Assembly (NCBI GenBank): GCA_021813585.1 | Contig: JAKAJV010000111.1 | Span: 1-53,057 of the forward strand | Length of the DNA: 53,057 nt | Reading direction: 5' to 3' | DNA from: Bacteroidota bacterium | GTDB taxonomy: Bacteria; Bacteroidota; Ignavibacteria; Ignavibacteriales; Ignavibacteriaceae | Part shown: positions 1 through 53,057 of the stretch, in pieces | Numbering within the stretch: the first letter of the stretch is position 1 | Layout of the letters: every line of letters begins with the position of its first letter | The notes under the pieces: model-generated | What the model was told of the DNA's origin: nothing | The model's database searches: none | What the model saw: the letters and a program-made list of their open reading frames with translations, nothing else | Translations under genes and position numbers: made by a program

Positions 1-148
1 TTTAGGCAGCGGTGATAGCGTATTGAAAACATTTTTTATAAATAAACGCCGGACTGAACTTGAATTCCGGACTGATAAAAGGCCTGTGACGATTACCCTC
101 GATCCCGACAACTGGCTGCTTGCAACCGAGAAGGGCAAAGAAAAGTAG
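1..148 (+). CDS. C-terminal end of an M1-family (aminopeptidase N-like) metallopeptidase, partial
   Basis: An open frame enters from the left edge (first full codon at base 2) and stops with TAG at 146-148, leaving 48 residues. The tail reads ...KRPVTITLDPDNWLLATEKG. The LDPDNW(L/V)L ending after a beta-strand-like stretch is typical of the C-terminal domain of M1 zinc aminopeptidases in Bacteroidota-like bacteria. The catalytic HExxH region would lie outside the window, so the family call rests on this tail alone. No terminator is visible before the next gene, which starts 68 bases later. Confidence 0.5.
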   Translation, partial: LGSGDSVLKTFFINKRRTELEFRTDKRPVTITLDPDNWLLATEKGKEK

Positions 149-216
149 TGAATAATTATTTATGTTTAATTTATGAGTTCAGGTAAATATTTTTTTAACA
201 AGCAAATTACTAGCTA

Positions 217-942
217 GTGAACGATTCATATCTATTTATTTCGGATATTCATCTCGGGCTTCAATCTCCCCCGGTTGAAAAAAGGAAAGAAAGACTGCTG
301 GTAAAATTTCTCTATCATGCTCAGGAAATCGGCAAGGAGCTTTTTATTGTCGGCGATCTTTTCGATTATTGGTTTGAGTATAAAAGAGTCTATCAGAAAG
401 GCTTTTTCAGAACTTTAACCGCACTGCAGGACTTGATTGAGAACGGCGTTAAGGTTCATTACCTGATCGGGAACCATGATTTTATGCATATAGATTTTTT
501 TAAGAAAGACATCGGCGCTTCTATGTATGACAATCCTATCGATATAGTTCTAGACGGCAAAAGATTTTTCATTGGGCACGGCGACGGAATGGTTAAGAAC
601 GATATGGGCTACAACATACTGAAAAAGTTTATGAGGAATAAGTTCCTTCAAAAGGCTTATTCATTAATTCATCCGGACATCGGCGTAACTATTGCCAGCT
701 CATCCAGCAAATCCAGCAGGGACTATACATCGAAAAAAGATTACGGCGAGCAGGACGGGCTATTTGATGCGGCTAAGATGAAAATTGATGAAGGATTTGA
801 TTTCGTCCTTTTCGGGCATCTGCATAAGCGCTGTTACTTGCAGTATAAAAACGGGGTCTACATTAATCTGGGTTCGTGGCTGGATGCACCGTGCTTCGGA
901 TTATATAAAGAAGGTAAATTTGAAATAGTTGATTGGAATTAA
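217..942 (+). CDS. lpxH: UDP-2,3-diacylglucosamine diphosphatase-like metallophosphoesterase
   Basis: This 241-residue calcineurin-like phosphoesterase probably removes UMP from UDP-2,3-diacylglucosamine, giving lipid X for lipid A synthesis at the cytoplasmic face of the inner membrane. All metal-ligand motifs of the fold are present in order: SDIHLG (Asp10, His12), GDLFDYW (Asp47), GNHD (86-88), GHGD (His121) and GHLHKR (His201, His203). The length matches the LpxH family. The start is a GTG at 217, because no ATG occurs before the GNHD motif and translation from GTG leads straight into the first motif. It overlaps the spacer to the penicillin-binding protein by one base, so the two envelope genes are probably co-transcribed. 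A generic phosphoesterase of other specificity cannot be excluded. Confidence 0.82.
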   Translation: MNDSYLFISDIHLGLQSPPVEKRKERLLVKFLYHAQEIGKELFIVGDLFDYWFEYKRVYQKGFFRTLTALQDLIENGVKVHYLIGNHDFMHIDFFKKDIGASMYDNPIDIVLDGKRFFIGHGDGMVKNDMGYNILKKFMRNKFLQKAYSLIHPDIGVTIASSSSKSSRDYTSKKDYGEQDGLFDAAKMKIDEGFDFVLFGHLHKRCYLQYKNGVYINLGSWLDAPCFGLYKEGKFEIVDWN

Positions 943-943
943 A

Positions 944-3226
944 ATGGCCAAAGGAAAAGGTTCTAACTTTGAGTTTAACAGGTATTTTAACGATTCGGCA
1001 CATAGGAATAAAAAGAGGTCTTCCTCGTTTGGCGGTAAGAGAAACTGGTACATCCTCTGGGGCATCATATTTGTCTGCGCTGTAGGCTTCGGTATTTATA
1101 TTATCAGCGGCCTTCCTTCGCTGGAGGAATTGGAAAACCCCAAGCCGCAGCTTGCCAGCAGAGTTTATGCAGCCGACGGCGAGCTTATCGGAACCATCTC
1201 CATACAGAACAGAATTGAAACCGACATAGACAGCCTGCCTAATTATATGGCGCAGGCATTAATCTCTACCGAGGACAGGAAGTTCTATTCTCACTGGGGC
1301 GTCGATCTTGACCGCTTTATTAAAGCGATGATTAAAAATGTTTTCACGTTCTCTCACCAGGGTGCAAGCACAATTACGCAGCAGCTGGCAAAGAACCTTT
1401 ATCACTTTAAAGTCCGCGATGAAAACTTATTCGAAACGATAGTTAGAAAAATAAGAGAATGGATTACCGCCGTCCAGATTGAAAAAAGATATACGAAGAA
1501 AGAAATTCTGCAGATGTATCTTAACGTCTCAAACTTCGGAAGAAGCGCCTACGGTGTGGAATCGGCGGCGAGGGTTTATTTCAATAAGAAAGGAAAGGAT
1601 CTAACTCTGCCGGAATGCGCGACGCTGGTTGCTCTGCTCAGGTCGCCTGTATATTACGATCCGGTTAAGCATCCGGATCATGCAATGCTTAGGCGGAACC
1701 TAGTGCTGCACAATATGGTTGAAAACAAAATGCTGTCGAAGGCTGAATACGAAAAGCTGAAGAATGAGCCCATTGATCTGGCTTCAGGGAAGATAGGCGG
1801 GAACAAATCCCTTGCGCCTTATTTTATGGAATATGTGCGTCAGCAGATGAGCGCCATGTCTGAAAAATACGGCTACGATCTATACCGCGACGGACTGAAT
1901 ATTTACACGACGCTGAACTTGAAAATGCAGCAGATAGCCGATAAGGCGGCGGCAGATCACTTAAAGGATTTTCAAAAAATTTTCGATAAGGACTGGAACT
2001 GGAACAAGCACAAAGCACTTTTGGCCAGCGTAATAGACAGGGCGATAAAGTCTAGCCGTGTGTACTATCTGGCAGGCACTCCAGCTGAAAAAGCAGAAGT
2101 TTATAACCGCTTAAAGTACGATCCTCAGTTTATCGATTCTGTTAAAAAGGTCGAAACGACAATTCAAGTCGGTTTTATTTGTATCGATCCTAATAACGGG
2201 CAGATACGAGCAATGGTGGGAGGGGAGAATGAAAACTTCGGCAGGGGTCTTAACCATGCAGTGGGTATAAGAAGGCAGCCGGGCTCAGCTTTCAAGCCGT
2301 TTGCTTATACCGTTGCAATAGACAACGGTTATTTCCCGGCATATACACTGCTCGATCAAAAATTCAATTACAACGGGTGGTCGCCGGATAATTTTGAAAA
2401 TGATTACGGCGGATATATGACTTTGAGAAAAGCACTTGCATATTCGATTAACGTAGTTACAGGCAGACTTACGATAAGCAATATGGCGCCGCCCGAACAG
2501 GTAGTAAAATACGCACATCGCATGGGCATTCAATCCCCGCTCGATCCTTATCCTTCCATTGCGCTGGGCACCTCAGACGTCTCGCCTCTGGAAATGGCTT
2601 CGGCTTACGGAACATTTGCAGACGGCGGAATTCATGTTGACCCGATTTCAATCTTAAAGATCGAAGACAGAAACGGAATCCTTATCGACCGTTTTGTTCC
2701 GGAGTATACGGAAGCAATTTCTCCGCAGACGGCTTCAATAATAACCAACATGCTGGAAGACGTTGTTAATTACGGAACGGGTGCCGGCGTTAGAAGATAT
2801 TTCCAATATCCATGTGCAGGCAAGACGGGAACTACGCAAGCGTATTCCGACGCTTGGTTTGTTGGCTTTACACCCAAATTAGTAGCAAGCGTCTGGGTAG
2901 GATTTGACGATCACAGAGTTAAGTTTACAAGCTCATACGGGCAGGGTGCGAGAGCAGCCATGCCTATTTGGGCAATGTTCATGGAGAACACTTACAAAGA
3001 TCTTAACATACCGGTGGAATATTTTCATCTAGCTTCGGGAGTAGATACGGTCTCGTTCTGTAAAACAACTATGGATATGGGCGATACAAAGCTGGCGACG
3101 AGCAATTGCCCGCAGGTTGTTAGAGATATAATTAACATGAAGAACCTCCCGCCGAAGTGCGATATACACGGCGGAGGCGGTGCTAAAATTAAAAAAGAAG
3201 AACATACCGGTGACTCCGGATGGTAA
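944..3226 (+). CDS. Class A penicillin-binding protein (PBP1A-type transglycosylase/transpeptidase)
   Basis: This bifunctional murein synthase polymerises glycan strands and cross-links peptides in the periplasm. The 760-residue protein has a short basic cytoplasmic N-terminus, one membrane anchor (about residues 36-56), a GT51 domain with EDRKFYSHWG (catalytic Glu near 110) and QGASTITQQLAKN, and a transpeptidase domain with SxxK (PGSAFKPF, Ser448), SxN (SIN, about 500) and KTGT (Lys627). I place the start at ATG 944, one base after the lpxH stop codon. A TTG at 929 in frame would add five residues and overlap lpxH. A Gly-rich HGGGG tail is unremarkable. Its pairing with lpxH suggests an envelope-biogenesis operon. 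Confidence 0.93.
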   Translation: MAKGKGSNFEFNRYFNDSAHRNKKRSSSFGGKRNWYILWGIIFVCAVGFGIYIISGLPSLEELENPKPQLASRVYAADGELIGTISIQNRIETDIDSLPNYMAQALISTEDRKFYSHWGVDLDRFIKAMIKNVFTFSHQGASTITQQLAKNLYHFKVRDENLFETIVRKIREWITAVQIEKRYTKKEILQMYLNVSNFGRSAYGVESAARVYFNKKGKDLTLPECATLVALLRSPVYYDPVKHPDHAMLRRNLVLHNMVENKMLSKAEYEKLKNEPIDLASGKIGGNKSLAPYFMEYVRQQMSAMSEKYGYDLYRDGLNIYTTLNLKMQQIADKAAADHLKDFQKIFDKDWNWNKHKALLASVIDRAIKSSRVYYLAGTPAEKAEVYNRLKYDPQFIDSVKKVETTIQVGFICIDPNNGQIRAMVGGENENFGRGLNHAVGIRRQPGSAFKPFAYTVAIDNGYFPAYTLLDQKFNYNGWSPDNFENDYGGYMTLRKALAYSINVVTGRLTISNMAPPEQVVKYAHRMGIQSPLDPYPSIALGTSDVSPLEMASAYGTFADGGIHVDPISILKIEDRNGILIDRFVPEYTEAISPQTASIITNMLEDVVNYGTGAGVRRYFQYPCAGKTGTTQAYSDAWFVGFTPKLVASVWVGFDDHRVKFTSSYGQGARAAMPIWAMFMENTYKDLNIPVEYFHLASGVDTVSFCKTTMDMGDTKLATSNCPQVVRDIINMKNLPPKCDIHGGGGAKIKKEEHTGDSGW

Positions 3227-3360
3227 TTTAGTAATCCGGCAATCGGAATGTAAGACAATTTTAATCTGCCTTCTCCTGAAAGCTTTCGGGATTCGGCGAC
3301 GAGAAGGTTGGGTATAACCCGCCTGCCGGACGGAGCGTGTTGCAGAACTGAAAAACTGGG

Positions 3361-3384
3361 ATGTCACGGACCATTCCGTGACAT
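3361..3384. repeat. 24-bp REP-like palindrome, copy 1
   Basis: Ten-base arms ATGTCACGGA and TCCGTGACAT enclose the loop CCAT. It belongs to the same family as the palindromes flanking the RAYT gene 3.4 kb downstream (6768, 7394, 7517). Confidence 0.85.
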
Positions 3385-3399
3385 AAAAAACTCACAATT

Positions 3400-3423
3400 C
3401 AGTCATGGTTTGGACCATGACTG
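3400..3423. repeat. 24-bp REP-like palindrome, copy 2 (variant)
   Basis: Ten-base arms CAGTCATGGT and ACCATGACTG enclose TTGG. Arm and loop lengths are identical to copy 1, and paired changes keep the stem intact. Confidence 0.75.
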
Positions 3424-3643
3424 CCCTGCACTCGAGTTGTGCAACAGACTCGGACGGGCAGGTTCGCCGTCGCTTGCGACGGAACAGGGTTCGGGGTTTG
3501 CCCCAAGGTTCATACCATTGATTTGGAAAAAATTTATCGAAGTAATAAAATTATTTTAACCAATTTGTAATATTAGATATAGCAACTAGTTGGTTTTAGT
3601 TGTAAATTTACCAAGGCAAATTTTGCAGCTTTATTTGAAATGA

Positions 3644-3727
3644 GCCCGGATGGTGGAATTGGTAGACACGCTAGGTTCAGGGTCTAGTCCATGTACTTGG
3701 GTGGGGGTTCGAGTCCCCCTTCGGGCA
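3644..3727 (+). tRNA. tRNA-Leu (CAG anticodon)
   Basis: The acceptor stem GCCCGGA (3644-3650) pairs with TTCGGGC (3720-3726, one G-T pair), with discriminator A at 3727. The D arm is tRNA-Leu-like (GTGGAATTGGTAGAC), and the anticodon arm CTAGG-TTCAGGG-TCTAG gives anticodon CAG at 3678-3680. A long variable arm (class II) and the T arm GGGGG-TTCGAGT-CCCCC follow. CCA is not encoded. A strong terminator follows immediately, so it is probably a single-gene transcript. Confidence 0.97.
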
Positions 3728-3729
3728 CT

Positions 3730-3762
3730 AAAGCCGTTACAAAGGTAACGGCTTTTTTTTTT
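3730..3762 (+). terminator. Intrinsic terminator of tRNA-Leu
   Basis: The arms AAAGCCGTTAC and GTAACGGCTTT with loop AAAG are followed by a run of ten or more T. It starts three bases after the discriminator base of tRNA-Leu. Confidence 0.93.
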
Positions 3763-3976
3763 CAATAAGCTCTTATTTTTAAACAGCGGCGGAACCTACA
3801 GTTGAAATAATTTTTTAAAAGTTAAGATTTATAATTTTTATTTTTTTAGATTTAATAAGTCATTTATATAATTGAACTCAATTATTCTATATTTTCTCGA
3901 TGCCGTTTAATAACTCAAAAGATTTTCATATCCTTCTTACCGGAATTAAGATCCAATCAAAAGAAAGAGGTTGAAT

Positions 3977-4453
3977 ATGATAGAAAATGTTCAATTCAAG
4001 CTTAACGGTAAAGCAATTAAAATTACTATCGACAGCGATAGGATGCTGCTGTGGGTGCTGCGTACAGACTTTGGTTTGACCGGCACTAAATACGGATGCG
4101 GCGAAGGAATTTGCGGAGCGTGTACCGTTCTTGTTAATAACGAAGCAGTCCGTTCATGCCAGACATCAATTAAGGAAATTAAAGATAAAGATGTTGTTAC
4201 AATAGAGGGACTAGTTAAGGATGGGAAGCTGCACCCGCTGCAAAAGGCTTTTGCAGAGCACGATGCGCTGCAGTGCGGCTACTGCACGCCCGGCATGATA
4301 ATGACCGCCGCTTCATTTCTAAAGAAAAATCCTAAGCCTACCAGAAAAGACGTTATCGAAGGTATGGATGATAATCTATGCAGATGCGGCGCTTACAACC
4401 GCATTATACAGGCGGTACAGTCTGCTGCAAAGAAAATGAATGGAGGGAATTAA
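3977..4453 (+). CDS. Molybdenum hydroxylase iron-sulfur subunit (isoquinoline 1-oxidoreductase alpha / aldehyde oxidase type)
   Basis: This 158-residue protein carries two [2Fe-2S] clusters and passes electrons from the molybdopterin subunit. The plant-ferredoxin-like domain has CGEGICGAC (Cys41, 46, 49) with Cys61, and the helical C-terminal domain has CGYC (Cys100, 103) and CRC (Cys135, 137). The length is standard for the family. The ATG at 3977 follows AGAGG at a spacing of 6; a TTG two codons upstream is less likely. The next gene starts one base past this stop, so the two subunits are translationally linked. No FAD-binding middle subunit is encoded nearby, which fits the Ior/cytochrome-coupled type rather than xanthine dehydrogenase. 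Confidence 0.9.
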   Translation: MIENVQFKLNGKAIKITIDSDRMLLWVLRTDFGLTGTKYGCGEGICGACTVLVNNEAVRSCQTSIKEIKDKDVVTIEGLVKDGKLHPLQKAFAEHDALQCGYCTPGMIMTAASFLKKNPKPTRKDVIEGMDDNLCRCGAYNRIIQAVQSAAKKMNGGN

Positions 4454-4454
4454 A

Positions 4455-6614
4455 ATGAACCAAGAGAAGATTCTGGAACTGGATTTTAAAGATAGCCGCG
4501 ATAGTTACTTGTTAGATAGAAGAGAATTTTTGAAAGTTGCGGGCGGCGGAATTTTTATTCTTTTCTCTATGTGGGATGTTTCTGTCTTTGCGCAGGAAAG
4601 ACAAAGCAGGGGCAGGCAGGGCCTGCCGACAGACTTTAATGCCTTCTTAAAGATTGGAGAAGACGGCCGCATTACATTATTCACGGGCAAGATAGAAATG
4701 GGGCAGGGAGTTATAACTTCTTTAGCCCAGGAGCTAGCCGATGAACTGGATGTTTCACTTGATTCCGTCGGTATGGTAATGGGCGATACCGACCTTTGTC
4801 CTTACGATATGGGCACATTCGGATCGATGTCTACCCGTTTCTTCGGTCCGCCGCTGCGGGCTGCAGGCGCCGAAGCGAAGAGGGTGCTGCTGGAACTTGC
4901 ATCGGAGCGGCTTAATGTACCGGTAAAAAATCTAGTAGTAGAAAACGGCATTGTCATCGATGCAAAAAATAAAAGAGACAAGGTAAGCTACGCCCAGCTT
5001 GCAAAGGGCAAAAAGATAGCAAAGCATATTTCGTCTACCGTTCCGGTTAAGAGGCCGTCTGAATTTAAAATTATCGGCAAGCCGGAAAACCGGAGGGACG
5101 CAGTTGAGAAGGTTACGGGTAAGGCGAAATATTCGGGGGATATTCAATTGGCGGGAATGTTGTATGCAAAAATATTGCGTCCGCCCGCGCACGGAGCCAA
5201 ATTAGTTGACGTCGATTTATCCGAAGCAAGGAAGATTAAAGACGTAGAAATTATTCATGAAGGCGAACTGGTGGCTGTGCTGCACAAATATCCGGATATT
5301 GCAGAAACCGCACTGCAAAAAATTAAAGCAAAGTACGATCTGCCTAAAACCAACATAGACGATAAAAATATTTTCCAGCATCTGCTCGATTCAAAACCTA
5401 AGGGAGAGGTTGTAGAAAAGGAAGGCGATGTAAAGAGCGGGGAAAAAGAATCTGAAAATATTATTGAGCAGACATATTACGACGGATATAAGGCCCACGC
5501 ACCTATAGAACCGCACACTGCCGTTGTTAAGATTGAAGACGGTAAGGCAACGGTCTGGGCTTCCACCCAAACACCGTTTGGTGCGAAGGAAGAAGTTGCA
5601 AAAGAATTGAACATCCCCGCAAAGAACGTCCGTGTAATTCCTCCGTTTCTTGGCGGCGGTTTTGGCGGTAAATCCAGGAACGTCCAAATTCTGGAAGCTG
5701 CCCGCCTTGCAAAACTATCAGGCAAGCCGGTCCAGGTAGCGTGGAGCAGGGAAGAAGAATTTTTCCTAGATTCATTCAGGCCTGCAGCTATAGTTAAAAT
5801 AAAATCCGGCATTACTAAAAAAGGCAAAATCAATCTTTGGGATTACAGTGTATATTTTGCGGGTGAAAGAGGCTCTCTTGTTTTTTATAATATTCCCAAT
5901 TTCAGAACAACAGTATACGGTTCGGGAGGAAGAGGAATTGCAAGTGCGCATCCCTTTGCCACGGGTCCCTGGCGCGCGCCCGGTAATAATACAAATACAT
6001 TCGCACGCGAATCCCAGATAGATATTATGGCCGAAAAAGCGGGCATGGATCCATTTGAGTTCAGGATGCAAAACCTGACTGATAAAAAGATGCGTAACGT
6101 TCTGCAGAGAGCGGCTGAAAAATTCGGCTGGAAACATGCCAAGGCATCCAGCGGCAGAGGCTACGGAATAGCCTGCGGAATTGATGCCGGTACTTCCGTT
6201 GCCGCTATTGCTGAAGTTGATGTGAACAAGAAAACCGGACACGTTCAAGTTAAGAGAGTAGTCTGTGCTCAGGATATGGGACTTGCAGTAAATCCCGAAG
6301 GAGCGACAATACAGATGGAAGGGTGCATTACGATGGGAATGGGATACGCTCTTAAAGAAGATATTCATTTTAGGAACGGTGAAATAAACGACCTAAACTT
6401 TGATACTTACGAGATACCCAGATTTTCGTGGCTGCCTAAAATTGAAACTATAATAATAGATAATAAAGAAGCCGACCCGCAAGGCGGCGGCGAGCCGGCC
6501 ATAGTTGTAATGGGCGCCGTTATTGCCAACGCAATTTATGATGCGGTCGGTGCCAGATTATTTCAAATGCCGATGACACCGGAAAGAATATTGGAAGCTT
6601 TAAAGAAAGGATGA
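4455..6614 (+). CDS. Tat-exported molybdopterin-binding subunit of an aldehyde/isoquinoline oxidoreductase
   Basis: This 719-residue catalytic subunit of a xanthine-oxidase-family hydroxylase has a twin-arginine signal near its N-terminus (DRREFLKVAGGG, Arg22-Arg23, then a hydrophobic stretch and an alanine-rich cleavage area). The enzyme should therefore fold with its cofactor in the cytoplasm and work in the periplasm. Family motifs include GGGFGGKS near residue 400, the WRAPGNN segment, and GGGEPA with the presumed catalytic Glu680. The ATG at 4455 has GGAGG eight bases upstream; an earlier in-frame ATG at 4440 is less likely. The substrate is unknown: aldehydes, N-heterocycles and nicotinate-like compounds are all possible. 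No molybdenum-cofactor insertion chaperone (XdhC/CoxI-like) is seen in this window. Confidence 0.9.
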   Translation: MNQEKILELDFKDSRDSYLLDRREFLKVAGGGIFILFSMWDVSVFAQERQSRGRQGLPTDFNAFLKIGEDGRITLFTGKIEMGQGVITSLAQELADELDVSLDSVGMVMGDTDLCPYDMGTFGSMSTRFFGPPLRAAGAEAKRVLLELASERLNVPVKNLVVENGIVIDAKNKRDKVSYAQLAKGKKIAKHISSTVPVKRPSEFKIIGKPENRRDAVEKVTGKAKYSGDIQLAGMLYAKILRPPAHGAKLVDVDLSEARKIKDVEIIHEGELVAVLHKYPDIAETALQKIKAKYDLPKTNIDDKNIFQHLLDSKPKGEVVEKEGDVKSGEKESENIIEQTYYDGYKAHAPIEPHTAVVKIEDGKATVWASTQTPFGAKEEVAKELNIPAKNVRVIPPFLGGGFGGKSRNVQILEAARLAKLSGKPVQVAWSREEEFFLDSFRPAAIVKIKSGITKKGKINLWDYSVYFAGERGSLVFYNIPNFRTTVYGSGGRGIASAHPFATGPWRAPGNNTNTFARESQIDIMAEKAGMDPFEFRMQNLTDKKMRNVLQRAAEKFGWKHAKASSGRGYGIACGIDAGTSVAAIAEVDVNKKTGHVQVKRVVCAQDMGLAVNPEGATIQMEGCITMGMGYALKEDIHFRNGEINDLNFDTYEIPRFSWLPKIETIIIDNKEADPQGGGEPAIVVMGAVIANAIYDAVGARLFQMPMTPERILEALKKG

Positions 6615-6679
6615 TTAAAAATTCATACAAGCCTTGAAGGTCACTAGTTTAAAACCTTCTAGGTTACGCAATCTTAGCA

Positions 6680-6695
6680 TCCCGACTTGTCGGGA
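6680..6695. repeat. TCCCGA/TCGGGA palindrome
   Basis: Arms TCCCGA and TCGGGA enclose CTTG. This is one of five dispersed palindromes in the window with this core; others are at 23872, 52321, 52408 and 52888. Confidence 0.6.
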
Positions 6696-6726
6696 CTAAA
6701 GAAGCAACCTCGAGGGTTTAATCAAT

Positions 6727-6760
6727 TTCTTAAAACAATCCTTCAATTGATAAATATCTT
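6727..6760. repeat. Duplicated copy of the cysK 3' end
   Basis: Thirty-four bases match 7558-7591 with one mismatch (A at 6745, G at 7576). The right-hand copy is the end of cysK including its stop codon. The left-hand copy is a detached fragment just upstream of the RAYT gene, so the two copies bracket the RAYT unit as direct repeats. Confidence 0.9.
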
Positions 6761-6767
6761 ACCCGGG

Positions 6768-6791
6768 CTGTCATGGACCATTCCATGACAG
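6768..6791. repeat. 24-bp REP-like palindrome upstream of the RAYT gene
   Basis: Arms CTGTCATGGA and TCCATGACAG enclose CCAT. A CCGGG flank on its left is mirrored by CCCGG on the right of the downstream copies, so the palindromes form an inverted pair around the RAYT gene. Confidence 0.85.
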
Positions 6792-6827
6792 CAAGCCGCA
6801 GTTATAAATCTAAAAGAGAGAAAAACA

Positions 6828-7388
6828 GTGAGCCTTCGCCACAGAAATAGCTTAATCGGATGCACTTTATTCTTTATCACTACAACTGTCTGGCAATTCC
6901 TTGAACCGTTCGCAGATTCCAAGGCATGTGATTTGTTAATAGAAAATATTAAACATTATCAGGAAAGATATAAATTCATAATTCTTGCTTACGTAATAAT
7001 GCCTTCTCATTTTCACTGGATAGTTGAAGTCAATAAAGAGTGCGGAACAGTTTCTGACATTATGAGGAATATAAAAAAATATTCTTCATGGGATATAATG
7101 GAATATCTAACAAAAAAAGAAGCCGGATTAAACAAAATATTTAAAGAAGCTGCAAAAAATTATGATGATCAGAAAAGAAAATTCTGGATGCCCAGATTTG
7201 ACGATAAAGTTATACGGAATGAAAAAATGTTTTGGGAGAAGCTGCGTTACATTCACAACAACCCGGTTGAAGAAGGATTAGTGATAAAACCTGAAGACTA
7301 TAAATATTCAAGTGCAAGAAATTATGTTTACGGTGATCACACAGTGATTGAAGTAGATACATCTTATGCAGGTATGTACATACCGTAA
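6828..7388 (+). CDS. REP-associated tyrosine transposase (RAYT, TnpA_REP / IS200-like Y1 family)
   Basis: This 186-residue single-strand transposase-like nuclease has the HUH metal-binding motif in MPSHFHWIVEV (His61, His63) and the conserved Y-I-H-N-N-P-V block (Tyr141, candidate nucleophile), followed by the EDYKYSSA segment typical of RAYTs. The start is a GTG at 6828 preceded by AAAAGAGAG. The final residues are part of a segment duplicated immediately downstream. Palindromes of one 24-bp family lie 37 bases upstream of the start and 6 bases downstream of the stop. RAYTs are known to act on REP hairpins in genomes, so these palindromes are its likely substrates. The frame is intact, so the protein could be functional. 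Confidence 0.9.
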   Translation: MSLRHRNSLIGCTLFFITTTVWQFLEPFADSKACDLLIENIKHYQERYKFIILAYVIMPSHFHWIVEVNKECGTVSDIMRNIKKYSSWDIMEYLTKKEAGLNKIFKEAAKNYDDQKRKFWMPRFDDKVIRNEKMFWEKLRYIHNNPVEEGLVIKPEDYKYSSARNYVYGDHTVIEVDTSYAGMYIP

Positions 7389-7393
7389 GATGC

Positions 7394-7417
7394 CTGTCAC
7401 GGAATGGTCCGTGACAG
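7394..7417. repeat. 24-bp REP-like palindrome downstream of the RAYT gene, first copy
   Basis: Arms CTGTCACGGA and TCCGTGACAG enclose ATGG. Read on the other strand the loop is CCAT, so it is inverted relative to the upstream copy at 6768. Confidence 0.88.
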
Positions 7418-7516
7418 CCCGGGAAAATATTCAAGTGCAAGAAATTATGTTTACGGTGATCACACAGTGATTGAAGTAGATACATCTTATGCAGGTATGT
7501 ACATACCATAAAATGC

Positions 7517-7540
7517 CTGTCACGGAATGGTCCGTGACAG
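7517..7540. repeat. 24-bp REP-like palindrome downstream of the RAYT gene, second copy
   Basis: It is identical to the copy at 7394-7417 and was carried along in the 121-bp tandem duplication. Confidence 0.88.
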
Positions 7541-7560
7541 CCCGGAAGGTTACCAGATTC

Positions 7561-8472
7561 TTAAAACAATCCTTCGATTGATAAATATCTTTCCCCGGTG
7601 TCGTAGTTAAAGGTTAATACTTTGCTGCCTTCGGGTATTTCTTCTAATTTCTTTGCAACAGCCGCAAGCGCAGCGCCGGAAGAAATTCCTATAAATAGTC
7701 CTTCTTCTGCGGCGGCGCGTTTGGCAAATTCAAACGCCTCATCTTTTTCAATCGTTATTGCGCCGTCCAGAATTGATGTATCCAGGTTGGTGGGGATGAA
7801 TCCTGCACCCAAGCCTTGCAGCGGGTGCGGACCGGGTTTGCCGCCGGAAATTACGGCAGATGCAGCAGGCTCAACCGCAAATACTTTTATAGCCGGGAAT
7901 TTTTTCTTCAATACTCTTGAAACGCCGGTAATATGCCCGCCCGTTCCAACGCCGGTAATTAAATAATCGAGTCCGCCCGGAAAATCCGAAAGTATTTCCT
8001 TCGCGGTAAAATCTATGTGGGCTTGAATATTTGCAGGATTATCGAACTGCTGGGGTATCCACGCATTTGAATTTCCGGCCGCTATTTGTTTCGCTTTTTC
8101 AATTGCGCCTTTCATTCCCAGCTCGCGAGGTGTAAGTTCAAACTTTGCACCGTATGCCGACATCAGCTTTCTTCTTTCAATCGACATAGACTCCGGCATA
8201 ACAAGGATTATCTCATAGCCTTTTACTGCGGCAACCATTGCAAGCCCAATCCCTGTATTGCCGGACGTAGGCTCAACTATAATACTGCCTTTTTTTAATA
8301 TGCCTTTTTTCTCGGCGTCTTCTATCATCGAGAGAGCTATTCTGTCTTTTATACTTCCGCCGGGATTAGCTTTCTCAAGCTTAATCCACACCTCGTGCCT
8401 GGTGCCGAACAGTTTATTTATTCTTACATGCGGTGTGTTTCCAATTGTCTCAAGGATATTGTTGAATTTCAT
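7561..8472 (-). CDS. cysK: Cysteine synthase (O-acetylserine sulfhydrylase)
   Basis: This PLP enzyme replaces the acetyl group of O-acetylserine with sulfide to make cysteine in the cytosol. The 303-residue protein shows the PLP lysine in GGSIKDR (Lys42), the substrate loop TSGNTG (69-74), the glycine-rich phosphate loop GTGGHITG (about 174) and the family ending [11 protein letters not shown]. The length is normal for CysK; a CysM variant is possible. It lies downstream of cysE on the same strand. Its ATG is only about 20 bases after a strong intrinsic terminator, so full-length mRNA must read through that terminator. A three-cysteine leader peptide lies just upstream, pointing to cysteine-responsive attenuation. 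Confidence 0.93.
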
Positions 8473-8493
8473 TTTACATCTCCATAACGTTTA

Positions 8494-8531
8494 TTAAAAA
8501 TAAAAAAGCCCTTCGTTTATGGAAGGGCTTT
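8494..8531 (-). terminator. Intrinsic terminator in the cysK leader (candidate attenuator)
   Basis: On the minus strand the arms AAAGCCCTTC (8531-8522) and GAAGGGCTTT (8514-8505) flank a 7-base loop, followed by a U-rich tail TTTATTTTT down to 8494. It ends about 21 bases before the cysK ATG. That distance is too short for a separate promoter, so it most likely regulates read-through into cysK rather than merely ending cysE transcripts. Confidence 0.85.
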
Positions 8532-8555
8532 AATAAAAAAATTATTTAAAAAAGA

Positions 8556-8612
8556 TTAAGCAGCGTCATCCATCAAAAGAAATTTTAATATGTAACAACA
8601 ACATTTAAACAT
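8556..8612 (-). CDS. Poly-cysteine leader peptide of cysK (candidate attenuation peptide)
   Basis: On the minus strand an 18-codon open frame reads MFKCCCYILKFLLMDDAA and stops with TAA. It has three consecutive TGT cysteine codons at positions 4-6. It lies between cysE and cysK, 24 bases upstream of the terminator hairpin. The ribosome site is weak (GAAGATTAGGCA before ATG). The 13 bases 8614-8626 before the ATG can pair with 8548-8561 at the stop codon (with G-U pairs), making a hairpin that would enclose the reading frame. A second overlapping frame (MLLLHIKISFDG, 8604-8566) exists, and its AGG spacing (10) is not better. Poly-cysteine upstream frames that act as cysteine attenuators are known in mycobacteria; function here is inferred. 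Confidence 0.6.
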   Translation of the reverse strand: MFKCCCYILKFLLMDDAA

Positions 8613-8663
8613 TGCCTAATCTTCTTACGGTTATTAAACTCAATTTGCTTAATTGAAAGATAA

Positions 8664-8694
8664 ATTATAGAATTTTGGATGTCAAGTGTTTCAA
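8664..8694 (-). promoter_or_regulatory. Candidate promoter of the cysK leader transcript
   Basis: On the minus strand TTGAAA (8694-8689) and TATAAT (8669-8664) are 19 bases apart; a TTGACA also sits between them with only 10 bases to the TATAAT. The start point would fall near 8657, giving a leader of about 45 bases before the poly-cysteine frame. Confidence 0.4.
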
Positions 8695-8741
8695 GTCATC
8701 CGGCGCAATAGGAAGCAGAGGATTATTTTTATTCAAGATAA

Positions 8742-9605
8742 TCAGATGACAAACTCCATCGTGTTAAAATAATTTTCATTCGACCGGACTTTTACCTCTA
8801 TTTTGCTGTAGACTACTGAGTTCGGCGGAACGCTTTGCGTAACCCATGCGTTGCCCCCGATGATGCTGTTCTTACCGATAACGGTTGAGCCGCCGAGAAT
8901 AACAGCCTGGGAATAAATTATCACGTCATCTTGAATTGTAGGATGCCGCTTAGTGTTCGACAGAGATTTATCAACGCTGAGCGCTCCTAGAGTAACGCCC
9001 TGATAAATTTTTACATTCCTGCCTATCCTGGTTGTCTCGCCGATAACAATGCCGGTGCCGTGGTCTATAAAAAACGGAGAATCAATCTCTGCGCCGGGAT
9101 GGATATCAATTCCTGTAATCTGGTGCGCATGCTCGGTTAATATACGGGGGATGATCGGGATTTCAAGCTTATAAAGCTCATGCGCAAGGCGGTATATAAA
9201 AATTGCCATAAAGCCCGGGTAGGCCAATATTACCTCGTCGATGCTTTCCGCTGCGGGGTCGCCGCGGTAAATTGCGTCGGCATCTTCCCAGAGCATATCG
9301 TGCACTTTAGGAATGGTTGAAATAAAACTCGCAGCTTTGCTCTCAATTTCCCGCTCGCTCTTGCCGTTTATAATTTTTAAAAGAGAAATAACATTTCTCT
9401 CAAGCAGTTGAAGCTTAGCCAGAACATCTTCCTGCGAATAATAAATCTTGTTCGAAAAGTGAGGGAATAAAAAATCTATCAATTCATCCAGCAGATCAAT
9501 TGATTCTTTCTTTAGAGAAGCATTGCACGAATGAAGCTCTCTTTTATCCAGAAGCTTTGCAGCAAATTCCAAATTTGTTTTGCTGTTTTCAATTTTTGCA
9601 GTCAT
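8742..9605 (-). CDS. cysE: Serine O-acetyltransferase
   Basis: This enzyme acetylates serine with acetyl-CoA to give O-acetylserine, the substrate of CysK. The 287-residue protein has an alpha-helical N-terminal half and a left-handed beta-helix made of hexapeptide repeats (GIDIHPGAEID, DHGTGIVIGETT, IYQGVTLGAL, VILGGSTVIGKN). The long N-terminus resembles the EpsC-like serine acetyltransferases. I choose the ATG at 9605. A GTG at 9695 would add 30 residues that do not resemble the family. It lies 96 bases downstream of prfC and upstream of the cysK leader, so cysE and cysK form a two-step cysteine module separated by a regulatory leader. Confidence 0.88.
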   Translation of the reverse strand: MTAKIENSKTNLEFAAKLLDKRELHSCNASLKKESIDLLDELIDFLFPHFSNKIYYSQEDVLAKLQLLERNVISLLKIINGKSEREIESKAASFISTIPKVHDMLWEDADAIYRGDPAAESIDEVILAYPGFMAIFIYRLAHELYKLEIPIIPRILTEHAHQITGIDIHPGAEIDSPFFIDHGTGIVIGETTRIGRNVKIYQGVTLGALSVDKSLSNTKRHPTIQDDVIIYSQAVILGGSTVIGKNSIIGGNAWVTQSVPPNSVVYSKIEVKVRSNENYFNTMEFVI

Positions 9606-9701
9606 AGCGAAGCCTAATAGTCGTTGTTCTAAAAATGTTTTAATACCTAAATTAAATCTAATAAAATTCCGGCAAACAAAATTTGATGAGTACACGACAT
9701 A

Positions 9702-11324
9702 TTAAGTCCCGAATTTTTTAGCCTCTAAAAGTTCCTCTTCAAAAGGAATATCCGACAGTTCGATCTTCGGATATTTCTCTTTGAAATAATTTAGAGACCA
9801 TTCGCTGGTAAGCAATATTACTGTTCTATCCGAAGAATCGGTTGCGAGCGAAGCGCCGGCAGGAAGGACGATGCTGCTCAGCTGCTCGTCATCGGTTTTC
9901 GGCGAAATCCAGCGCAGCACTTTCCAGTTGGTCTGTTCCAGCCTAGATTCTGCGCCGTACTCGCTTTCCAGTCTGTACTGAACAACTTCGAACTGCAAGG
10001 GGCCGACAGCTCCCAGCAGAGGAATACGCTGGGCAGAATTCTTAATATAAAATGCCTGAATTACTCCTTCCTGCAAAAGCTGGTCAAGTCCGTCTCTAAA
10101 TTTTTTATAATTGGAAGGATTCGGATTTATCATAAAGACGAAATGCTCGGGTGCAAATTTGGGTATCTCGTTGTACTCTATCGAAGGATTTTCCGTAATT
10201 GTATCGCCAATTCCGAAATTAGAATTTCCAACAAACCCGATTATATCCCCCGGGTAGGCTTCATCGATTGTTTCTCTTTCCTGCCCGAAGAGCTTTTGTG
10301 AATTCGACAACCGGATTTTCTTGCCGCTGGCGGTATGCACGGCCTGCATATCTCTTTCGAACTTGCCGGAACAAATTCTAAGGAAGGCAATCCTGTCGCG
10401 GTGCTTGGGGTCCATGTTCGCCTGAATTTTGAAAATGAATCCGGAAAAGATTTCGTGCTCGGGTTTTATTATCCCTATCGAGCTGTTTCTAGGGGCAGGC
10501 TGCACGGCATATTTAAGAAAGCCGTCTAGTAGAAGCTGAACGCCGAAATTGTTCATAGCGCTCCCGAAGAATACCGGAGTTAGTTTTCCTTCAATAACCG
10601 AATCGGCGTTGAATTGTTCACCGGCGGTATCCAGCATTTCCAGCTCTTCAATCAGCTTGTCGTAATTATTGCCGCTTAATTTTTCCTTTACAATCGGATC
10701 GGAAATATTCATAACCGAGACAGGCGCTTTGTAAACGCCGCCTGTAGTTTTTTCAAAAAGATGGATTTGGTTTTCAAGCCTGTCGAAAACTCCTTTAAAA
10801 TCTATTCCTGTACCTAAAGGATAATTCATCGGGTAGGCGCCTATACCGAGAACGCTCTCAATTTCATCTATCAAAGCGAGAGGCTCAAGGGTGGGCCGGT
10901 CTAGTTTATTAATAAAAGTGAATATCGGAATCATTCTTTTGCGGCAGACTTCGAACAGCTTTCTGGTCTGGGCTTCGATGCCTTTAGCCGCGTCTATAAC
11001 CATTACAACCGCATCCACGGCCGTTAAAACCCTATAGGTATCTTCGGAAAAATCCTCGTGGCCGGGAGTGTCTAGTAAATTTATTTTGTAATCCCTATAA
11101 TCGAATTGAAGAACAGTTGAGCTGATTGAGATGCCTCGTTTCTTTTCAAGCTCCATCCAGTCGGAAGTTGAGGATCGCTGATTTTTTCTTGCGGTTACCG
11201 AGCCGGCAAGCTGAACCGCGCCGCCGTATAAAAGGAATTTTTCCGTAAGGGTTGTCTTACCGGCATCCGGGTGAGATATTATTGCGAACGTCCGCCTTCT
11301 GTTTATTTCTTTTAAATTGCTCAT
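9702..11324 (-). CDS. prfC: Peptide chain release factor 3
   Basis: This GTPase recycles RF1/RF2 from the ribosome after termination. The 540-residue protein has the RF3-type P-loop SHPDAGKTT (17-25), switch II DTPGHEDF, NKLD and an EF-G-like domain arrangement, including the SGxxFKIQANMDPKHRDR segment typical of RF3. The length matches the family. The ATG at 11324 is followed at once by the conserved RRRTFAIISHPD start. It faces away from hpnC across a 246-base spacer. Confidence 0.95.
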   Translation of the reverse strand: MSNLKEINRRRTFAIISHPDAGKTTLTEKFLLYGGAVQLAGSVTARKNQRSSTSDWMELEKKRGISISSTVLQFDYRDYKINLLDTPGHEDFSEDTYRVLTAVDAVVMVIDAAKGIEAQTRKLFEVCRKRMIPIFTFINKLDRPTLEPLALIDEIESVLGIGAYPMNYPLGTGIDFKGVFDRLENQIHLFEKTTGGVYKAPVSVMNISDPIVKEKLSGNNYDKLIEELEMLDTAGEQFNADSVIEGKLTPVFFGSAMNNFGVQLLLDGFLKYAVQPAPRNSSIGIIKPEHEIFSGFIFKIQANMDPKHRDRIAFLRICSGKFERDMQAVHTASGKKIRLSNSQKLFGQERETIDEAYPGDIIGFVGNSNFGIGDTITENPSIEYNEIPKFAPEHFVFMINPNPSNYKKFRDGLDQLLQEGVIQAFYIKNSAQRIPLLGAVGPLQFEVVQYRLESEYGAESRLEQTNWKVLRWISPKTDDEQLSSIVLPAGASLATDSSDRTVILLTSEWSLNYFKEKYPKIELSDIPFEEELLEAKKFGT

Positions 11325-11570
11325 TAGTTAAGCTCGTAGTATTATTAAAAAATTATTCTAAAATTAAATTGGTTAAAAAATGGAAGTCCGCTTGGTCCTA
11401 GTAAAAGAACTCGTTAACGAGATAGGGCAGTCGTTTCGATTCGAATGAATTTTGGATATTTAGTTTTAACATTAAAAAGTTGCAGCTAATTTATTTATTT
11501 TTGCGGCAGAAATTTAAGCAATTGGAAATAATTTACCAAAACTTAAGAAGTAAGATTTTATATAAGTCAC

Positions 11571-12458
11571 ATGCATCGTCCGGTGGAAGCGGAAGTATTA
11601 AATAATGAATTCGATAAAAGCGAGCTGGAAAAAGCCTACAAGGATGCGCTTGTATACGCAAAGACGCACTATGAAAATTTTCCGGTCGTTTCATTTTTAG
11701 TTCCGAAACATTTAAGAAAGCATGTTGCGATAATATACTGGTTTGCCCGTACGGCGGACGACATTGCGGACGAAGGACACATAGCTTATAAAGAAAGATT
11801 GGAAAAGCTTGATCATTTTGAAAGCAGGTTGAATGAACTCCTAAAAGGAAATTTTATAAACCGGTTTGAGCTTGCTCTTTTTTCCACCATAAAGGAGCGG
11901 CAGCTTACGGCACGGTTATTTTTTAATTTGTTAAAAGCTTTCAAGCAGGATTTAACAAAAAAACGGTACAGTACCTTCGGCCAGCTTTTAGAGTATTGCG
12001 ATAACTCTGCAAATCCTGTCGGCAGGCTAATTCTTGAATTGAGCGGTATAAGGGATGGAAAGGCATTTTATTTGTCGGATAAGATATGCACCGCTCTTCA
12101 GCTAACAAATTTTTGGCAGGATACTACGATTGACTTTAAGAAAGACAGAGTTTATTACCCGGCAGAAGATATGCGGAAATTCGGAGTCGAAGAAAAATCA
12201 TTTGAGTTAAAGGAAAATAATCTTAATTTTAAAGAGCTGGTAAGGTATAATGTTGAACGAACTTTCAAATTATTTGAGGAAGGAAAGGGTTTAATAGGTT
12301 ACCTGAGCGGAAAATTAAAGTATGAAATCAAATGGACTATTTTAGGCGGCGAAGAAGTGTTAAGAAAAATTGAAAAAAATGATTACAATGTTCTTCGCGC
12401 CCGTCCCTCACTAAGCAAAAAAGATTTCTCAATTTTATTTTTAAAATCATTCTTTTAA
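11571..12458 (+). CDS. hpnC: Hydroxysqualene synthase (squalene synthase HpnC)
   Basis: In the HpnCDE route this trans-prenyltransferase-like enzyme converts presqualene diphosphate to hydroxysqualene. The 295-residue protein has both aspartate-rich regions: DDIADE in ARTADDIADEG, and QDTTIDFKKDR in NFWQDTTIDFKKDRVYYP. HpnC and HpnD are paralogues and the order C-D-E is the usual one. Its stop is two bases from the hpnD ATG. The start at 11571 is the first ATG after an AT-rich leader; no clear ribosome site is visible. Confidence 0.85.
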   Translation: MHRPVEAEVLNNEFDKSELEKAYKDALVYAKTHYENFPVVSFLVPKHLRKHVAIIYWFARTADDIADEGHIAYKERLEKLDHFESRLNELLKGNFINRFELALFSTIKERQLTARLFFNLLKAFKQDLTKKRYSTFGQLLEYCDNSANPVGRLILELSGIRDGKAFYLSDKICTALQLTNFWQDTTIDFKKDRVYYPAEDMRKFGVEEKSFELKENNLNFKELVRYNVERTFKLFEEGKGLIGYLSGKLKYEIKWTILGGEEVLRKIEKNDYNVLRARPSLSKKDFSILFLKSFF

Positions 12459-12460
12459 CT

Positions 12461-13303
12461 ATGTCGGATTCTGCAAAGGAAATAGCAAAGAACAGCAAGA
12501 GCAGCTTTTATTACGCTTTTAATCTACTTCCGGTTGAAAAGCGCGATGCTATGAATACCGTGTATGCGTTCTGCAGACAGAGCGATGATATTGTAGACAA
12601 GGAAAATGAAACTGATGATTTGAAGTATGAGAAGCTTCATAAGTGGACTGTTGAGCTTGATAAAGCATTAAGGGGACATTCGGAATATGCGTTATTAAAT
12701 AAGCTCGGCAAAACTATCCGGCAGTTTAATATTCCTATCGATCCTTTCTTCGAGCTGTTAAAAGGAATGGAAATGGATTTGCAGGTAAAAAGATATTTAA
12801 CATTCGATGATCTTAAGCTATACTGTTACCGGGTAGCTTCTACAGTCGGTTTAATGTGTATAGAAATTTTCGGGTATAAGCATAAATCGACGAAGGACTT
12901 TGCGGTAAATCTGGGTATAGCGCTGCAGCTTACAAATATTTTGCGCGATGTTAAGAAGGATGCGCTTAACGGAAGGGTCTATCTTCCCCAGGAGGACCTT
13001 GCCTCTTTCAAATATTCCGATTCAGACATTGCAAATCTAAATTATAATGAAGAGTTCCGCCGTCTAATGCAGTTTGAAACCGGGCGTGCGGAAAATTATT
13101 TTAGGCTTGCAACTATGGACCTTAACTTGGACGATAAGTATTCTATGTTTGCCGCCCGCGCAATGCAGCATATTTATCATAAGCTTCTTGAAAAAATAAT
13201 TGACGCTGACTATAATGTGTTTAACGAAAATATCAGGGTTTCGAAAATTGAAAAAGTGGGAATTGCTGTCGGCGTATGGGCTAAATATAGTCTTGTTTAT
13301 TAA
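12461..13303 (+). CDS. hpnD: Presqualene diphosphate synthase (HpnD)
   Basis: This enzyme joins two farnesyl diphosphates head to head to presqualene diphosphate. The 280-residue protein has the first aspartate motif CRQSDDIVDKE and the second DVKKDALNGRVYLPQED, with the YAFCRQSDD context of the phytoene/squalene synthase family. The stop overlaps the hpnE start by one base (TAATG), indicating tight translational coupling. A diapophytoene synthase (CrtM-like) is the main alternative, but the flanking hpnC and hpnE favour HpnD. Confidence 0.86.
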   Translation: MSDSAKEIAKNSKSSFYYAFNLLPVEKRDAMNTVYAFCRQSDDIVDKENETDDLKYEKLHKWTVELDKALRGHSEYALLNKLGKTIRQFNIPIDPFFELLKGMEMDLQVKRYLTFDDLKLYCYRVASTVGLMCIEIFGYKHKSTKDFAVNLGIALQLTNILRDVKKDALNGRVYLPQEDLASFKYSDSDIANLNYNEEFRRLMQFETGRAENYFRLATMDLNLDDKYSMFAARAMQHIYHKLLEKIIDADYNVFNENIRVSKIEKVGIAVGVWAKYSLVY

Positions 13304-14610
13304 TGGCTAAATGCATTGTCATCGGCGGCGGTTTTGCAGGGCTAGCCTCCGCCGCATATCTAACCAAAGCAGGTATCAAAGTCGAACTGCTCGAGTCTTC
13401 ACCCAAGCTTGGCGGGAGAGCATATTCATTTAAGGACGAATCATCCGGAAGCATTATTGATAACGGCCAGCATATAATGATGGGCTGTTATACAGAAACG
13501 CTGGACTTTATGAAGCTTATCGGCGCCGGAGACAACCTTCTTTATCAGGACAAATTAAAAATAAACTTTGTAAAGGAAGGTTTCAAAGTACTTGCGCTCA
13601 ATGCATCTCGCCTGCCGTATCCGTTTAATCTTATCACCGGGTTGTTAAACTACAAAGCCATTTCTCCAAAAGAAAGAATATCCCTTTTAAAATTTTTTTT
13701 GAAGCTCCCTTTCCAAAAAGTAAATGAAATAAAAAAACTAACCGTAAGGGAATTTCTTTTAAAAGAAAATCAGAGTGAAAATGCTATTGAGGCATTCTGG
13801 GCAATACTGGTTGTAGGCGCGTTAAATACCAGTATGGAAAAGGCATCGGCGGAAATATTTTTAAATATACTTAAGCGGATTTTTTTATCAGGTAATGCAG
13901 CATCGGCAATTGTTTTGCCGAAGTACGGTCTAAGCGAAACCTACTGCGTAAGCGCCGGTAAATTTATTGCTGAGGGCGGCGGAATAATAAATATGCCGGA
14001 AGGCGTTACCGGATTAATTTATGAAGGCATGCTGTTAAAAAAAATTATAACTGCTAAAAGAATTATCGATGATTTCGATTTTGTTATATCTGCCGTTCCT
14101 TTTTTTGCTGCCGAAAAAATCAAGAATTTTTCTTTAATTGTTCCGCATCCCGGCATGTCCTTTTCTCCTATTCTTTCTGTTCATGTTTGGCTGAAGGAAA
14201 ATAAATTTAAGGATGATTTTTACGGCTTGATAGGATCGGAGGTACACTGGATTTTTAATCGAGGCGATCATATAACATTGGTAATAAGCGATGCCGGCAG
14301 ATTTATTGATAAAGAGCGCGGCGAGATTTCTGAATTAGTAATAAATGAACTGCAAAAGTTCGCCGATATTAAAAAAGACGAGATAATATCAATAAAAATT
14401 ATAAAAGAAAAACGGGCAACATTTATTCCTACCAATGATATTAATGGAAAACGGCCCGGTACAAAAACAAACCTAAGTAATTTCTTTCTTGCCGGCGACT
14501 GGATTGATACCGGCTTACCTTCTACAATTGAAAGCGCGGTAAAAAGCGGGAGACTTGCTGCGGAAATGATTCTTAAAAATTTAATTGATTGTTATTCTGA
14601 TAGTGTTTAA
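13303..14610 (+). CDS. hpnE: Hydroxysqualene dehydroxylase (HpnE), FAD-dependent
   Basis: This protein reduces hydroxysqualene to squalene in the HpnCDE pathway. The 435-residue member of the amine-oxidase/phytoene-desaturase superfamily has an N-terminal dinucleotide fold (VIGGGFAGLASAAYL) followed by ESSPKLGGRA, and a C-terminal FAD segment (FFLAGDWIDTGLPSTIESAVKSGRLAA). It closes the three-gene operon. No squalene-hopene cyclase follows: the next gene is citrate synthase. The end use of squalene cannot be read from this window. Confidence 0.87.
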   Translation: MAKCIVIGGGFAGLASAAYLTKAGIKVELLESSPKLGGRAYSFKDESSGSIIDNGQHIMMGCYTETLDFMKLIGAGDNLLYQDKLKINFVKEGFKVLALNASRLPYPFNLITGLLNYKAISPKERISLLKFFLKLPFQKVNEIKKLTVREFLLKENQSENAIEAFWAILVVGALNTSMEKASAEIFLNILKRIFLSGNAASAIVLPKYGLSETYCVSAGKFIAEGGGIINMPEGVTGLIYEGMLLKKIITAKRIIDDFDFVISAVPFFAAEKIKNFSLIVPHPGMSFSPILSVHVWLKENKFKDDFYGLIGSEVHWIFNRGDHITLVISDAGRFIDKERGEISELVINELQKFADIKKDEIISIKIIKEKRATFIPTNDINGKRPGTKTNLSNFFLAGDWIDTGLPSTIESAVKSGRLAAEMILKNLIDCYSDSV

Positions 14611-14795
14611 ATTTTACGCACAAAACTTTAACAAAAAATTAAAGGAGGAAATATTCCACATAAAAATCCAAGCATTTTATTTTTGGACTTAAATTAATTA
14701 TCGGTTCAATTCCCCGATGAAGTGATAACTTATTTAAGTTAAAATTTATCTCTAATTAACTAATTATTTTTAAACAATAAGTCGTGGGGATAGAT

Positions 14796-16094
14796 ATGGA
14801 AAATGAAAAAATGACTCTCACAAAAACAGCAAAGCTGGTACTCCAGGAACAGGAGTATGAACTGCCAACATTTACCGGTTCCGAAGGCGAAGTCGGAATC
14901 GATATTTCCCAGTTAAGAAGTAAAACCGGAGCTATAACCGCAGACAGCGGTTACGGCAATACAGGATCGTGTCAGAGTGCGATTACATTTATAGACGGCG
15001 AAAAGGGTATTCTTCGTTATAGAGGTTATCCCATCGAAGAGTTAGCTGAAAAATCTAATTTTACCGAAGTAAGTTATCTGCTGATTTTCGGACACCTGCC
15101 GAATAAAAAAGAACTTGAGAAATTTCAGTTCGGGTTAACTCACCACAGTCTTATTCACGAAGATATGAAAAAATTCTACGAGGGCTTTCCTCCTACAGCT
15201 CACCCTATGGGAATTTTATCTTCAATGGTCAGCTCGCTGTCTGCATTTTATCCCGAAGCAGGATATAATGCCGATGTTGAGCTTAATATAATCAGGCTTT
15301 TATCCAAGCTAAAAACCATTGCAGCCTTCTCATACAAAAAATCAATCGGCCAGCCGTATGTATATCCTAGGAATGATTTAAGCTACAGCGCCGACATGCT
15401 TCATATGATGTTCGCAGTTCCTTCCGAAGTCTATGAAGTGCCGAAAGTTCTTGAAGAGGCATTGGATCTATTGTTAATTCTGCATGCAGACCACGAGCAA
15501 AACTGCAGTACATCTACTGTGCGTATGGTGGGCAGCAGCGAAGCGAATTTGTTTGCATCTATTTCCGCAGGCATTTGCGCCCTATGGGGCCCGCTGCACG
15601 GAGGCGCTAACCAGCAGGTTATTACTATGCTTGAAAAAATTAGAGACGACGGCGGAGATTATAAAAAATATATAAACCTGGCTAAGGATAAAGAATCCAA
15701 ATTTAAGCTTATGGGATTCGGCCACAGAGTTTATAAGAACTTCGACCCGCGCGCCAAGATTCTAAAAGCATCTGCCGACAAAGTGCTGGAGCAGTTGGGA
15801 GTAAAAGATCCTATGCTGGATATTGCTAAGAACCTTGAAGAAATTGCCTTGAAAGATCCTTTCTTTATCGAAAGGAAGCTGTACCCGAACGTTGATTTCT
15901 ACAGCGGAATTATTTACAGGGCAATGGGTATTCCTACAAATATGTTCACTGTTATGTTTGCTCTTGGCAGGCTGCCAGGGTGGATCGCTCAATGGAAAGA
16001 AATGAGAGAAACCCCAGGCGCTAGAATTTACAGGCCTAGACAAATTTATGTTGGTGAAACTACCCGTTCTTATGTTGCTCTTGAAAAAAGGTAA
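14796..16094 (+). CDS. gltA: Citrate synthase
   Basis: This enzyme condenses oxaloacetate and acetyl-CoA at the entry of the TCA cycle. The 432-residue protein has the catalytic histidines in GPLHGGANQ and GFGHRVYKNFDPRA and the aspartate in NVDFYSGI. The N-terminal beta-strand domain (SQLRSKTGAITADSGYGNTGSC) is typical of the hexameric, NADH-sensitive type. I place the start at ATG 14796; a GTG at 14784 in frame is possible. It is preceded by a long AT-rich leader and followed by a strong terminator, so it is likely a single-gene transcript. Confidence 0.95.
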   Translation: MENEKMTLTKTAKLVLQEQEYELPTFTGSEGEVGIDISQLRSKTGAITADSGYGNTGSCQSAITFIDGEKGILRYRGYPIEELAEKSNFTEVSYLLIFGHLPNKKELEKFQFGLTHHSLIHEDMKKFYEGFPPTAHPMGILSSMVSSLSAFYPEAGYNADVELNIIRLLSKLKTIAAFSYKKSIGQPYVYPRNDLSYSADMLHMMFAVPSEVYEVPKVLEEALDLLLILHADHEQNCSTSTVRMVGSSEANLFASISAGICALWGPLHGGANQQVITMLEKIRDDGGDYKKYINLAKDKESKFKLMGFGHRVYKNFDPRAKILKASADKVLEQLGVKDPMLDIAKNLEEIALKDPFFIERKLYPNVDFYSGIIYRAMGIPTNMFTVMFALGRLPGWIAQWKEMRETPGARIYRPRQIYVGETTRSYVALEKR

Positions 16095-16112
16095 AACAGA
16101 TTAGTAAATACC

Positions 16113-16150
16113 AAAGGCGTGCAATAAATTTATATTGCACGCCTTTTTAT
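16113..16150. terminator. Bidirectional intrinsic terminator between gltA and the HIT gene
   Basis: Arms GGCGTGCAATA and TATTGCACGCC with a 6-base loop are flanked by A-rich sequence on the left and T-rich on the right. It can end both the citrate synthase transcript (plus) and, less strongly, the convergent HIT operon (minus). Confidence 0.93.
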
Positions 16151-16163
16151 TTTATTAAAGCTA

Positions 16164-16511
16164 TCATCCCGGAGGCCATTTCATTTGTCTGCCGCCCAGT
16201 AGATGCATGTGAAGATGATAGACATCCTGCCCGCCGTTGTTGCCGCAGTTTAAAACCAATCTAAATCCGTCCTCATCAATTTTCATTTCCTTAGCAAGCA
16301 TATTAGCAGCATCAAAAAGCTTACCTAAAAGTTGAGCGTGTTTGTTACCATCGATGTCGGTTATTTTCGGAATTTCAATTTTGGGTATAATTAAAATATG
16401 CACCGGCGCCTGCGGTCTAATATCTCTAAAAGCAAGAATATCATCGGTCTCGTAAACTATATCTGCCGGAATTTCCCGCTTTATAATTTTTGAAAAAATT
16501 GTATCGCCCAT
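16164..16511 (-). CDS. HIT-family (HINT-like) nucleotide hydrolase
   Basis: This 115-residue histidine-triad protein ends in HLHMHLLGGRQMKWPPG, with the HxHxH triad and the C-terminal W of the HINT/PKCI branch. Such proteins hydrolyse AMP-lysine-type phosphoramidates or AMP from failed adenylate intermediates. It starts 3 bases after the NtrC-type regulator stop on the same strand, so it is the last gene of a three-gene minus-strand unit. Confidence 0.9.
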   Translation of the reverse strand: MGDTIFSKIIKREIPADIVYETDDILAFRDIRPQAPVHILIIPKIEIPKITDIDGNKHAQLLGKLFDAANMLAKEMKIDEDGFRLVLNCGNNGGQDVYHLHMHLLGGRQMKWPPG

Positions 16512-16513
16512 AG

Positions 16514-17869
16514 TCAGTCTTCCTTTTCTATCCCGTACTTTTTAATTTTATTGTACAAATGGCTGCGCTGTATTTCCAGCACTTCCGCCGTTTTGCTTAT
16601 GTTCCAATCGTTGGCATTAAGCTGTTTTACAATAAACGCTTTCTCTGCTTTTTCCTTAAACTCCTGGAACGAGTTGCTCGTATCTATTATATCTCCCATG
16701 GATGATTTACCGGTCGAATATAAGAATTCAATATCCTTTTTATTAATCTGTCTGCTGTCCACAAGTATAATAATCCTTTCGACTGCATTTCGCAGTTCCC
16801 TTACATTTCCGCTCCATGAAAGACTTTGGAGATATTTAATAGCATCTTCCCCAAACTTTACCAGAGGCTTTTTATGCCGTTCCGAAATTTCTTTTGCAAA
16901 ACGCTCTGCAAGAATAGGAACGTCATCCAGCCTTTCTCTAAGCGGCGGTATCTGGATTGGGATTACGTTCAGCCTGTGGAATAAATCCTCCCTGAAATTT
17001 CCCTTCTCAATTTCTTCTTTAAGATTTTTATTTGTTGCGGCAATTATTCTAACATCGATTTCAATTTTCTTTGCGCCGCCTACACGCTCGATTTTATTAT
17101 CCTCAATTGCACGCAGAACTTTTGCCTGAGCCTGCAGGCTCATATCTCCAATCTCATCAAGGAAAATTGTGCCTTTGTTGGCAAGCTCAAACTTCCCGAT
17201 TCTTTGCTGTATGGCGCCGGTGAATGAGCCTTTTTCATGACCGAACAATTCTGACTCAATAAGCTCATTCGGTATAGCAGCGCAGTTAACCTCGATAAAC
17301 GGCTTATCCTTTCTCGCACTTTTCCTATGGATTGCCCTTGCAACCAGTTCCTTGCCGGTGCCGTTATCGCCTGTAATTAAGATGCGCGTTTCGATGGGCG
17401 CTACTCTATCTATAATTTCCAGGATGCTTAAAATAGCTTTGCTCTTTCCTAAAATTTCTCCTTCAGAAGGAAGTGTCTTTTTAATCTCTTTATTTTCATT
17501 TAATAAATTCGATTGACCGACAGCATTTCTAACGCTGATTAAAAGCTTTTCCCTGTCAATAGGCTTCTCAATAAAATCGAAAGCACCGAGCCTGGTTGCT
17601 TTAATTGCGTTTTCAATACTGCCGTGGGCTGAAATGATTATTACAGATACAGCCGAATTGCTTTCCTTTATCCGCTTTAGAACTTCAAACCCGTTCATAT
17701 CCGGCATCTGTATATCGAGCAGAAGGCAAGCAAACGACCCGGCGAAGATTTTGTCTATTCCTTCCGCAGCATTTATAGAATAATCCACTTCGTAATTTTC
17801 GTACTCAAGGATCATCTTAATGCTTTCGCAAATTTCCTTTTCATCGTCTATAATTAATATTGAATTCAT
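16514..17869 (-). CDS. Sigma-54-dependent response regulator (NtrC family)
   Basis: This 451-residue activator has a receiver domain with the phospho-acceptor Asp52 (LLLDIQMPDMNG), an AAA+ sigma-54 interaction domain with Walker A GDNGTGKE and the GSFTGA variant of the GAFTGA loop, and a Fis-type helix-turn-helix at the end (NISKTAEVLEIQRSHLYNKIKKYGI). The ATG at 17869 has AAGGA five bases upstream. No cognate histidine kinase is adjacent; the neighbours are a secreted unknown upstream and a HIT protein downstream. The target operon cannot be told from here. Confidence 0.92.
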   Translation of the reverse strand: MNSILIIDDEKEICESIKMILEYENYEVDYSINAAEGIDKIFAGSFACLLLDIQMPDMNGFEVLKRIKESNSAVSVIIISAHGSIENAIKATRLGAFDFIEKPIDREKLLISVRNAVGQSNLLNENKEIKKTLPSEGEILGKSKAILSILEIIDRVAPIETRILITGDNGTGKELVARAIHRKSARKDKPFIEVNCAAIPNELIESELFGHEKGSFTGAIQQRIGKFELANKGTIFLDEIGDMSLQAQAKVLRAIEDNKIERVGGAKKIEIDVRIIAATNKNLKEEIEKGNFREDLFHRLNVIPIQIPPLRERLDDVPILAERFAKEISERHKKPLVKFGEDAIKYLQSLSWSGNVRELRNAVERIIILVDSRQINKKDIEFLYSTGKSSMGDIIDTSNSFQEFKEKAEKAFIVKQLNANDWNISKTAEVLEIQRSHLYNKIKKYGIEKED

Positions 17870-17877
17870 TATTGTCC

Positions 17878-18540
17878 TTACGGAAAATTGTACCTGCAAT
17901 AAAAAAGCGTACGAACCATCATAACTTGTGAAGGGAGAATATTCTTATTCTTCTTAAGAATTTCCCCAAACATATTCCCGAGATAATTTGTTTCGATATC
18001 CCGGAAGTCGATTGAATTTTGTATTTCAAAATTCTGCTCAAATACTTCTACAAAATAACCAATAAGATCGCCTAAATCAAAGAAATTCGAGGCATACTCC
18101 AGATAGGCGCTGCCGAAGAAGTGAGTCAGCTTATCTTTATCACCGTAATTATTTTCCGGCGAATCGAAGAAAAGCCGCTTTGGAAGATTTTCATTTTTCT
18201 TATCGAAGACAGAATCAATATCCGAAGTAAGATGATATGGAAGTATCAGCCCGGCCAGCGGGATTCTAATATTAACTTTGTTATAAGGAATAACCGAGAA
18301 AATTAAATCGAACAGCGCACTTGAATAATGGTAATTTGTATAGTGCACTGCTCTTAAGTAAATAGTATCGGCAAGCGCCAGATCGTCGTTCGTTTTGTGC
18401 AGCTCTTTAAAGTAGCCGGAAGCAATAAACTCAGATAGGTAATTAACGGCTTTAGACAAATTGCTTTGCTGGGCAAAATTAAATGAAGTGATAAATAAAA
18501 AATATACAGGAATGAACAAGAATCTTATTTTTATTGGCAT
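17878..18540 (-). CDS. Secreted protein of unknown function
   Basis: This 220-residue protein has an N-terminal hydrophobic signal ending near FAQQ (about residue 24), so it is likely exported. I do not recognise the family firmly. A central DKLTHFFGSAYLEYAS segment followed by FDLGDLIGYFVEVFE resembles the DK-x-x-HF-x-x-S motif of DUF2279/YfiM- and VanZ-like proteins, but the similarity is short. It ends 8 bases before the NtrC-type gene and is probably the first gene of that operon. Confidence 0.6.
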   Translation of the reverse strand: MPIKIRFLFIPVYFLFITSFNFAQQSNLSKAVNYLSEFIASGYFKELHKTNDDLALADTIYLRAVHYTNYHYSSALFDLIFSVIPYNKVNIRIPLAGLILPYHLTSDIDSVFDKKNENLPKRLFFDSPENNYGDKDKLTHFFGSAYLEYASNFFDLGDLIGYFVEVFEQNFEIQNSIDFRDIETNYLGNMFGEILKKNKNILPSQVMMVRTLFYCRYNFP

Positions 18541-18669
18541 ACAAGAAAATCATTTTTTTATGTAAGCAAAATATGAATGGAAATTATAAAAGGTAAGTCA
18601 TCCATAAGTAAATATAATGGGAACTTCCTTTTTATTTACTATTTCTTTATTTATTTTATTAAGGAATAA

Positions 18670-18909
18670 ATGGAGAATATTATGAACGATTACAGCAAAA
18701 TAATTACAATTGAGCCGGACAAGAGAGGTGGGAAGCCATGTATTCGTGGAATGCGAATTACTGTTTATGATGTTCTAAGTTATTTAGCTTCCGGTATGAC
18801 AATGGAAGAAATACTTCATGATTTCCCTTATTTAACAAAGGAAGATATATTAGCATGCCTTAGCTTTGCTGCTGACAGGGAAAATCATATTACTTCTCGG
18901 TCAGCATGA
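18670..18909 (+). CDS. DUF433 antitoxin
   Basis: This 79-residue protein has the DUF433 core GKPCIRGMRITVYDVLSYLASGMTMEEILHDFPYLTKEDILACLSFAA (read in parts), a winged-helix DNA-binding fold used as antitoxin and autorepressor in VapBC-like pairs. The start may be ATG 18670 or ATG 18682; the latter has GGAG six bases upstream. Its stop overlaps the next start by four bases (ATGA), the usual coupling for toxin-antitoxin genes. Confidence 0.85.
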   Translation: MENIMNDYSKIITIEPDKRGGKPCIRGMRITVYDVLSYLASGMTMEEILHDFPYLTKEDILACLSFAADRENHITSRSA

Positions 18910-19238
18910 AATTATTAATAGACCAAAATCTTTCTCCCTTTCTTATTAATACTTTAATAGAATTTTTCCCAGGTTCGACTCATGTTCAGAATATAGGACT
19001 TGATTCTGCTAAAGATACTAAGATTTGGGAATTTGCAAAGAGCAATAATTATATAATAGTTACAAAAGATGCTGATTATGCTGAGAAAAGTTTAGTTGAC
19101 AAACATTCTCCTAAAATAATTTGGATTAGAAGAGGAAATTGTCCGACAAATGATATCGAATTGATTTTAAAAAATAACTATCAGGAAATAGTTACATTTT
19201 ATGAAGATGTTAATTCTAGATTACTAAACTTATATTAA
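18906..19238 (+). CDS. DUF5615 PIN-like toxin
   Basis: This 110-residue PIN-like (Mut7-C related) protein starts LLIDQNLSPFL, with the conserved early Asp, and has a VTKDADYAE motif supplying further acidic metal ligands. Family members are predicted ribonucleases paired with DUF433 proteins. AT-rich codon use and the isolated position between minus-strand operons fit a small mobile module, but nothing shows recent transfer. Confidence 0.85.
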   Translation: MKLLIDQNLSPFLINTLIEFFPGSTHVQNIGLDSAKDTKIWEFAKSNNYIIVTKDADYAEKSLVDKHSPKIIWIRRGNCPTNDIELILKNNYQEIVTFYEDVNSRLLNLY

Positions 19239-19242
19239 TCTT

Positions 19243-20898
19243 TCAAGTTTGTATAACACCCACATTAAACTTCGGTAAATCCGGATTGTTATTCGCAACA
19301 TCAATCGCCATGGAAACATATTCTCTCGTCATTGCCGGATCAATAATTTCATCTATCCACAATCTTGCAGCCGCATAAAGAGGATTGCTGCTCTCGTCGT
19401 ATGAATTTTTTATTTCATCCAGCAGCTTTTTCTTATCGTCTTCACTAAATTCCTTCCCGTCCTTTTTTGCTTGATTTAATTTTATATCGAGCAAAACGCT
19501 GCTCGCTTGAGAGCCTCCCATTACTGCTATTTTAGCATTCGGGTAAGCGAATATAAATCTTGGATCGTAAGCCTTGCCGCACATTGCATAGTTGCCTGCA
19601 CCAAAGCTGTTGCCTACGATAATCGTAATTTTAGGAACCACGGAATTTGCTACGGCATTTACCATCTTAGCGCCGTCCTTTATTATACCGCCGTGCTCGG
19701 CGCGGCTGCCTACCATAAAGCCCGTTACATCCTGAAGAAACAATAAAGGAATTTTTCTCTGATTGCAGTTCATTATAAAGCGGGTGGCTTTGTCTGAGCT
19801 GTCGGAGTAAATTACACCGCCGACTTGCATTTCGCCTGTTTCGGTTTTAATAACGTTCCTTTGGTTAGCAACTATCCCCACAGCCCATCCGTCAATTCTT
19901 GCATAAGCGGTAATAACCGTTTTACCGTAGCCTGCTTTGTACTCGTCAATCTCTGAGTCATCAACTATTCTTGCAATAATTTCATACATATCGTAAGGCT
20001 TAATCTGGTCCTCAGGAAGAAGTCCGTATATTTCTTTTGGTGAATGAAGCGGTGGTTTGCTTTCAATCCTGTTATAGCCCGCTGTTTGCATGCTGCCGAA
20101 TTTTGACGACAAGCTTCTAATTTGTTTTAAACATTCGTTGTCGTTCTTCATAATGTAGTCGGTTACGCCTGAAATATTTGATTGAACCTTAGCGCCGCCG
20201 AGACTTTCGTTATCTATTACCTCACCAATTGCTGCCCTAACCAGGTGAGCGCCTGCAAGGAAGACCGAGCCTTCACCTTCAACTATTAATGCTTCGTCGC
20301 TCATTATAGGAAGATAAGCACCGCCTGCTACGCAAGGACCCATTATGGCAGAGATTTGCGGGATACCCATTGAAGACATAACTGCATTGTTTCTAAAAAT
20401 TCTTCCGAAGTGTTCCTTGTCTGGAAAAATCTCATCCTGTAGCGGCAGAAAAACTCCGGCGCTGTCTACCAGGTAAATTATCGGAAGCTTATTCTCCATT
20501 GCAATTTCCTGGGCGCGCAAATTCTTTTTAGCAGTAATCGGAAACCATGCGCCTGCTTTTACAGTTGCATCGTTTGCAACTATTACTTGGTACTTATTGT
20601 TTATCTTACCAATGCCGTAAATTGTCCCGGATGAAGGAGCGCCGCCGTATTCCTTGTACATATCATAGGCAGCGAATGTACTAAGCTCATAAAAATTTGA
20701 GTTATCATCAATTAATATTTTTATTCTTTCCCGTGCGGTTAGCTTGCCTTTGGCTTTGTGCTTTTCAATTGCAGATTTACCACCGCCTAGTTTAATCTTT
20801 TCTCTTTCAGCATTCAGCTTGCGGATGAGATTTTTATAATAATCTTCTCTTTTAAGATACGATTCGTTTACGTTAACCGGGCTTCCAATTTTTGTCAT
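19243..20898 (-). CDS. Acyl-CoA carboxylase carboxyltransferase (beta) subunit, methylcrotonyl-/propionyl-CoA type
   Basis: This 551-residue biotin-dependent carboxyltransferase transfers CO2 from carboxybiotin to an acyl-CoA. It has the two crotonase-like halves, with GGAYLPIMSDEALIVEG and GSVFLAGAHLVRAAIGE in the first and FLQDVTGFMVG, GAKMVNAVA and GNSFGAGNYAMCGKAYDPRF in the second. This pattern is closest to methylcrotonyl-CoA carboxylase beta. No biotin carboxylase or biotin carrier gene is in the window, so its partner lies elsewhere. The neighbouring acyl-CoA dehydrogenase and MeaB suggest leucine/isoleucine/valine and propionyl-CoA breakdown. Confidence 0.87.
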   Translation of the reverse strand: MTKIGSPVNVNESYLKREDYYKNLIRKLNAEREKIKLGGGKSAIEKHKAKGKLTARERIKILIDDNSNFYELSTFAAYDMYKEYGGAPSSGTIYGIGKINNKYQVIVANDATVKAGAWFPITAKKNLRAQEIAMENKLPIIYLVDSAGVFLPLQDEIFPDKEHFGRIFRNNAVMSSMGIPQISAIMGPCVAGGAYLPIMSDEALIVEGEGSVFLAGAHLVRAAIGEVIDNESLGGAKVQSNISGVTDYIMKNDNECLKQIRSLSSKFGSMQTAGYNRIESKPPLHSPKEIYGLLPEDQIKPYDMYEIIARIVDDSEIDEYKAGYGKTVITAYARIDGWAVGIVANQRNVIKTETGEMQVGGVIYSDSSDKATRFIMNCNQRKIPLLFLQDVTGFMVGSRAEHGGIIKDGAKMVNAVANSVVPKITIIVGNSFGAGNYAMCGKAYDPRFIFAYPNAKIAVMGGSQASSVLLDIKLNQAKKDGKEFSEDDKKKLLDEIKNSYDESSNPLYAAARLWIDEIIDPAMTREYVSMAIDVANNNPDLPKFNVGVIQT

Positions 20899-20912
20899 AA
20901 CATTTTTATCTT

Positions 20913-22079
<1,167 letters not shown>

Positions 22080-22402
22080 TGGATTTCCTTTCTAATATTA
22101 TTTTATTAAAATTTATTTAGGCTTGTAGCCTGAAATAATCCAACTACAACCGGTAATCTTTTGGATGCCGGCTTACAGAAAAGTTTTATGTAAAAACGAA
22201 AAACGATAAATGATAAACTAAAAACGATAAACTTAATACGATTTAGAGTACTTTATATATTTCTCTAAATCCTTTTTAATTTCTTATGCCTGTGTGCCTC
22301 ATATTATTTTCTCCCGTCTATCCGTTTTTACGTCTTTCCTTTAACACTTAATACAAAGCACCGATACAAATTAAGCAGAATACAATAAATACATATGGGA
22401 AA
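22080..22402. other. Gene-free AT-rich spacer
   Basis: I see no coding frame or RNA in these 323 bases. There are short direct repeats around AAACGATAAA (about 22198-22235) and otherwise only AT-rich sequence, which probably holds the promoter of the acyl-CoA dehydrogenase operon. Confidence 0.5.
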
Positions 22403-23356
22403 TTATAATTGATTCTTGAAATTTGCTATTATCTCATCTGCAATGTGATACGGAGAAAGACTTCCTAGTATAACTTTCTCTAATGCTGAATTAAGCGCCT
22501 CTTTGCCTGAAGCGTTCCATAATTTTTTCCTTATACTCTCTTCAACTATTTCCTTTATTCTTATTTTAGTCCGTTGCTCTCGCCTCTTTAAAAATTTACC
22601 CGATTGATCTAAATACATCCGGTGCCTGCTTATTTCTTCGGCTACTTCTATTATGCCTTTATTATCGACTGCAATAGTGTCGATAATCTTCGGCATCCAT
22701 GAGTGCTCATCGTGCGGTCTCATCATTAATATTGTCTGCAGTGCTGTAACAGCCTGCTTTGCATCCGGTCTATCACTTTTATTTACAACAAAGAAGTCGG
22801 CTATTTCCATTAAGCCGGCTTTCATAGCCTGCACGGTATCTCCCGATTCGGGGACGAGAACAACGATGGTCGTGTCTGCAGCCTGTGCTATGTCCAGTTC
22901 CGATTGCCCGACTCCCACAGTCTCCATTATGATATAATTGTAGCCGGCGACATCCAGAACATCTGCAGCATCGTTGGCTTTTTTGCTTAAGCCGCCAAGG
23001 CTTCCGCGTGTTGCCATACTTCTTATAAAAACTCCGCTGTCGTTGCCGATATCATTCATTCTTATTCTATCGCCCAGCAGCGCCCCGCCGGTAAATGGGC
23101 TTGTAGGATCAACAGCGATAATACCAACAGTTTTACCTAAGCTTCTGTAAAGTTTAGTAAGCTGGTTTGTAATTGTGCTTTTACCTGCACCGGGAGGACC
23201 TGTAATTCCGATTCGGTAAGCACCTCCTACGTTTTGGTAGATTCGCTTCAGCAGCTCGGTTGAATTTTCATTGTCCGATTCAACAATTGAAATCGCCCGC
23301 GCAACCTTCCGTCTATCATTCTCAAATATTTTTTGAATAAAAATTTCTTCGATCAT
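22403..23356 (-). CDS. meaB: MeaB-type GTPase, methylmalonyl-CoA mutase chaperone
   Basis: This G3E-family GTPase protects and reactivates adenosylcobalamin-dependent methylmalonyl-CoA mutase. The 317-residue protein has the P-loop GITGPPGAGKST (about 52-62), AVDPTSPFTGGALLGDRIRM, METVGVGQSE and VNKSDRPDA, all typical of MeaB/ArgK. I use the ATG at 23356; a TTG at 23380 would add eight residues. The mutase itself is not in this window. Together with the two genes downstream it indicates propionyl-CoA metabolism. Confidence 0.92.
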   Translation of the reverse strand: MIEEIFIQKIFENDRRKVARAISIVESDNENSTELLKRIYQNVGGAYRIGITGPPGAGKSTITNQLTKLYRSLGKTVGIIAVDPTSPFTGGALLGDRIRMNDIGNDSGVFIRSMATRGSLGGLSKKANDAADVLDVAGYNYIIMETVGVGQSELDIAQAADTTIVVLVPESGDTVQAMKAGLMEIADFFVVNKSDRPDAKQAVTALQTILMMRPHDEHSWMPKIIDTIAVDNKGIIEVAEEISRHRMYLDQSGKFLKRREQRTKIRIKEIVEESIRKKLWNASGKEALNSALEKVILGSLSPYHIADEIIANFKNQL

Positions 23357-23437
23357 TATTTTATAGCTTTGAAAAATCAATTATAAACTCACCTTACACA
23401 TATTCCCTGCTTGCAGTACCTGTCTACCGCTAGGTAG

Positions 23438-23653
23438 AGAGTCTGTGTGAAAACTCTTTACTGGCGAATAAATAGTCAGATAAATATTGAACTCCTAACG
23501 GAGTTCCCTTGATGTAAGGGACACCTGACATATTTGTAAAATTACAAAATCCCTCCAACCCAGAGCACCGTAGGTGTTCAATAAAAAGCTGTAATTAACA
23601 TATTCAATTTTATGAATATCAATAAATCAAAATCCAATTTTCACACAGCCTCT
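23438..23653. mobile_element. MITE-like element with 16-bp inverted ends
   Basis: AGAGTCTGTGTGAAAA at 23438-23453 is matched in inverted orientation by TTTTCACACAGCCTCT at 23638-23653 (one mismatch). Small hairpins sit at both edges (CTACC/GGTAG on the left, GCCTC/GAGGC on the right). The 216-bp interior has no open frame. No transposase is encoded. Confidence 0.55.
23490..23505. repeat. AACTCC/GGAGTT palindrome, three copies
   Basis: AACTCC...GGAGTT occurs with spacers TAAC here, TATCTAC at 23782-23800 and TAC at 23837-23851. The first two copies are preceded by ATTG. They look like members of one short dispersed repeat family. Confidence 0.6.
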
Positions 23654-23986
23654 AGAGGCAGGATCACTGTTTTAGTTCCGACTTTTCGCATAGGCGTTAA
23701 CCTAATTTTATTTTTGATAATCGTAATCTTTAAATAAACAGTAAATTACATGTTGTTGAGTAAATATAAATTCATTTATTGAACTCCTATCTACGGAGTT
23801 CATGATTCTTGGGTGTACTTGGTTCTACAAATATGTAACTCCTACGGAGTTTTCCGCCAATAGGTCTTCGTCCCGATTAAATCGGGGCGAAATATATGTA
23901 GAAAAGCAATAACCCAAAGACAAAAAAGTTGATTAAAAAGTAAAACTGAATGAACAAATATTCAAACATTAAAATTGTAGATTATC

Positions 23987-24137
23987 CTTAACCTCATCCC
24001 AACACTTCTCCTAAAAGGAGAAAGGCTTATCAAAGCTAGTGCCTTAATATTAATAATCCTGACAGAATATTATCATAAATCGTTTTGTTGACAACTAGTC
24101 TCTCTCCTCGCAGGAGAGAGATTAGAGTGAGGTTAAG
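23987..24137. mobile_element. MITE-like 151-bp element, CTTAACCTCA ends
   Basis: CTTAACCTCA (23987-23996) is exactly inverted as TGAGGTTAAG (24128-24137). Just inside lie two further hairpins, CTTCTCCT/AGGAGAA and CTCTCTCCT/AGGAGAGAG. There is no coding frame. Confidence 0.6.
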
Positions 24138-24298
24138 ATATTCAATATTCATAAAAATTATTATTTCTTCATTGAAAATTACTTCCTGGTCAGCCTCATA
24201 TTTCTAATTTTATAATGGTTTTAAGACAATATATGATAGAACAATTTCATTTGTTACTTCTTAAGTTGACGTCCATGCAACAAGTCGGCATGCCGAAA

Positions 24299-25225
24299 TT
24301 ACGCAACAGTTTGTGTCTTAAAAAACTCAACTGTTTTTTGCAAGCCTTCTTCAAGAACTGTAGAAGGCTTCCATCCTAATTTCTTTAAGATTTTACTTGA
24401 AGAAATTACACTGCGCATTTGCTCGCCGGGCGCGGCAGGGCCGTGCTTTTCTTTCAACTTGTTGCCGGTAACGCTATTTAAAATATTAAAAAGTTCGTTA
24501 ACGTTGGTTTCAATTGCGGTCCCTATGTTATACACGTCGCTCACTTCATCATTTAAAGTAAGAAGATTCGCCTTAACGACATCGCCTGCAAAAACATAAT
24601 CCCGTGTTTGCAAGCCGGAGCCGTTTATTACCGGTTGTTCATTTTTTAACAGCTTGCTCGAAAAGATAGCAACAACTCCCGCCTCGCCGAAGGGATTCTG
24701 TCTGGGTCCATAAATGTTTGCATATCTTAATATCGTGTAATTCAAACCGTACTGGGCTTTATAAAAGTGCAGGTACTTCTCAACTGCTAATTTGGAAATG
24801 CCGTAAGGAGATAAAGGGAACGTTGAATGCTCTTCGTCGGCAGGGAAGTAGTTCTGCTCGCCGTAAACAGCGCCGCCGGTGGATGCGAACATGAATTTTT
24901 TTACTCCGGTTTTTACGCAGTTCTGAAGAAGGTTAATTGTGCCTATGATGTTCGTATTGGCATCGAAAGCCGGATCGGCTACCGAGCGGCGTACATCCAT
25001 CTGCGCCGCATGATGATTAACGACATCGAACTTTTCTTTTTCGAACAGCCCGGCTATTTCCTTATCGCAAATATCTGCCTTAATAAAAACTGCTTTCGGA
25101 TTTATGTTCTTTTCAAATCCGGTAGATAGGTTGTCCAGTATAAAAACTGTATGCCCTTCATTTATCAATGCGTCGGATATGTTTGAAGCAATAAAGCCTG
25201 CGCCGCCGGTTACTAATATTTTCAA
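24299..25225 (-). CDS. NAD-dependent nucleotide-sugar epimerase (UDP-glucose 4-epimerase-like)
   Basis: This 308-residue extended short-chain dehydrogenase has the NAD-binding GGAGFIAS at its start, the catalytic Ser in STGGAVYG and the YGISK (YxxxK) dyad, with the RYANIYGPRQNPFGEAG segment typical of GalE-like epimerases. It probably interconverts UDP-glucose/galactose or their N-acetyl forms for surface polysaccharide. Its start overlaps the nadD stop by four bases. Confidence 0.85.
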   Translation of the reverse strand: MKILVTGGAGFIASNISDALINEGHTVFILDNLSTGFEKNINPKAVFIKADICDKEIAGLFEKEKFDVVNHHAAQMDVRRSVADPAFDANTNIIGTINLLQNCVKTGVKKFMFASTGGAVYGEQNYFPADEEHSTFPLSPYGISKLAVEKYLHFYKAQYGLNYTILRYANIYGPRQNPFGEAGVVAIFSSKLLKNEQPVINGSGLQTRDYVFAGDVVKANLLTLNDEVSDVYNIGTAIETNVNELFNILNSVTGNKLKEKHGPAAPGEQMRSVISSSKILKKLGWKPSTVLEEGLQKTVEFFKTQTVA

Positions 25226-25809
25226 ATTCTTTTCTCCGTGTATAATTTATGTTTATAAATATATTCCTTCACCTTACGGGGAACTAGAAAATCAATAGGC
25301 AAATTATTAGCTATTCTGTTTCTTATCTCGCTCGAACTGATTTCAATCGTCGGCGTTTCTACAAAGACAGCCGAATTAAAATATTTATCCTTCTTTTCCG
25401 GCTCCACGGAAGTTTTTCTTCTTAAGACGATAAGCTCTGCAAGCCGGAGAATCTCATCGGGTTCTTTCCATGTATTAAAGTCTATTATGTTGTCATATCC
25501 TATAATTAATTCCAGGTTATCGTATTCTTGTTTAAGGTTTCTTAATGTATCAACCGTATAGGAAATTTTTGCCGCTTTCAGCTCAATATCCGAGTATTCA
25601 AAATAAGGAATTTCATCAATTGAAAGCTGAATAAGTTTTAGCCGGTGCTCAGACCCGAGGCTTTTCACATTCACTTTGTGCGGGGAAATGAAAGCAGGAA
25701 TAAAAATAATTTTTTCAAGTCCTCTCAGTTCTCTTAATGCCTGCGCGGTAATTAGATGGCCGATATGTATCGGGTCAAAGGTTCCGCCGAATATCCCCAC
25801 CGTACTCAT
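25222..25809 (-). CDS. nadD: Nicotinate-nucleotide adenylyltransferase
   Basis: This enzyme makes nicotinate adenine dinucleotide in NAD synthesis. The 195-residue protein has the nucleotidyl-transferase motif GGTFDPIHIGHL (8-19) and the SSSEIRNRI motif near the end. It overlaps its neighbours by four bases on both sides, so it is the middle of a tightly coupled minus-strand operon. Confidence 0.93.
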   Translation of the reverse strand: MSTVGIFGGTFDPIHIGHLITAQALRELRGLEKIIFIPAFISPHKVNVKSLGSEHRLKLIQLSIDEIPYFEYSDIELKAAKISYTVDTLRNLKQEYDNLELIIGYDNIIDFNTWKEPDEILRLAELIVLRRKTSVEPEKKDKYFNSAVFVETPTIEISSSEIRNRIANNLPIDFLVPRKVKEYIYKHKLYTEKRI

Positions 25810-26504
25810 TTAAGCAGTTCCTTATATTCTATAAAAAGATTTGTAAAGCGCTCGTGCATTTTATGACTGCAGTATGCAAGGCTTTCCTTTTTTGAAAGCT
25901 CTGAGTAAAGATTTTTAAAATCATCTATATTTTCAATTAACATGTAGTTGCCGAGAACGTGCACAAAAATGTCGTGCTGGTTTATTTTAAATAACAGGTT
26001 GTCGTAATTCAAATTTGTTAAGTCCAAGTTTAAGAAAAAATCCTGGTTCGCGCTGTTAAAGCCGATGAAGGCTATCTTATAGTTATTTGTCTTACCTATT
26101 ACTACTGCATCATCATCCACGGAAAGGAGGTTGAATGCCTTATGAATATCTTCCGCGCTAATGCCGGTCGAATTAGAAAAAATAATCAGGTTCTTAGCGT
26201 ACAGTGGAAAGAATTTTTCAAATATAGTTCCTAAGAATTTTTGATTCTCGCTGTCTTCGCTAAAAATTAAGCCGTCGGTAAGCTTGGATAATTCTTCAGG
26301 CAAATATTCCCTGTCCTTATCCTTAAAGCAATAGTAAACAGCTTTGGAGTTTAGGAGCCCGGAAAATATTTCTTCGTAGTTTAAGATAAGCGCTGAGTTT
26401 AGTTGCATGGAATGCAGACTGTTGAACGTGCCGAAGTTGGTAATTTCTGCCGGGTTAAATTGGATGGACCTAGAAACCAGGTAAATTGATGAATTCAATT
26501 TCAT
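25806..26504 (-). CDS. Uncharacterised protein, possibly a divergent DUF2064-like glycosyltransferase fold
   Basis: This 232-residue protein is not firmly recognisable. The stretch FSNSTGISAEDIHKAFNLLSVDDDAVVIGKTNNYKIAFIGFN (in parts) is laid out like the GSDxP...AF..L...DvviGPa.DGGYyLiG segment of DUF2064/CofC-like nucleotidyltransferases, but the DGGY residues are missing, so catalysis by that mechanism is doubtful. It shares a four-base overlap with nadD and starts 4 bases after prsW ends. Confidence 0.45.
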   Translation of the reverse strand: MKLNSSIYLVSRSIQFNPAEITNFGTFNSLHSMQLNSALILNYEEIFSGLLNSKAVYYCFKDKDREYLPEELSKLTDGLIFSEDSENQKFLGTIFEKFFPLYAKNLIIFSNSTGISAEDIHKAFNLLSVDDDAVVIGKTNNYKIAFIGFNSANQDFFLNLDLTNLNYDNLLFKINQHDIFVHVLGNYMLIENIDDFKNLYSELSKKESLAYCSHKMHERFTNLFIEYKELLK

Positions 26505-26508
26505 AAGG

Positions 26509-27462
26509 CTAATACAGCTGAGTTTGTGTAAGTAAATTATGAATGAATGATCTGTAATACTGGATATCCTTTTTATAGAACTCTCTGCTGGAGCCTGAAG
26601 AATTTTTTAATTCCATTTTTCTAAACGCTAAAGTTGTTGCTGCCCTAATATATAATTTCCTAATGCTTTCATCAACCCAGCCGAGCTTGTTTCTTCTGGA
26701 TGAGTTTAGTATCTCAAGATGCTCGGAGGGAATTAATCCGTTCAGGACTTCCTCCAGCAGTTCATTATAAATTATTTTTTTCTCGTTAAGTACCGCTACC
26801 GAAAATACTAGAATGAAAATTACAACCGTAAAAAACAAGAATAAGAACCCGGGTAAAGTTGTTGCTTCAAAGCTTACGCTAAAGTTCCAGGCAAAGTGAA
26901 TAAACATTGCAAGCGCAATGCCTATAACCGGGAATGTAAGCTTGTAAAATATGTTTTTAAATTTTGCATATCCTAAAAATGCGCCGAAAGAAGCAGTGGC
27001 TACACAGTGCATAACAGCCGAAAATAAAGTCCTTACTATTACCAGCGAAAGCCACTCGGAAGGCGTATTGCCGAATGCAACGAAATAAAGAAAGTTCTCC
27101 GTCATGCCGAATCCCAATCCTATTGCACCGCCGTATACTATGCCGTCGGTTAAATTATCGAACTCTTTGTTTGAAAAGATAATAAAAAGGAACAAGCCCT
27201 TGGTAATCTCTTCTACAAAGGGCGCAACAAATATAGTTTCGGCATGCTCAAGCTGGGTTGAGTTCCGGATAAAAATGGAAAGAACGGCAGTTATAATTGC
27301 ACTGCCAATAATTGCAAAGACAATGGCTCCGAGGGCACCCCACAAATAATTTTTCAGGACAAGCCCGAACGGTTCCCTGTCGTAGCGATCGAATTTCCAG
27401 ATGATTATTAGATAAAAAATCATTGGTACAACAGCTGCTGTTGCGGAGGCAATATATAACAT
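26509..27462 (-). CDS. PrsW-family intramembrane metalloprotease
   Basis: This 317-residue multi-pass membrane protein has the EExxKG motif (VEEITKG, Glu84-Glu85) in the second or third membrane segment and a later FIHFAWNF segment that supplies a conserved histidine. About seven hydrophobic helices occupy the first 230 residues, with a charged cytosolic tail. PrsW proteases cleave anti-sigma factors by site-1 proteolysis in Gram-positives; the substrate here is unknown. No sigma or anti-sigma pair is adjacent. Confidence 0.82.
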   Translation of the reverse strand: MLYIASATAAVVPMIFYLIIIWKFDRYDREPFGLVLKNYLWGALGAIVFAIIGSAIITAVLSIFIRNSTQLEHAETIFVAPFVEEITKGLFLFIIFSNKEFDNLTDGIVYGGAIGLGFGMTENFLYFVAFGNTPSEWLSLVIVRTLFSAVMHCVATASFGAFLGYAKFKNIFYKLTFPVIGIALAMFIHFAWNFSVSFEATTLPGFLFLFFTVVIFILVFSVAVLNEKKIIYNELLEEVLNGLIPSEHLEILNSSRRNKLGWVDESIRKLYIRAATTLAFRKMELKNSSGSSREFYKKDIQYYRSFIHNLLTQTQLY

Positions 27463-27532
27463 AATTGAGATCTAATCCTTACAATTAATTTTTCCCGGGC
27501 AGAGCAAACTATTTCCGTTTAACGGGAAAGGC

Positions 27533-28777
27533 TTATTCATTTTTTAACCACGAAATTAATTCTTTCAGCGAGGGTCTTTTGCCATAAGACAAAATACCTA
27601 CCCTGAAAACTCTAGAAGCTAAATTAATTGAAACATATGTTGAAAGCAGCATTAACAGCGAAGTCAAAATTATTTCGATCAAAGGGACAGGACCGATATT
27701 TAATCTTAGGATCATAACCGCCGGAATGGTAAACGGTATAAAAGAAAATATGTGCACTAGAAGAGAATCGGGATTTTCCATTGCCGGAATCGCAATAACA
27801 ATCGGCAGAATTAATGTAAGGCTTAGATAGCTTGTAATTTGCTGAGCTTCCTGTTCGGTTGTTACTATTGATCCCACGCCTACGAAAATGGAAGTGTAAA
27901 AAATAAATCCGAGCATAAAGTATAAAAATACCGGGATGATGTTGTTAAAAGTATCGGCGGGTATAACGCTGCTGCCGACAAGCCCGATACCGATGAGAGT
28001 CCAGATAAAAACCTGGGTAATTCCAAGTGAGCTTAATCCAAGCACCTTACCGGTTAACAGTTGTTCCGGCGTGCAGCTAGAGACTAATATTTCAATAAGC
28101 CGGTTGGATTTTTCTTCAACAAGACTCCTTATCAGCATGCCGCCCGAAGAGATTATCATCATCATTAACAGGATAATAAAAACAAAAGAAGAGAAGAATA
28201 CGGCTAAAAAGTCCGAGCCTGATTCGCCGCCTCCTTTCTGAATCTTAACCGGCTGGATATCTATGTTTTTTGAAATGAAGCTCATTAAGGAAGTATCAAT
28301 GCCTTCACCGGCAAGCTTTAATTTTACCCTGGCATTATTAAAGGCTTTTTCCAGGTTGCTCAAGTCTTTAAAATTACCTGAATTTTCACTCCTAAAATAA
28401 ATCTTTACGGAATCTGTACCGCCGTATAAAATTAATAGATAGCCTGTTAGTTTCCCGTTTAAGGTATACTGGTCGGCGTTTTGCTTTATAGCCTTAAAGT
28501 TCGTTCCTTTTTCAGTAAGATTAATCAGGATATAATTGGGCTGGCCGTTCGGTAATTTAATTTGCTCAAGGTTCTCCCTTATGGAATTAAAGTAAATGCC
28601 GGAAGTGTCCACAAAACCTATTGCCCTGGTAGTTGTATCCGGCTGATTGGTTAGAAGTGTAGGGCCTAAGCCGAATGCTATAATTATTGCCGGCGTAACA
28701 ATTAGCGATATTAAAAAAGTTTTAGTCTTAACTTTTTCTATATATTCCCACCTGGCAATTACTAAGGCTTTTTTCAT
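27533..28777 (-). CDS. ABC-2 type transporter permease (NatB-like)
   Basis: This 414-residue membrane protein has one N-terminal helix, a long periplasmic domain (about residues 45-180) and a C-terminal block of five to six helices with the RSLVEEKSNRLIEILVSS motif of Na+ efflux-type NatB permeases. It starts 4 bases after the ATPase gene on the same strand. The cargo is unknown; NatAB homologues extrude sodium or act in antibiotic resistance. Confidence 0.85.
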   Translation of the reverse strand: MKKALVIARWEYIEKVKTKTFLISLIVTPAIIIAFGLGPTLLTNQPDTTTRAIGFVDTSGIYFNSIRENLEQIKLPNGQPNYILINLTEKGTNFKAIKQNADQYTLNGKLTGYLLILYGGTDSVKIYFRSENSGNFKDLSNLEKAFNNARVKLKLAGEGIDTSLMSFISKNIDIQPVKIQKGGGESGSDFLAVFFSSFVFIILLMMMIISSGGMLIRSLVEEKSNRLIEILVSSCTPEQLLTGKVLGLSSLGITQVFIWTLIGIGLVGSSVIPADTFNNIIPVFLYFMLGFIFYTSIFVGVGSIVTTEQEAQQITSYLSLTLILPIVIAIPAMENPDSLLVHIFSFIPFTIPAVMILRLNIGPVPLIEIILTSLLMLLSTYVSINLASRVFRVGILSYGKRPSLKELISWLKNE

Positions 28778-28781
28778 TTGT

Positions 28782-29678
28782 TTAATTAGAGCTCTGCTTT
28801 ATTACATCGATAAAGATTTTATTTAATGTCGGTTCCATTACTGAAAACTGAGTTATGTTTAGTTTGCCTGCTGCAAGTCTTAGAAAATCCGAAGGAAGAA
28901 TTCCGTCATCCAATTGAACTTCGGCATAATTACTATAGCTGTCAATATTAATAACTCCATCCAAAGTATTTAAAACCGAGCCGTCTCCCTGGTACTCTAT
29001 TTTTACAAAGTTGCCGCCGAATTTTTTTTTAACAGCAGCAAGGCTGCCGCTGCAAACTTCCTTGCCTTTATTGATTAAGAAAATATCAGAGCAAAGCCTT
29101 TCGGCGGTTTCCATTTGGTGGGTCGAAAGCATTATTATCTTACCCGAGTTTACGAATGAAAGCAGTATCTCTTTTATTAGCTGCTGGTTTATCGGATCAA
29201 ATCCGCTGAACGGTTCGTCGAGTATTAGGATTTGCGGATTGTGTATTACCGCTATTATAAATTGAATTTTCTGCTGGTTGCCTTTGGAAAGCTCTTCAAT
29301 TTTTTTCAGGCGGTAATTCTCAATGCTCATTCTGTCCAGCCAGTAATCAATCGCTTCTGCAATAGATTTCTTATCCAGATTTTTAAGGCCTGCAAAGTAA
29401 GATATAACATCTACCGCTCTGCTTTTTTTATATAGGCCTCTATCCTCAGGTAAATAACCTATCTTATTAAAAAAGTCGCTGGTAATTTGCTTGCCGTTGA
29501 ACGAAATTGAACCCGAGGTAGGCTTTATAATATTCAGTACGGTTCTTATGGTGGTGGTTTTTCCCGCGCCGTTAGGCCCAAGCAGCCCAAAGATTTTTCC
29601 CGGTTCAATCTTAAATGATATATTATTTACAGCTGTAACGTCTCTGAAATTTTTTATTAAATTCTCTACTACAAGCAT
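28782..29678 (-). CDS. ABC transporter ATP-binding protein (NatA-like)
   Basis: This 298-residue ATPase has Walker A GPNGAGKT (34-41), the signature LSKGNQQK and Walker B LILDEPFSGFDP, with the DUF4162-like C-terminal tail common to NatA-type exporter ATPases. It is the first gene of the two-gene exporter operon. Confidence 0.92.
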   Translation of the reverse strand: MLVVENLIKNFRDVTAVNNISFKIEPGKIFGLLGPNGAGKTTTIRTVLNIIKPTSGSISFNGKQITSDFFNKIGYLPEDRGLYKKSRAVDVISYFAGLKNLDKKSIAEAIDYWLDRMSIENYRLKKIEELSKGNQQKIQFIIAVIHNPQILILDEPFSGFDPINQQLIKEILLSFVNSGKIIMLSTHQMETAERLCSDIFLINKGKEVCSGSLAAVKKKFGGNFVKIEYQGDGSVLNTLDGVINIDSYSNYAEVQLDDGILPSDFLRLAAGKLNITQFSVMEPTLNKIFIDVIKQSSN

Positions 29679-29857
29679 TAAAAGAAAATCTTGTTATATA
29701 TAAGTGATTTAAAACTCTTAAGATTAATATAATAAAATAGATTCTAAAACCTTTGAAATAATAATGGCAATAAACATTATCATAAAATTATTTTTCACTT
29801 CTTTTTTATATAAATATTTTTTATTATATCAACACGAAAAAAATTAAGAGTTGAAAA

Positions 29858-30283
29858 GTGGCGGGCAAAAAAAAATCCACACCAGATTACATAACTAAAG
29901 TAATCTTTAAAAAAGAGATTAATCGTCTTGATGCAAAAATAGATGAAGCTACGAATCGTCTTGATGCAAAGATAGAGGCGGTAGAAAAACGTCTTGATGC
30001 AAAGATAGATGCTGCAGTTCAATCTATGAAAGATTATACAGACAGCCGATTTAATCAATTAGAACTTAGAATGGATAATTTGGAAGCTAGAATGGATAAA
30101 TTAGAAGCTAGAATGGGTAGGATGGAGGGGAAGTTGGATATGGTGATTGAAAAACTGGATAGTTCAGTGCGTGGGCTTGTTGATTTAATAGAACGTTCAA
30201 TCGGTAATCAGTTGGAGCTGAGACAGCAATTAGAAAACCACGAGAAGCGGATAGTTAAACTTGAAGAACGTACACCTTCATAA
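29858..30283 (+). CDS. Coiled-coil protein built on 11- and 7-residue repeats
   Basis: I do not recognise the family. The 141-residue protein begins with a basic MAGKKKS, then three 11-residue repeats of the form NRLDAKIDEAT (residues 22-54), a short spacer, and heptads LELRMDN, LEARMDK, LEARMGR that continue into a long coiled coil. The repeats are also visible in the DNA. The start is GTG 29858. There is no signal peptide or membrane segment, so it is likely a cytosolic trimer or dimer rod. Confidence 0.65.
   Translation: MAGKKKSTPDYITKVIFKKEINRLDAKIDEATNRLDAKIEAVEKRLDAKIDAAVQSMKDYTDSRFNQLELRMDNLEARMDKLEARMGRMEGKLDMVIEKLDSSVRGLVDLIERSIGNQLELRQQLENHEKRIVKLEERTPS
29921..30121. repeat. In-gene tandem repeats: 33-bp x3 and 21-bp x3
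   Basis: The 33-bp units start at 29921, 29954 and 29987 with the core CGTCTTGATGCAAA. The 21-bp units start at 30059, 30080 and 30101 with the core GAAGCTAGAATGG. Each period is a whole number of codons matching one coiled-coil repeat (11 or 7 residues). Confidence 0.8.
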
Positions 30284-30391
30284 AATTTTACTTCCATTTA
30301 TTATCATCCCGCTATTCTTTTAAAAACTTCTGTATTATTTTTATTTCATCAAATTATCTCATCTTTAGATAAAAGATATTACTTGTAATAT

Positions 30392-30420
30392 TTGACTATC
30401 TTTTCAAGTATATCTATATT
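30392..30420 (+). promoter_or_regulatory. Candidate sigma-70 promoter of the lipid operon
   Basis: TTGACT (30392-30397) and TATATT (30415-30420) are separated by 17 bases, upstream of the yceD start at 30456. ACTTG at 30381 and CAAGT at 30405 form an interrupted inverted repeat around the -35, which could be an operator. Confidence 0.5.
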
Positions 30421-30455
30421 TTGGCCTGTTTTTTGCGCTTTTATGAGAAAATGCA

Positions 30456-30962
30456 ATGAAAATTAAGATTTCAAGTCTATCTGACGGTGTTCATAATTTT
30501 AATTTTGATGAATCTGTTGAAGAACTGGGATTGGAAGAACCGTTCCACGGAAATTTTAAGGTGGATGTTGAGCTTAACAAATTGCACAATCAAATTATTT
30601 TGAATGCAAATCTAACTCTTAACGCAAACTTCGATTGCGATAGGTGCAATAAAAATTATGACGATGTTCTAACGAGTTCTTATCAAATGGTCTATTTATC
30701 CGGTACCGAACCAATAGACAACGGTGCGATAAATATTATTTATCTGCCTTTTGACGCCGATAAAATAGAACTTGATAATGATGTTAGAGACTATGCCCTT
30801 TTAGCTATTCCAATGAAGAAGCTTTGCAAGGAAGACTGCAAAGGATTATGTTCTAACTGCGGCAAAAATTTGATTGAAGGCGACTGCGGATGCGAGCACA
30901 ATACGGTCGATCCCAGGTGGCTGCCTCTGAATGAATTGAAAAATAAATTAAACAATAATTAA
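30456..30962 (+). CDS. yceD: YceD/DUF177 family protein
   Basis: This 168-residue protein of the DUF177 family is found next to rpmF in most bacteria and linked to 23S rRNA processing or ribosome assembly. It has paired cysteines in CDRCNKNY and a [13 protein letters not shown] cluster ending in GDCGC, which suggests a zinc site; in many homologues only part of these remain. It leads the rpmF-plsX-fab operon. Confidence 0.88.
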
Positions 30963-30976
30963 AAAACGAGAGAAGA

Positions 30977-31156
30977 ATGCCAAATCCTAAACGTAAGTGG
31001 TCTAAAAGCAGAAGAGACAAAAGAAGGACACATTATAAAGCAACTCTCCCTGCGTTGGGTACATGTTCAAATTGCGGTGAGATGAAACTAACCCATCGCG
31101 CATGCCCTTCCTGCGGATACTATAACGAACGTTCTATGTTTATTCCGAAAAGCTAA
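30977..31156 (+). CDS. rpmF: 50S ribosomal protein L32
   Basis: This 59-residue protein begins [19 protein letters not shown], is basic, and carries a zinc ribbon with CSNC and CPSC pairs. The length and N-terminus are those of L32. It sits 14 bases after yceD and 17 before plsX, the conserved gene order. GAGAGAAGA precedes the ATG. Confidence 0.96.
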
Positions 31157-31173
31157 TTTAATTAATCCTTTTA

Positions 31174-32208
31174 ATGTACAATTCTGAATTCAACAAATCT
31201 AAATGCAGAATAGTTGTTGATGCTATGGGGGGCGACTTCGCCCCTCAAAACGCTGTTGTGGGCGCTGTAAATGCTGCGGATGAAAAGCAGAACTTTGAGC
31301 TGTTCCTTGTAGGCAGGAAAAAGGAAATTCAAAGCGTCCTTTCTTCAGCCAACCTTAGCTTTAACGAAGACAACATTATTGAAGCCGATGAAGTTATAGG
31401 AATGGACGAGCAGCCTACTGCTGCACTTAAGCTGAAAAAGAATTCTTCAATTGTTGTAGGCACCTCGCTGGTAAGGGATAATAAAGCCGATGCCTTTGTA
31501 AGCGCCGGAAATACCGGTGCGGTAATGGCAGCCTCTACATTAATTATCGGAAGAATCCCCGGAGTGGGCAGGCCTACTATAGGTCAAGCTATGCCGAATG
31601 AAACGGGCATATCTACTTTATTCGATGTCGGCGCAAGCGTAGATTCAAAACCGAGACACCTTCTTGAGTATGCAATTATGGGGACGATATTTACAAAAGA
31701 AATTTATGGCATCAACAATCCTAAAGTCGGCATTTTGAGTGTTGGCGAGGAGGATACTAAAGGCAATGAAGTATCCCTGGAAGCAGCAGCTTTAATAAGA
31801 AAAACTAATTTAAATTTTGTCGGTAATGTTGAAGGAAGAGACATATTAAAAGGAACCGTACACGTAGTAGTCTGCGATGGATTTGTAGGAAATATAATTA
31901 TTAAGTTTGGTGAAAGTGTTCTGGATTTTTTAAAATTCAAATTTAAAGAGTACGCCGGCAAGGGATTTTTTAACAAATTGAAAATCGGTTTGGTAAGGAA
32001 CAGTCTTAAGAGCATTTTGAAAGATTTTGATTACCAGGAATACGGCGGTGTGCCGCTGCTTGGAATAAACGGAATTAGTATTATCGGGCACGGTTCCAGC
32101 ACGCCTAAGGCGATAAGAAATATGGTGCTGAGGGCGGCCGAGATGTATGAAAAAAATCTTGTATCTAAAATTACAAATTCAATAAAACAATATTCAAGTT
32201 TAACATAA
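31174..32208 (+). CDS. plsX: Phosphate acyltransferase PlsX
   Basis: This enzyme makes acyl-phosphate from acyl-ACP at the start of phospholipid synthesis. The 344-residue protein begins VVDAMGGDFAP and has SAGNTGAVMA, DVGAS and GHGSSTPKAI, all family hallmarks. The ATG at 31174 lies 17 bases after rpmF. Confidence 0.95.
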   Translation: MYNSEFNKSKCRIVVDAMGGDFAPQNAVVGAVNAADEKQNFELFLVGRKKEIQSVLSSANLSFNEDNIIEADEVIGMDEQPTAALKLKKNSSIVVGTSLVRDNKADAFVSAGNTGAVMAASTLIIGRIPGVGRPTIGQAMPNETGISTLFDVGASVDSKPRHLLEYAIMGTIFTKEIYGINNPKVGILSVGEEDTKGNEVSLEAAALIRKTNLNFVGNVEGRDILKGTVHVVVCDGFVGNIIIKFGESVLDFLKFKFKEYAGKGFFNKLKIGLVRNSLKSILKDFDYQEYGGVPLLGINGISIIGHGSSTPKAIRNMVLRAAEMYEKNLVSKITNSIKQYSSLT

Positions 32209-32220
32209 CACGGAATTATA

Positions 32221-33222
32221 ATGAAAGATAAACGATACAATGCTGTTGTTACCGGGGTGGGCATGTATGTGCCTGAGAGAATTTATGATAACTCCTACTT
32301 TGAAAAAATTGTGGACACAAGCGACGAATGGATTAGAACAAGGACCGGGATAAGAGAAAGAAGGATTCTTGAAAACGGCGGAACAAGCGTTTTGGCTACC
32401 AAAGCCGCAGAGGATTTGCTCAAATCGAAAAATTTATCCCCCGAAGAAATTGACGTTATAATTGTAGCTACTGTTACTCCCGATATGTTTTTCCCTGCCA
32501 CCGCCTGCCTTGTACAGGATAATCTCGGCGCTAAAAAGGCATGGGGTTTCGACGTCTCTGCCGCTTGTTCTGGTTTCCTTTTTGCTTTTCAAACCGGGTG
32601 TTCTCTGGTTGAAAGCGGAAATTATAAAAAAGTTCTTGTAATCGGCGCAGACAAAATGAGCTCGATTGTAGACTACACCGATAGAAACAACTGCATCCTT
32701 TTTGGCGATGCCGGCGCTGCAGTATTGATTGAACCGACGGATGACAAAAAACTGGGACTTCAGGACTCTCTGCTGCGCTGCGACGGATCCGGCAAAGACG
32801 TGCTTTACATGAAAGGCGGTGGAAGCGCTAATCCTCCTACGCATGAAACAGTTGATCAAAAAATGCATGTGCTCTTCCAGGACGGTAAAGCTGTTTTTAA
32901 AGTTGCGGTTAAAGGTATGGCCGATATATCGTATGATCTTATGAAGAAAAATAACCTTTCTTCGGATGATATTGCCTACCTGGTTCCTCACCAGGCTAAT
33001 TTAAGAATTATTGACGCTACTGCAGAACGGATGGGTATTACCAGGGAAAAAGTGATGATAAATATTGATAAGTACGGCAATACAACCGCTGCAACAATAC
33101 CATTATGCTTGGTAGAGTATTACCGCGACGGTAAAATTAGGAAAGGCGATAAACTAATACTTGCCTCTTTCGGCGCAGGATTTACCTGGGGCGCAAGTTT
33201 CCTTGTTTGGGGAATGGATTAA
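32221..33222 (+). CDS. fabH: 3-oxoacyl-ACP synthase III
   Basis: This enzyme starts fatty acid chains by condensing an acyl-CoA with malonyl-ACP. The 333-residue protein has the catalytic Cys116 (SAACSGF), His in VPHQANLR (about 253) and Asn in YGNTTAATIP (about 283). TSDEWI and RTGI are also standard. It starts 12 bases after plsX. Confidence 0.95.
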   Translation: MKDKRYNAVVTGVGMYVPERIYDNSYFEKIVDTSDEWIRTRTGIRERRILENGGTSVLATKAAEDLLKSKNLSPEEIDVIIVATVTPDMFFPATACLVQDNLGAKKAWGFDVSAACSGFLFAFQTGCSLVESGNYKKVLVIGADKMSSIVDYTDRNNCILFGDAGAAVLIEPTDDKKLGLQDSLLRCDGSGKDVLYMKGGGSANPPTHETVDQKMHVLFQDGKAVFKVAVKGMADISYDLMKKNNLSSDDIAYLVPHQANLRIIDATAERMGITREKVMINIDKYGNTTAATIPLCLVEYYRDGKIRKGDKLILASFGAGFTWGASFLVWGMD

Positions 33223-33260
33223 CTGCCGAATGATTTTTATTAAAGTAGTCGAATTATACA

Positions 33261-34175
33261 ATGAGTAAAACAGCTTTCCTGTTTCCAGGTCAGGGTTCTC
33301 AGTACGTCGGTATGGCAAAGGATCTTTTTGATAATTCCGTTGAAGCCAGGGAAATGATAAAAACAGCCAACGATGCTCTAGGTATTAATTTATCATATAT
33401 AATTTTTAACGGACCAGAAGAGCAGCTTAAGCAAACTGAGTTTACTCAGCCTGCTATTTTCTTGCACAGCGTCGTACTGTCAAGCATCATAAGAACTCTC
33501 CAGCCGAATGCTTCTGCCGGCCACTCACTTGGTGAATATTCCGCTCTAGTTGCAGCAGGATCGATACAGTTTTATGATGCAATTAAGCTTGTTAGAGCAC
33601 GAGGCAAAGCAATGCAGCAGGCGGGTATCGATAATCCCGGTACAATGGCTGCTGTTGTAGGGCTGGAAAGCGATAAAGTATCCGATAGCTGTTTGGAAGC
33701 GTCCTCTGCGGGAATTGTGCAGTGTGCAAATTTTAATTCGCCGGGACAAATTGTAATTTCCGGTTCCGTTGAAGGAGTTAAAAAGGCGATGGAAATTTGC
33801 AAGGCAAAAGGCGCCAAGCTGGTTAAAGAGCTGGTTGTAAGCGGTGCGTTCCATTCTCAGCTAATGGAATCTGCAAAGCAAAAATTATTAAACGAACTGA
33901 ACAGTACTTACATTTATGATGCAAGATTCCCGGTCTACGCAAATGTAACCGCCGGTCCGGTTTCTACTAAAGAAGAAATTAAGAGATTGTTGTTTGAGCA
34001 GGTTACATCTCCTGTACGATGGGAAGAAACTATTAAAAATATGATTCGGGACGGTGTAGACGAATTTTATGAAATCGGCCCGGGCAAGGTTCTACAAGGA
34101 CTTGTTAAAAGAATAAACCCGGAAGTAAAATGCACCAATATTGATAAATATTCCGAGGTAGAAAAGTATTTATAA
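33261..34175 (+). CDS. fabD: Malonyl-CoA:ACP transacylase
   Basis: This enzyme loads malonate onto ACP. The 304-residue protein has FPGQGSQ at the start, the nucleophile Ser89 in GHSLGEYS, and the GAFHS histidine motif near 195. Its stop overlaps the next start by one base. Confidence 0.95.
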   Translation: MSKTAFLFPGQGSQYVGMAKDLFDNSVEAREMIKTANDALGINLSYIIFNGPEEQLKQTEFTQPAIFLHSVVLSSIIRTLQPNASAGHSLGEYSALVAAGSIQFYDAIKLVRARGKAMQQAGIDNPGTMAAVVGLESDKVSDSCLEASSAGIVQCANFNSPGQIVISGSVEGVKKAMEICKAKGAKLVKELVVSGAFHSQLMESAKQKLLNELNSTYIYDARFPVYANVTAGPVSTKEEIKRLLFEQVTSPVRWEETIKNMIRDGVDEFYEIGPGKVLQGLVKRINPEVKCTNIDKYSEVEKYL

Positions 34176-34759
34176 TGGATACCGGCAAGTTAAAAATAAT
34201 CAAAGGCATAGGAATCGATCCGAAAATTTTTACTTTTAACTTCGGCTGCAGGTGCAGCGGGGAATGCTGTTACTATGGGGTGTATACCGATTTGAAAGAG
34301 CGAGATAAAATCTTAAGCTTAAAAGATAAAATACTTCCTATGCTGGACGATAGCCAGACAACCAGCGTAAAAAAATGGTTTGAGCCGCCTGAAAAGGACG
34401 AGGACTTTGAATCCGGTATTGCAGCGGGTACGGAATTGTTTAATAATAAATGCGTATTCCTGGATAAGAGCGGACTGTGTACGCTTCAAAAGCTTGCCGT
34501 TAAAGAAGGCGAACACAAATGGAAATATAAGCCTCTGTATTGCATCTTATTCCCATTGACTATTTACGAAGGCGCATTAACTATAGATGACGAGCATATT
34601 GACCGCTTAAAAACCTGCAACAAGGTGCAGTCGGGAATGACGATTTACGAAGCCTGCACGGAAGAATTAAAATATCTTTTTGGTGAAGACGGTTATGCCG
34701 AAATTGAAGAGTACAGGAAACAATATTTGGAATCTGCGGATTCAAGGGAGGTAGCGTGA
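34175..34759 (+). CDS. Cysteine-rich YkgJ/DUF3109-like protein inside the fab operon
   Basis: This 194-residue protein has a cysteine cluster CRCSGECCYYG (about 25-35), then NNKCVFLDKSGLC and KPLYCILFP, the C-x2-4-CC ... C ... C layout of the zinc- or iron-sulfur-binding YkgJ/DUF3109 group. Family function is unknown; demethylase-like and metal-delivery roles have been guessed. It overlaps fabD by one base and fabG by four, so it is made together with the fatty acid enzymes. That position is not part of the usual E. coli/Bacillus cluster. Confidence 0.7.
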   Translation: MDTGKLKIIKGIGIDPKIFTFNFGCRCSGECCYYGVYTDLKERDKILSLKDKILPMLDDSQTTSVKKWFEPPEKDEDFESGIAAGTELFNNKCVFLDKSGLCTLQKLAVKEGEHKWKYKPLYCILFPLTIYEGALTIDDEHIDRLKTCNKVQSGMTIYEACTEELKYLFGEDGYAEIEEYRKQYLESADSREVA

Positions 34760-35499
34760 AACTAAAAGGTAAAAAAGCAATTGTAACCGGCGGCTCGCGC
34801 GGCATAGGCAGGGCAATCGTTCTGGAACTGGCTGCAAGCGGATGCGATGTGGTTTTTACTTATCATAGCTCTGTAGAATCCGCCAATGAGGTGGAAAAAA
34901 AATCAGAAGAGCTCGGAGTAAAAATTCTAGGATTTCAGGCAGACGCCTCCATGTTTGCCGATGCGGAAAAAACTGTAAATTTTACTTTGGAAAAGTTGGG
35001 CGGTTTAGATATTTTAGTAAATAATGCCGGAATAACTAAAGACAATCTTCTTATACGCATGAGCGAAGATGATTTTGATAAGGTGATTTCGGCAAATCTT
35101 AAAGGCGTATTTAATTATACAAAAGCTTCGTTGAAGCAGATGATAGGCCAAAGATTCGGAAGGATAATTAATATCTCATCAGTGGTTGCAATTATCGGAA
35201 ATCCGGGTCAGGCAAATTACGTGGCTTCAAAATCGGGAATAATTGGATTTACAAAATCTACGGCTAAAGAACTGGCATCCAGGAATATTACTGTGAATGC
35301 GGTTGCCCCCGGGTACATCTCTACCGATATGACCGGGAAGCTGAACGATAAGCAGAAAGAAGCGATAATAAATATGATCCCATTAAAAAGAATCGGCTTA
35401 CCCGAAGATGTTGCCAGGGTAGTTACGTTTCTTGTTTCCGAAGATGCCGGCTATATTACCGGGCAGGTAATATCTGTAGACGGCGGAATGGCAATGTAA
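34756..35499 (+). CDS. fabG: 3-oxoacyl-ACP reductase
   Basis: This short-chain dehydrogenase reduces 3-ketoacyl-ACP with NADPH. The 247-residue protein has TGGSRGIGRAI, NNAGIT, the catalytic Ser (NISSVVA) and YVASK dyad, and the SVDGGMAM end. The start is GTG 34756, supported by GGGAGG five bases upstream; no ATG is close. Confidence 0.95.
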   Translation: MKLKGKKAIVTGGSRGIGRAIVLELAASGCDVVFTYHSSVESANEVEKKSEELGVKILGFQADASMFADAEKTVNFTLEKLGGLDILVNNAGITKDNLLIRMSEDDFDKVISANLKGVFNYTKASLKQMIGQRFGRIINISSVVAIIGNPGQANYVASKSGIIGFTKSTAKELASRNITVNAVAPGYISTDMTGKLNDKQKEAIINMIPLKRIGLPEDVARVVTFLVSEDAGYITGQVISVDGGMAM

Positions 35500-35556
35500 A
35501 TTATAAACATGATTATAACAAACTTTATTCAATAAAAAATAAATAGGAGAATAAAT

Positions 35557-35790
35557 ATGGACGTTGAAGCTAAGGTTAAAGAAATAATTATCGATAAATT
35601 GGGTGTTGAGGAATCTCAAATTACACCCGAAGCATCCTTTACAAATGACCTTGGAGCCGACTCTTTAGACATAGTTGAACTGGTAATGGGCTTTGAGAGT
35701 GCTTTCCAGATTTCCATTCCAGATGAAGATGCGGAGAAGATAGGCACCGTGGGCGATGCTGTAAAGTATCTTAAGGAAAAGTTAGGCTAA
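35557..35790 (+). CDS. acpP: Acyl carrier protein
   Basis: This 77-residue acidic protein has the phosphopantetheine attachment site [14 protein letters not shown] (Ser36). TAGGAG lies 7-8 bases before the ATG. The 57-base gap after fabG is wider than others in the operon and may allow extra transcription of this highly expressed gene. Confidence 0.97.
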
Positions 35791-35904
35791 TTAATTCAGG
35801 TCGGGAAAAGAAATTTTCTCGACTTCTGGTATTCTTTATTAACCCTCTTAATTATTTAAGCACATTGCTTTTGAAATATTATTTTTAATCCTTTGGAGAA
35901 AAAA

Positions 35905-37152
35905 ATGCAAAAGAGGAGAGTGGTAGTTACCGGGCTTGGTGCCGTTACTCCTATTGGAATAGGCGTTAAGGAACTCTGGGACGGTTTGATAAGCGGTAAG
36001 AACGGAGTAGCTCCTATAACTAAGTTCGATGCTTCGGATTATGATACGAAAATTGCCGCTGAAGTAAAAAACTTTGACCCGGAAAAGTTCTTCGATAAGA
36101 AAGCGGTTAAAAGACTCGATCCATTCTCCCAGTATGCTATGGTTTCCGCCGATGAAGCCATTATTGATGCGGGAATTAATACCGACAAGGTTAATAAAGA
36201 AAAATTCGGAGTTATTTTCGGCAGCGGCATTGGCGGTATGGTTACCAACCAGCAGCAGCATTTCAATTATTTTGAATCCAAGAGCCCGCATGTTATCAGC
36301 CCGTTCTTTGTTACCATGATGATCTCGGACATTGCGGCCGGGCAAATTTCAATTAAGCACGGACTGAAAGGACCTAACTACGCAACAACCTCGGCATGCG
36401 CTACTTCGTCTCATGCAATTGCAGATGCTTTTATTTTAATACAAAGGGGCAGCGCCGATTTAATGATTTGCGGCGGCTCAGAGGCTGCTATTACGGAAAT
36501 GGCCATTGGCGGCTTTAATGCAATGAAAGCTCTGTCTAGGTGGAACGACAGGTACCTGGAGGCTTCCAGACCTTTCGATAAGGACCGTAACGGCTTTGTT
36601 ATGGGAGAAGGCGCAGGCGCAATTCTGCTGGAAGAATACGAGCATGCTGTTAGCCGCGGTGCAAAAATTTATTGTGAAATATCCGGCATAGGCTTAACGG
36701 GAGACGCATATCATATTACCGCTCCTGCACCCGGCGGAGAAGGCGCTGTCCGCTCGATGAGCGAGGCAATAAGAGATGCAGAAATCTCCTTGAACGATGT
36801 GGACTATATTAATGCGCACGGCACTTCCACTCCTTATAACGATGTGAATGAAACTAATGCGATTAAATCGGTATTTAAAGAACATGCATATAAAATGCTG
36901 GTAAGCTCAACCAAGTCGATGACCGGTCATCTTTTAGGGGCCGCAGGCGGAGTGGAAGCGATAGCTACGATACTTGCCGTAAAAAACAATATCGTTCCTC
37001 CTACAATTAATCTTACCAATCCCGACCCTGAATGCGACCTTAATTACAGCCCGATGACGGCGACGAAAAAGGAGATTAAATGTGCAATAAGCAATACGTT
37101 TGGATTCGGCGGCCATAATGCGTCTTTGTTGTTCAAGAAATTTGAGGATTGA
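35905..37152 (+). CDS. fabF: 3-oxoacyl-ACP synthase II
   Basis: This enzyme elongates acyl-ACP with malonyl-ACP. The 415-residue protein has Cys165 (TSACATSSHA), and the two histidines in NAHGTSTPYND and GHLLGAAGGVE. The ATG at 35905 has GGAG six bases upstream; a TTG four codons earlier overlaps that site and is less likely. It ends within the ribonuclease III start region. Confidence 0.95.
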   Translation: MQKRRVVVTGLGAVTPIGIGVKELWDGLISGKNGVAPITKFDASDYDTKIAAEVKNFDPEKFFDKKAVKRLDPFSQYAMVSADEAIIDAGINTDKVNKEKFGVIFGSGIGGMVTNQQQHFNYFESKSPHVISPFFVTMMISDIAAGQISIKHGLKGPNYATTSACATSSHAIADAFILIQRGSADLMICGGSEAAITEMAIGGFNAMKALSRWNDRYLEASRPFDKDRNGFVMGEGAGAILLEEYEHAVSRGAKIYCEISGIGLTGDAYHITAPAPGGEGAVRSMSEAIRDAEISLNDVDYINAHGTSTPYNDVNETNAIKSVFKEHAYKMLVSSTKSMTGHLLGAAGGVEAIATILAVKNNIVPPTINLTNPDPECDLNYSPMTATKKEIKCAISNTFGFGGHNASLLFKKFED

Positions 37153-37937
37153 CCTTGGGTAAATTTTTAACCTGGCTTATCGAAAGAATAAAGCAAAGGG
37201 AAGAAAGAAATAAGTCAAAATATATTTCGCGCCTTCTAACTCCGCAAAAATTCGCAGAACTGGAAAAGTTAATCGGGTGCAGCATAAAAAACCGTTCGTA
37301 CTATATACAAGCTCTAATGCACCGCTCTTTTTTAGAGCAGCATTCCGACTACGATGTTTCAAACGAAAGGCTGGAGTTCTTGGGCGATTCGGTTCTTGGC
37401 CTAGCCGTAGCCGAATTCCTTTTTGAAAATTTTCCTGAAAAGGATGAAGGCTTTCTTACAAAGGTGCGTGCAAAATTGGTTAACCGCCTGGCATTGGCCG
37501 AGGCAGCAGAGCAGATAAATCTTGCGGCCTTTCTGCTGGTAAGTAAGAATCTGTCGAATAACTTTGAAAACGGATCCAGGACTGTTCTGGCCGATGCGCT
37601 AGAAGCATTGATTGGAGCCGTCTATCTGGATAACGGACTAGACGCTGCTAAAGAATTTATAGAAAGAATTCTGATAGAGCCTAACTCTAAAACAGGTGTT
37701 TATTTGATAGATGAGAATTTCAAAAGTCAGCTATTGGAACGCGCGCAGGCCAGCCATATGGAGAATCCTATATATACGGTGGTAAAGGAGGAAGGCCCGC
37801 AGCACAACAGAATTTTTACAATTAAAGTTACAATAGACGGACTTGAATACGGCAGGGGAAAAGGGAAGAACAAGAAATCGGCGGAACAAAGCGCTGCAAA
37901 GGATGCTCTGCAGCTGCTAGAAGACAAACCGGCGTAA
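37149..37937 (+). CDS. rnc: Ribonuclease III
   Basis: This endonuclease cleaves double-stranded RNA such as rRNA precursors. The 262-residue protein has the signature NERLEFLGDSVLGLAVAEFLF (read in two parts), EALIGAVYLD and a C-terminal dsRNA-binding domain (GKGKNKKSAEQSAAKDAL). Starts are TTG codons only: 37149, overlapping fabF by four bases, or 37155. No ATG is available before the conserved core, so a weak start may keep levels low. Confidence 0.93.
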   Translation: MTLGKFLTWLIERIKQREERNKSKYISRLLTPQKFAELEKLIGCSIKNRSYYIQALMHRSFLEQHSDYDVSNERLEFLGDSVLGLAVAEFLFENFPEKDEGFLTKVRAKLVNRLALAEAAEQINLAAFLLVSKNLSNNFENGSRTVLADALEALIGAVYLDNGLDAAKEFIERILIEPNSKTGVYLIDENFKSQLLERAQASHMENPIYTVVKEEGPQHNRIFTIKVTIDGLEYGRGKGKNKKSAEQSAAKDALQLLEDKPA

Positions 37938-38320
37938 AGTATTTCTTAACTGCTTAGAAAAATTATTGGCAGGTATTTCCAATCTGTACATTTACCCCGC
38001 TTAATATTGCATAAATTATTTTTCGGGGGATGTGCGGCAAAAAAGTTACAAATAATTCTTGAATAGCCCCGCCATTTATGGCGGGGATTAAATATGCATA
38101 AAAATATAGGGGCTTTAGCCCATACAAGAGAATTTTATGGGCTAAAGCCCAGGATAATTGGAGGACTCATTATCCCCGCCATAAATGGCGGGGCAATTAC
38201 ATAACCTCAATAACATTTTTGTCGCACACCTCTTTTAGGGAATATCATTTTTTAGGTGCAAAAGTTTACTTATTTTTAACCATTACATTTTTAATTTTTA
38301 CCGGAGACGACAAAGGTTTT
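37938..38320. other. Spacer with hairpin repeat and gcvP leader
   Basis: There is no gene in these 383 bases. It contains the triple-hairpin repeat at 38067-38193 and then an AT-rich leader to the gcvP ATG. A frame open from TTG 38219 runs into gcvP but encodes a non-conserved extension. Confidence 0.6.
38067..38193. repeat. Symmetric triple-hairpin repeat
   Basis: Two palindromes with arms CCCCGCCAT/ATGGCGGGG (38067-38086, spacer TT; 38174-38193, spacer AA) flank a central inverted repeat, GGGCTTTAGCCCATA (38110-38124) against TATGGGCTAAAGCCC (38136-38150). The whole 127-bp unit is close to a mirror of itself and has no coding frame. Confidence 0.8.
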
Positions 38321-41224
38321 ATGGAAATTTTAAATCACCCGGATCAATTTGTAAACAGGCACGTTGGTCCCAATTCAGATGAAGTTAAAGAAATGCTTCA
38401 AGTAATTGGAGCCGGTTCATTAGATAAACTAATTGACGAGACCATCCCTGCCGGCATTAGGCTTAGCGAAGAGTTAAAGCTTGATTCGCCCGTAAGCGAA
38501 TACTGTTTTAATAATATTTTGAAAAGCATAGCTGCAAAGAATAAAGTATTCAAGTCGTATATTGGTATGGGCTACCACCCGGCAATAATGCCGCCAGTAA
38601 TACAGCGTAACATACTTGAGAACCCGGGCTGGTATACCCAATACACACCTTACCAGGCGGAAATATCGCAAGGCAGACTGGAAGCTTTGATAAATTTTCA
38701 AACGGCAGTAATTGATTTAACCGGGCTGCCGATAGCCAATGCCTCATTGCTTGATGAAGGTACAGCCGCCGCCGAAGCGATGTCGATGTTCTATTCGATG
38801 AGAAAAGGCTCAAGATTAAAAGCGAATAAATTTTTTGTATCGAATGAATGCTACCCGCAGACGATTGATGTACTTAAAACAAGAGCAAACCCGCTTGGAA
38901 TTGAGCTGTTGATTGGTGAGTATAATAATATAAATTTTAACGAAGATATTTTTGGGATACTGCTTCAATATCCTACCAATAGCGGGGAAGTGTATGATTA
39001 TAAAGGCTTGATTGAAACAGCGAACAAAAATGATGTGTATACGGTTGTTGCATCGGATTTGTTAAGCTTAACGCTGCTTACTCCACCGGGAGAATTCGGA
39101 GCGCACGCAGTGGTAGGCAGCTCGCAAAGGTTCGGTATTCCGATGGGATACGGCGGCCCGCATGCGGCTTTCTTTGCAACCAGGGAAGAATACAAGAGAC
39201 AGATCCCGGGAAGAATTATCGGCTTATCGATTGATGCAAACGGCAATCCCGCTTACAGAATGGCTCTGCAGACAAGAGAGCAGCACATAAGACGGGAAAA
39301 GGCTACAAGCAATATTTGCACGTCTCAGGTGCTGCTCGCTGTACTTGCAGGCATGTATGCAGTCTATCATGGCCCCAAAAAGCTTAAAGAGATTTCTGCA
39401 AGGATTCATCAACTAACTTCGGTTGTTGATTTCTACATTAAGAAGTACGGATATAAGCAGGTGAATAAAAATTATTTTGATACTCTGAAGATTGAATTTG
39501 ACGGAACCGGTAAGGAGAAATTAGATCGGATTAGGAAAGAAGCGCTTAACAGGGAAATAAATTTCAGGTATTTTGATGACGGCTCAATCGGCATTTCGTT
39601 AAATGAAGTAACCGGTCTTGACGATGCGTTCGAAATAATTTCTATCTTTGCAGCATGCTCGGGTAATACAGCCGTGAAGGATGAAATAATAAAATATGCC
39701 GGAACGGTTCAAGTTAATCTATCCGGTGCATTCTTACGGAAGAGTTTGTATTTACAACAGCCAGTATTCAACCGCTACCATTCCGAGACTGAAATGTTAA
39801 GATATATGAAGAGTCTTGAGAACAAGGATCTTTCACTCACTCACTCTATGATACCTTTAGGTTCTTGCACGATGAAACTTAATGCAACCACCGAGATGCT
39901 AGGAGTAACGTGGCCTGAATTCGGGAATCTTCATCCGTTCGCTCCTTTGGAACAGGCAGCGGGATATGCCGAACTGTTCGAGGGACTTGAAAAAGATTTG
40001 TCTGAGATTACCGGTTTCTCGGCGGTTTCTCTCCAGCCGAATTCCGGAGCGCAGGGAGAATTTACGGGACTTATGGTTATCCGCCAATATCATTTAAGCA
40101 GGGGAGAAAGGCATCGGAATGTTGTTTTAATCCCGTCTTCTGCACACGGCACTAACCCTGCGAGCGCTGTAATGGCGGGCATGAAGGTAGTAGTGGTAAA
40201 TTGCGATGCGAGCGGCAACGTTGAGCTTGAAGATTTGAAAAAGAAAGCAGAGCAAAATAAAGAAACGCTTGCAGGATTGATGATAACTTATCCTTCAACC
40301 CACGGCGTGTTCGAAGAGAACATAAGAGAAATTTGCAAAGTCATTCATGAAAATAACGGTCTGGTTTATATGGACGGCGCAAACATGAACGCGCAGGTGG
40401 GGCTTACCAGTCCAGCTAAAATAGGCGCCGATGTCTGTCATCTTAACTTGCATAAGACTTTCTGCATCCCTCACGGCGGAGGCGGACCGGGCATGGGTCC
40501 AATCGGAGTTGCTTCGCACCTCGTTCCTTTTTTACCGGACCACGCCGTAATAAAACAAGGTAACGAGAAAGGAATTACTGCGGTTGCTTCTGCACCGTGG
40601 GGCAGCCCGAGTATTTTGGTCATCTCTTACGCTTATATAAAAATGATGGGCACCGAAGGATTAAAATACGCAACAGCAATTTCTATATTGAATGCAAACT
40701 ATATCAAATCCAAGCTGGAGAAATATTACAAGGTTTTATATACCGGCAAGATGGGCAGGGTAGGACACGAATTGATATTCGATATGAGGAGTTTTAAAAC
40801 AAGCGCCCAGGTTGAAGTGGAAGACATTGCAAAAAGATTAATGGATTACGGGTTCCATGCGCCTACCGTTTCATTCCCGGTGGCCGGCACCTTAATGGTA
40901 GAACCTACCGAAAGCGAGTCTAAAGTAGAGCTTGACCGGTTTTGCGATGCGATGATTTCAATCTACAACGAAATTAAGGATATTGAAAACGGCTTATCCG
41001 ATATTAACGACAATGTATTGAAGAATGCGCCGCATACGGCATTCAGTGTAATTACCGACGAATGGAAACATAAATACTCGCGCGAGAAAGCCGCCTATCC
41101 GGTTGAGTGGACCAGAAAAAATAAATTCTGGCCGAGTGTCGGAAGGATTAATAACGCATACGGCGATAGAAACCTTGTCTGCAGCTGCAGCCCGGTTTCA
41201 GATTATATGGAAGAACCGGCTTAG
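38321..41224 (+). CDS. gcvP: Glycine dehydrogenase (decarboxylating), single-chain P-protein
   Basis: This PLP enzyme decarboxylates glycine and passes the aminomethyl group to GcvH in the glycine cleavage system. The 967-residue length shows the fused (not GcvPA/PB) form. The PLP lysine is Lys712 in [19 protein letters not shown]. The N-terminus [14 protein letters not shown] and the [18 protein letters not shown] segment are conserved. I start at ATG 38321 (AAAGG four bases upstream). GcvT and GcvH are not in the window. Confidence 0.95.
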
Positions 41225-41236
41225 TAATTTTTTTAA

Positions 41237-41286
41237 AAGCGGCAGAACTTAAGGTTGTTAACAACTTCTGCCGCGTTTTATTTTTT
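41237..41286 (+). terminator. Intrinsic terminator of gcvP
   Basis: The arms GCGGCAGAA (41239-41247) and TTCTGCCGC (41266-41274) enclose an internal palindrome GTTGTTAACAAC, followed by GTTTTATTTTTT. Confidence 0.85.
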
Positions 41287-41314
41287 AGCAACTTTTTATT
41301 ACCGGAGAAAAATA

Positions 41315-42661
41315 CTGACGAGTATTAAATTAAAAATAAATATTTTACTAATATTCTTTTTCGCCAATCTACCGTCAGCATTATTTCCGCAGGTAAGCGA
41401 CACATTGTTTTTCTCAGGGGAATATTCCGTCAAAGTTGATTCCATTAAGATTGAGGGAAATGCAGTTACAAAACCGGATGTTATCCTAAGAGAACTTACA
41501 TTTGGACCCGGTGATTTTGTAACTCCCAAAATCATCAGCTACAATGTGGATCGTGTATACAGCCTGGGAATTTTTACTCGAGTTAATTTAATACCCTACC
41601 GGTATAATAAAACAAACATCGTTCTTATTAAAGTAGAAGAAAGCTGGTACATTTATCCTCTTCCTTTTGTTGAGTTCCAGGACAGGGATTGGAAAAAAAT
41701 ATCTTACGGATTAAATATTCTTGTAAGAAATTTCCGAGGTGAAAACGAGACTGTAAGAGCTACAGCTGCGCTGGGGTACGATCCGAAGCTGATGCTATAT
41801 TATGATCATCCTTATTTTATTCGTAGTCAAAGCATCTATTTCACGGCCGGACTGAATTATCAAAATGCAAAAAACAAAAGCTCTCTTGCCAATCAGTTAT
41901 ACGGCGGAGACTTTAATCAAAAGTTTATTACCGGCTCGGTTGACCTGGGTAAAAGATTCGGCTTGTTTAACAAACTTGATTTGTACGTGGGTTACAACTA
42001 TGTGGAAAGCCCGGTTTATATTAAAGGAATATCCGCATCCGACGGGAGGATAGACCGCCAGTTTTCGCTTGGCGCAAGCTACCAGTTCGATACAAGAGAC
42101 CTTGCTCAGTTCCCCGGCACGGGTACATACCTTTATGCCAATTTACAGCTTAACGGTTTCGGAATGAATAATATAAGCTATCAAATTGCTAATTTGGATA
42201 TTAGAAAATATTTTACGTTATGGAATAGCCTCATTTCAAAATTTAGATTTGCTACTAGAATGACGTTCGGCAGGCTTGTTCCGTACTACGACTTTTCCTA
42301 CTTCGGATATAACGAAAGGATAAGAGGATATTTTACGCATGAGATGGAAGGCAATAATTCTTACTTCGGTTCGGCTGAATTAAATTATCCGATAATAAAA
42401 GACTTAAACATCAGCTTTGATTTCCTGCCGGTAATTCCCCGGTCTTTGCTTACTTACCGGTTTGCAATGTATGTTGAGCTTTTTACCGATACCGGAGTAA
42501 CTACTTTGTGGGGGCAGCCGTTAAGCATAAAAAATTTTAATACTGGATACGGCACCGGAATAGTTTTCTTAATACTTCCGTACAGCCAGCTTAGGACAGA
42601 GATTGCTTTTAATGAGTTTGGACAGTCACAATTTATATTAGGACTTGGAACATCATTCTAA
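41315..42661 (+). CDS. Outer-membrane BamA/TamA-like protein (POTRA plus surface-antigen beta-barrel)
   Basis: About 448 residues follow the presumed start. A signal peptide (KLKINILLIFFFANLPSALFPQ) precedes one POTRA domain (SVKVDSIKIEGNAVTKPDVILRELTF) and a 16-strand-type barrel of the Bac_surface_Ag family that ends in a terminal Phe (FILGLGTSF). It is shorter than BamA and has a single POTRA, like patatin-linked or TamA-type accessory barrels. No ATG/GTG precedes the signal peptide. The best start is a CTG at 41315 with GGAG seven bases upstream; a TTG at 41255 would lie inside the gcvP terminator. Confidence 0.78.
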   Translation: MTSIKLKINILLIFFFANLPSALFPQVSDTLFFSGEYSVKVDSIKIEGNAVTKPDVILRELTFGPGDFVTPKIISYNVDRVYSLGIFTRVNLIPYRYNKTNIVLIKVEESWYIYPLPFVEFQDRDWKKISYGLNILVRNFRGENETVRATAALGYDPKLMLYYDHPYFIRSQSIYFTAGLNYQNAKNKSSLANQLYGGDFNQKFITGSVDLGKRFGLFNKLDLYVGYNYVESPVYIKGISASDGRIDRQFSLGASYQFDTRDLAQFPGTGTYLYANLQLNGFGMNNISYQIANLDIRKYFTLWNSLISKFRFATRMTFGRLVPYYDFSYFGYNERIRGYFTHEMEGNNSYFGSAELNYPIIKDLNISFDFLPVIPRSLLTYRFAMYVELFTDTGVTTLWGQPLSIKNFNTGYGTGIVFLILPYSQLRTEIAFNEFGQSQFILGLGTSF

Positions 42662-43340
42662 CATAGAATTATATTATGCTCAACCGCAAAACTGCGGGGC
42701 AGAGGAATTATTCATCGAGGGAGAGGAGTGCCGGCATATTGTTAAGGTAATGCGGCATTCCAAGCATGATGAATTATTTGTAACGAACGGCCAGGGAAAG
42801 ATTTTCCGGAGCGAAATAGGAAAAATTTCGGATGAGAAAATTACTGCCGGTATTAAAAAAACTTACCATTATAAAAATGAATTTTCGAACATCACGTTCT
42901 GTATTCCTAAACTAAAGAATCCGGAAAGGTTTGAATTTGCGCTTGAGAAATGCACCGAGCTGGGGATTACAAAATTTATTGTCTTCAGCAGCCAAAGGAC
43001 AATTTCAAAGTCGGTAAAGATAGACCGCTGGAACAAGATTGTCCTATCGGCTATGAAGCAGTCTCTGCGCAGCTACTTGCCGGAAATAAAAATTGTCGAT
43101 TCGTTTGATGAGCTGGTAAGGAAGGATGCCGAAAGATTTGTTTTTGAGCAGAATGCCGAAAATAAATTTAACGGACTGCAGAATAATTTTTCATCTGAGT
43201 ATTATTTTATATTCGGTCCAGAAGGAGGATTATCTCCGGCTGAATTGGCTATTATCCCTAGAAACAGTCTGTACAAGCTTTCGGAAAACAGACTTAGATC
43301 GGAGACTGCTATAGTTAAGTGCGCTTCGAGGCTGGGGTAA
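42645..43340 (+). CDS. rsmE: 16S rRNA (uracil-1498 N3) methyltransferase
   Basis: This SPOUT-class methyltransferase modifies U1498 of 16S rRNA. The 231-residue protein has an N-terminal PUA-like part (CRHIVKVMR) and the knotted C-terminal motifs GPEGGLSPAEL and LRSETAIVKC. The likely start is TTG 42645, overlapping the upstream barrel gene by 17 bases; there is no nearby ATG in frame. Confidence 0.9.
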   Translation: MEHHSNIELYYAQPQNCGAEELFIEGEECRHIVKVMRHSKHDELFVTNGQGKIFRSEIGKISDEKITAGIKKTYHYKNEFSNITFCIPKLKNPERFEFALEKCTELGITKFIVFSSQRTISKSVKIDRWNKIVLSAMKQSLRSYLPEIKIVDSFDELVRKDAERFVFEQNAENKFNGLQNNFSSEYYFIFGPEGGLSPAELAIIPRNSLYKLSENRLRSETAIVKCASRLG

Positions 43341-43437
43341 GTTCAAGATCAAGTTTAAGTTCAAGTTCAAGTTTAAGTTCAAGAGAATAACACTTCAAAT
43401 CTTTAGCCTTCTTGAACTTAAACTTGAACTTGATCTT
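43341..43437. repeat. Long inverted repeat of AAGTTC/AAGTTT hexamers
   Basis: The left arm (43345-43383) is built of AAGTTC and AAGTTT units after AAGATC, and the right arm (43411-43437) is its reverse complement minus one 12-base unit. A 27-base centre separates them. The right end runs into TTTTT, so it could also act as the rsmE terminator. Confidence 0.75.
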
Positions 43438-43440
43438 TTT

Positions 43441-43533
43441 GATGTTTCTTATAAAGCCGCTATTGAACTTGGAATGGTTTCCGGCGGTACCGTTGAGGTT
43501 AGAGTAGATATTTTAAAGTATGGAAACGGATGA
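43441..43533 (+). pseudogene. RlpA-type C-terminal fragment (double-psi beta-barrel)
   Basis: Thirty codons read DVSYKAAIELGMVSGGTVEV..., then RVDILKYGNG and TGA. This matches the last part of RlpA-like septal proteins (D-x-S-x-A-A-x-x-L-G-x-x-x-x-G). The rest of the gene is missing, cut at the edge of the hexamer inverted repeat. It has no start codon and is taken as a remnant. Confidence 0.55.
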
Positions 43534-43575
43534 TTATATGTCTATATAACTAAGCTCAGGAAAATTAAATGCCCT

Positions 43576-43731
43576 CTAGTGCATTTCGGTTTTAGCATTC
43601 CTAACCAAATTAAAGACAAGCAATATTACCGCAATTATTAATATTATGTGTAATATGCCTCCGGCCGAGATTTTCAAAATAACTCCCGCAAGCCAAAGTA
43701 AAAATAATAATGAGATGATTGCCCAGAGCAT
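43576..43731 (-). CDS. Small lmo0937/DUF5670-like membrane protein
   Basis: This 51-residue protein begins MLWAIISLLFLLWLAG and has two hydrophobic helices with a glycine-rich turn (ISAGGILHI) and a short charged tail. The layout is that of the lmo0937 (DUF5670) family of stress-linked small membrane proteins. AAGGA lies six bases before the ATG at 43731. The length, start signal and family pattern argue that it is a real gene. Confidence 0.75.
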   Translation of the reverse strand: MLWAIISLLFLLWLAGVILKISAGGILHIILIIAVILLVFNLVRNAKTEMH

Positions 43732-44048
43732 ATCAATTCCTTGTTAAGAAAAATTTCGGTAAGAAATTTAGGATAATTTTTATTGCTAATAGTGCACAGT
43801 ATCACAAAAGTAAAATCATTTTATATCATGGTGCGGCAAGCCGCAATTCAAAATTAAAAATGAAAAATTAAAAATTGAAGACACTTAAAATATCTTGACA
43901 TAAAAAATCCCGAAGGGATCACAATGTGACAAAGATTTAAGCGGCAATATCATGGTGCTAATCCTCAACTTGTCTGCTTCATCCTTATATTGAAATGAGT
44001 GGAAGAAAATTTCTGCCGATGAATTTTGCACCGGTTCAGATCATATTT
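43732..44048. other. Gene-free AT-rich spacer
   Basis: I see no gene here. There is a purine-rich AT repeat (about 43848-43878, AAAATTAAAAATG units) and a small ATCCC/GGGAT hairpin at 43907-43919 with T-run on the minus strand. Confidence 0.45.
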
Positions 44049-44084
44049 AAAAAAAGAAAGCCTTTAGGTTTTACTAAAGGCTTT
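44049..44084 (-). terminator. Intrinsic terminator of the TonB-dependent receptor
   Basis: On the minus strand AAAGCCTTTAG and CTAAAGGCTTT form the stem with a 6-base loop, followed by CTTTTTTTAAA. It lies 21 bases after the receptor stop. Confidence 0.88.
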
Positions 44085-44105
44085 CGATTAAGAGTCTGTT
44101 GTTTA

Positions 44106-47100
44106 TTAGAAAGTATAACGCAGTCCCAGCTGCATAGTCCAGCGGGAAGTAAGATCGTTATAGTTCCAAGGCTTGTAGCTCGGGCTATATCCGAATACCG
44201 GATGCCCGGTAGCGCTATCCATACCTTGATACGAAACGATAGTGTTATTGTTGTAGCCGCCGCTTACGTCCCATCCCCACTTGCTGTTAATTAAGTTAAG
44301 GACGTTCAAAATATCCAGGTTAATCTGGAAATGACGTGTTGCACCGAATGCCGGAATATCCTGTGCGACTCTCAGATCGAGTTCGTTTCTCCACGGATAG
44401 TTTGCGCCGTTTCTTTCGGCAATCTGACCTCTGTGGGAGGAGAGGTAATCGTTACTGTTGATCATCGCTTCCAATGCATCGTAGGTGCTTTGCGGTGCTT
44501 TGGTATAAACACCTGTTTTGGAAACCGTACCGAGTTCAATGTCGGCATCGTTCTTTGGAATATAGAAAAGATCGTTGCCGTCAAAGCCGTCGTGGTTCAA
44601 ATCGCCGTATACACAGAATGAGAACGGCGTACCCGACTGACCATTATAGAAAATGGATATACTGGTAGGAGAGTCTTTAAAGAATTCATGTGTATAAGTA
44701 AGAGAAGCAAAAATTCTGTTCCTAATTTCAAAGTCGGATGTTGTTACAGCCGGATCGTTAGGATTGCCGGAAATAGGATTGTATCTCATTTGTGATTGAG
44801 CCTGAGAAGACAATACTCCGTTTTGGTCTAAAGACCTCTGGAAGTTATAACCGACGTTACCGGATATGCCTCTCATTACGTTCCTTTGAATTTGAACGCT
44901 TAGATCGTACTGATAGCCTTGAGTAGTGTTTGTAAGATAATAAATGCCGTAGAAATTATTGTTGCCGCTGTTAGTGTAACCAAATACAGGTCTGCCGTCC
45001 GGTAATGTACCAACCTGCGGATTTAAGTTAACTTCGGTATAAAGCATATCGTATAAAGTTTTTGAGTACTGAGCTTCGACGGTACCGGTCATACTGTAAG
45101 GCAGTTGATGATCTACAGCTACATCAAATCTTAATACCTGCGGCATTTTAAGTTTAGGGTCAACAAGATCGATCTCCGATCTTACCAAAGGCTTGCCTGT
45201 GCCTGGGGCTCCTAAGCCCGGCTGGTTGTTCGGGTCGGCAGAGAAAGGGGTTCCGGGGCCGCCGTCAACTTCGGCTATAAGAGTACCTGTATTGCCGTAG
45301 TTGTTAGACATCCAGACGTAAGGAACGCGGCCTGCAAAAGCACCGATACCGCCTCTTACCTGTGTAGTATGATCTCCGTTAACATCCCAGTTGAATCCTA
45401 TACGAGGAGACCACATCGCATTGCCGTTCGGTACATTGGAAGTACTGTAACCCGGGAAGTAATAAGAAACCGAGTCGTTAAAATCCGGCTTGGTAGGATA
45501 AAAAGGAATATCTACTCTTAAGCCGTAAGTAAGTTTTACGTTAGGTGCAATCGACCAATCATCCTGAGCATAAAAGCCGATTTGATTTACGCCGAAAGAT
45601 GCAGCCGGCTGGGAGTCTGAAGTTCTGGAGTAAACCTTCTGGTAGTAGCTGGGGTTGTTAAAATCCAGCTGTGAAATATAATTTACCTTATACTGGTAAT
45701 AGCCCCAGAACGAACGGATAAACAAATTCTTAAAGTTGAAGAACTCGTTGTGTGTTCCGAAAGTGAATACATGATTGCCGGTTAAATAGGTAAAGTTGTC
45801 TGTAAACTCAAAGACGTTCTGGTCCAGGCTGTTGGCAGAGGAGTATCTGTCCGTTCCGGCGTAGTATGTAAACCCGCCCGGCAGAACAACATCAACTTCG
45901 GGCAGGGATTGGCCTGTTGGTCCGCGGTTATCGCGTATCATTGTGTAGCCCAAAGTCAGTTCGTTAGACATGGTGTTGCCGAGAGTTGAATTCAACTGTA
46001 AGACCGTTGAGTTGGTATTGTTGGTTATTCTGTAGTTGTACGAATCGAAACTTAACGAATTAGTACTTGTTCTGGCGTTCAGGTTATCCTGGTAAGAGTG
46101 AACAAAGTTGTTTCTGATAGTTAATTTATTATTTTCAGAAATGTTGTAATCGAAGCGAAGGAAAAATTTAGTACTCGGCTGGCTAACGTCGAAGCTGTTA
46201 AAGCTACCGGCGTTGAAACCTTTGGAAGCTAAAATATTTCTCAGTGTATCTGCATTGGCGGCAGCCGCACCTGAGCCCTGTGTAATAGCAGCATTTGCCA
46301 AAGGCACGGTGTGGTTAGTCAGTTCAACGTTTGTAAAAAAGAAAAGTTTATCCTGAGCTATTGGTCCGCCTAAACGAAAGCCGTACTGGTTATCGGTAAA
46401 GTTCGCGTATTTAGTTTGGTTGTTGCCCGGGCTTAGTCCTACAAGATTCTGGTTCCTTCCATATCCGTAAACAGAGCCTTTAAATACGTTGGTACCGCTG
46501 CGGGTAATAGCGTTAATACCGCCGCCGGTAAATCCGCCGTATCTTACGTCGTAAGGTGCAATAACAACCTGGAACTCATCTATTGCGTCCATGCTGATCG
46601 GGTTGGCTCCGGTTTGACCGCCGGGTGTTCCTGTAGAGCCCAGACCGAATAAATCGTTATACTGGGTTCCGTCAATTTGAATGTTGTTATACCTGTTGTT
46701 TCTGCCAGCTATTTGAGAGTTAACGCCGCTAACAAGCGGGGATAATTTAGCAAAGCTTTGGAACGAACGGCTGATGGTGGGAATTTCCTGCATCTGTTGT
46801 GCCGTTACATTCTGAAAAGCACCCGTTCTATCGCTGCTTATAATTGCATTCCTCTGGCCTACAATAGTAACCTCGGAAAGTTTTACTGCGGAGGTGTTCA
46901 TTTTGAAATTCAGAGTTAGATTTTGGCCTAAAGTTAAATAGATGTCTTCTTTCTTTTGAGTTTCATAACCTACATAAGAAACAGTAACGGTATAAGGCCC
47001 GCCCACTCTTAAACCGAGTAAGTTAAATTTACCGTTATTTCTGGTGGTTATTCCGTATTGAGTTCCCGAAGGTACGTGCACTGCGACGACAGTTGCCGAG

Positions 47101-47243
47101 GGTAACGGCTCGCCGTTAGCGTCTGTAACAGTACCATTGATTGAGGCTGAAGTTACTCCCTGTGCATATACAGTGCCCGAAACTGTAATGAATAACATTG
47201 CTGCAATCGCAAGGAAAAGAATCTTAGTAAAGGATAATTTCAT
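44106..47243 (-). CDS. TonB-dependent outer-membrane receptor with carboxypeptidase-regulatory domain (Oar-like)
   Basis: This 1045-residue protein has a signal peptide (cleavage near VYAQG, about residue 28), a carboxypeptidase-regulatory-like beta-sandwich (about 32-115, SINGTVTDANGEPLPSATV), a plug domain (about 130-250, with GAFQNVTAQQMQEIPTISR and NIQIDGTQYND) and a long beta-barrel ending in LGLRYTF. The pattern resembles Oar of Myxococcus and its homologues. Oar-like proteins take part in adhesion or protein export, so the cargo is not necessarily a nutrient. No SusD-like partner is adjacent, which argues against a glycan-uptake locus. Confidence 0.88.
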   Translation of the reverse strand: MKLSFTKILFLAIAAMLFITVSGTVYAQGVTSASINGTVTDANGEPLPSATVVAVHVPSGTQYGITTRNNGKFNLLGLRVGGPYTVTVSYVGYETQKKEDIYLTLGQNLTLNFKMNTSAVKLSEVTIVGQRNAIISSDRTGAFQNVTAQQMQEIPTISRSFQSFAKLSPLVSGVNSQIAGRNNRYNNIQIDGTQYNDLFGLGSTGTPGGQTGANPISMDAIDEFQVVIAPYDVRYGGFTGGGINAITRSGTNVFKGSVYGYGRNQNLVGLSPGNNQTKYANFTDNQYGFRLGGPIAQDKLFFFTNVELTNHTVPLANAAITQGSGAAAANADTLRNILASKGFNAGSFNSFDVSQPSTKFFLRFDYNISENNKLTIRNNFVHSYQDNLNARTSTNSLSFDSYNYRITNNTNSTVLQLNSTLGNTMSNELTLGYTMIRDNRGPTGQSLPEVDVVLPGGFTYYAGTDRYSSANSLDQNVFEFTDNFTYLTGNHVFTFGTHNEFFNFKNLFIRSFWGYYQYKVNYISQLDFNNPSYYQKVYSRTSDSQPAASFGVNQIGFYAQDDWSIAPNVKLTYGLRVDIPFYPTKPDFNDSVSYYFPGYSTSNVPNGNAMWSPRIGFNWDVNGDHTTQVRGGIGAFAGRVPYVWMSNNYGNTGTLIAEVDGGPGTPFSADPNNQPGLGAPGTGKPLVRSEIDLVDPKLKMPQVLRFDVAVDHQLPYSMTGTVEAQYSKTLYDMLYTEVNLNPQVGTLPDGRPVFGYTNSGNNNFYGIYYLTNTTQGYQYDLSVQIQRNVMRGISGNVGYNFQRSLDQNGVLSSQAQSQMRYNPISGNPNDPAVTTSDFEIRNRIFASLTYTHEFFKDSPTSISIFYNGQSGTPFSFCVYGDLNHDGFDGNDLFYIPKNDADIELGTVSKTGVYTKAPQSTYDALEAMINSNDYLSSHRGQIAERNGANYPWRNELDLRVAQDIPAFGATRHFQINLDILNVLNLINSKWGWDVSGGYNNNTIVSYQGMDSATGHPVFGYSPSYKPWNYNDLTSRWTMQLGLRYTF

Positions 47244-47888
47244 ACTTTCTCCTTGAAATTATATTTGAGGTGATTAATAATTTGTTGATTAAATTGGGAT
47301 GAATGATGATTCCTATATTTGAAAAATTTGGCTTCAAATATCCGCTCTTAAAAAGTTAATTCCAAGATGCCGCTTAACACTTAACAATTTAATAATATGA
47401 GTTTGATTTGAATATAAAAACATTAATAACTGCATTTATGAAGTTTACTGACTTGATAAAACTTAATGTTTCCCAATAATTCTAATGAAGGCTATCATCA
47501 AAATTTCGCGGGCTAAATTATTACTTTTTTGTGTTCAAGGCAACTAAAAAAAATTCTATGTGATATATAAGTTATTCACTTTTAAATCTTAGATTTTAAC
47601 AAATAATTTATTGTAATTTTTAAATTTTAATATCTCCTTTCTTGATATTTAAATAAATTTAATCATAGTTTCCCGTTGTATTTCTTGTTTTATATTCTGA
47701 TGAAACAGTTTTATTTCTGTCCGGACTCTCATTGAGGCATTTGCCTAGGAAACTGGAATTAATTATAAATTTGGGTGATCATTCTAAGACGTGCTTTATG
47801 CCCTTAAAATTTTAAGATCACATTAATTAATAAACGAAAAAATTATTTTATTTCATCGAATAAAATTTTTTAAAGTTGTTTTTCTTTA
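47244..47888. other. Gene-free divergent promoter region
   Basis: These 645 very AT-rich bases separate the TonB receptor (minus) from the histidine kinase (plus). I see no open frame, RNA or strong hairpin. It is presumably long because it serves two divergent transcripts. Confidence 0.5.
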
Positions 47889-49670
47889 ATGACCTTTTTT
47901 AGCGAAATAAAAACTGTAAAAACCGGTTTGGTTTTTATCCTTATACTGATTATCGGCATAGGCGTTGCTTCATACCGGAATATTAACGAGGTGTTCGAAA
48001 CGGCGGAGCTAAGAACCAACTCCTATAATGTGCTTAACACGCTGGAAGATATTCTCTCTCAAATAGTAAGCGCCGAGGAAGGGCAGAGAAGCTACATTAT
48101 TACCGGGGATGAATCTTACCTTGAGCCATTTTATAAAGGAGAACAGAACGCTAAGAACGATTTGAAATCGCTTGAAACTATCATTAAGAACAATCAAGCG
48201 CCCAAAAATTTATTAATGCAATACGATACTCTCATAACTTTGCGGTTCCAGAATCTTCAATCGACAATTGAAACAAGAAAAACCGGTGATTTTAAATCTG
48301 CCGCCGACAGGATAAAATTGAAAATAGGCAAAAAGCTTATGGATAAAATTTATGAGCTGAATGCCAAAATGGAGGCGGAAGAATATAACCGTCTGCAGCA
48401 GAGGGACCAGCTTCTGATAGTGAACGTAAAAAATACGTTCATTACCATTATAGTCGGTACTCTTGTTAGCTGTATTATTTTCTTAACTGTGTTTTATATC
48501 CTGGATAGAGAAATTGGCGAGCGGAAAAAAGTAGAGCAGGCTATAAGAAGGGAAATGGAATTTTCCGATAGGCTGCTGAACAGCAGTATAGACGGTATAG
48601 TTGCATTCGACAGCGACTGTAAATATACATTATGGAACCCGGGGATGGAATCTATGACCGGGATTAATAAATCCAAGACTCTTGGAAAAAGCGCCTTTGA
48701 AGTTCTGCCGTTCTTAAAAGAGATAGGCGAGGATAAATATTATTACGAAACTCTAAAAGGTAATTATGTAATTGCCAAAGACAGGTGGTATTATATACCT
48801 GAAACAGGTAAGGAAGGATACTTCGAAGCATATTATTCGCCCATACTGGACGATTCGAAAAAAATTGTCGGTGGAATTGCAATAATGAGAGACAGTACTC
48901 AAAGGAAGTACAGTCTTGAAGCACTTGAACGGACAAAGGAAGAACTGGAAAGGCGCGTAATAGAGAGAACAGCCGCTCTTTCAAAGGTAAACGAAGATAT
49001 GAGGAAGGAAATTATCGAAAGGAAAAAAGCCGAGGAACAGATTACGACATCGCTTCAGGAAAAAACTGTGCTTCTCAGAGAAATCCACCACAGGGTTAAA
49101 AATAATCTGCAGGTAATATCATCTCTATTAAATCTTCAATCAGGTTACATTGAGGATAGAAAGTCGCTGGAAATCTTTAGAGAAAGCCAAACGCGTGTAA
49201 GATCGATGGCTTTAATACATGAGAAGCTTTATCAATCTAAGGATTTGTATAAGATTGAATTTTCAGAATACATAAAGTCACTTGCAAAAGACTTGTTCAG
49301 TTCATATAATGTGGATAATGAGAGAATTAAATTAAAAAGTGAAATGGAAGGCATATTCTTCGAAATCGATACTGCCATCCTTTGCGGATTAATTATTAAC
49401 GAGCTTGTTTCGAACTCGTTAAAGCATGCTTTCCCGGGAGGGAGAAACGGTGAAATCGATATCATCCTAAATAAAGGCAGCGAGGGTAACTACACCTTGA
49501 TTGTAAAAGATAACGGTGTTGGCTTTCCGCCCGCTATCAATTTTAGAAAGACCGATTCTTTGGGACTTCAATTGGTAAATACTTTAACAGAACAGCTTGG
49601 CGGAACTATTGATCTGTATAAGAACGGAATGACGGAATTTAAAATAGAATTCTCTACAAAGCTCGCCTAA
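47889..49670 (+). CDS. Sensor histidine kinase (CHASE3-PAS-HisKA_2)
   Basis: This 593-residue membrane kinase has TM1 (about 13-30), a periplasmic CHASE3-type helical sensor with [18 protein letters not shown]2 (about 180-205), a PAS domain (about 222-345, [23 protein letters not shown]), a coiled-coil linker and a HisKA_2 phospho-acceptor box [23 protein letters not shown] (read in parts; His400). An HATPase_c domain with [12 protein letters not shown] and DNGVGFP follows. This is the family of LOV/HWE-related kinases. A stand-alone receiver follows 117 bases downstream and is its likely partner. Confidence 0.9.
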
Positions 49671-49787
49671 TTTTATTTATATCACAAACATTAAAGAATA
49701 TGCTGTTGCTAAAACCCTGCGCACAAATTTTTTATTAACACTATAATAAATTTGCTGGCAAAAATTATAGGCCTTTTATTGTAATTT

Positions 49788-50162
49788 ATGTACGGTAAAA
49801 AAATTCTTGTGGTAGAAGATGAGTTCATCGTTGCGCTGGATTTGAAGAGAAGCGTCAGCGGATTCGGTTATTCGGTCTCTAAGGTAGTTCATTCCGGAGA
49901 AGAAGCTATTGAAGCTGTTTCGAAAGATAAACCGGATCTAATTTTAATGGATATAATATTAAAGGGAAAATTAACAGGACTGGAAGCCGGTAAAACTATT
50001 TGGGAAAGATATAAGATTCCCATTATTTATATCACTTCTTTTTTCGATGATTCAACTCTTAGGCATAATTTAGAATATGCAACTTCGTATGATTATTTAA
50101 TTAAGCCTTTCAAAGAAAGCGATTTGAAATTAAAAATTAATAACTTCATAAGCGCTGCTTAA
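49788..50162 (+). CDS. Single-domain response regulator
   Basis: This 124-residue receiver has VVEDE acid pocket residues, phospho-acceptor Asp55 (LILMDIIL), Thr/Ser in ITSFFDD and Lys in LIKPF. It has no output domain, so it may relay phosphate or act by protein contact. Location just after the HisKA_2 kinase suggests a pair. Confidence 0.9.
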   Translation: MYGKKILVVEDEFIVALDLKRSVSGFGYSVSKVVHSGEEAIEAVSKDKPDLILMDIILKGKLTGLEAGKTIWERYKIPIIYITSFFDDSTLRHNLEYATSYDYLIKPFKESDLKLKINNFISAA

Positions 50163-50203
50163 TATGATCGGATTCAGGAATTAAAACTTTAAGCTAAATA
50201 ATT

Positions 50204-50539
50204 TCATTCTTTTAGGAGCTTTGCAAAACCGTCCCACCATTCTTCTTTAATGATTTCGAATTTTGCTTTCTGCCTGTCGGTTAAAACATTATCTATCTTA
50301 TTTAGGATGGTGTTTTTATTGGTTGCAATTGAGTCTTCACCCGCATAATTTAATAATATCTTTTCTAACTGAGCGCTTTGAAGATTAGTAAGCAATATTT
50401 TTTGCTGAAGCTTTTCCACACTTGATTTTACAATACTGTCGATGCTTTTTTTAGTAAAAGAGTCCCGTTGCGAAAATGAGGGTCTAGAAAAAACTAAAAA
50501 AAGTACTGCAAATATTACCATGACCTGCGTGTTCTTCAT
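50204..50539 (-). CDS. Small secreted protein, LTxxQ/Spy-like
   Basis: This 111-residue protein has a signal peptide (to about residue 23, SFSQ) and a helical body with two LT-x-x-Q motifs (LLTNLQSAQLEKIL and LTDRQKAKFEIIKEEWW). That resembles periplasmic CpxP/Spy-like chaperones, though the match is short. It is convergent with the response regulator gene and probably transcribed on its own. Confidence 0.55.
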   Translation of the reverse strand: MKNTQVMVIFAVLFLVFSRPSFSQRDSFTKKSIDSIVKSSVEKLQQKILLTNLQSAQLEKILLNYAGEDSIATNKNTILNKIDNVLTDRQKAKFEIIKEEWWDGFAKLLKE

Positions 50540-50749
50540 TTTAATTACCTTATGCTAATTAAAACACATTGCCAAACTAAGTTGTTCGGTTTGAAAAAGC
50601 AACAGACCCCAAAATATCCGTTATATATTTCTGAAGTAAAAAAAAAAGAATGTGTTTTTATGCAACCAATAAATAATTATGTGAGAAAAAAGATAAATAA
50701 TCATTTCAGGCTCAAAAAAATTTTATAATTATTTATTATTTAAGTAATT

Positions 50750-51012
50750 TTGGCAGTTAAAAAAATAAAAATCCTCGGCAAATCACTCTTCGATTTTAGA
50801 GTTAAGGAAATTGAAGAACCCGAAAAATATACTGTTGTTGCAACGGCTTCAATACTGGCAAGGCGTTATGCAGATGGTTGGAAAATGAATCCCTGTGCTG
50901 CAGTGTGGAGCTGCCGAAAGGCGCTTCTTCTAAGGTTGAGGAAATTGCTTGGATTATAAAAAATAAATACGGCGAAGACAGTTTGAGCAGGTATATAAGG
51001 CTGCATTTTTAA
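50750..51012 (+). pseudogene. rnhC: Frameshifted C-terminal fragment of ribonuclease HIII
   Basis: One frame (from 50750) encodes EEPEKYTVVATASILARRYADGW, read in parts, and then a second frame from 50881 encodes VELPKGASSKVEEIAWIIKNKYGEDSL and ends ...RYIRLHF. Together they give the HIII C-terminus: the ASILAR helix, the LPKGA-x-x-V segment and the final LHF. The frame changes between 50875 and 50883 by a one-base deletion or two-base insertion. The N-terminal two thirds, including the TBP-like domain and the first catalytic residues, is absent. It lies between two intact genes and has no start signal. Confidence 0.8.
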
Positions 51013-51066
51013 ACAACGAATAAAATAAAGTAGAATAAGGTTCATATATTTTAAGAAGGATAAAAA

Positions 51067-52164
51067 ATGGTTACAAGTTCTAAAGTTAAAAGGATTGGAA
51101 TATTAACAGGAGGCGGAGACTGCCCCGGGCTTAATGCGGTTATTAGAGGTGTAACAAAGCCTGCGCAGGATTATGGTATGTCTGTGCTCGGAATTATTGA
51201 CGGATTTGAAGGCTTGGTAGAGGGAAGAGCAAGAGAATTAAAGAATGACGACGTATCCGGAATTTTGGGAAGAGGAGGTACAATTTTAGGGTCATCGAAC
51301 AAAGGAGATCCATACCATTGGCCGGTTTTGAAAGACGGCAGTATTGAAATAGTTAACAAATCCAGTTCTGCGCTAAAAAATTACCAGGCATGGAACCTTG
51401 ATGCCATTATCGCAATCGGCGGCGATGGGACTATGCACATTTGTAATAAGCTTGGCCAAATGGGTATGAATATGATCGGTGTTCCCAAAACTATTGACAA
51501 CGACTTGGATGCGACCGATCTTACGTTCGGCCACGATTCGGCTGTATATGTTGTTGCCGAAGCTCTCGACAGACTCCATACTACTGCTTCTTCTCATCAC
51601 CGTGTAATAGTTGTGGAGGTAATGGGAAGATATGCCGGATGGATTGCTCTGAACGGCGGTCTTGCCGGCGGCGCCGATATTATTCTGATTCCTGAAATTC
51701 CTTTCTCATGGGAAAAAGTTTACGATAAAATTCTTAAGCGTGAATTGATGGGCAAGAAATTCAGCTTGGTTTGTGTTTCCGAGGGAGCGCGCCCAATCGA
51801 CGGGCAGATGGTAGTTAAAGGCCAGGATATTAAGCGTCACGATCCCAACCAGCTGGGTGGTATAGCTGAATTGGTAGCACGAAAAATTGAAGAGAATACG
51901 GAACGGGAAACTAGAGTTACCGTGCTCGGTCATTTGCAGAGAGGAGGAAGCCCTACGCCATTTGATAGAATTCTGTCGACTAAATTCGGTGCGTTCGCAA
52001 TAGATTTGGCTGCGCGTAAAAAATTCGGCAGAATGGTTGCCCTTAAAGGAACCGAAGTAAAGAATGTAAAGATTGAAGACGCTATTTCGAGACAAAAGCT
52101 GGTACAGCCCGATAATCAAGCGGTGATTGCAGCAAAAGCCGTGGGCATTTCTTTCGGCGAATAA
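51067..52164 (+). CDS. pfkA: 6-phosphofructokinase
   Basis: This enzyme phosphorylates fructose 6-phosphate in glycolysis. The 365-residue protein has LTGGGDCPGLNAVIRG, IGGDGTM, PKTIDNDL, MGRYAGWIA and HLQRGGSPTPFDR. GGDG at the phosphate-donor site points to ATP, while Lys in PKTIDND is a feature of PPi-dependent and mixed group III enzymes, so the donor is uncertain. AAGAAGGA lies about 6 bases before the ATG. It is preceded by the RNase HIII remnant and followed by the tRNA-Asp array. Confidence 0.92.
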   Translation: MVTSSKVKRIGILTGGGDCPGLNAVIRGVTKPAQDYGMSVLGIIDGFEGLVEGRARELKNDDVSGILGRGGTILGSSNKGDPYHWPVLKDGSIEIVNKSSSALKNYQAWNLDAIIAIGGDGTMHICNKLGQMGMNMIGVPKTIDNDLDATDLTFGHDSAVYVVAEALDRLHTTASSHHRVIVVEVMGRYAGWIALNGGLAGGADIILIPEIPFSWEKVYDKILKRELMGKKFSLVCVSEGARPIDGQMVVKGQDIKRHDPNQLGGIAELVARKIEENTERETRVTVLGHLQRGGSPTPFDRILSTKFGAFAIDLAARKKFGRMVALKGTEVKNVKIEDAISRQKLVQPDNQAVIAAKAVGISFGE

Positions 52165-52273
52165 TTGAGAAAAAATTTCCAATTAAAATATATATATAAA
52201 GTTGATTTTCTATTCGACTTCATATATTTTTGATAGCTCTTTTTAAGAGATTGTTACAAAAATTAGATAAGAC

Positions 52274-52350
52274 GGGGTCGTAGTTCAGCCTGCCTGCTGG
52301 TAGGCAAGTTGGTTAGAACGTCCCGATAGTCATCGGGAAGGTCGCGAGTT
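52274..52350 (+). pseudogene. Broken tRNA-Asp copy 1
   Basis: It starts GGGGTCGTAGTTCAG like the intact gene, then has a 20-bp insertion (52289-52308) in the D loop. The anticodon arm is replaced by a TCCCGA/TCGGGA palindrome (52321-52338). Similarity resumes for AGGTCGCGAGTT and then stops, so the T arm and 3' acceptor strand are missing. It cannot make a tRNA. Confidence 0.88.
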
Positions 52351-52380
52351 AAAAAGAATAATGTTCTGAAGTATTTTTTC

Positions 52381-52437
52381 GGGGTCGTAGTTCAGTTGGT
52401 TAGAACGTCCCGATAGTCATCAGGAAGGTCGCGAGTT
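52381..52437 (+). pseudogene. Broken tRNA-Asp copy 2
   Basis: It has an intact 5' acceptor strand and D arm. The anticodon arm is replaced by the same palindrome (52408-52425, one mismatch), and the T arm and 3' half are missing. Copies 1 and 2 are each followed by the same 30 bases (52351-52380 and 52438-52467) that lead into the next copy. Confidence 0.88.
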
Positions 52438-52467
52438 AAAAAGAATAATGTTCTGAAGTATTTTTTC

Positions 52468-52541
52468 GGGGTCGTAGTTCAGTTGGTTAGAACGCCTGCC
52501 TGTCACGCAGGAGGTCGCGAGTTCGAGTCTCGTCGACCCCG
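52468..52541 (+). tRNA. tRNA-Asp (GTC anticodon)
   Basis: The acceptor GGGGTCG (52468-52474) pairs with CGACCCC (52534-52540), with discriminator G at 52541. The D arm is AGTTCAGTTGGTTAGAAC, the anticodon arm CCTGC-CTGTCAC-GCAGG gives GTC at 52502-52504, and the T arm has GTTCGAGTC. CCA is not encoded. It is the only complete unit of the three-copy array. Confidence 0.97.
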
Positions 52542-52546
52542 CTTAG

Positions 52547-52581
52547 AAAAGCTTCAATTCTTAATGAATTGAGGCTTTTTT
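52547..52581 (+). terminator. Intrinsic terminator of tRNA-Asp
   Basis: Arms AAGCTTCAATTC and GAATTGAGGCTT (one G-T pair) with loop TTAAT are followed by a T run. Confidence 0.88.
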
Positions 52582-52914
52582 CATTTTCACACTTCCTTAA
52601 AATCCCGCTGTCATTGTACCGACTATGTACCGACTTTTGTACCGAAAATTGTTTAGATACATCCATTTTTTTAGTGTTAATAATTCTTAAGTTGTTACTT
52701 ACTGTAAACATAGATTAATTGGTTTTATTTTTCAACCAAAACTAAAATGATTTTTCCAGGCTGATATATAACTGAAAATTCTTTTCCAATTGTAAAACCG
52801 GAAATATTCAGCTTAGAGTTTTTAATTTTAATTTGCGGGACTTTTGAATAATCCCGCTTAGTTTGATGGCTGCTTTCATATACTTTCCCCGATTGAATCG
52901 GGATTTCACTTCGT
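52582..52914. other. Gene-free stretch with short repeats
   Basis: There is no gene that I can support. It holds three GTACCGA repeats near its left end (52616-52646) and a CCCGATT/AATCGGG palindrome (52888-52902). Confidence 0.5.
52616..52646 (+). repeat. Three iteron-like GTACCGA repeats
   Basis: GTACCGAC at 52616 and 52627 and GTACCGAA at 52639 lie in the same orientation with 11- and 12-base periods, about one helical turn. They sit 35 bases after the tRNA-Asp terminator, a common integration neighbourhood. Confidence 0.5.
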
Positions 52915-53057
52915 TCAACATTTTATACCGTCCGGGTCTGATTCTTCAAACTTCTTTCCGCATATTCTGCACTGCTTTGTTTGAGCTATTACAATGTTGT
53001 GAAGTGAATTTACTGAGTGAGTCTGAGAAATAATTCTAAGATTCTTTTTACAGTCGT
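52915..53057 (-). CDS. C-terminal end of an unrecognised cysteine-rich protein, partial
   Basis: On the minus strand an open frame enters from the right edge and ends with TGA at 52917-52915. The 46 visible residues end in TKQCRICGKKFEESDPDGIKC, read in parts, and start with DCKKNL. The CxxC pair plus flanking cysteines suggest a small zinc site. The family is not recognisable from this fragment, and chance open frame cannot be excluded. Confidence 0.35.
   Translation of the reverse strand, partial: DCKKNLRIISQTHSVNSLHNIVIAQTKQCRICGKKFEESDPDGIKC

Follow-up and report, generated by a model that had tools for sequence, protein, structure and literature searches.

The classical attenuators of the trp, his and leu operons combine leader codons for the product of the pathway, an intrinsic terminator and a segment that pairs with the 5' arm of this terminator. 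A T-box riboswitch for tRNA-Cys would respond to uncharged tRNA-Cys. As regards cysteine leaders, the available part of one study describes uORFC-8-2, a frame with tandem Cys codons located before cysS in Rhodobacterales, together with a predicted terminator with a U run, and proposes stalling and read-through (PMC8632094). Actinobacterial leaders, according to the part available of PMC1262725, have their Cys runs close to the stop and lack a conserved terminator hairpin, and translation attenuation in M. smegmatis is attributed to Canestrari 2020 in the available part of PMC13236596, which fits the statement of the first-pass annotation of this DNA that poly-Cys attenuators are described in mycobacteria. 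In Flavobacterium psychrophilum, attenuation by leader peptides is reported ahead of amino acid operons, cysteine being unnamed in the portion consulted (PMC9723704), and the portion consulted of PMC7366714 mentions such attenuation, or frames that recall it, in Bacteroidota with no cysteine case. The comparative survey of Lopatovskaya 2010, cited in the available part of PMC4833913, could hold overlapping cases. No Cys attenuator is named for Ignavibacteria or Bacteroidota in the literature searched, which was seen in part and with subscription papers mostly outside reach, so that this is weak evidence of absence; in the same material, the only printed Cys attenuator with an intrinsic terminator that we found is the cysS prediction in Rhodobacterales.

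The DNA analysed here, called the window, is a stretch of 53,057 nucleotides whose contig belongs to a 142-contig genome. Direct reading confirmed that the 18-codon leader with three Cys codons and the terminator announced by the first-pass annotation lie between cysE and cysK (Table 1), 12 codons separating the Cys run from the leader stop. The U tract, previously placed about 21 bases before the cysK ATG (8472), was measured to end 22 nt before it, a gap which, judged by its length, is too short for a separate promoter. The possible promoter noticed 5' of the leader has counterparts in relatives, where 10 of 24 type A loci (defined below), the window included, have a TTG..TAnnTT[TC][GC] site of 31-32 nt overall 5' of their Cys run; in the window, its TATCTT part reads TATCTTTC at 8662-8655, near the TAnnTTTG form of relatives. 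Simple-consensus scans of the region are noisy, with 15 promoter-like sites for 7.2 expected and four terminator-like sites for 3.4 expected. The 13 bases before the leader ATG had been said to be able to pair with the stop-codon region, and this pairing is present in the minimum-energy fold, in which it involves 13-14 nt (8626-8613). The 251-nt region has a z of -2.66 relative to shuffles, 2 of 200 shuffles folding equally well. Possible pairing partners of the candidate antiterminator are TCCAT and AGC, located in the 5' arm and loop of the terminator. A scan of the whole window with Rfam at the gathering threshold returned two tRNAs only, with no T-box match and no match to uORFC-8-2, an element that Rfam may lack. 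The upstream gene scores 168.5 bits with the EpsC-type model NF041874 (cut-off 150) and 169 bits with the cysE model TIGR01172, under its cut-off of 211.

Table 1. Coordinates of the leader element and of its flanking genes in the window
Feature	Position	Strand	Remark
Leader frame MFKCCCYILKFLLMDDAA, 18 codons, stop included	8612-8556	(-)	read directly
Leader ATG	8612-8610	(-)	leader TAA at 8558-8556
Three Cys codons TGT TGT TGT, proposed sensor	8603-8595	(-)	read directly
Intrinsic terminator stem	8531-8505	(-)	10 pairs, loop of 7
Terminator U tract TTTATTTTTA	8504-8495	(-)	whole terminator 8495..8531
Promoter-like TTGACA-N17-TATCTT	8685-8657	(-)	10 of 12; for the leader-cysK transcript
Candidate antiterminator segment ATGGATGACGCT, codons 14-17	8562..8573	(-)	per-locus duplex test
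5' segment AAGAAGATTAGGCA, protector-like, segment 1	8613..8626	(-)	minimum-energy fold
Segment that pairs with the 5' segment, surrounding the leader stop codon	8548..8562	(-)	minimum-energy fold
cysK, cysteine synthase A, proposed controlled gene	7561..8472	(-)	NCBIfam TIGR01139, 406 bits, cut-off 351
Serine O-acetyltransferase gene (cysE/epsC-like), upstream gene	8742..9605	(-)	start by inspection

We propose that this element is most likely a ribosome-mediated transcription attenuator, which would control cysK by sensing charged tRNA-Cys. The leader, the Cys run, the terminator, their conserved spacing and, in relatives, a covarying antiterminator pairing are read in the sequences; from them we infer that the leader would be translated, that ribosomes would stall on it, that the element would respond to cysteine and that the weak antiterminator of the window would function. 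Transcription would start just 5' of the leader. When Cys-tRNA is ample, the ribosome would reach the leader stop and cover the last leader codons, the terminator hairpin would form and transcription would end before cysK. When Cys-tRNA is scarce, the ribosome would stall on the TGT codons, some 20 nt short of the last leader codons, leaving the distal codons free to pair with the terminator 5' arm, so that the hairpin would be blocked and cysK transcribed. The idea that stalling at TGT-TGT-TGT favours read-through had already been put forward from the window alone and is supported by the conserved leaders and the covarying pairing of relatives.

The 151 loci encoding cysK relatives gave 132 distinct upstream regions after 18 duplicates and one short locus were dropped, the paralogues L002-L005 being excluded from this count. 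A short frame with at least three consecutive Cys codons (CCC+) is present on the sense strand upstream of cysK or cysE-cysK in 50 of these 132 loci, which is an undercount, as the head-gene rule missed the leaders of L014 and L068. On the reverse strands, such a frame with a start and a nearby stop occurs in 0 of 132 cases, and mononucleotide-shuffled upstream regions contain it in 44 of 26,400 cases (0.17%). In a sample of the order (146 genomes, 70 with cysK at E<=1e-110), a Cys leader was recognised by rule in 49 of the 70 cysK-bearing genomes. Briefly, type A associates the Cys leader with a terminator (15/70); type B has a Cys cluster without terminator (24/70), which in 18 of the 24 ends at most two codons from the stop; and type C has a CxC ending at the stop (10/70). 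No Cys leader was found by rule in 21 of the 70 genomes, two of which resemble type C on inspection (L032, GYISTCIC with a GTG start, and L148, GYFFTCVC, both scored as none). Against the proposal, four same-genus genomes (G006, G008, G009 and G011) have, by the same rule, no Cys leader before cysE-cysK. A common motif, GTTGGCGCAGCGCACT, was observed upstream of cysE in L008, L010, L012 and L013, which are genus members without Cys leader.

Within type A, the Cys run comprises 3 to 6 codons with TGT and TGC mixed; its distance to the stop is 9-13 codons in 23 of 24 loci and 33-39 nt in 21 of 26 loci. The terminator core CCCTTC/GAAGGG is common to all 14 Ignavibacterial sequences of alignment A2. 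The same anatomy is also found before cysE-cysK in L126, and cultured relatives such as Draconibacterium sediminis JN14CK-3 (L108) and Sunxiuqinia indica RC1_OXG_1F (L112) belong to the class with a terminator. The first-pass annotation had suggested looking among related genomes for Cys codons, leader stop and terminator that are kept while the rest drifts, and this is the pattern that the relatives display; by this conservation, the candidate becomes a well-supported attenuator. In another genus member (L014:2399-3021, minus strand), the first gene after the Cys leader and terminator is a DUF4395 gene, which is followed by cysK.

The pairing of the leader segment was compared with dinucleotide shuffles in 24 distinct type A loci, near-duplicates (L046, L048, L111 and L113), exact duplicates and loci without terminator by rule having been dropped. 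In 15 of the 24 loci, pairing between the 5' arm of the terminator and the leader codons that separate the Cys run from the stop reaches p<0.05 (Fisher 5e-16, a combined value that overstates independence since the loci are related), the threshold being missed by L001, L007, L014, L016, L025, L031, L045, L047 and L090. Duplexes with the own arm are more stable than those with swapped arms (mean -13.0 vs -10.5 kcal/mol; p=5e-5 by permutation, the lowest value that the test can give). Both partners change jointly: GGAAGG goes with CCTTCC, AACGGG with CCCGTT (L136), GGGAAAGG with CCTTTCC (L108), ATCGAAGG with CCTTCGAT (L126) and CGGAAGGGTTTT with AAAGCCCTTTTG (L104). This swap test and these joint changes are the strongest points for the proposed type A mechanism. 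The predicted antiterminator starts 12-22 nt past the Cys run in 19 of 24 loci and ends at most 19 nt from the leader stop in all 24. Because its register shifts by one base between loci, column-wise pair counting on alignments A1 and A2 was not used and was replaced by per-locus duplexes and arm swapping. The antiterminator was the main gap acknowledged by the first-pass annotation: relatives fill this gap, their distal leader codons covarying with the terminator 5' arm, but the pairing is borderline in the window copy (p=0.036 in one run and 0.057 in the larger 24-locus run). The protector (1:2) pairing is weakly supported in the type A family, with a Fisher p of 0.0018 across the 24 loci, most of them individually non-significant, and p=0.29 in the window.

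Ribosome-footprint folding of the same 24 loci indicated that the arm is held by upstream RNA at 0.70 with the ribosome stalled on the Cys codons vs 0.30 with the ribosome at the stop; the stalled state is higher by more than 0.05 in 20 of the 24 loci (Wilcoxon p=8e-6), and L053, L104 and L136 go the wrong way. Taken over the relatives, the duplex test and this model predict that antiterminator and terminator exclude each other and that a ribosome standing at the stop hides the antiterminator. Without ribosome, the arm is held at 0.58 on average in this model of the RNA made so far, a value at which frequent read-through would be expected if the leader is not translated, in contrast to the trp paradigm. 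For the window copy, the footprint model is flat (0.20 stalled vs 0.17 at stop). Its full-length fold gives the terminator P=0.98 in all ribosome states, and in the RNA that still lacks the 3' arm the states diverge only at the outermost bases of the arm, the CTTCCAT core being unaffected. Folding of the RNA, which had been proposed as a check, separates the stalled from the stop state as a family average and gives no useful contrast for the window copy.

This flat response is among the points which suggest that the window copy could be a decaying attenuator, whose antiterminator and original leader start have eroded and whose terminator acts mostly as a constitutive brake on cysK. Indeed, only 9 nt lie between the leader start and the Cys run, a distance that amounts to 42-45 nt in six of the seven other type A loci of the genus (L006, L009, L011, L014, L015 and L016; not L007), and the antiterminator ATGGAAG of L011 and L016 reads ATGGATG in the window. 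Against such a decay, frame and terminator are intact, as are the Cys run and its 12-codon distance to the stop, and the duplex energy (-8.7) is near those of L011 and L016 (-9.8 and -9.9). We consider decay unlikely and a working window copy likely, attenuation in the family appearing well supported, even if the duplex tests and the models place the window copy among the weakest in antitermination.

Two further readings concern the leader and the terminator taken separately. Cys clusters generally bind metals, and the leader could act through its product, a nascent peptide or Cys-rich microprotein that would sense free cysteine, metals or the redox state, instead of through codon stalling; selection at the peptide level is indeed suggested by the GYFxTCIC-stop leaders before cysE, in which third codon positions vary most. 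In the terminator class, however, the residues around the Cys run differ between genera whereas the distal RNA pairing is kept, and the run itself varies from 3 to 6 codons, and we regard a peptide role as quite improbable. The terminator might also merely end the transcript of cysE, which lies upstream on the same strand, the Cys frame being coincidental. This reading, to which we give hardly any credit, is already contradicted by conservation, considering the rate of such frames in shuffled regions (0.17%) and on reverse strands (0/132), the mere 22 nt between the U tract and cysK, and the recurrence of the anatomy before the DUF4395 gene then cysK in L014 and before cysE-cysK in L126.

The proposed ribosome-mediated attenuator resembles those of trp, his and leu by its product-codon leader, its intrinsic terminator before the structural gene and its leader segment directed against the 5' arm. 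It differs from them in that the window-type element would sense cysteine and that its antiterminator lies inside the last leader codons, where one ribosome position would mask it; moreover, the no-ribosome state of type A is not clearly off and the protector hairpin is not firmly established. A T-box for tRNA-Cys would share the signal, uncharged tRNA-Cys, but sensing here would be performed by the ribosome. As far as its available description goes, uORFC-8-2 has two Cys codons and precedes cysS in Alphaproteobacteria, whereas 3-6 codons precede cysK or cysE in Ignavibacteria and some Bacteroidia; the window element does not share its location, being found before cysK in what is most probably an uncultivated member of the Ignavibacteria. 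The Actinobacterial polycysteine leaders, in the part of their description available, likewise have a short Cys-run frame before cysteine genes, and their anatomy (stop-proximal run, no terminator) is that of types B and C, from which the window element differs. The attenuation principle is known already, and the cysteine case is more widespread than first proposed.

In types B and C, the leader stop is located 913-991 nt ahead of cysK, i.e. upstream of cysE in the cysE-cysK pair. Pairing with the ribosome-binding site was considered for these types and is not supported, as duplexes were no better than shuffles (Fisher p=0.17; 12/19 loci with at least three Cys) and the longest complementarity to the cysE start equalled that of shuffles (p=0.53; 34/35 loci, L127 having no stop), some cysE starts being rule-picked and possibly wrong (e.g. 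L018). In the 45 nt after the leader stop, C exceeds G in 27 of 27 loci (mean 7.3 vs 2.4), with imperfect controls of 5.9 vs 3.1 just before cysE and of 7.0 vs 8.0 in 55 non-leader regions, some of them coding; this composition is only suggestive of Rho entry as the mechanism of these two types. Type C leaders end in Y[FYIL]x[TSA]C[ILMV]C-stop, which is kept at the peptide level in 12 loci (two identical there), the mismatch by codon position being 0.18, 0.15 and 0.45, and this conserved ending could act by nascent-chain arrest. It was observed in the cysE-cysK upstream region of L023, L032, L033, L132, L139, L144 and L146-L151.

Cys leaders also occur in other settings. Of 29 SAM-I riboswitch loci read, 15 have a Cys/Met leader (e.g. 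MKTENRNIISNKMAMCLCCMMMCISSRKDAA) upstream of the riboswitch and two further ones (L216 and L218) have a Met-type leader; four of the 29 loci were not anchorable, and one riboswitch match below cut-off (L231) was left out. The Cys/Met leaders, of the type MAMC[LC]CCMMMC..RKDAA plus hairpin, belong to L204, L215, L217, L219-L224, L227-L230, L232 and L233. By rule, 16 of the 17 SAM-I-linked leaders have a terminator, L215 having a hairpin without U tract, and pairing reaches p<0.05 in 5 of 16 (Fisher 1.4e-6), the Met-type leaders failing the test (p=0.63 and 1.0). The gene that follows has a metY-like start in 15 of 17 cases; in L233 it is cysH, and in L204 no such gene was found. The one metY-like gene scanned matches TIGR01326 with 660 bits. 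In the window genome itself, neither SAM-I (E<=0.001) nor PAPS reductase (E<=1e-20) gave a match.

In L188, L190 and L193, three or four Cys codons end at the stop about 310-330 nt before cysH, with a single small frame of 74-89 aa between the Cys leader and cysH, and in L175 a Cys run at the stop lies 142 nt before a sulfate-binding protein gene. A Cys leader and terminator stand directly before a tRNA-Cys gene in L173:1396-1760 (minus strand), whose genome has no cysK match; this is the case in one of 30 tRNA-Cys loci read and in none of the 29 others, and is possibly a rearrangement.

We suggest, at about even chances, that Ignavibacteria and part of Bacteroidia run their Cys/sulfur regulon largely by leader peptides with exchangeable output parts. 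These would be the terminator attenuator of cysK; a stop-proximal Cys run or GYFxTCIC before cysE-cysK, cysH operons and the sulfate-binding protein gene, acting by a different route, perhaps Rho or peptide-dependent arrest; and a dual Cys/Met leader with terminator before SAM-I at metY or cysH, reading Cys-tRNA, Met-tRNA and SAM in series. If the attenuator proposal is right, it would explain the regulation of cysteine synthesis in a little-studied class and provide a natural series in which one sensor, the Cys codons, is wired to different outputs, and the Cys/Met leader in series with the SAM-I riboswitch would be an unusual three-signal gate.

When the 146 genomes were searched with a covariance model, 44 of them had a match at E<=0.001, these matches not being all Cys elements; the one strong Cys element that the model found in the window genome is that of the window. 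A weak hit of this model (E=0.04; L158, G000:C88:24239-24349, minus strand) corresponds to a frame, MKDITGTYYLANNLYGQNNWWWYSMQNNMTQ, with three Trp codons (WWW) and a terminator-like hairpin before trpE (TIGR00564, 539 bits), so that leader-peptide attenuation is apparently used elsewhere in the window genome, a point in favour of the cysK proposal. Finally, just downstream of cysK, the window contains an IS200-like (Y1) transposase gene (PF01797, 6828-7545 region), which overlaps a 121-nt direct duplication (7302-7422 and 7425-7545, 98%), each copy of which holds a 24-nt palindrome-like sequence, CTGTCACGGAATGGTCCGTGACAG.
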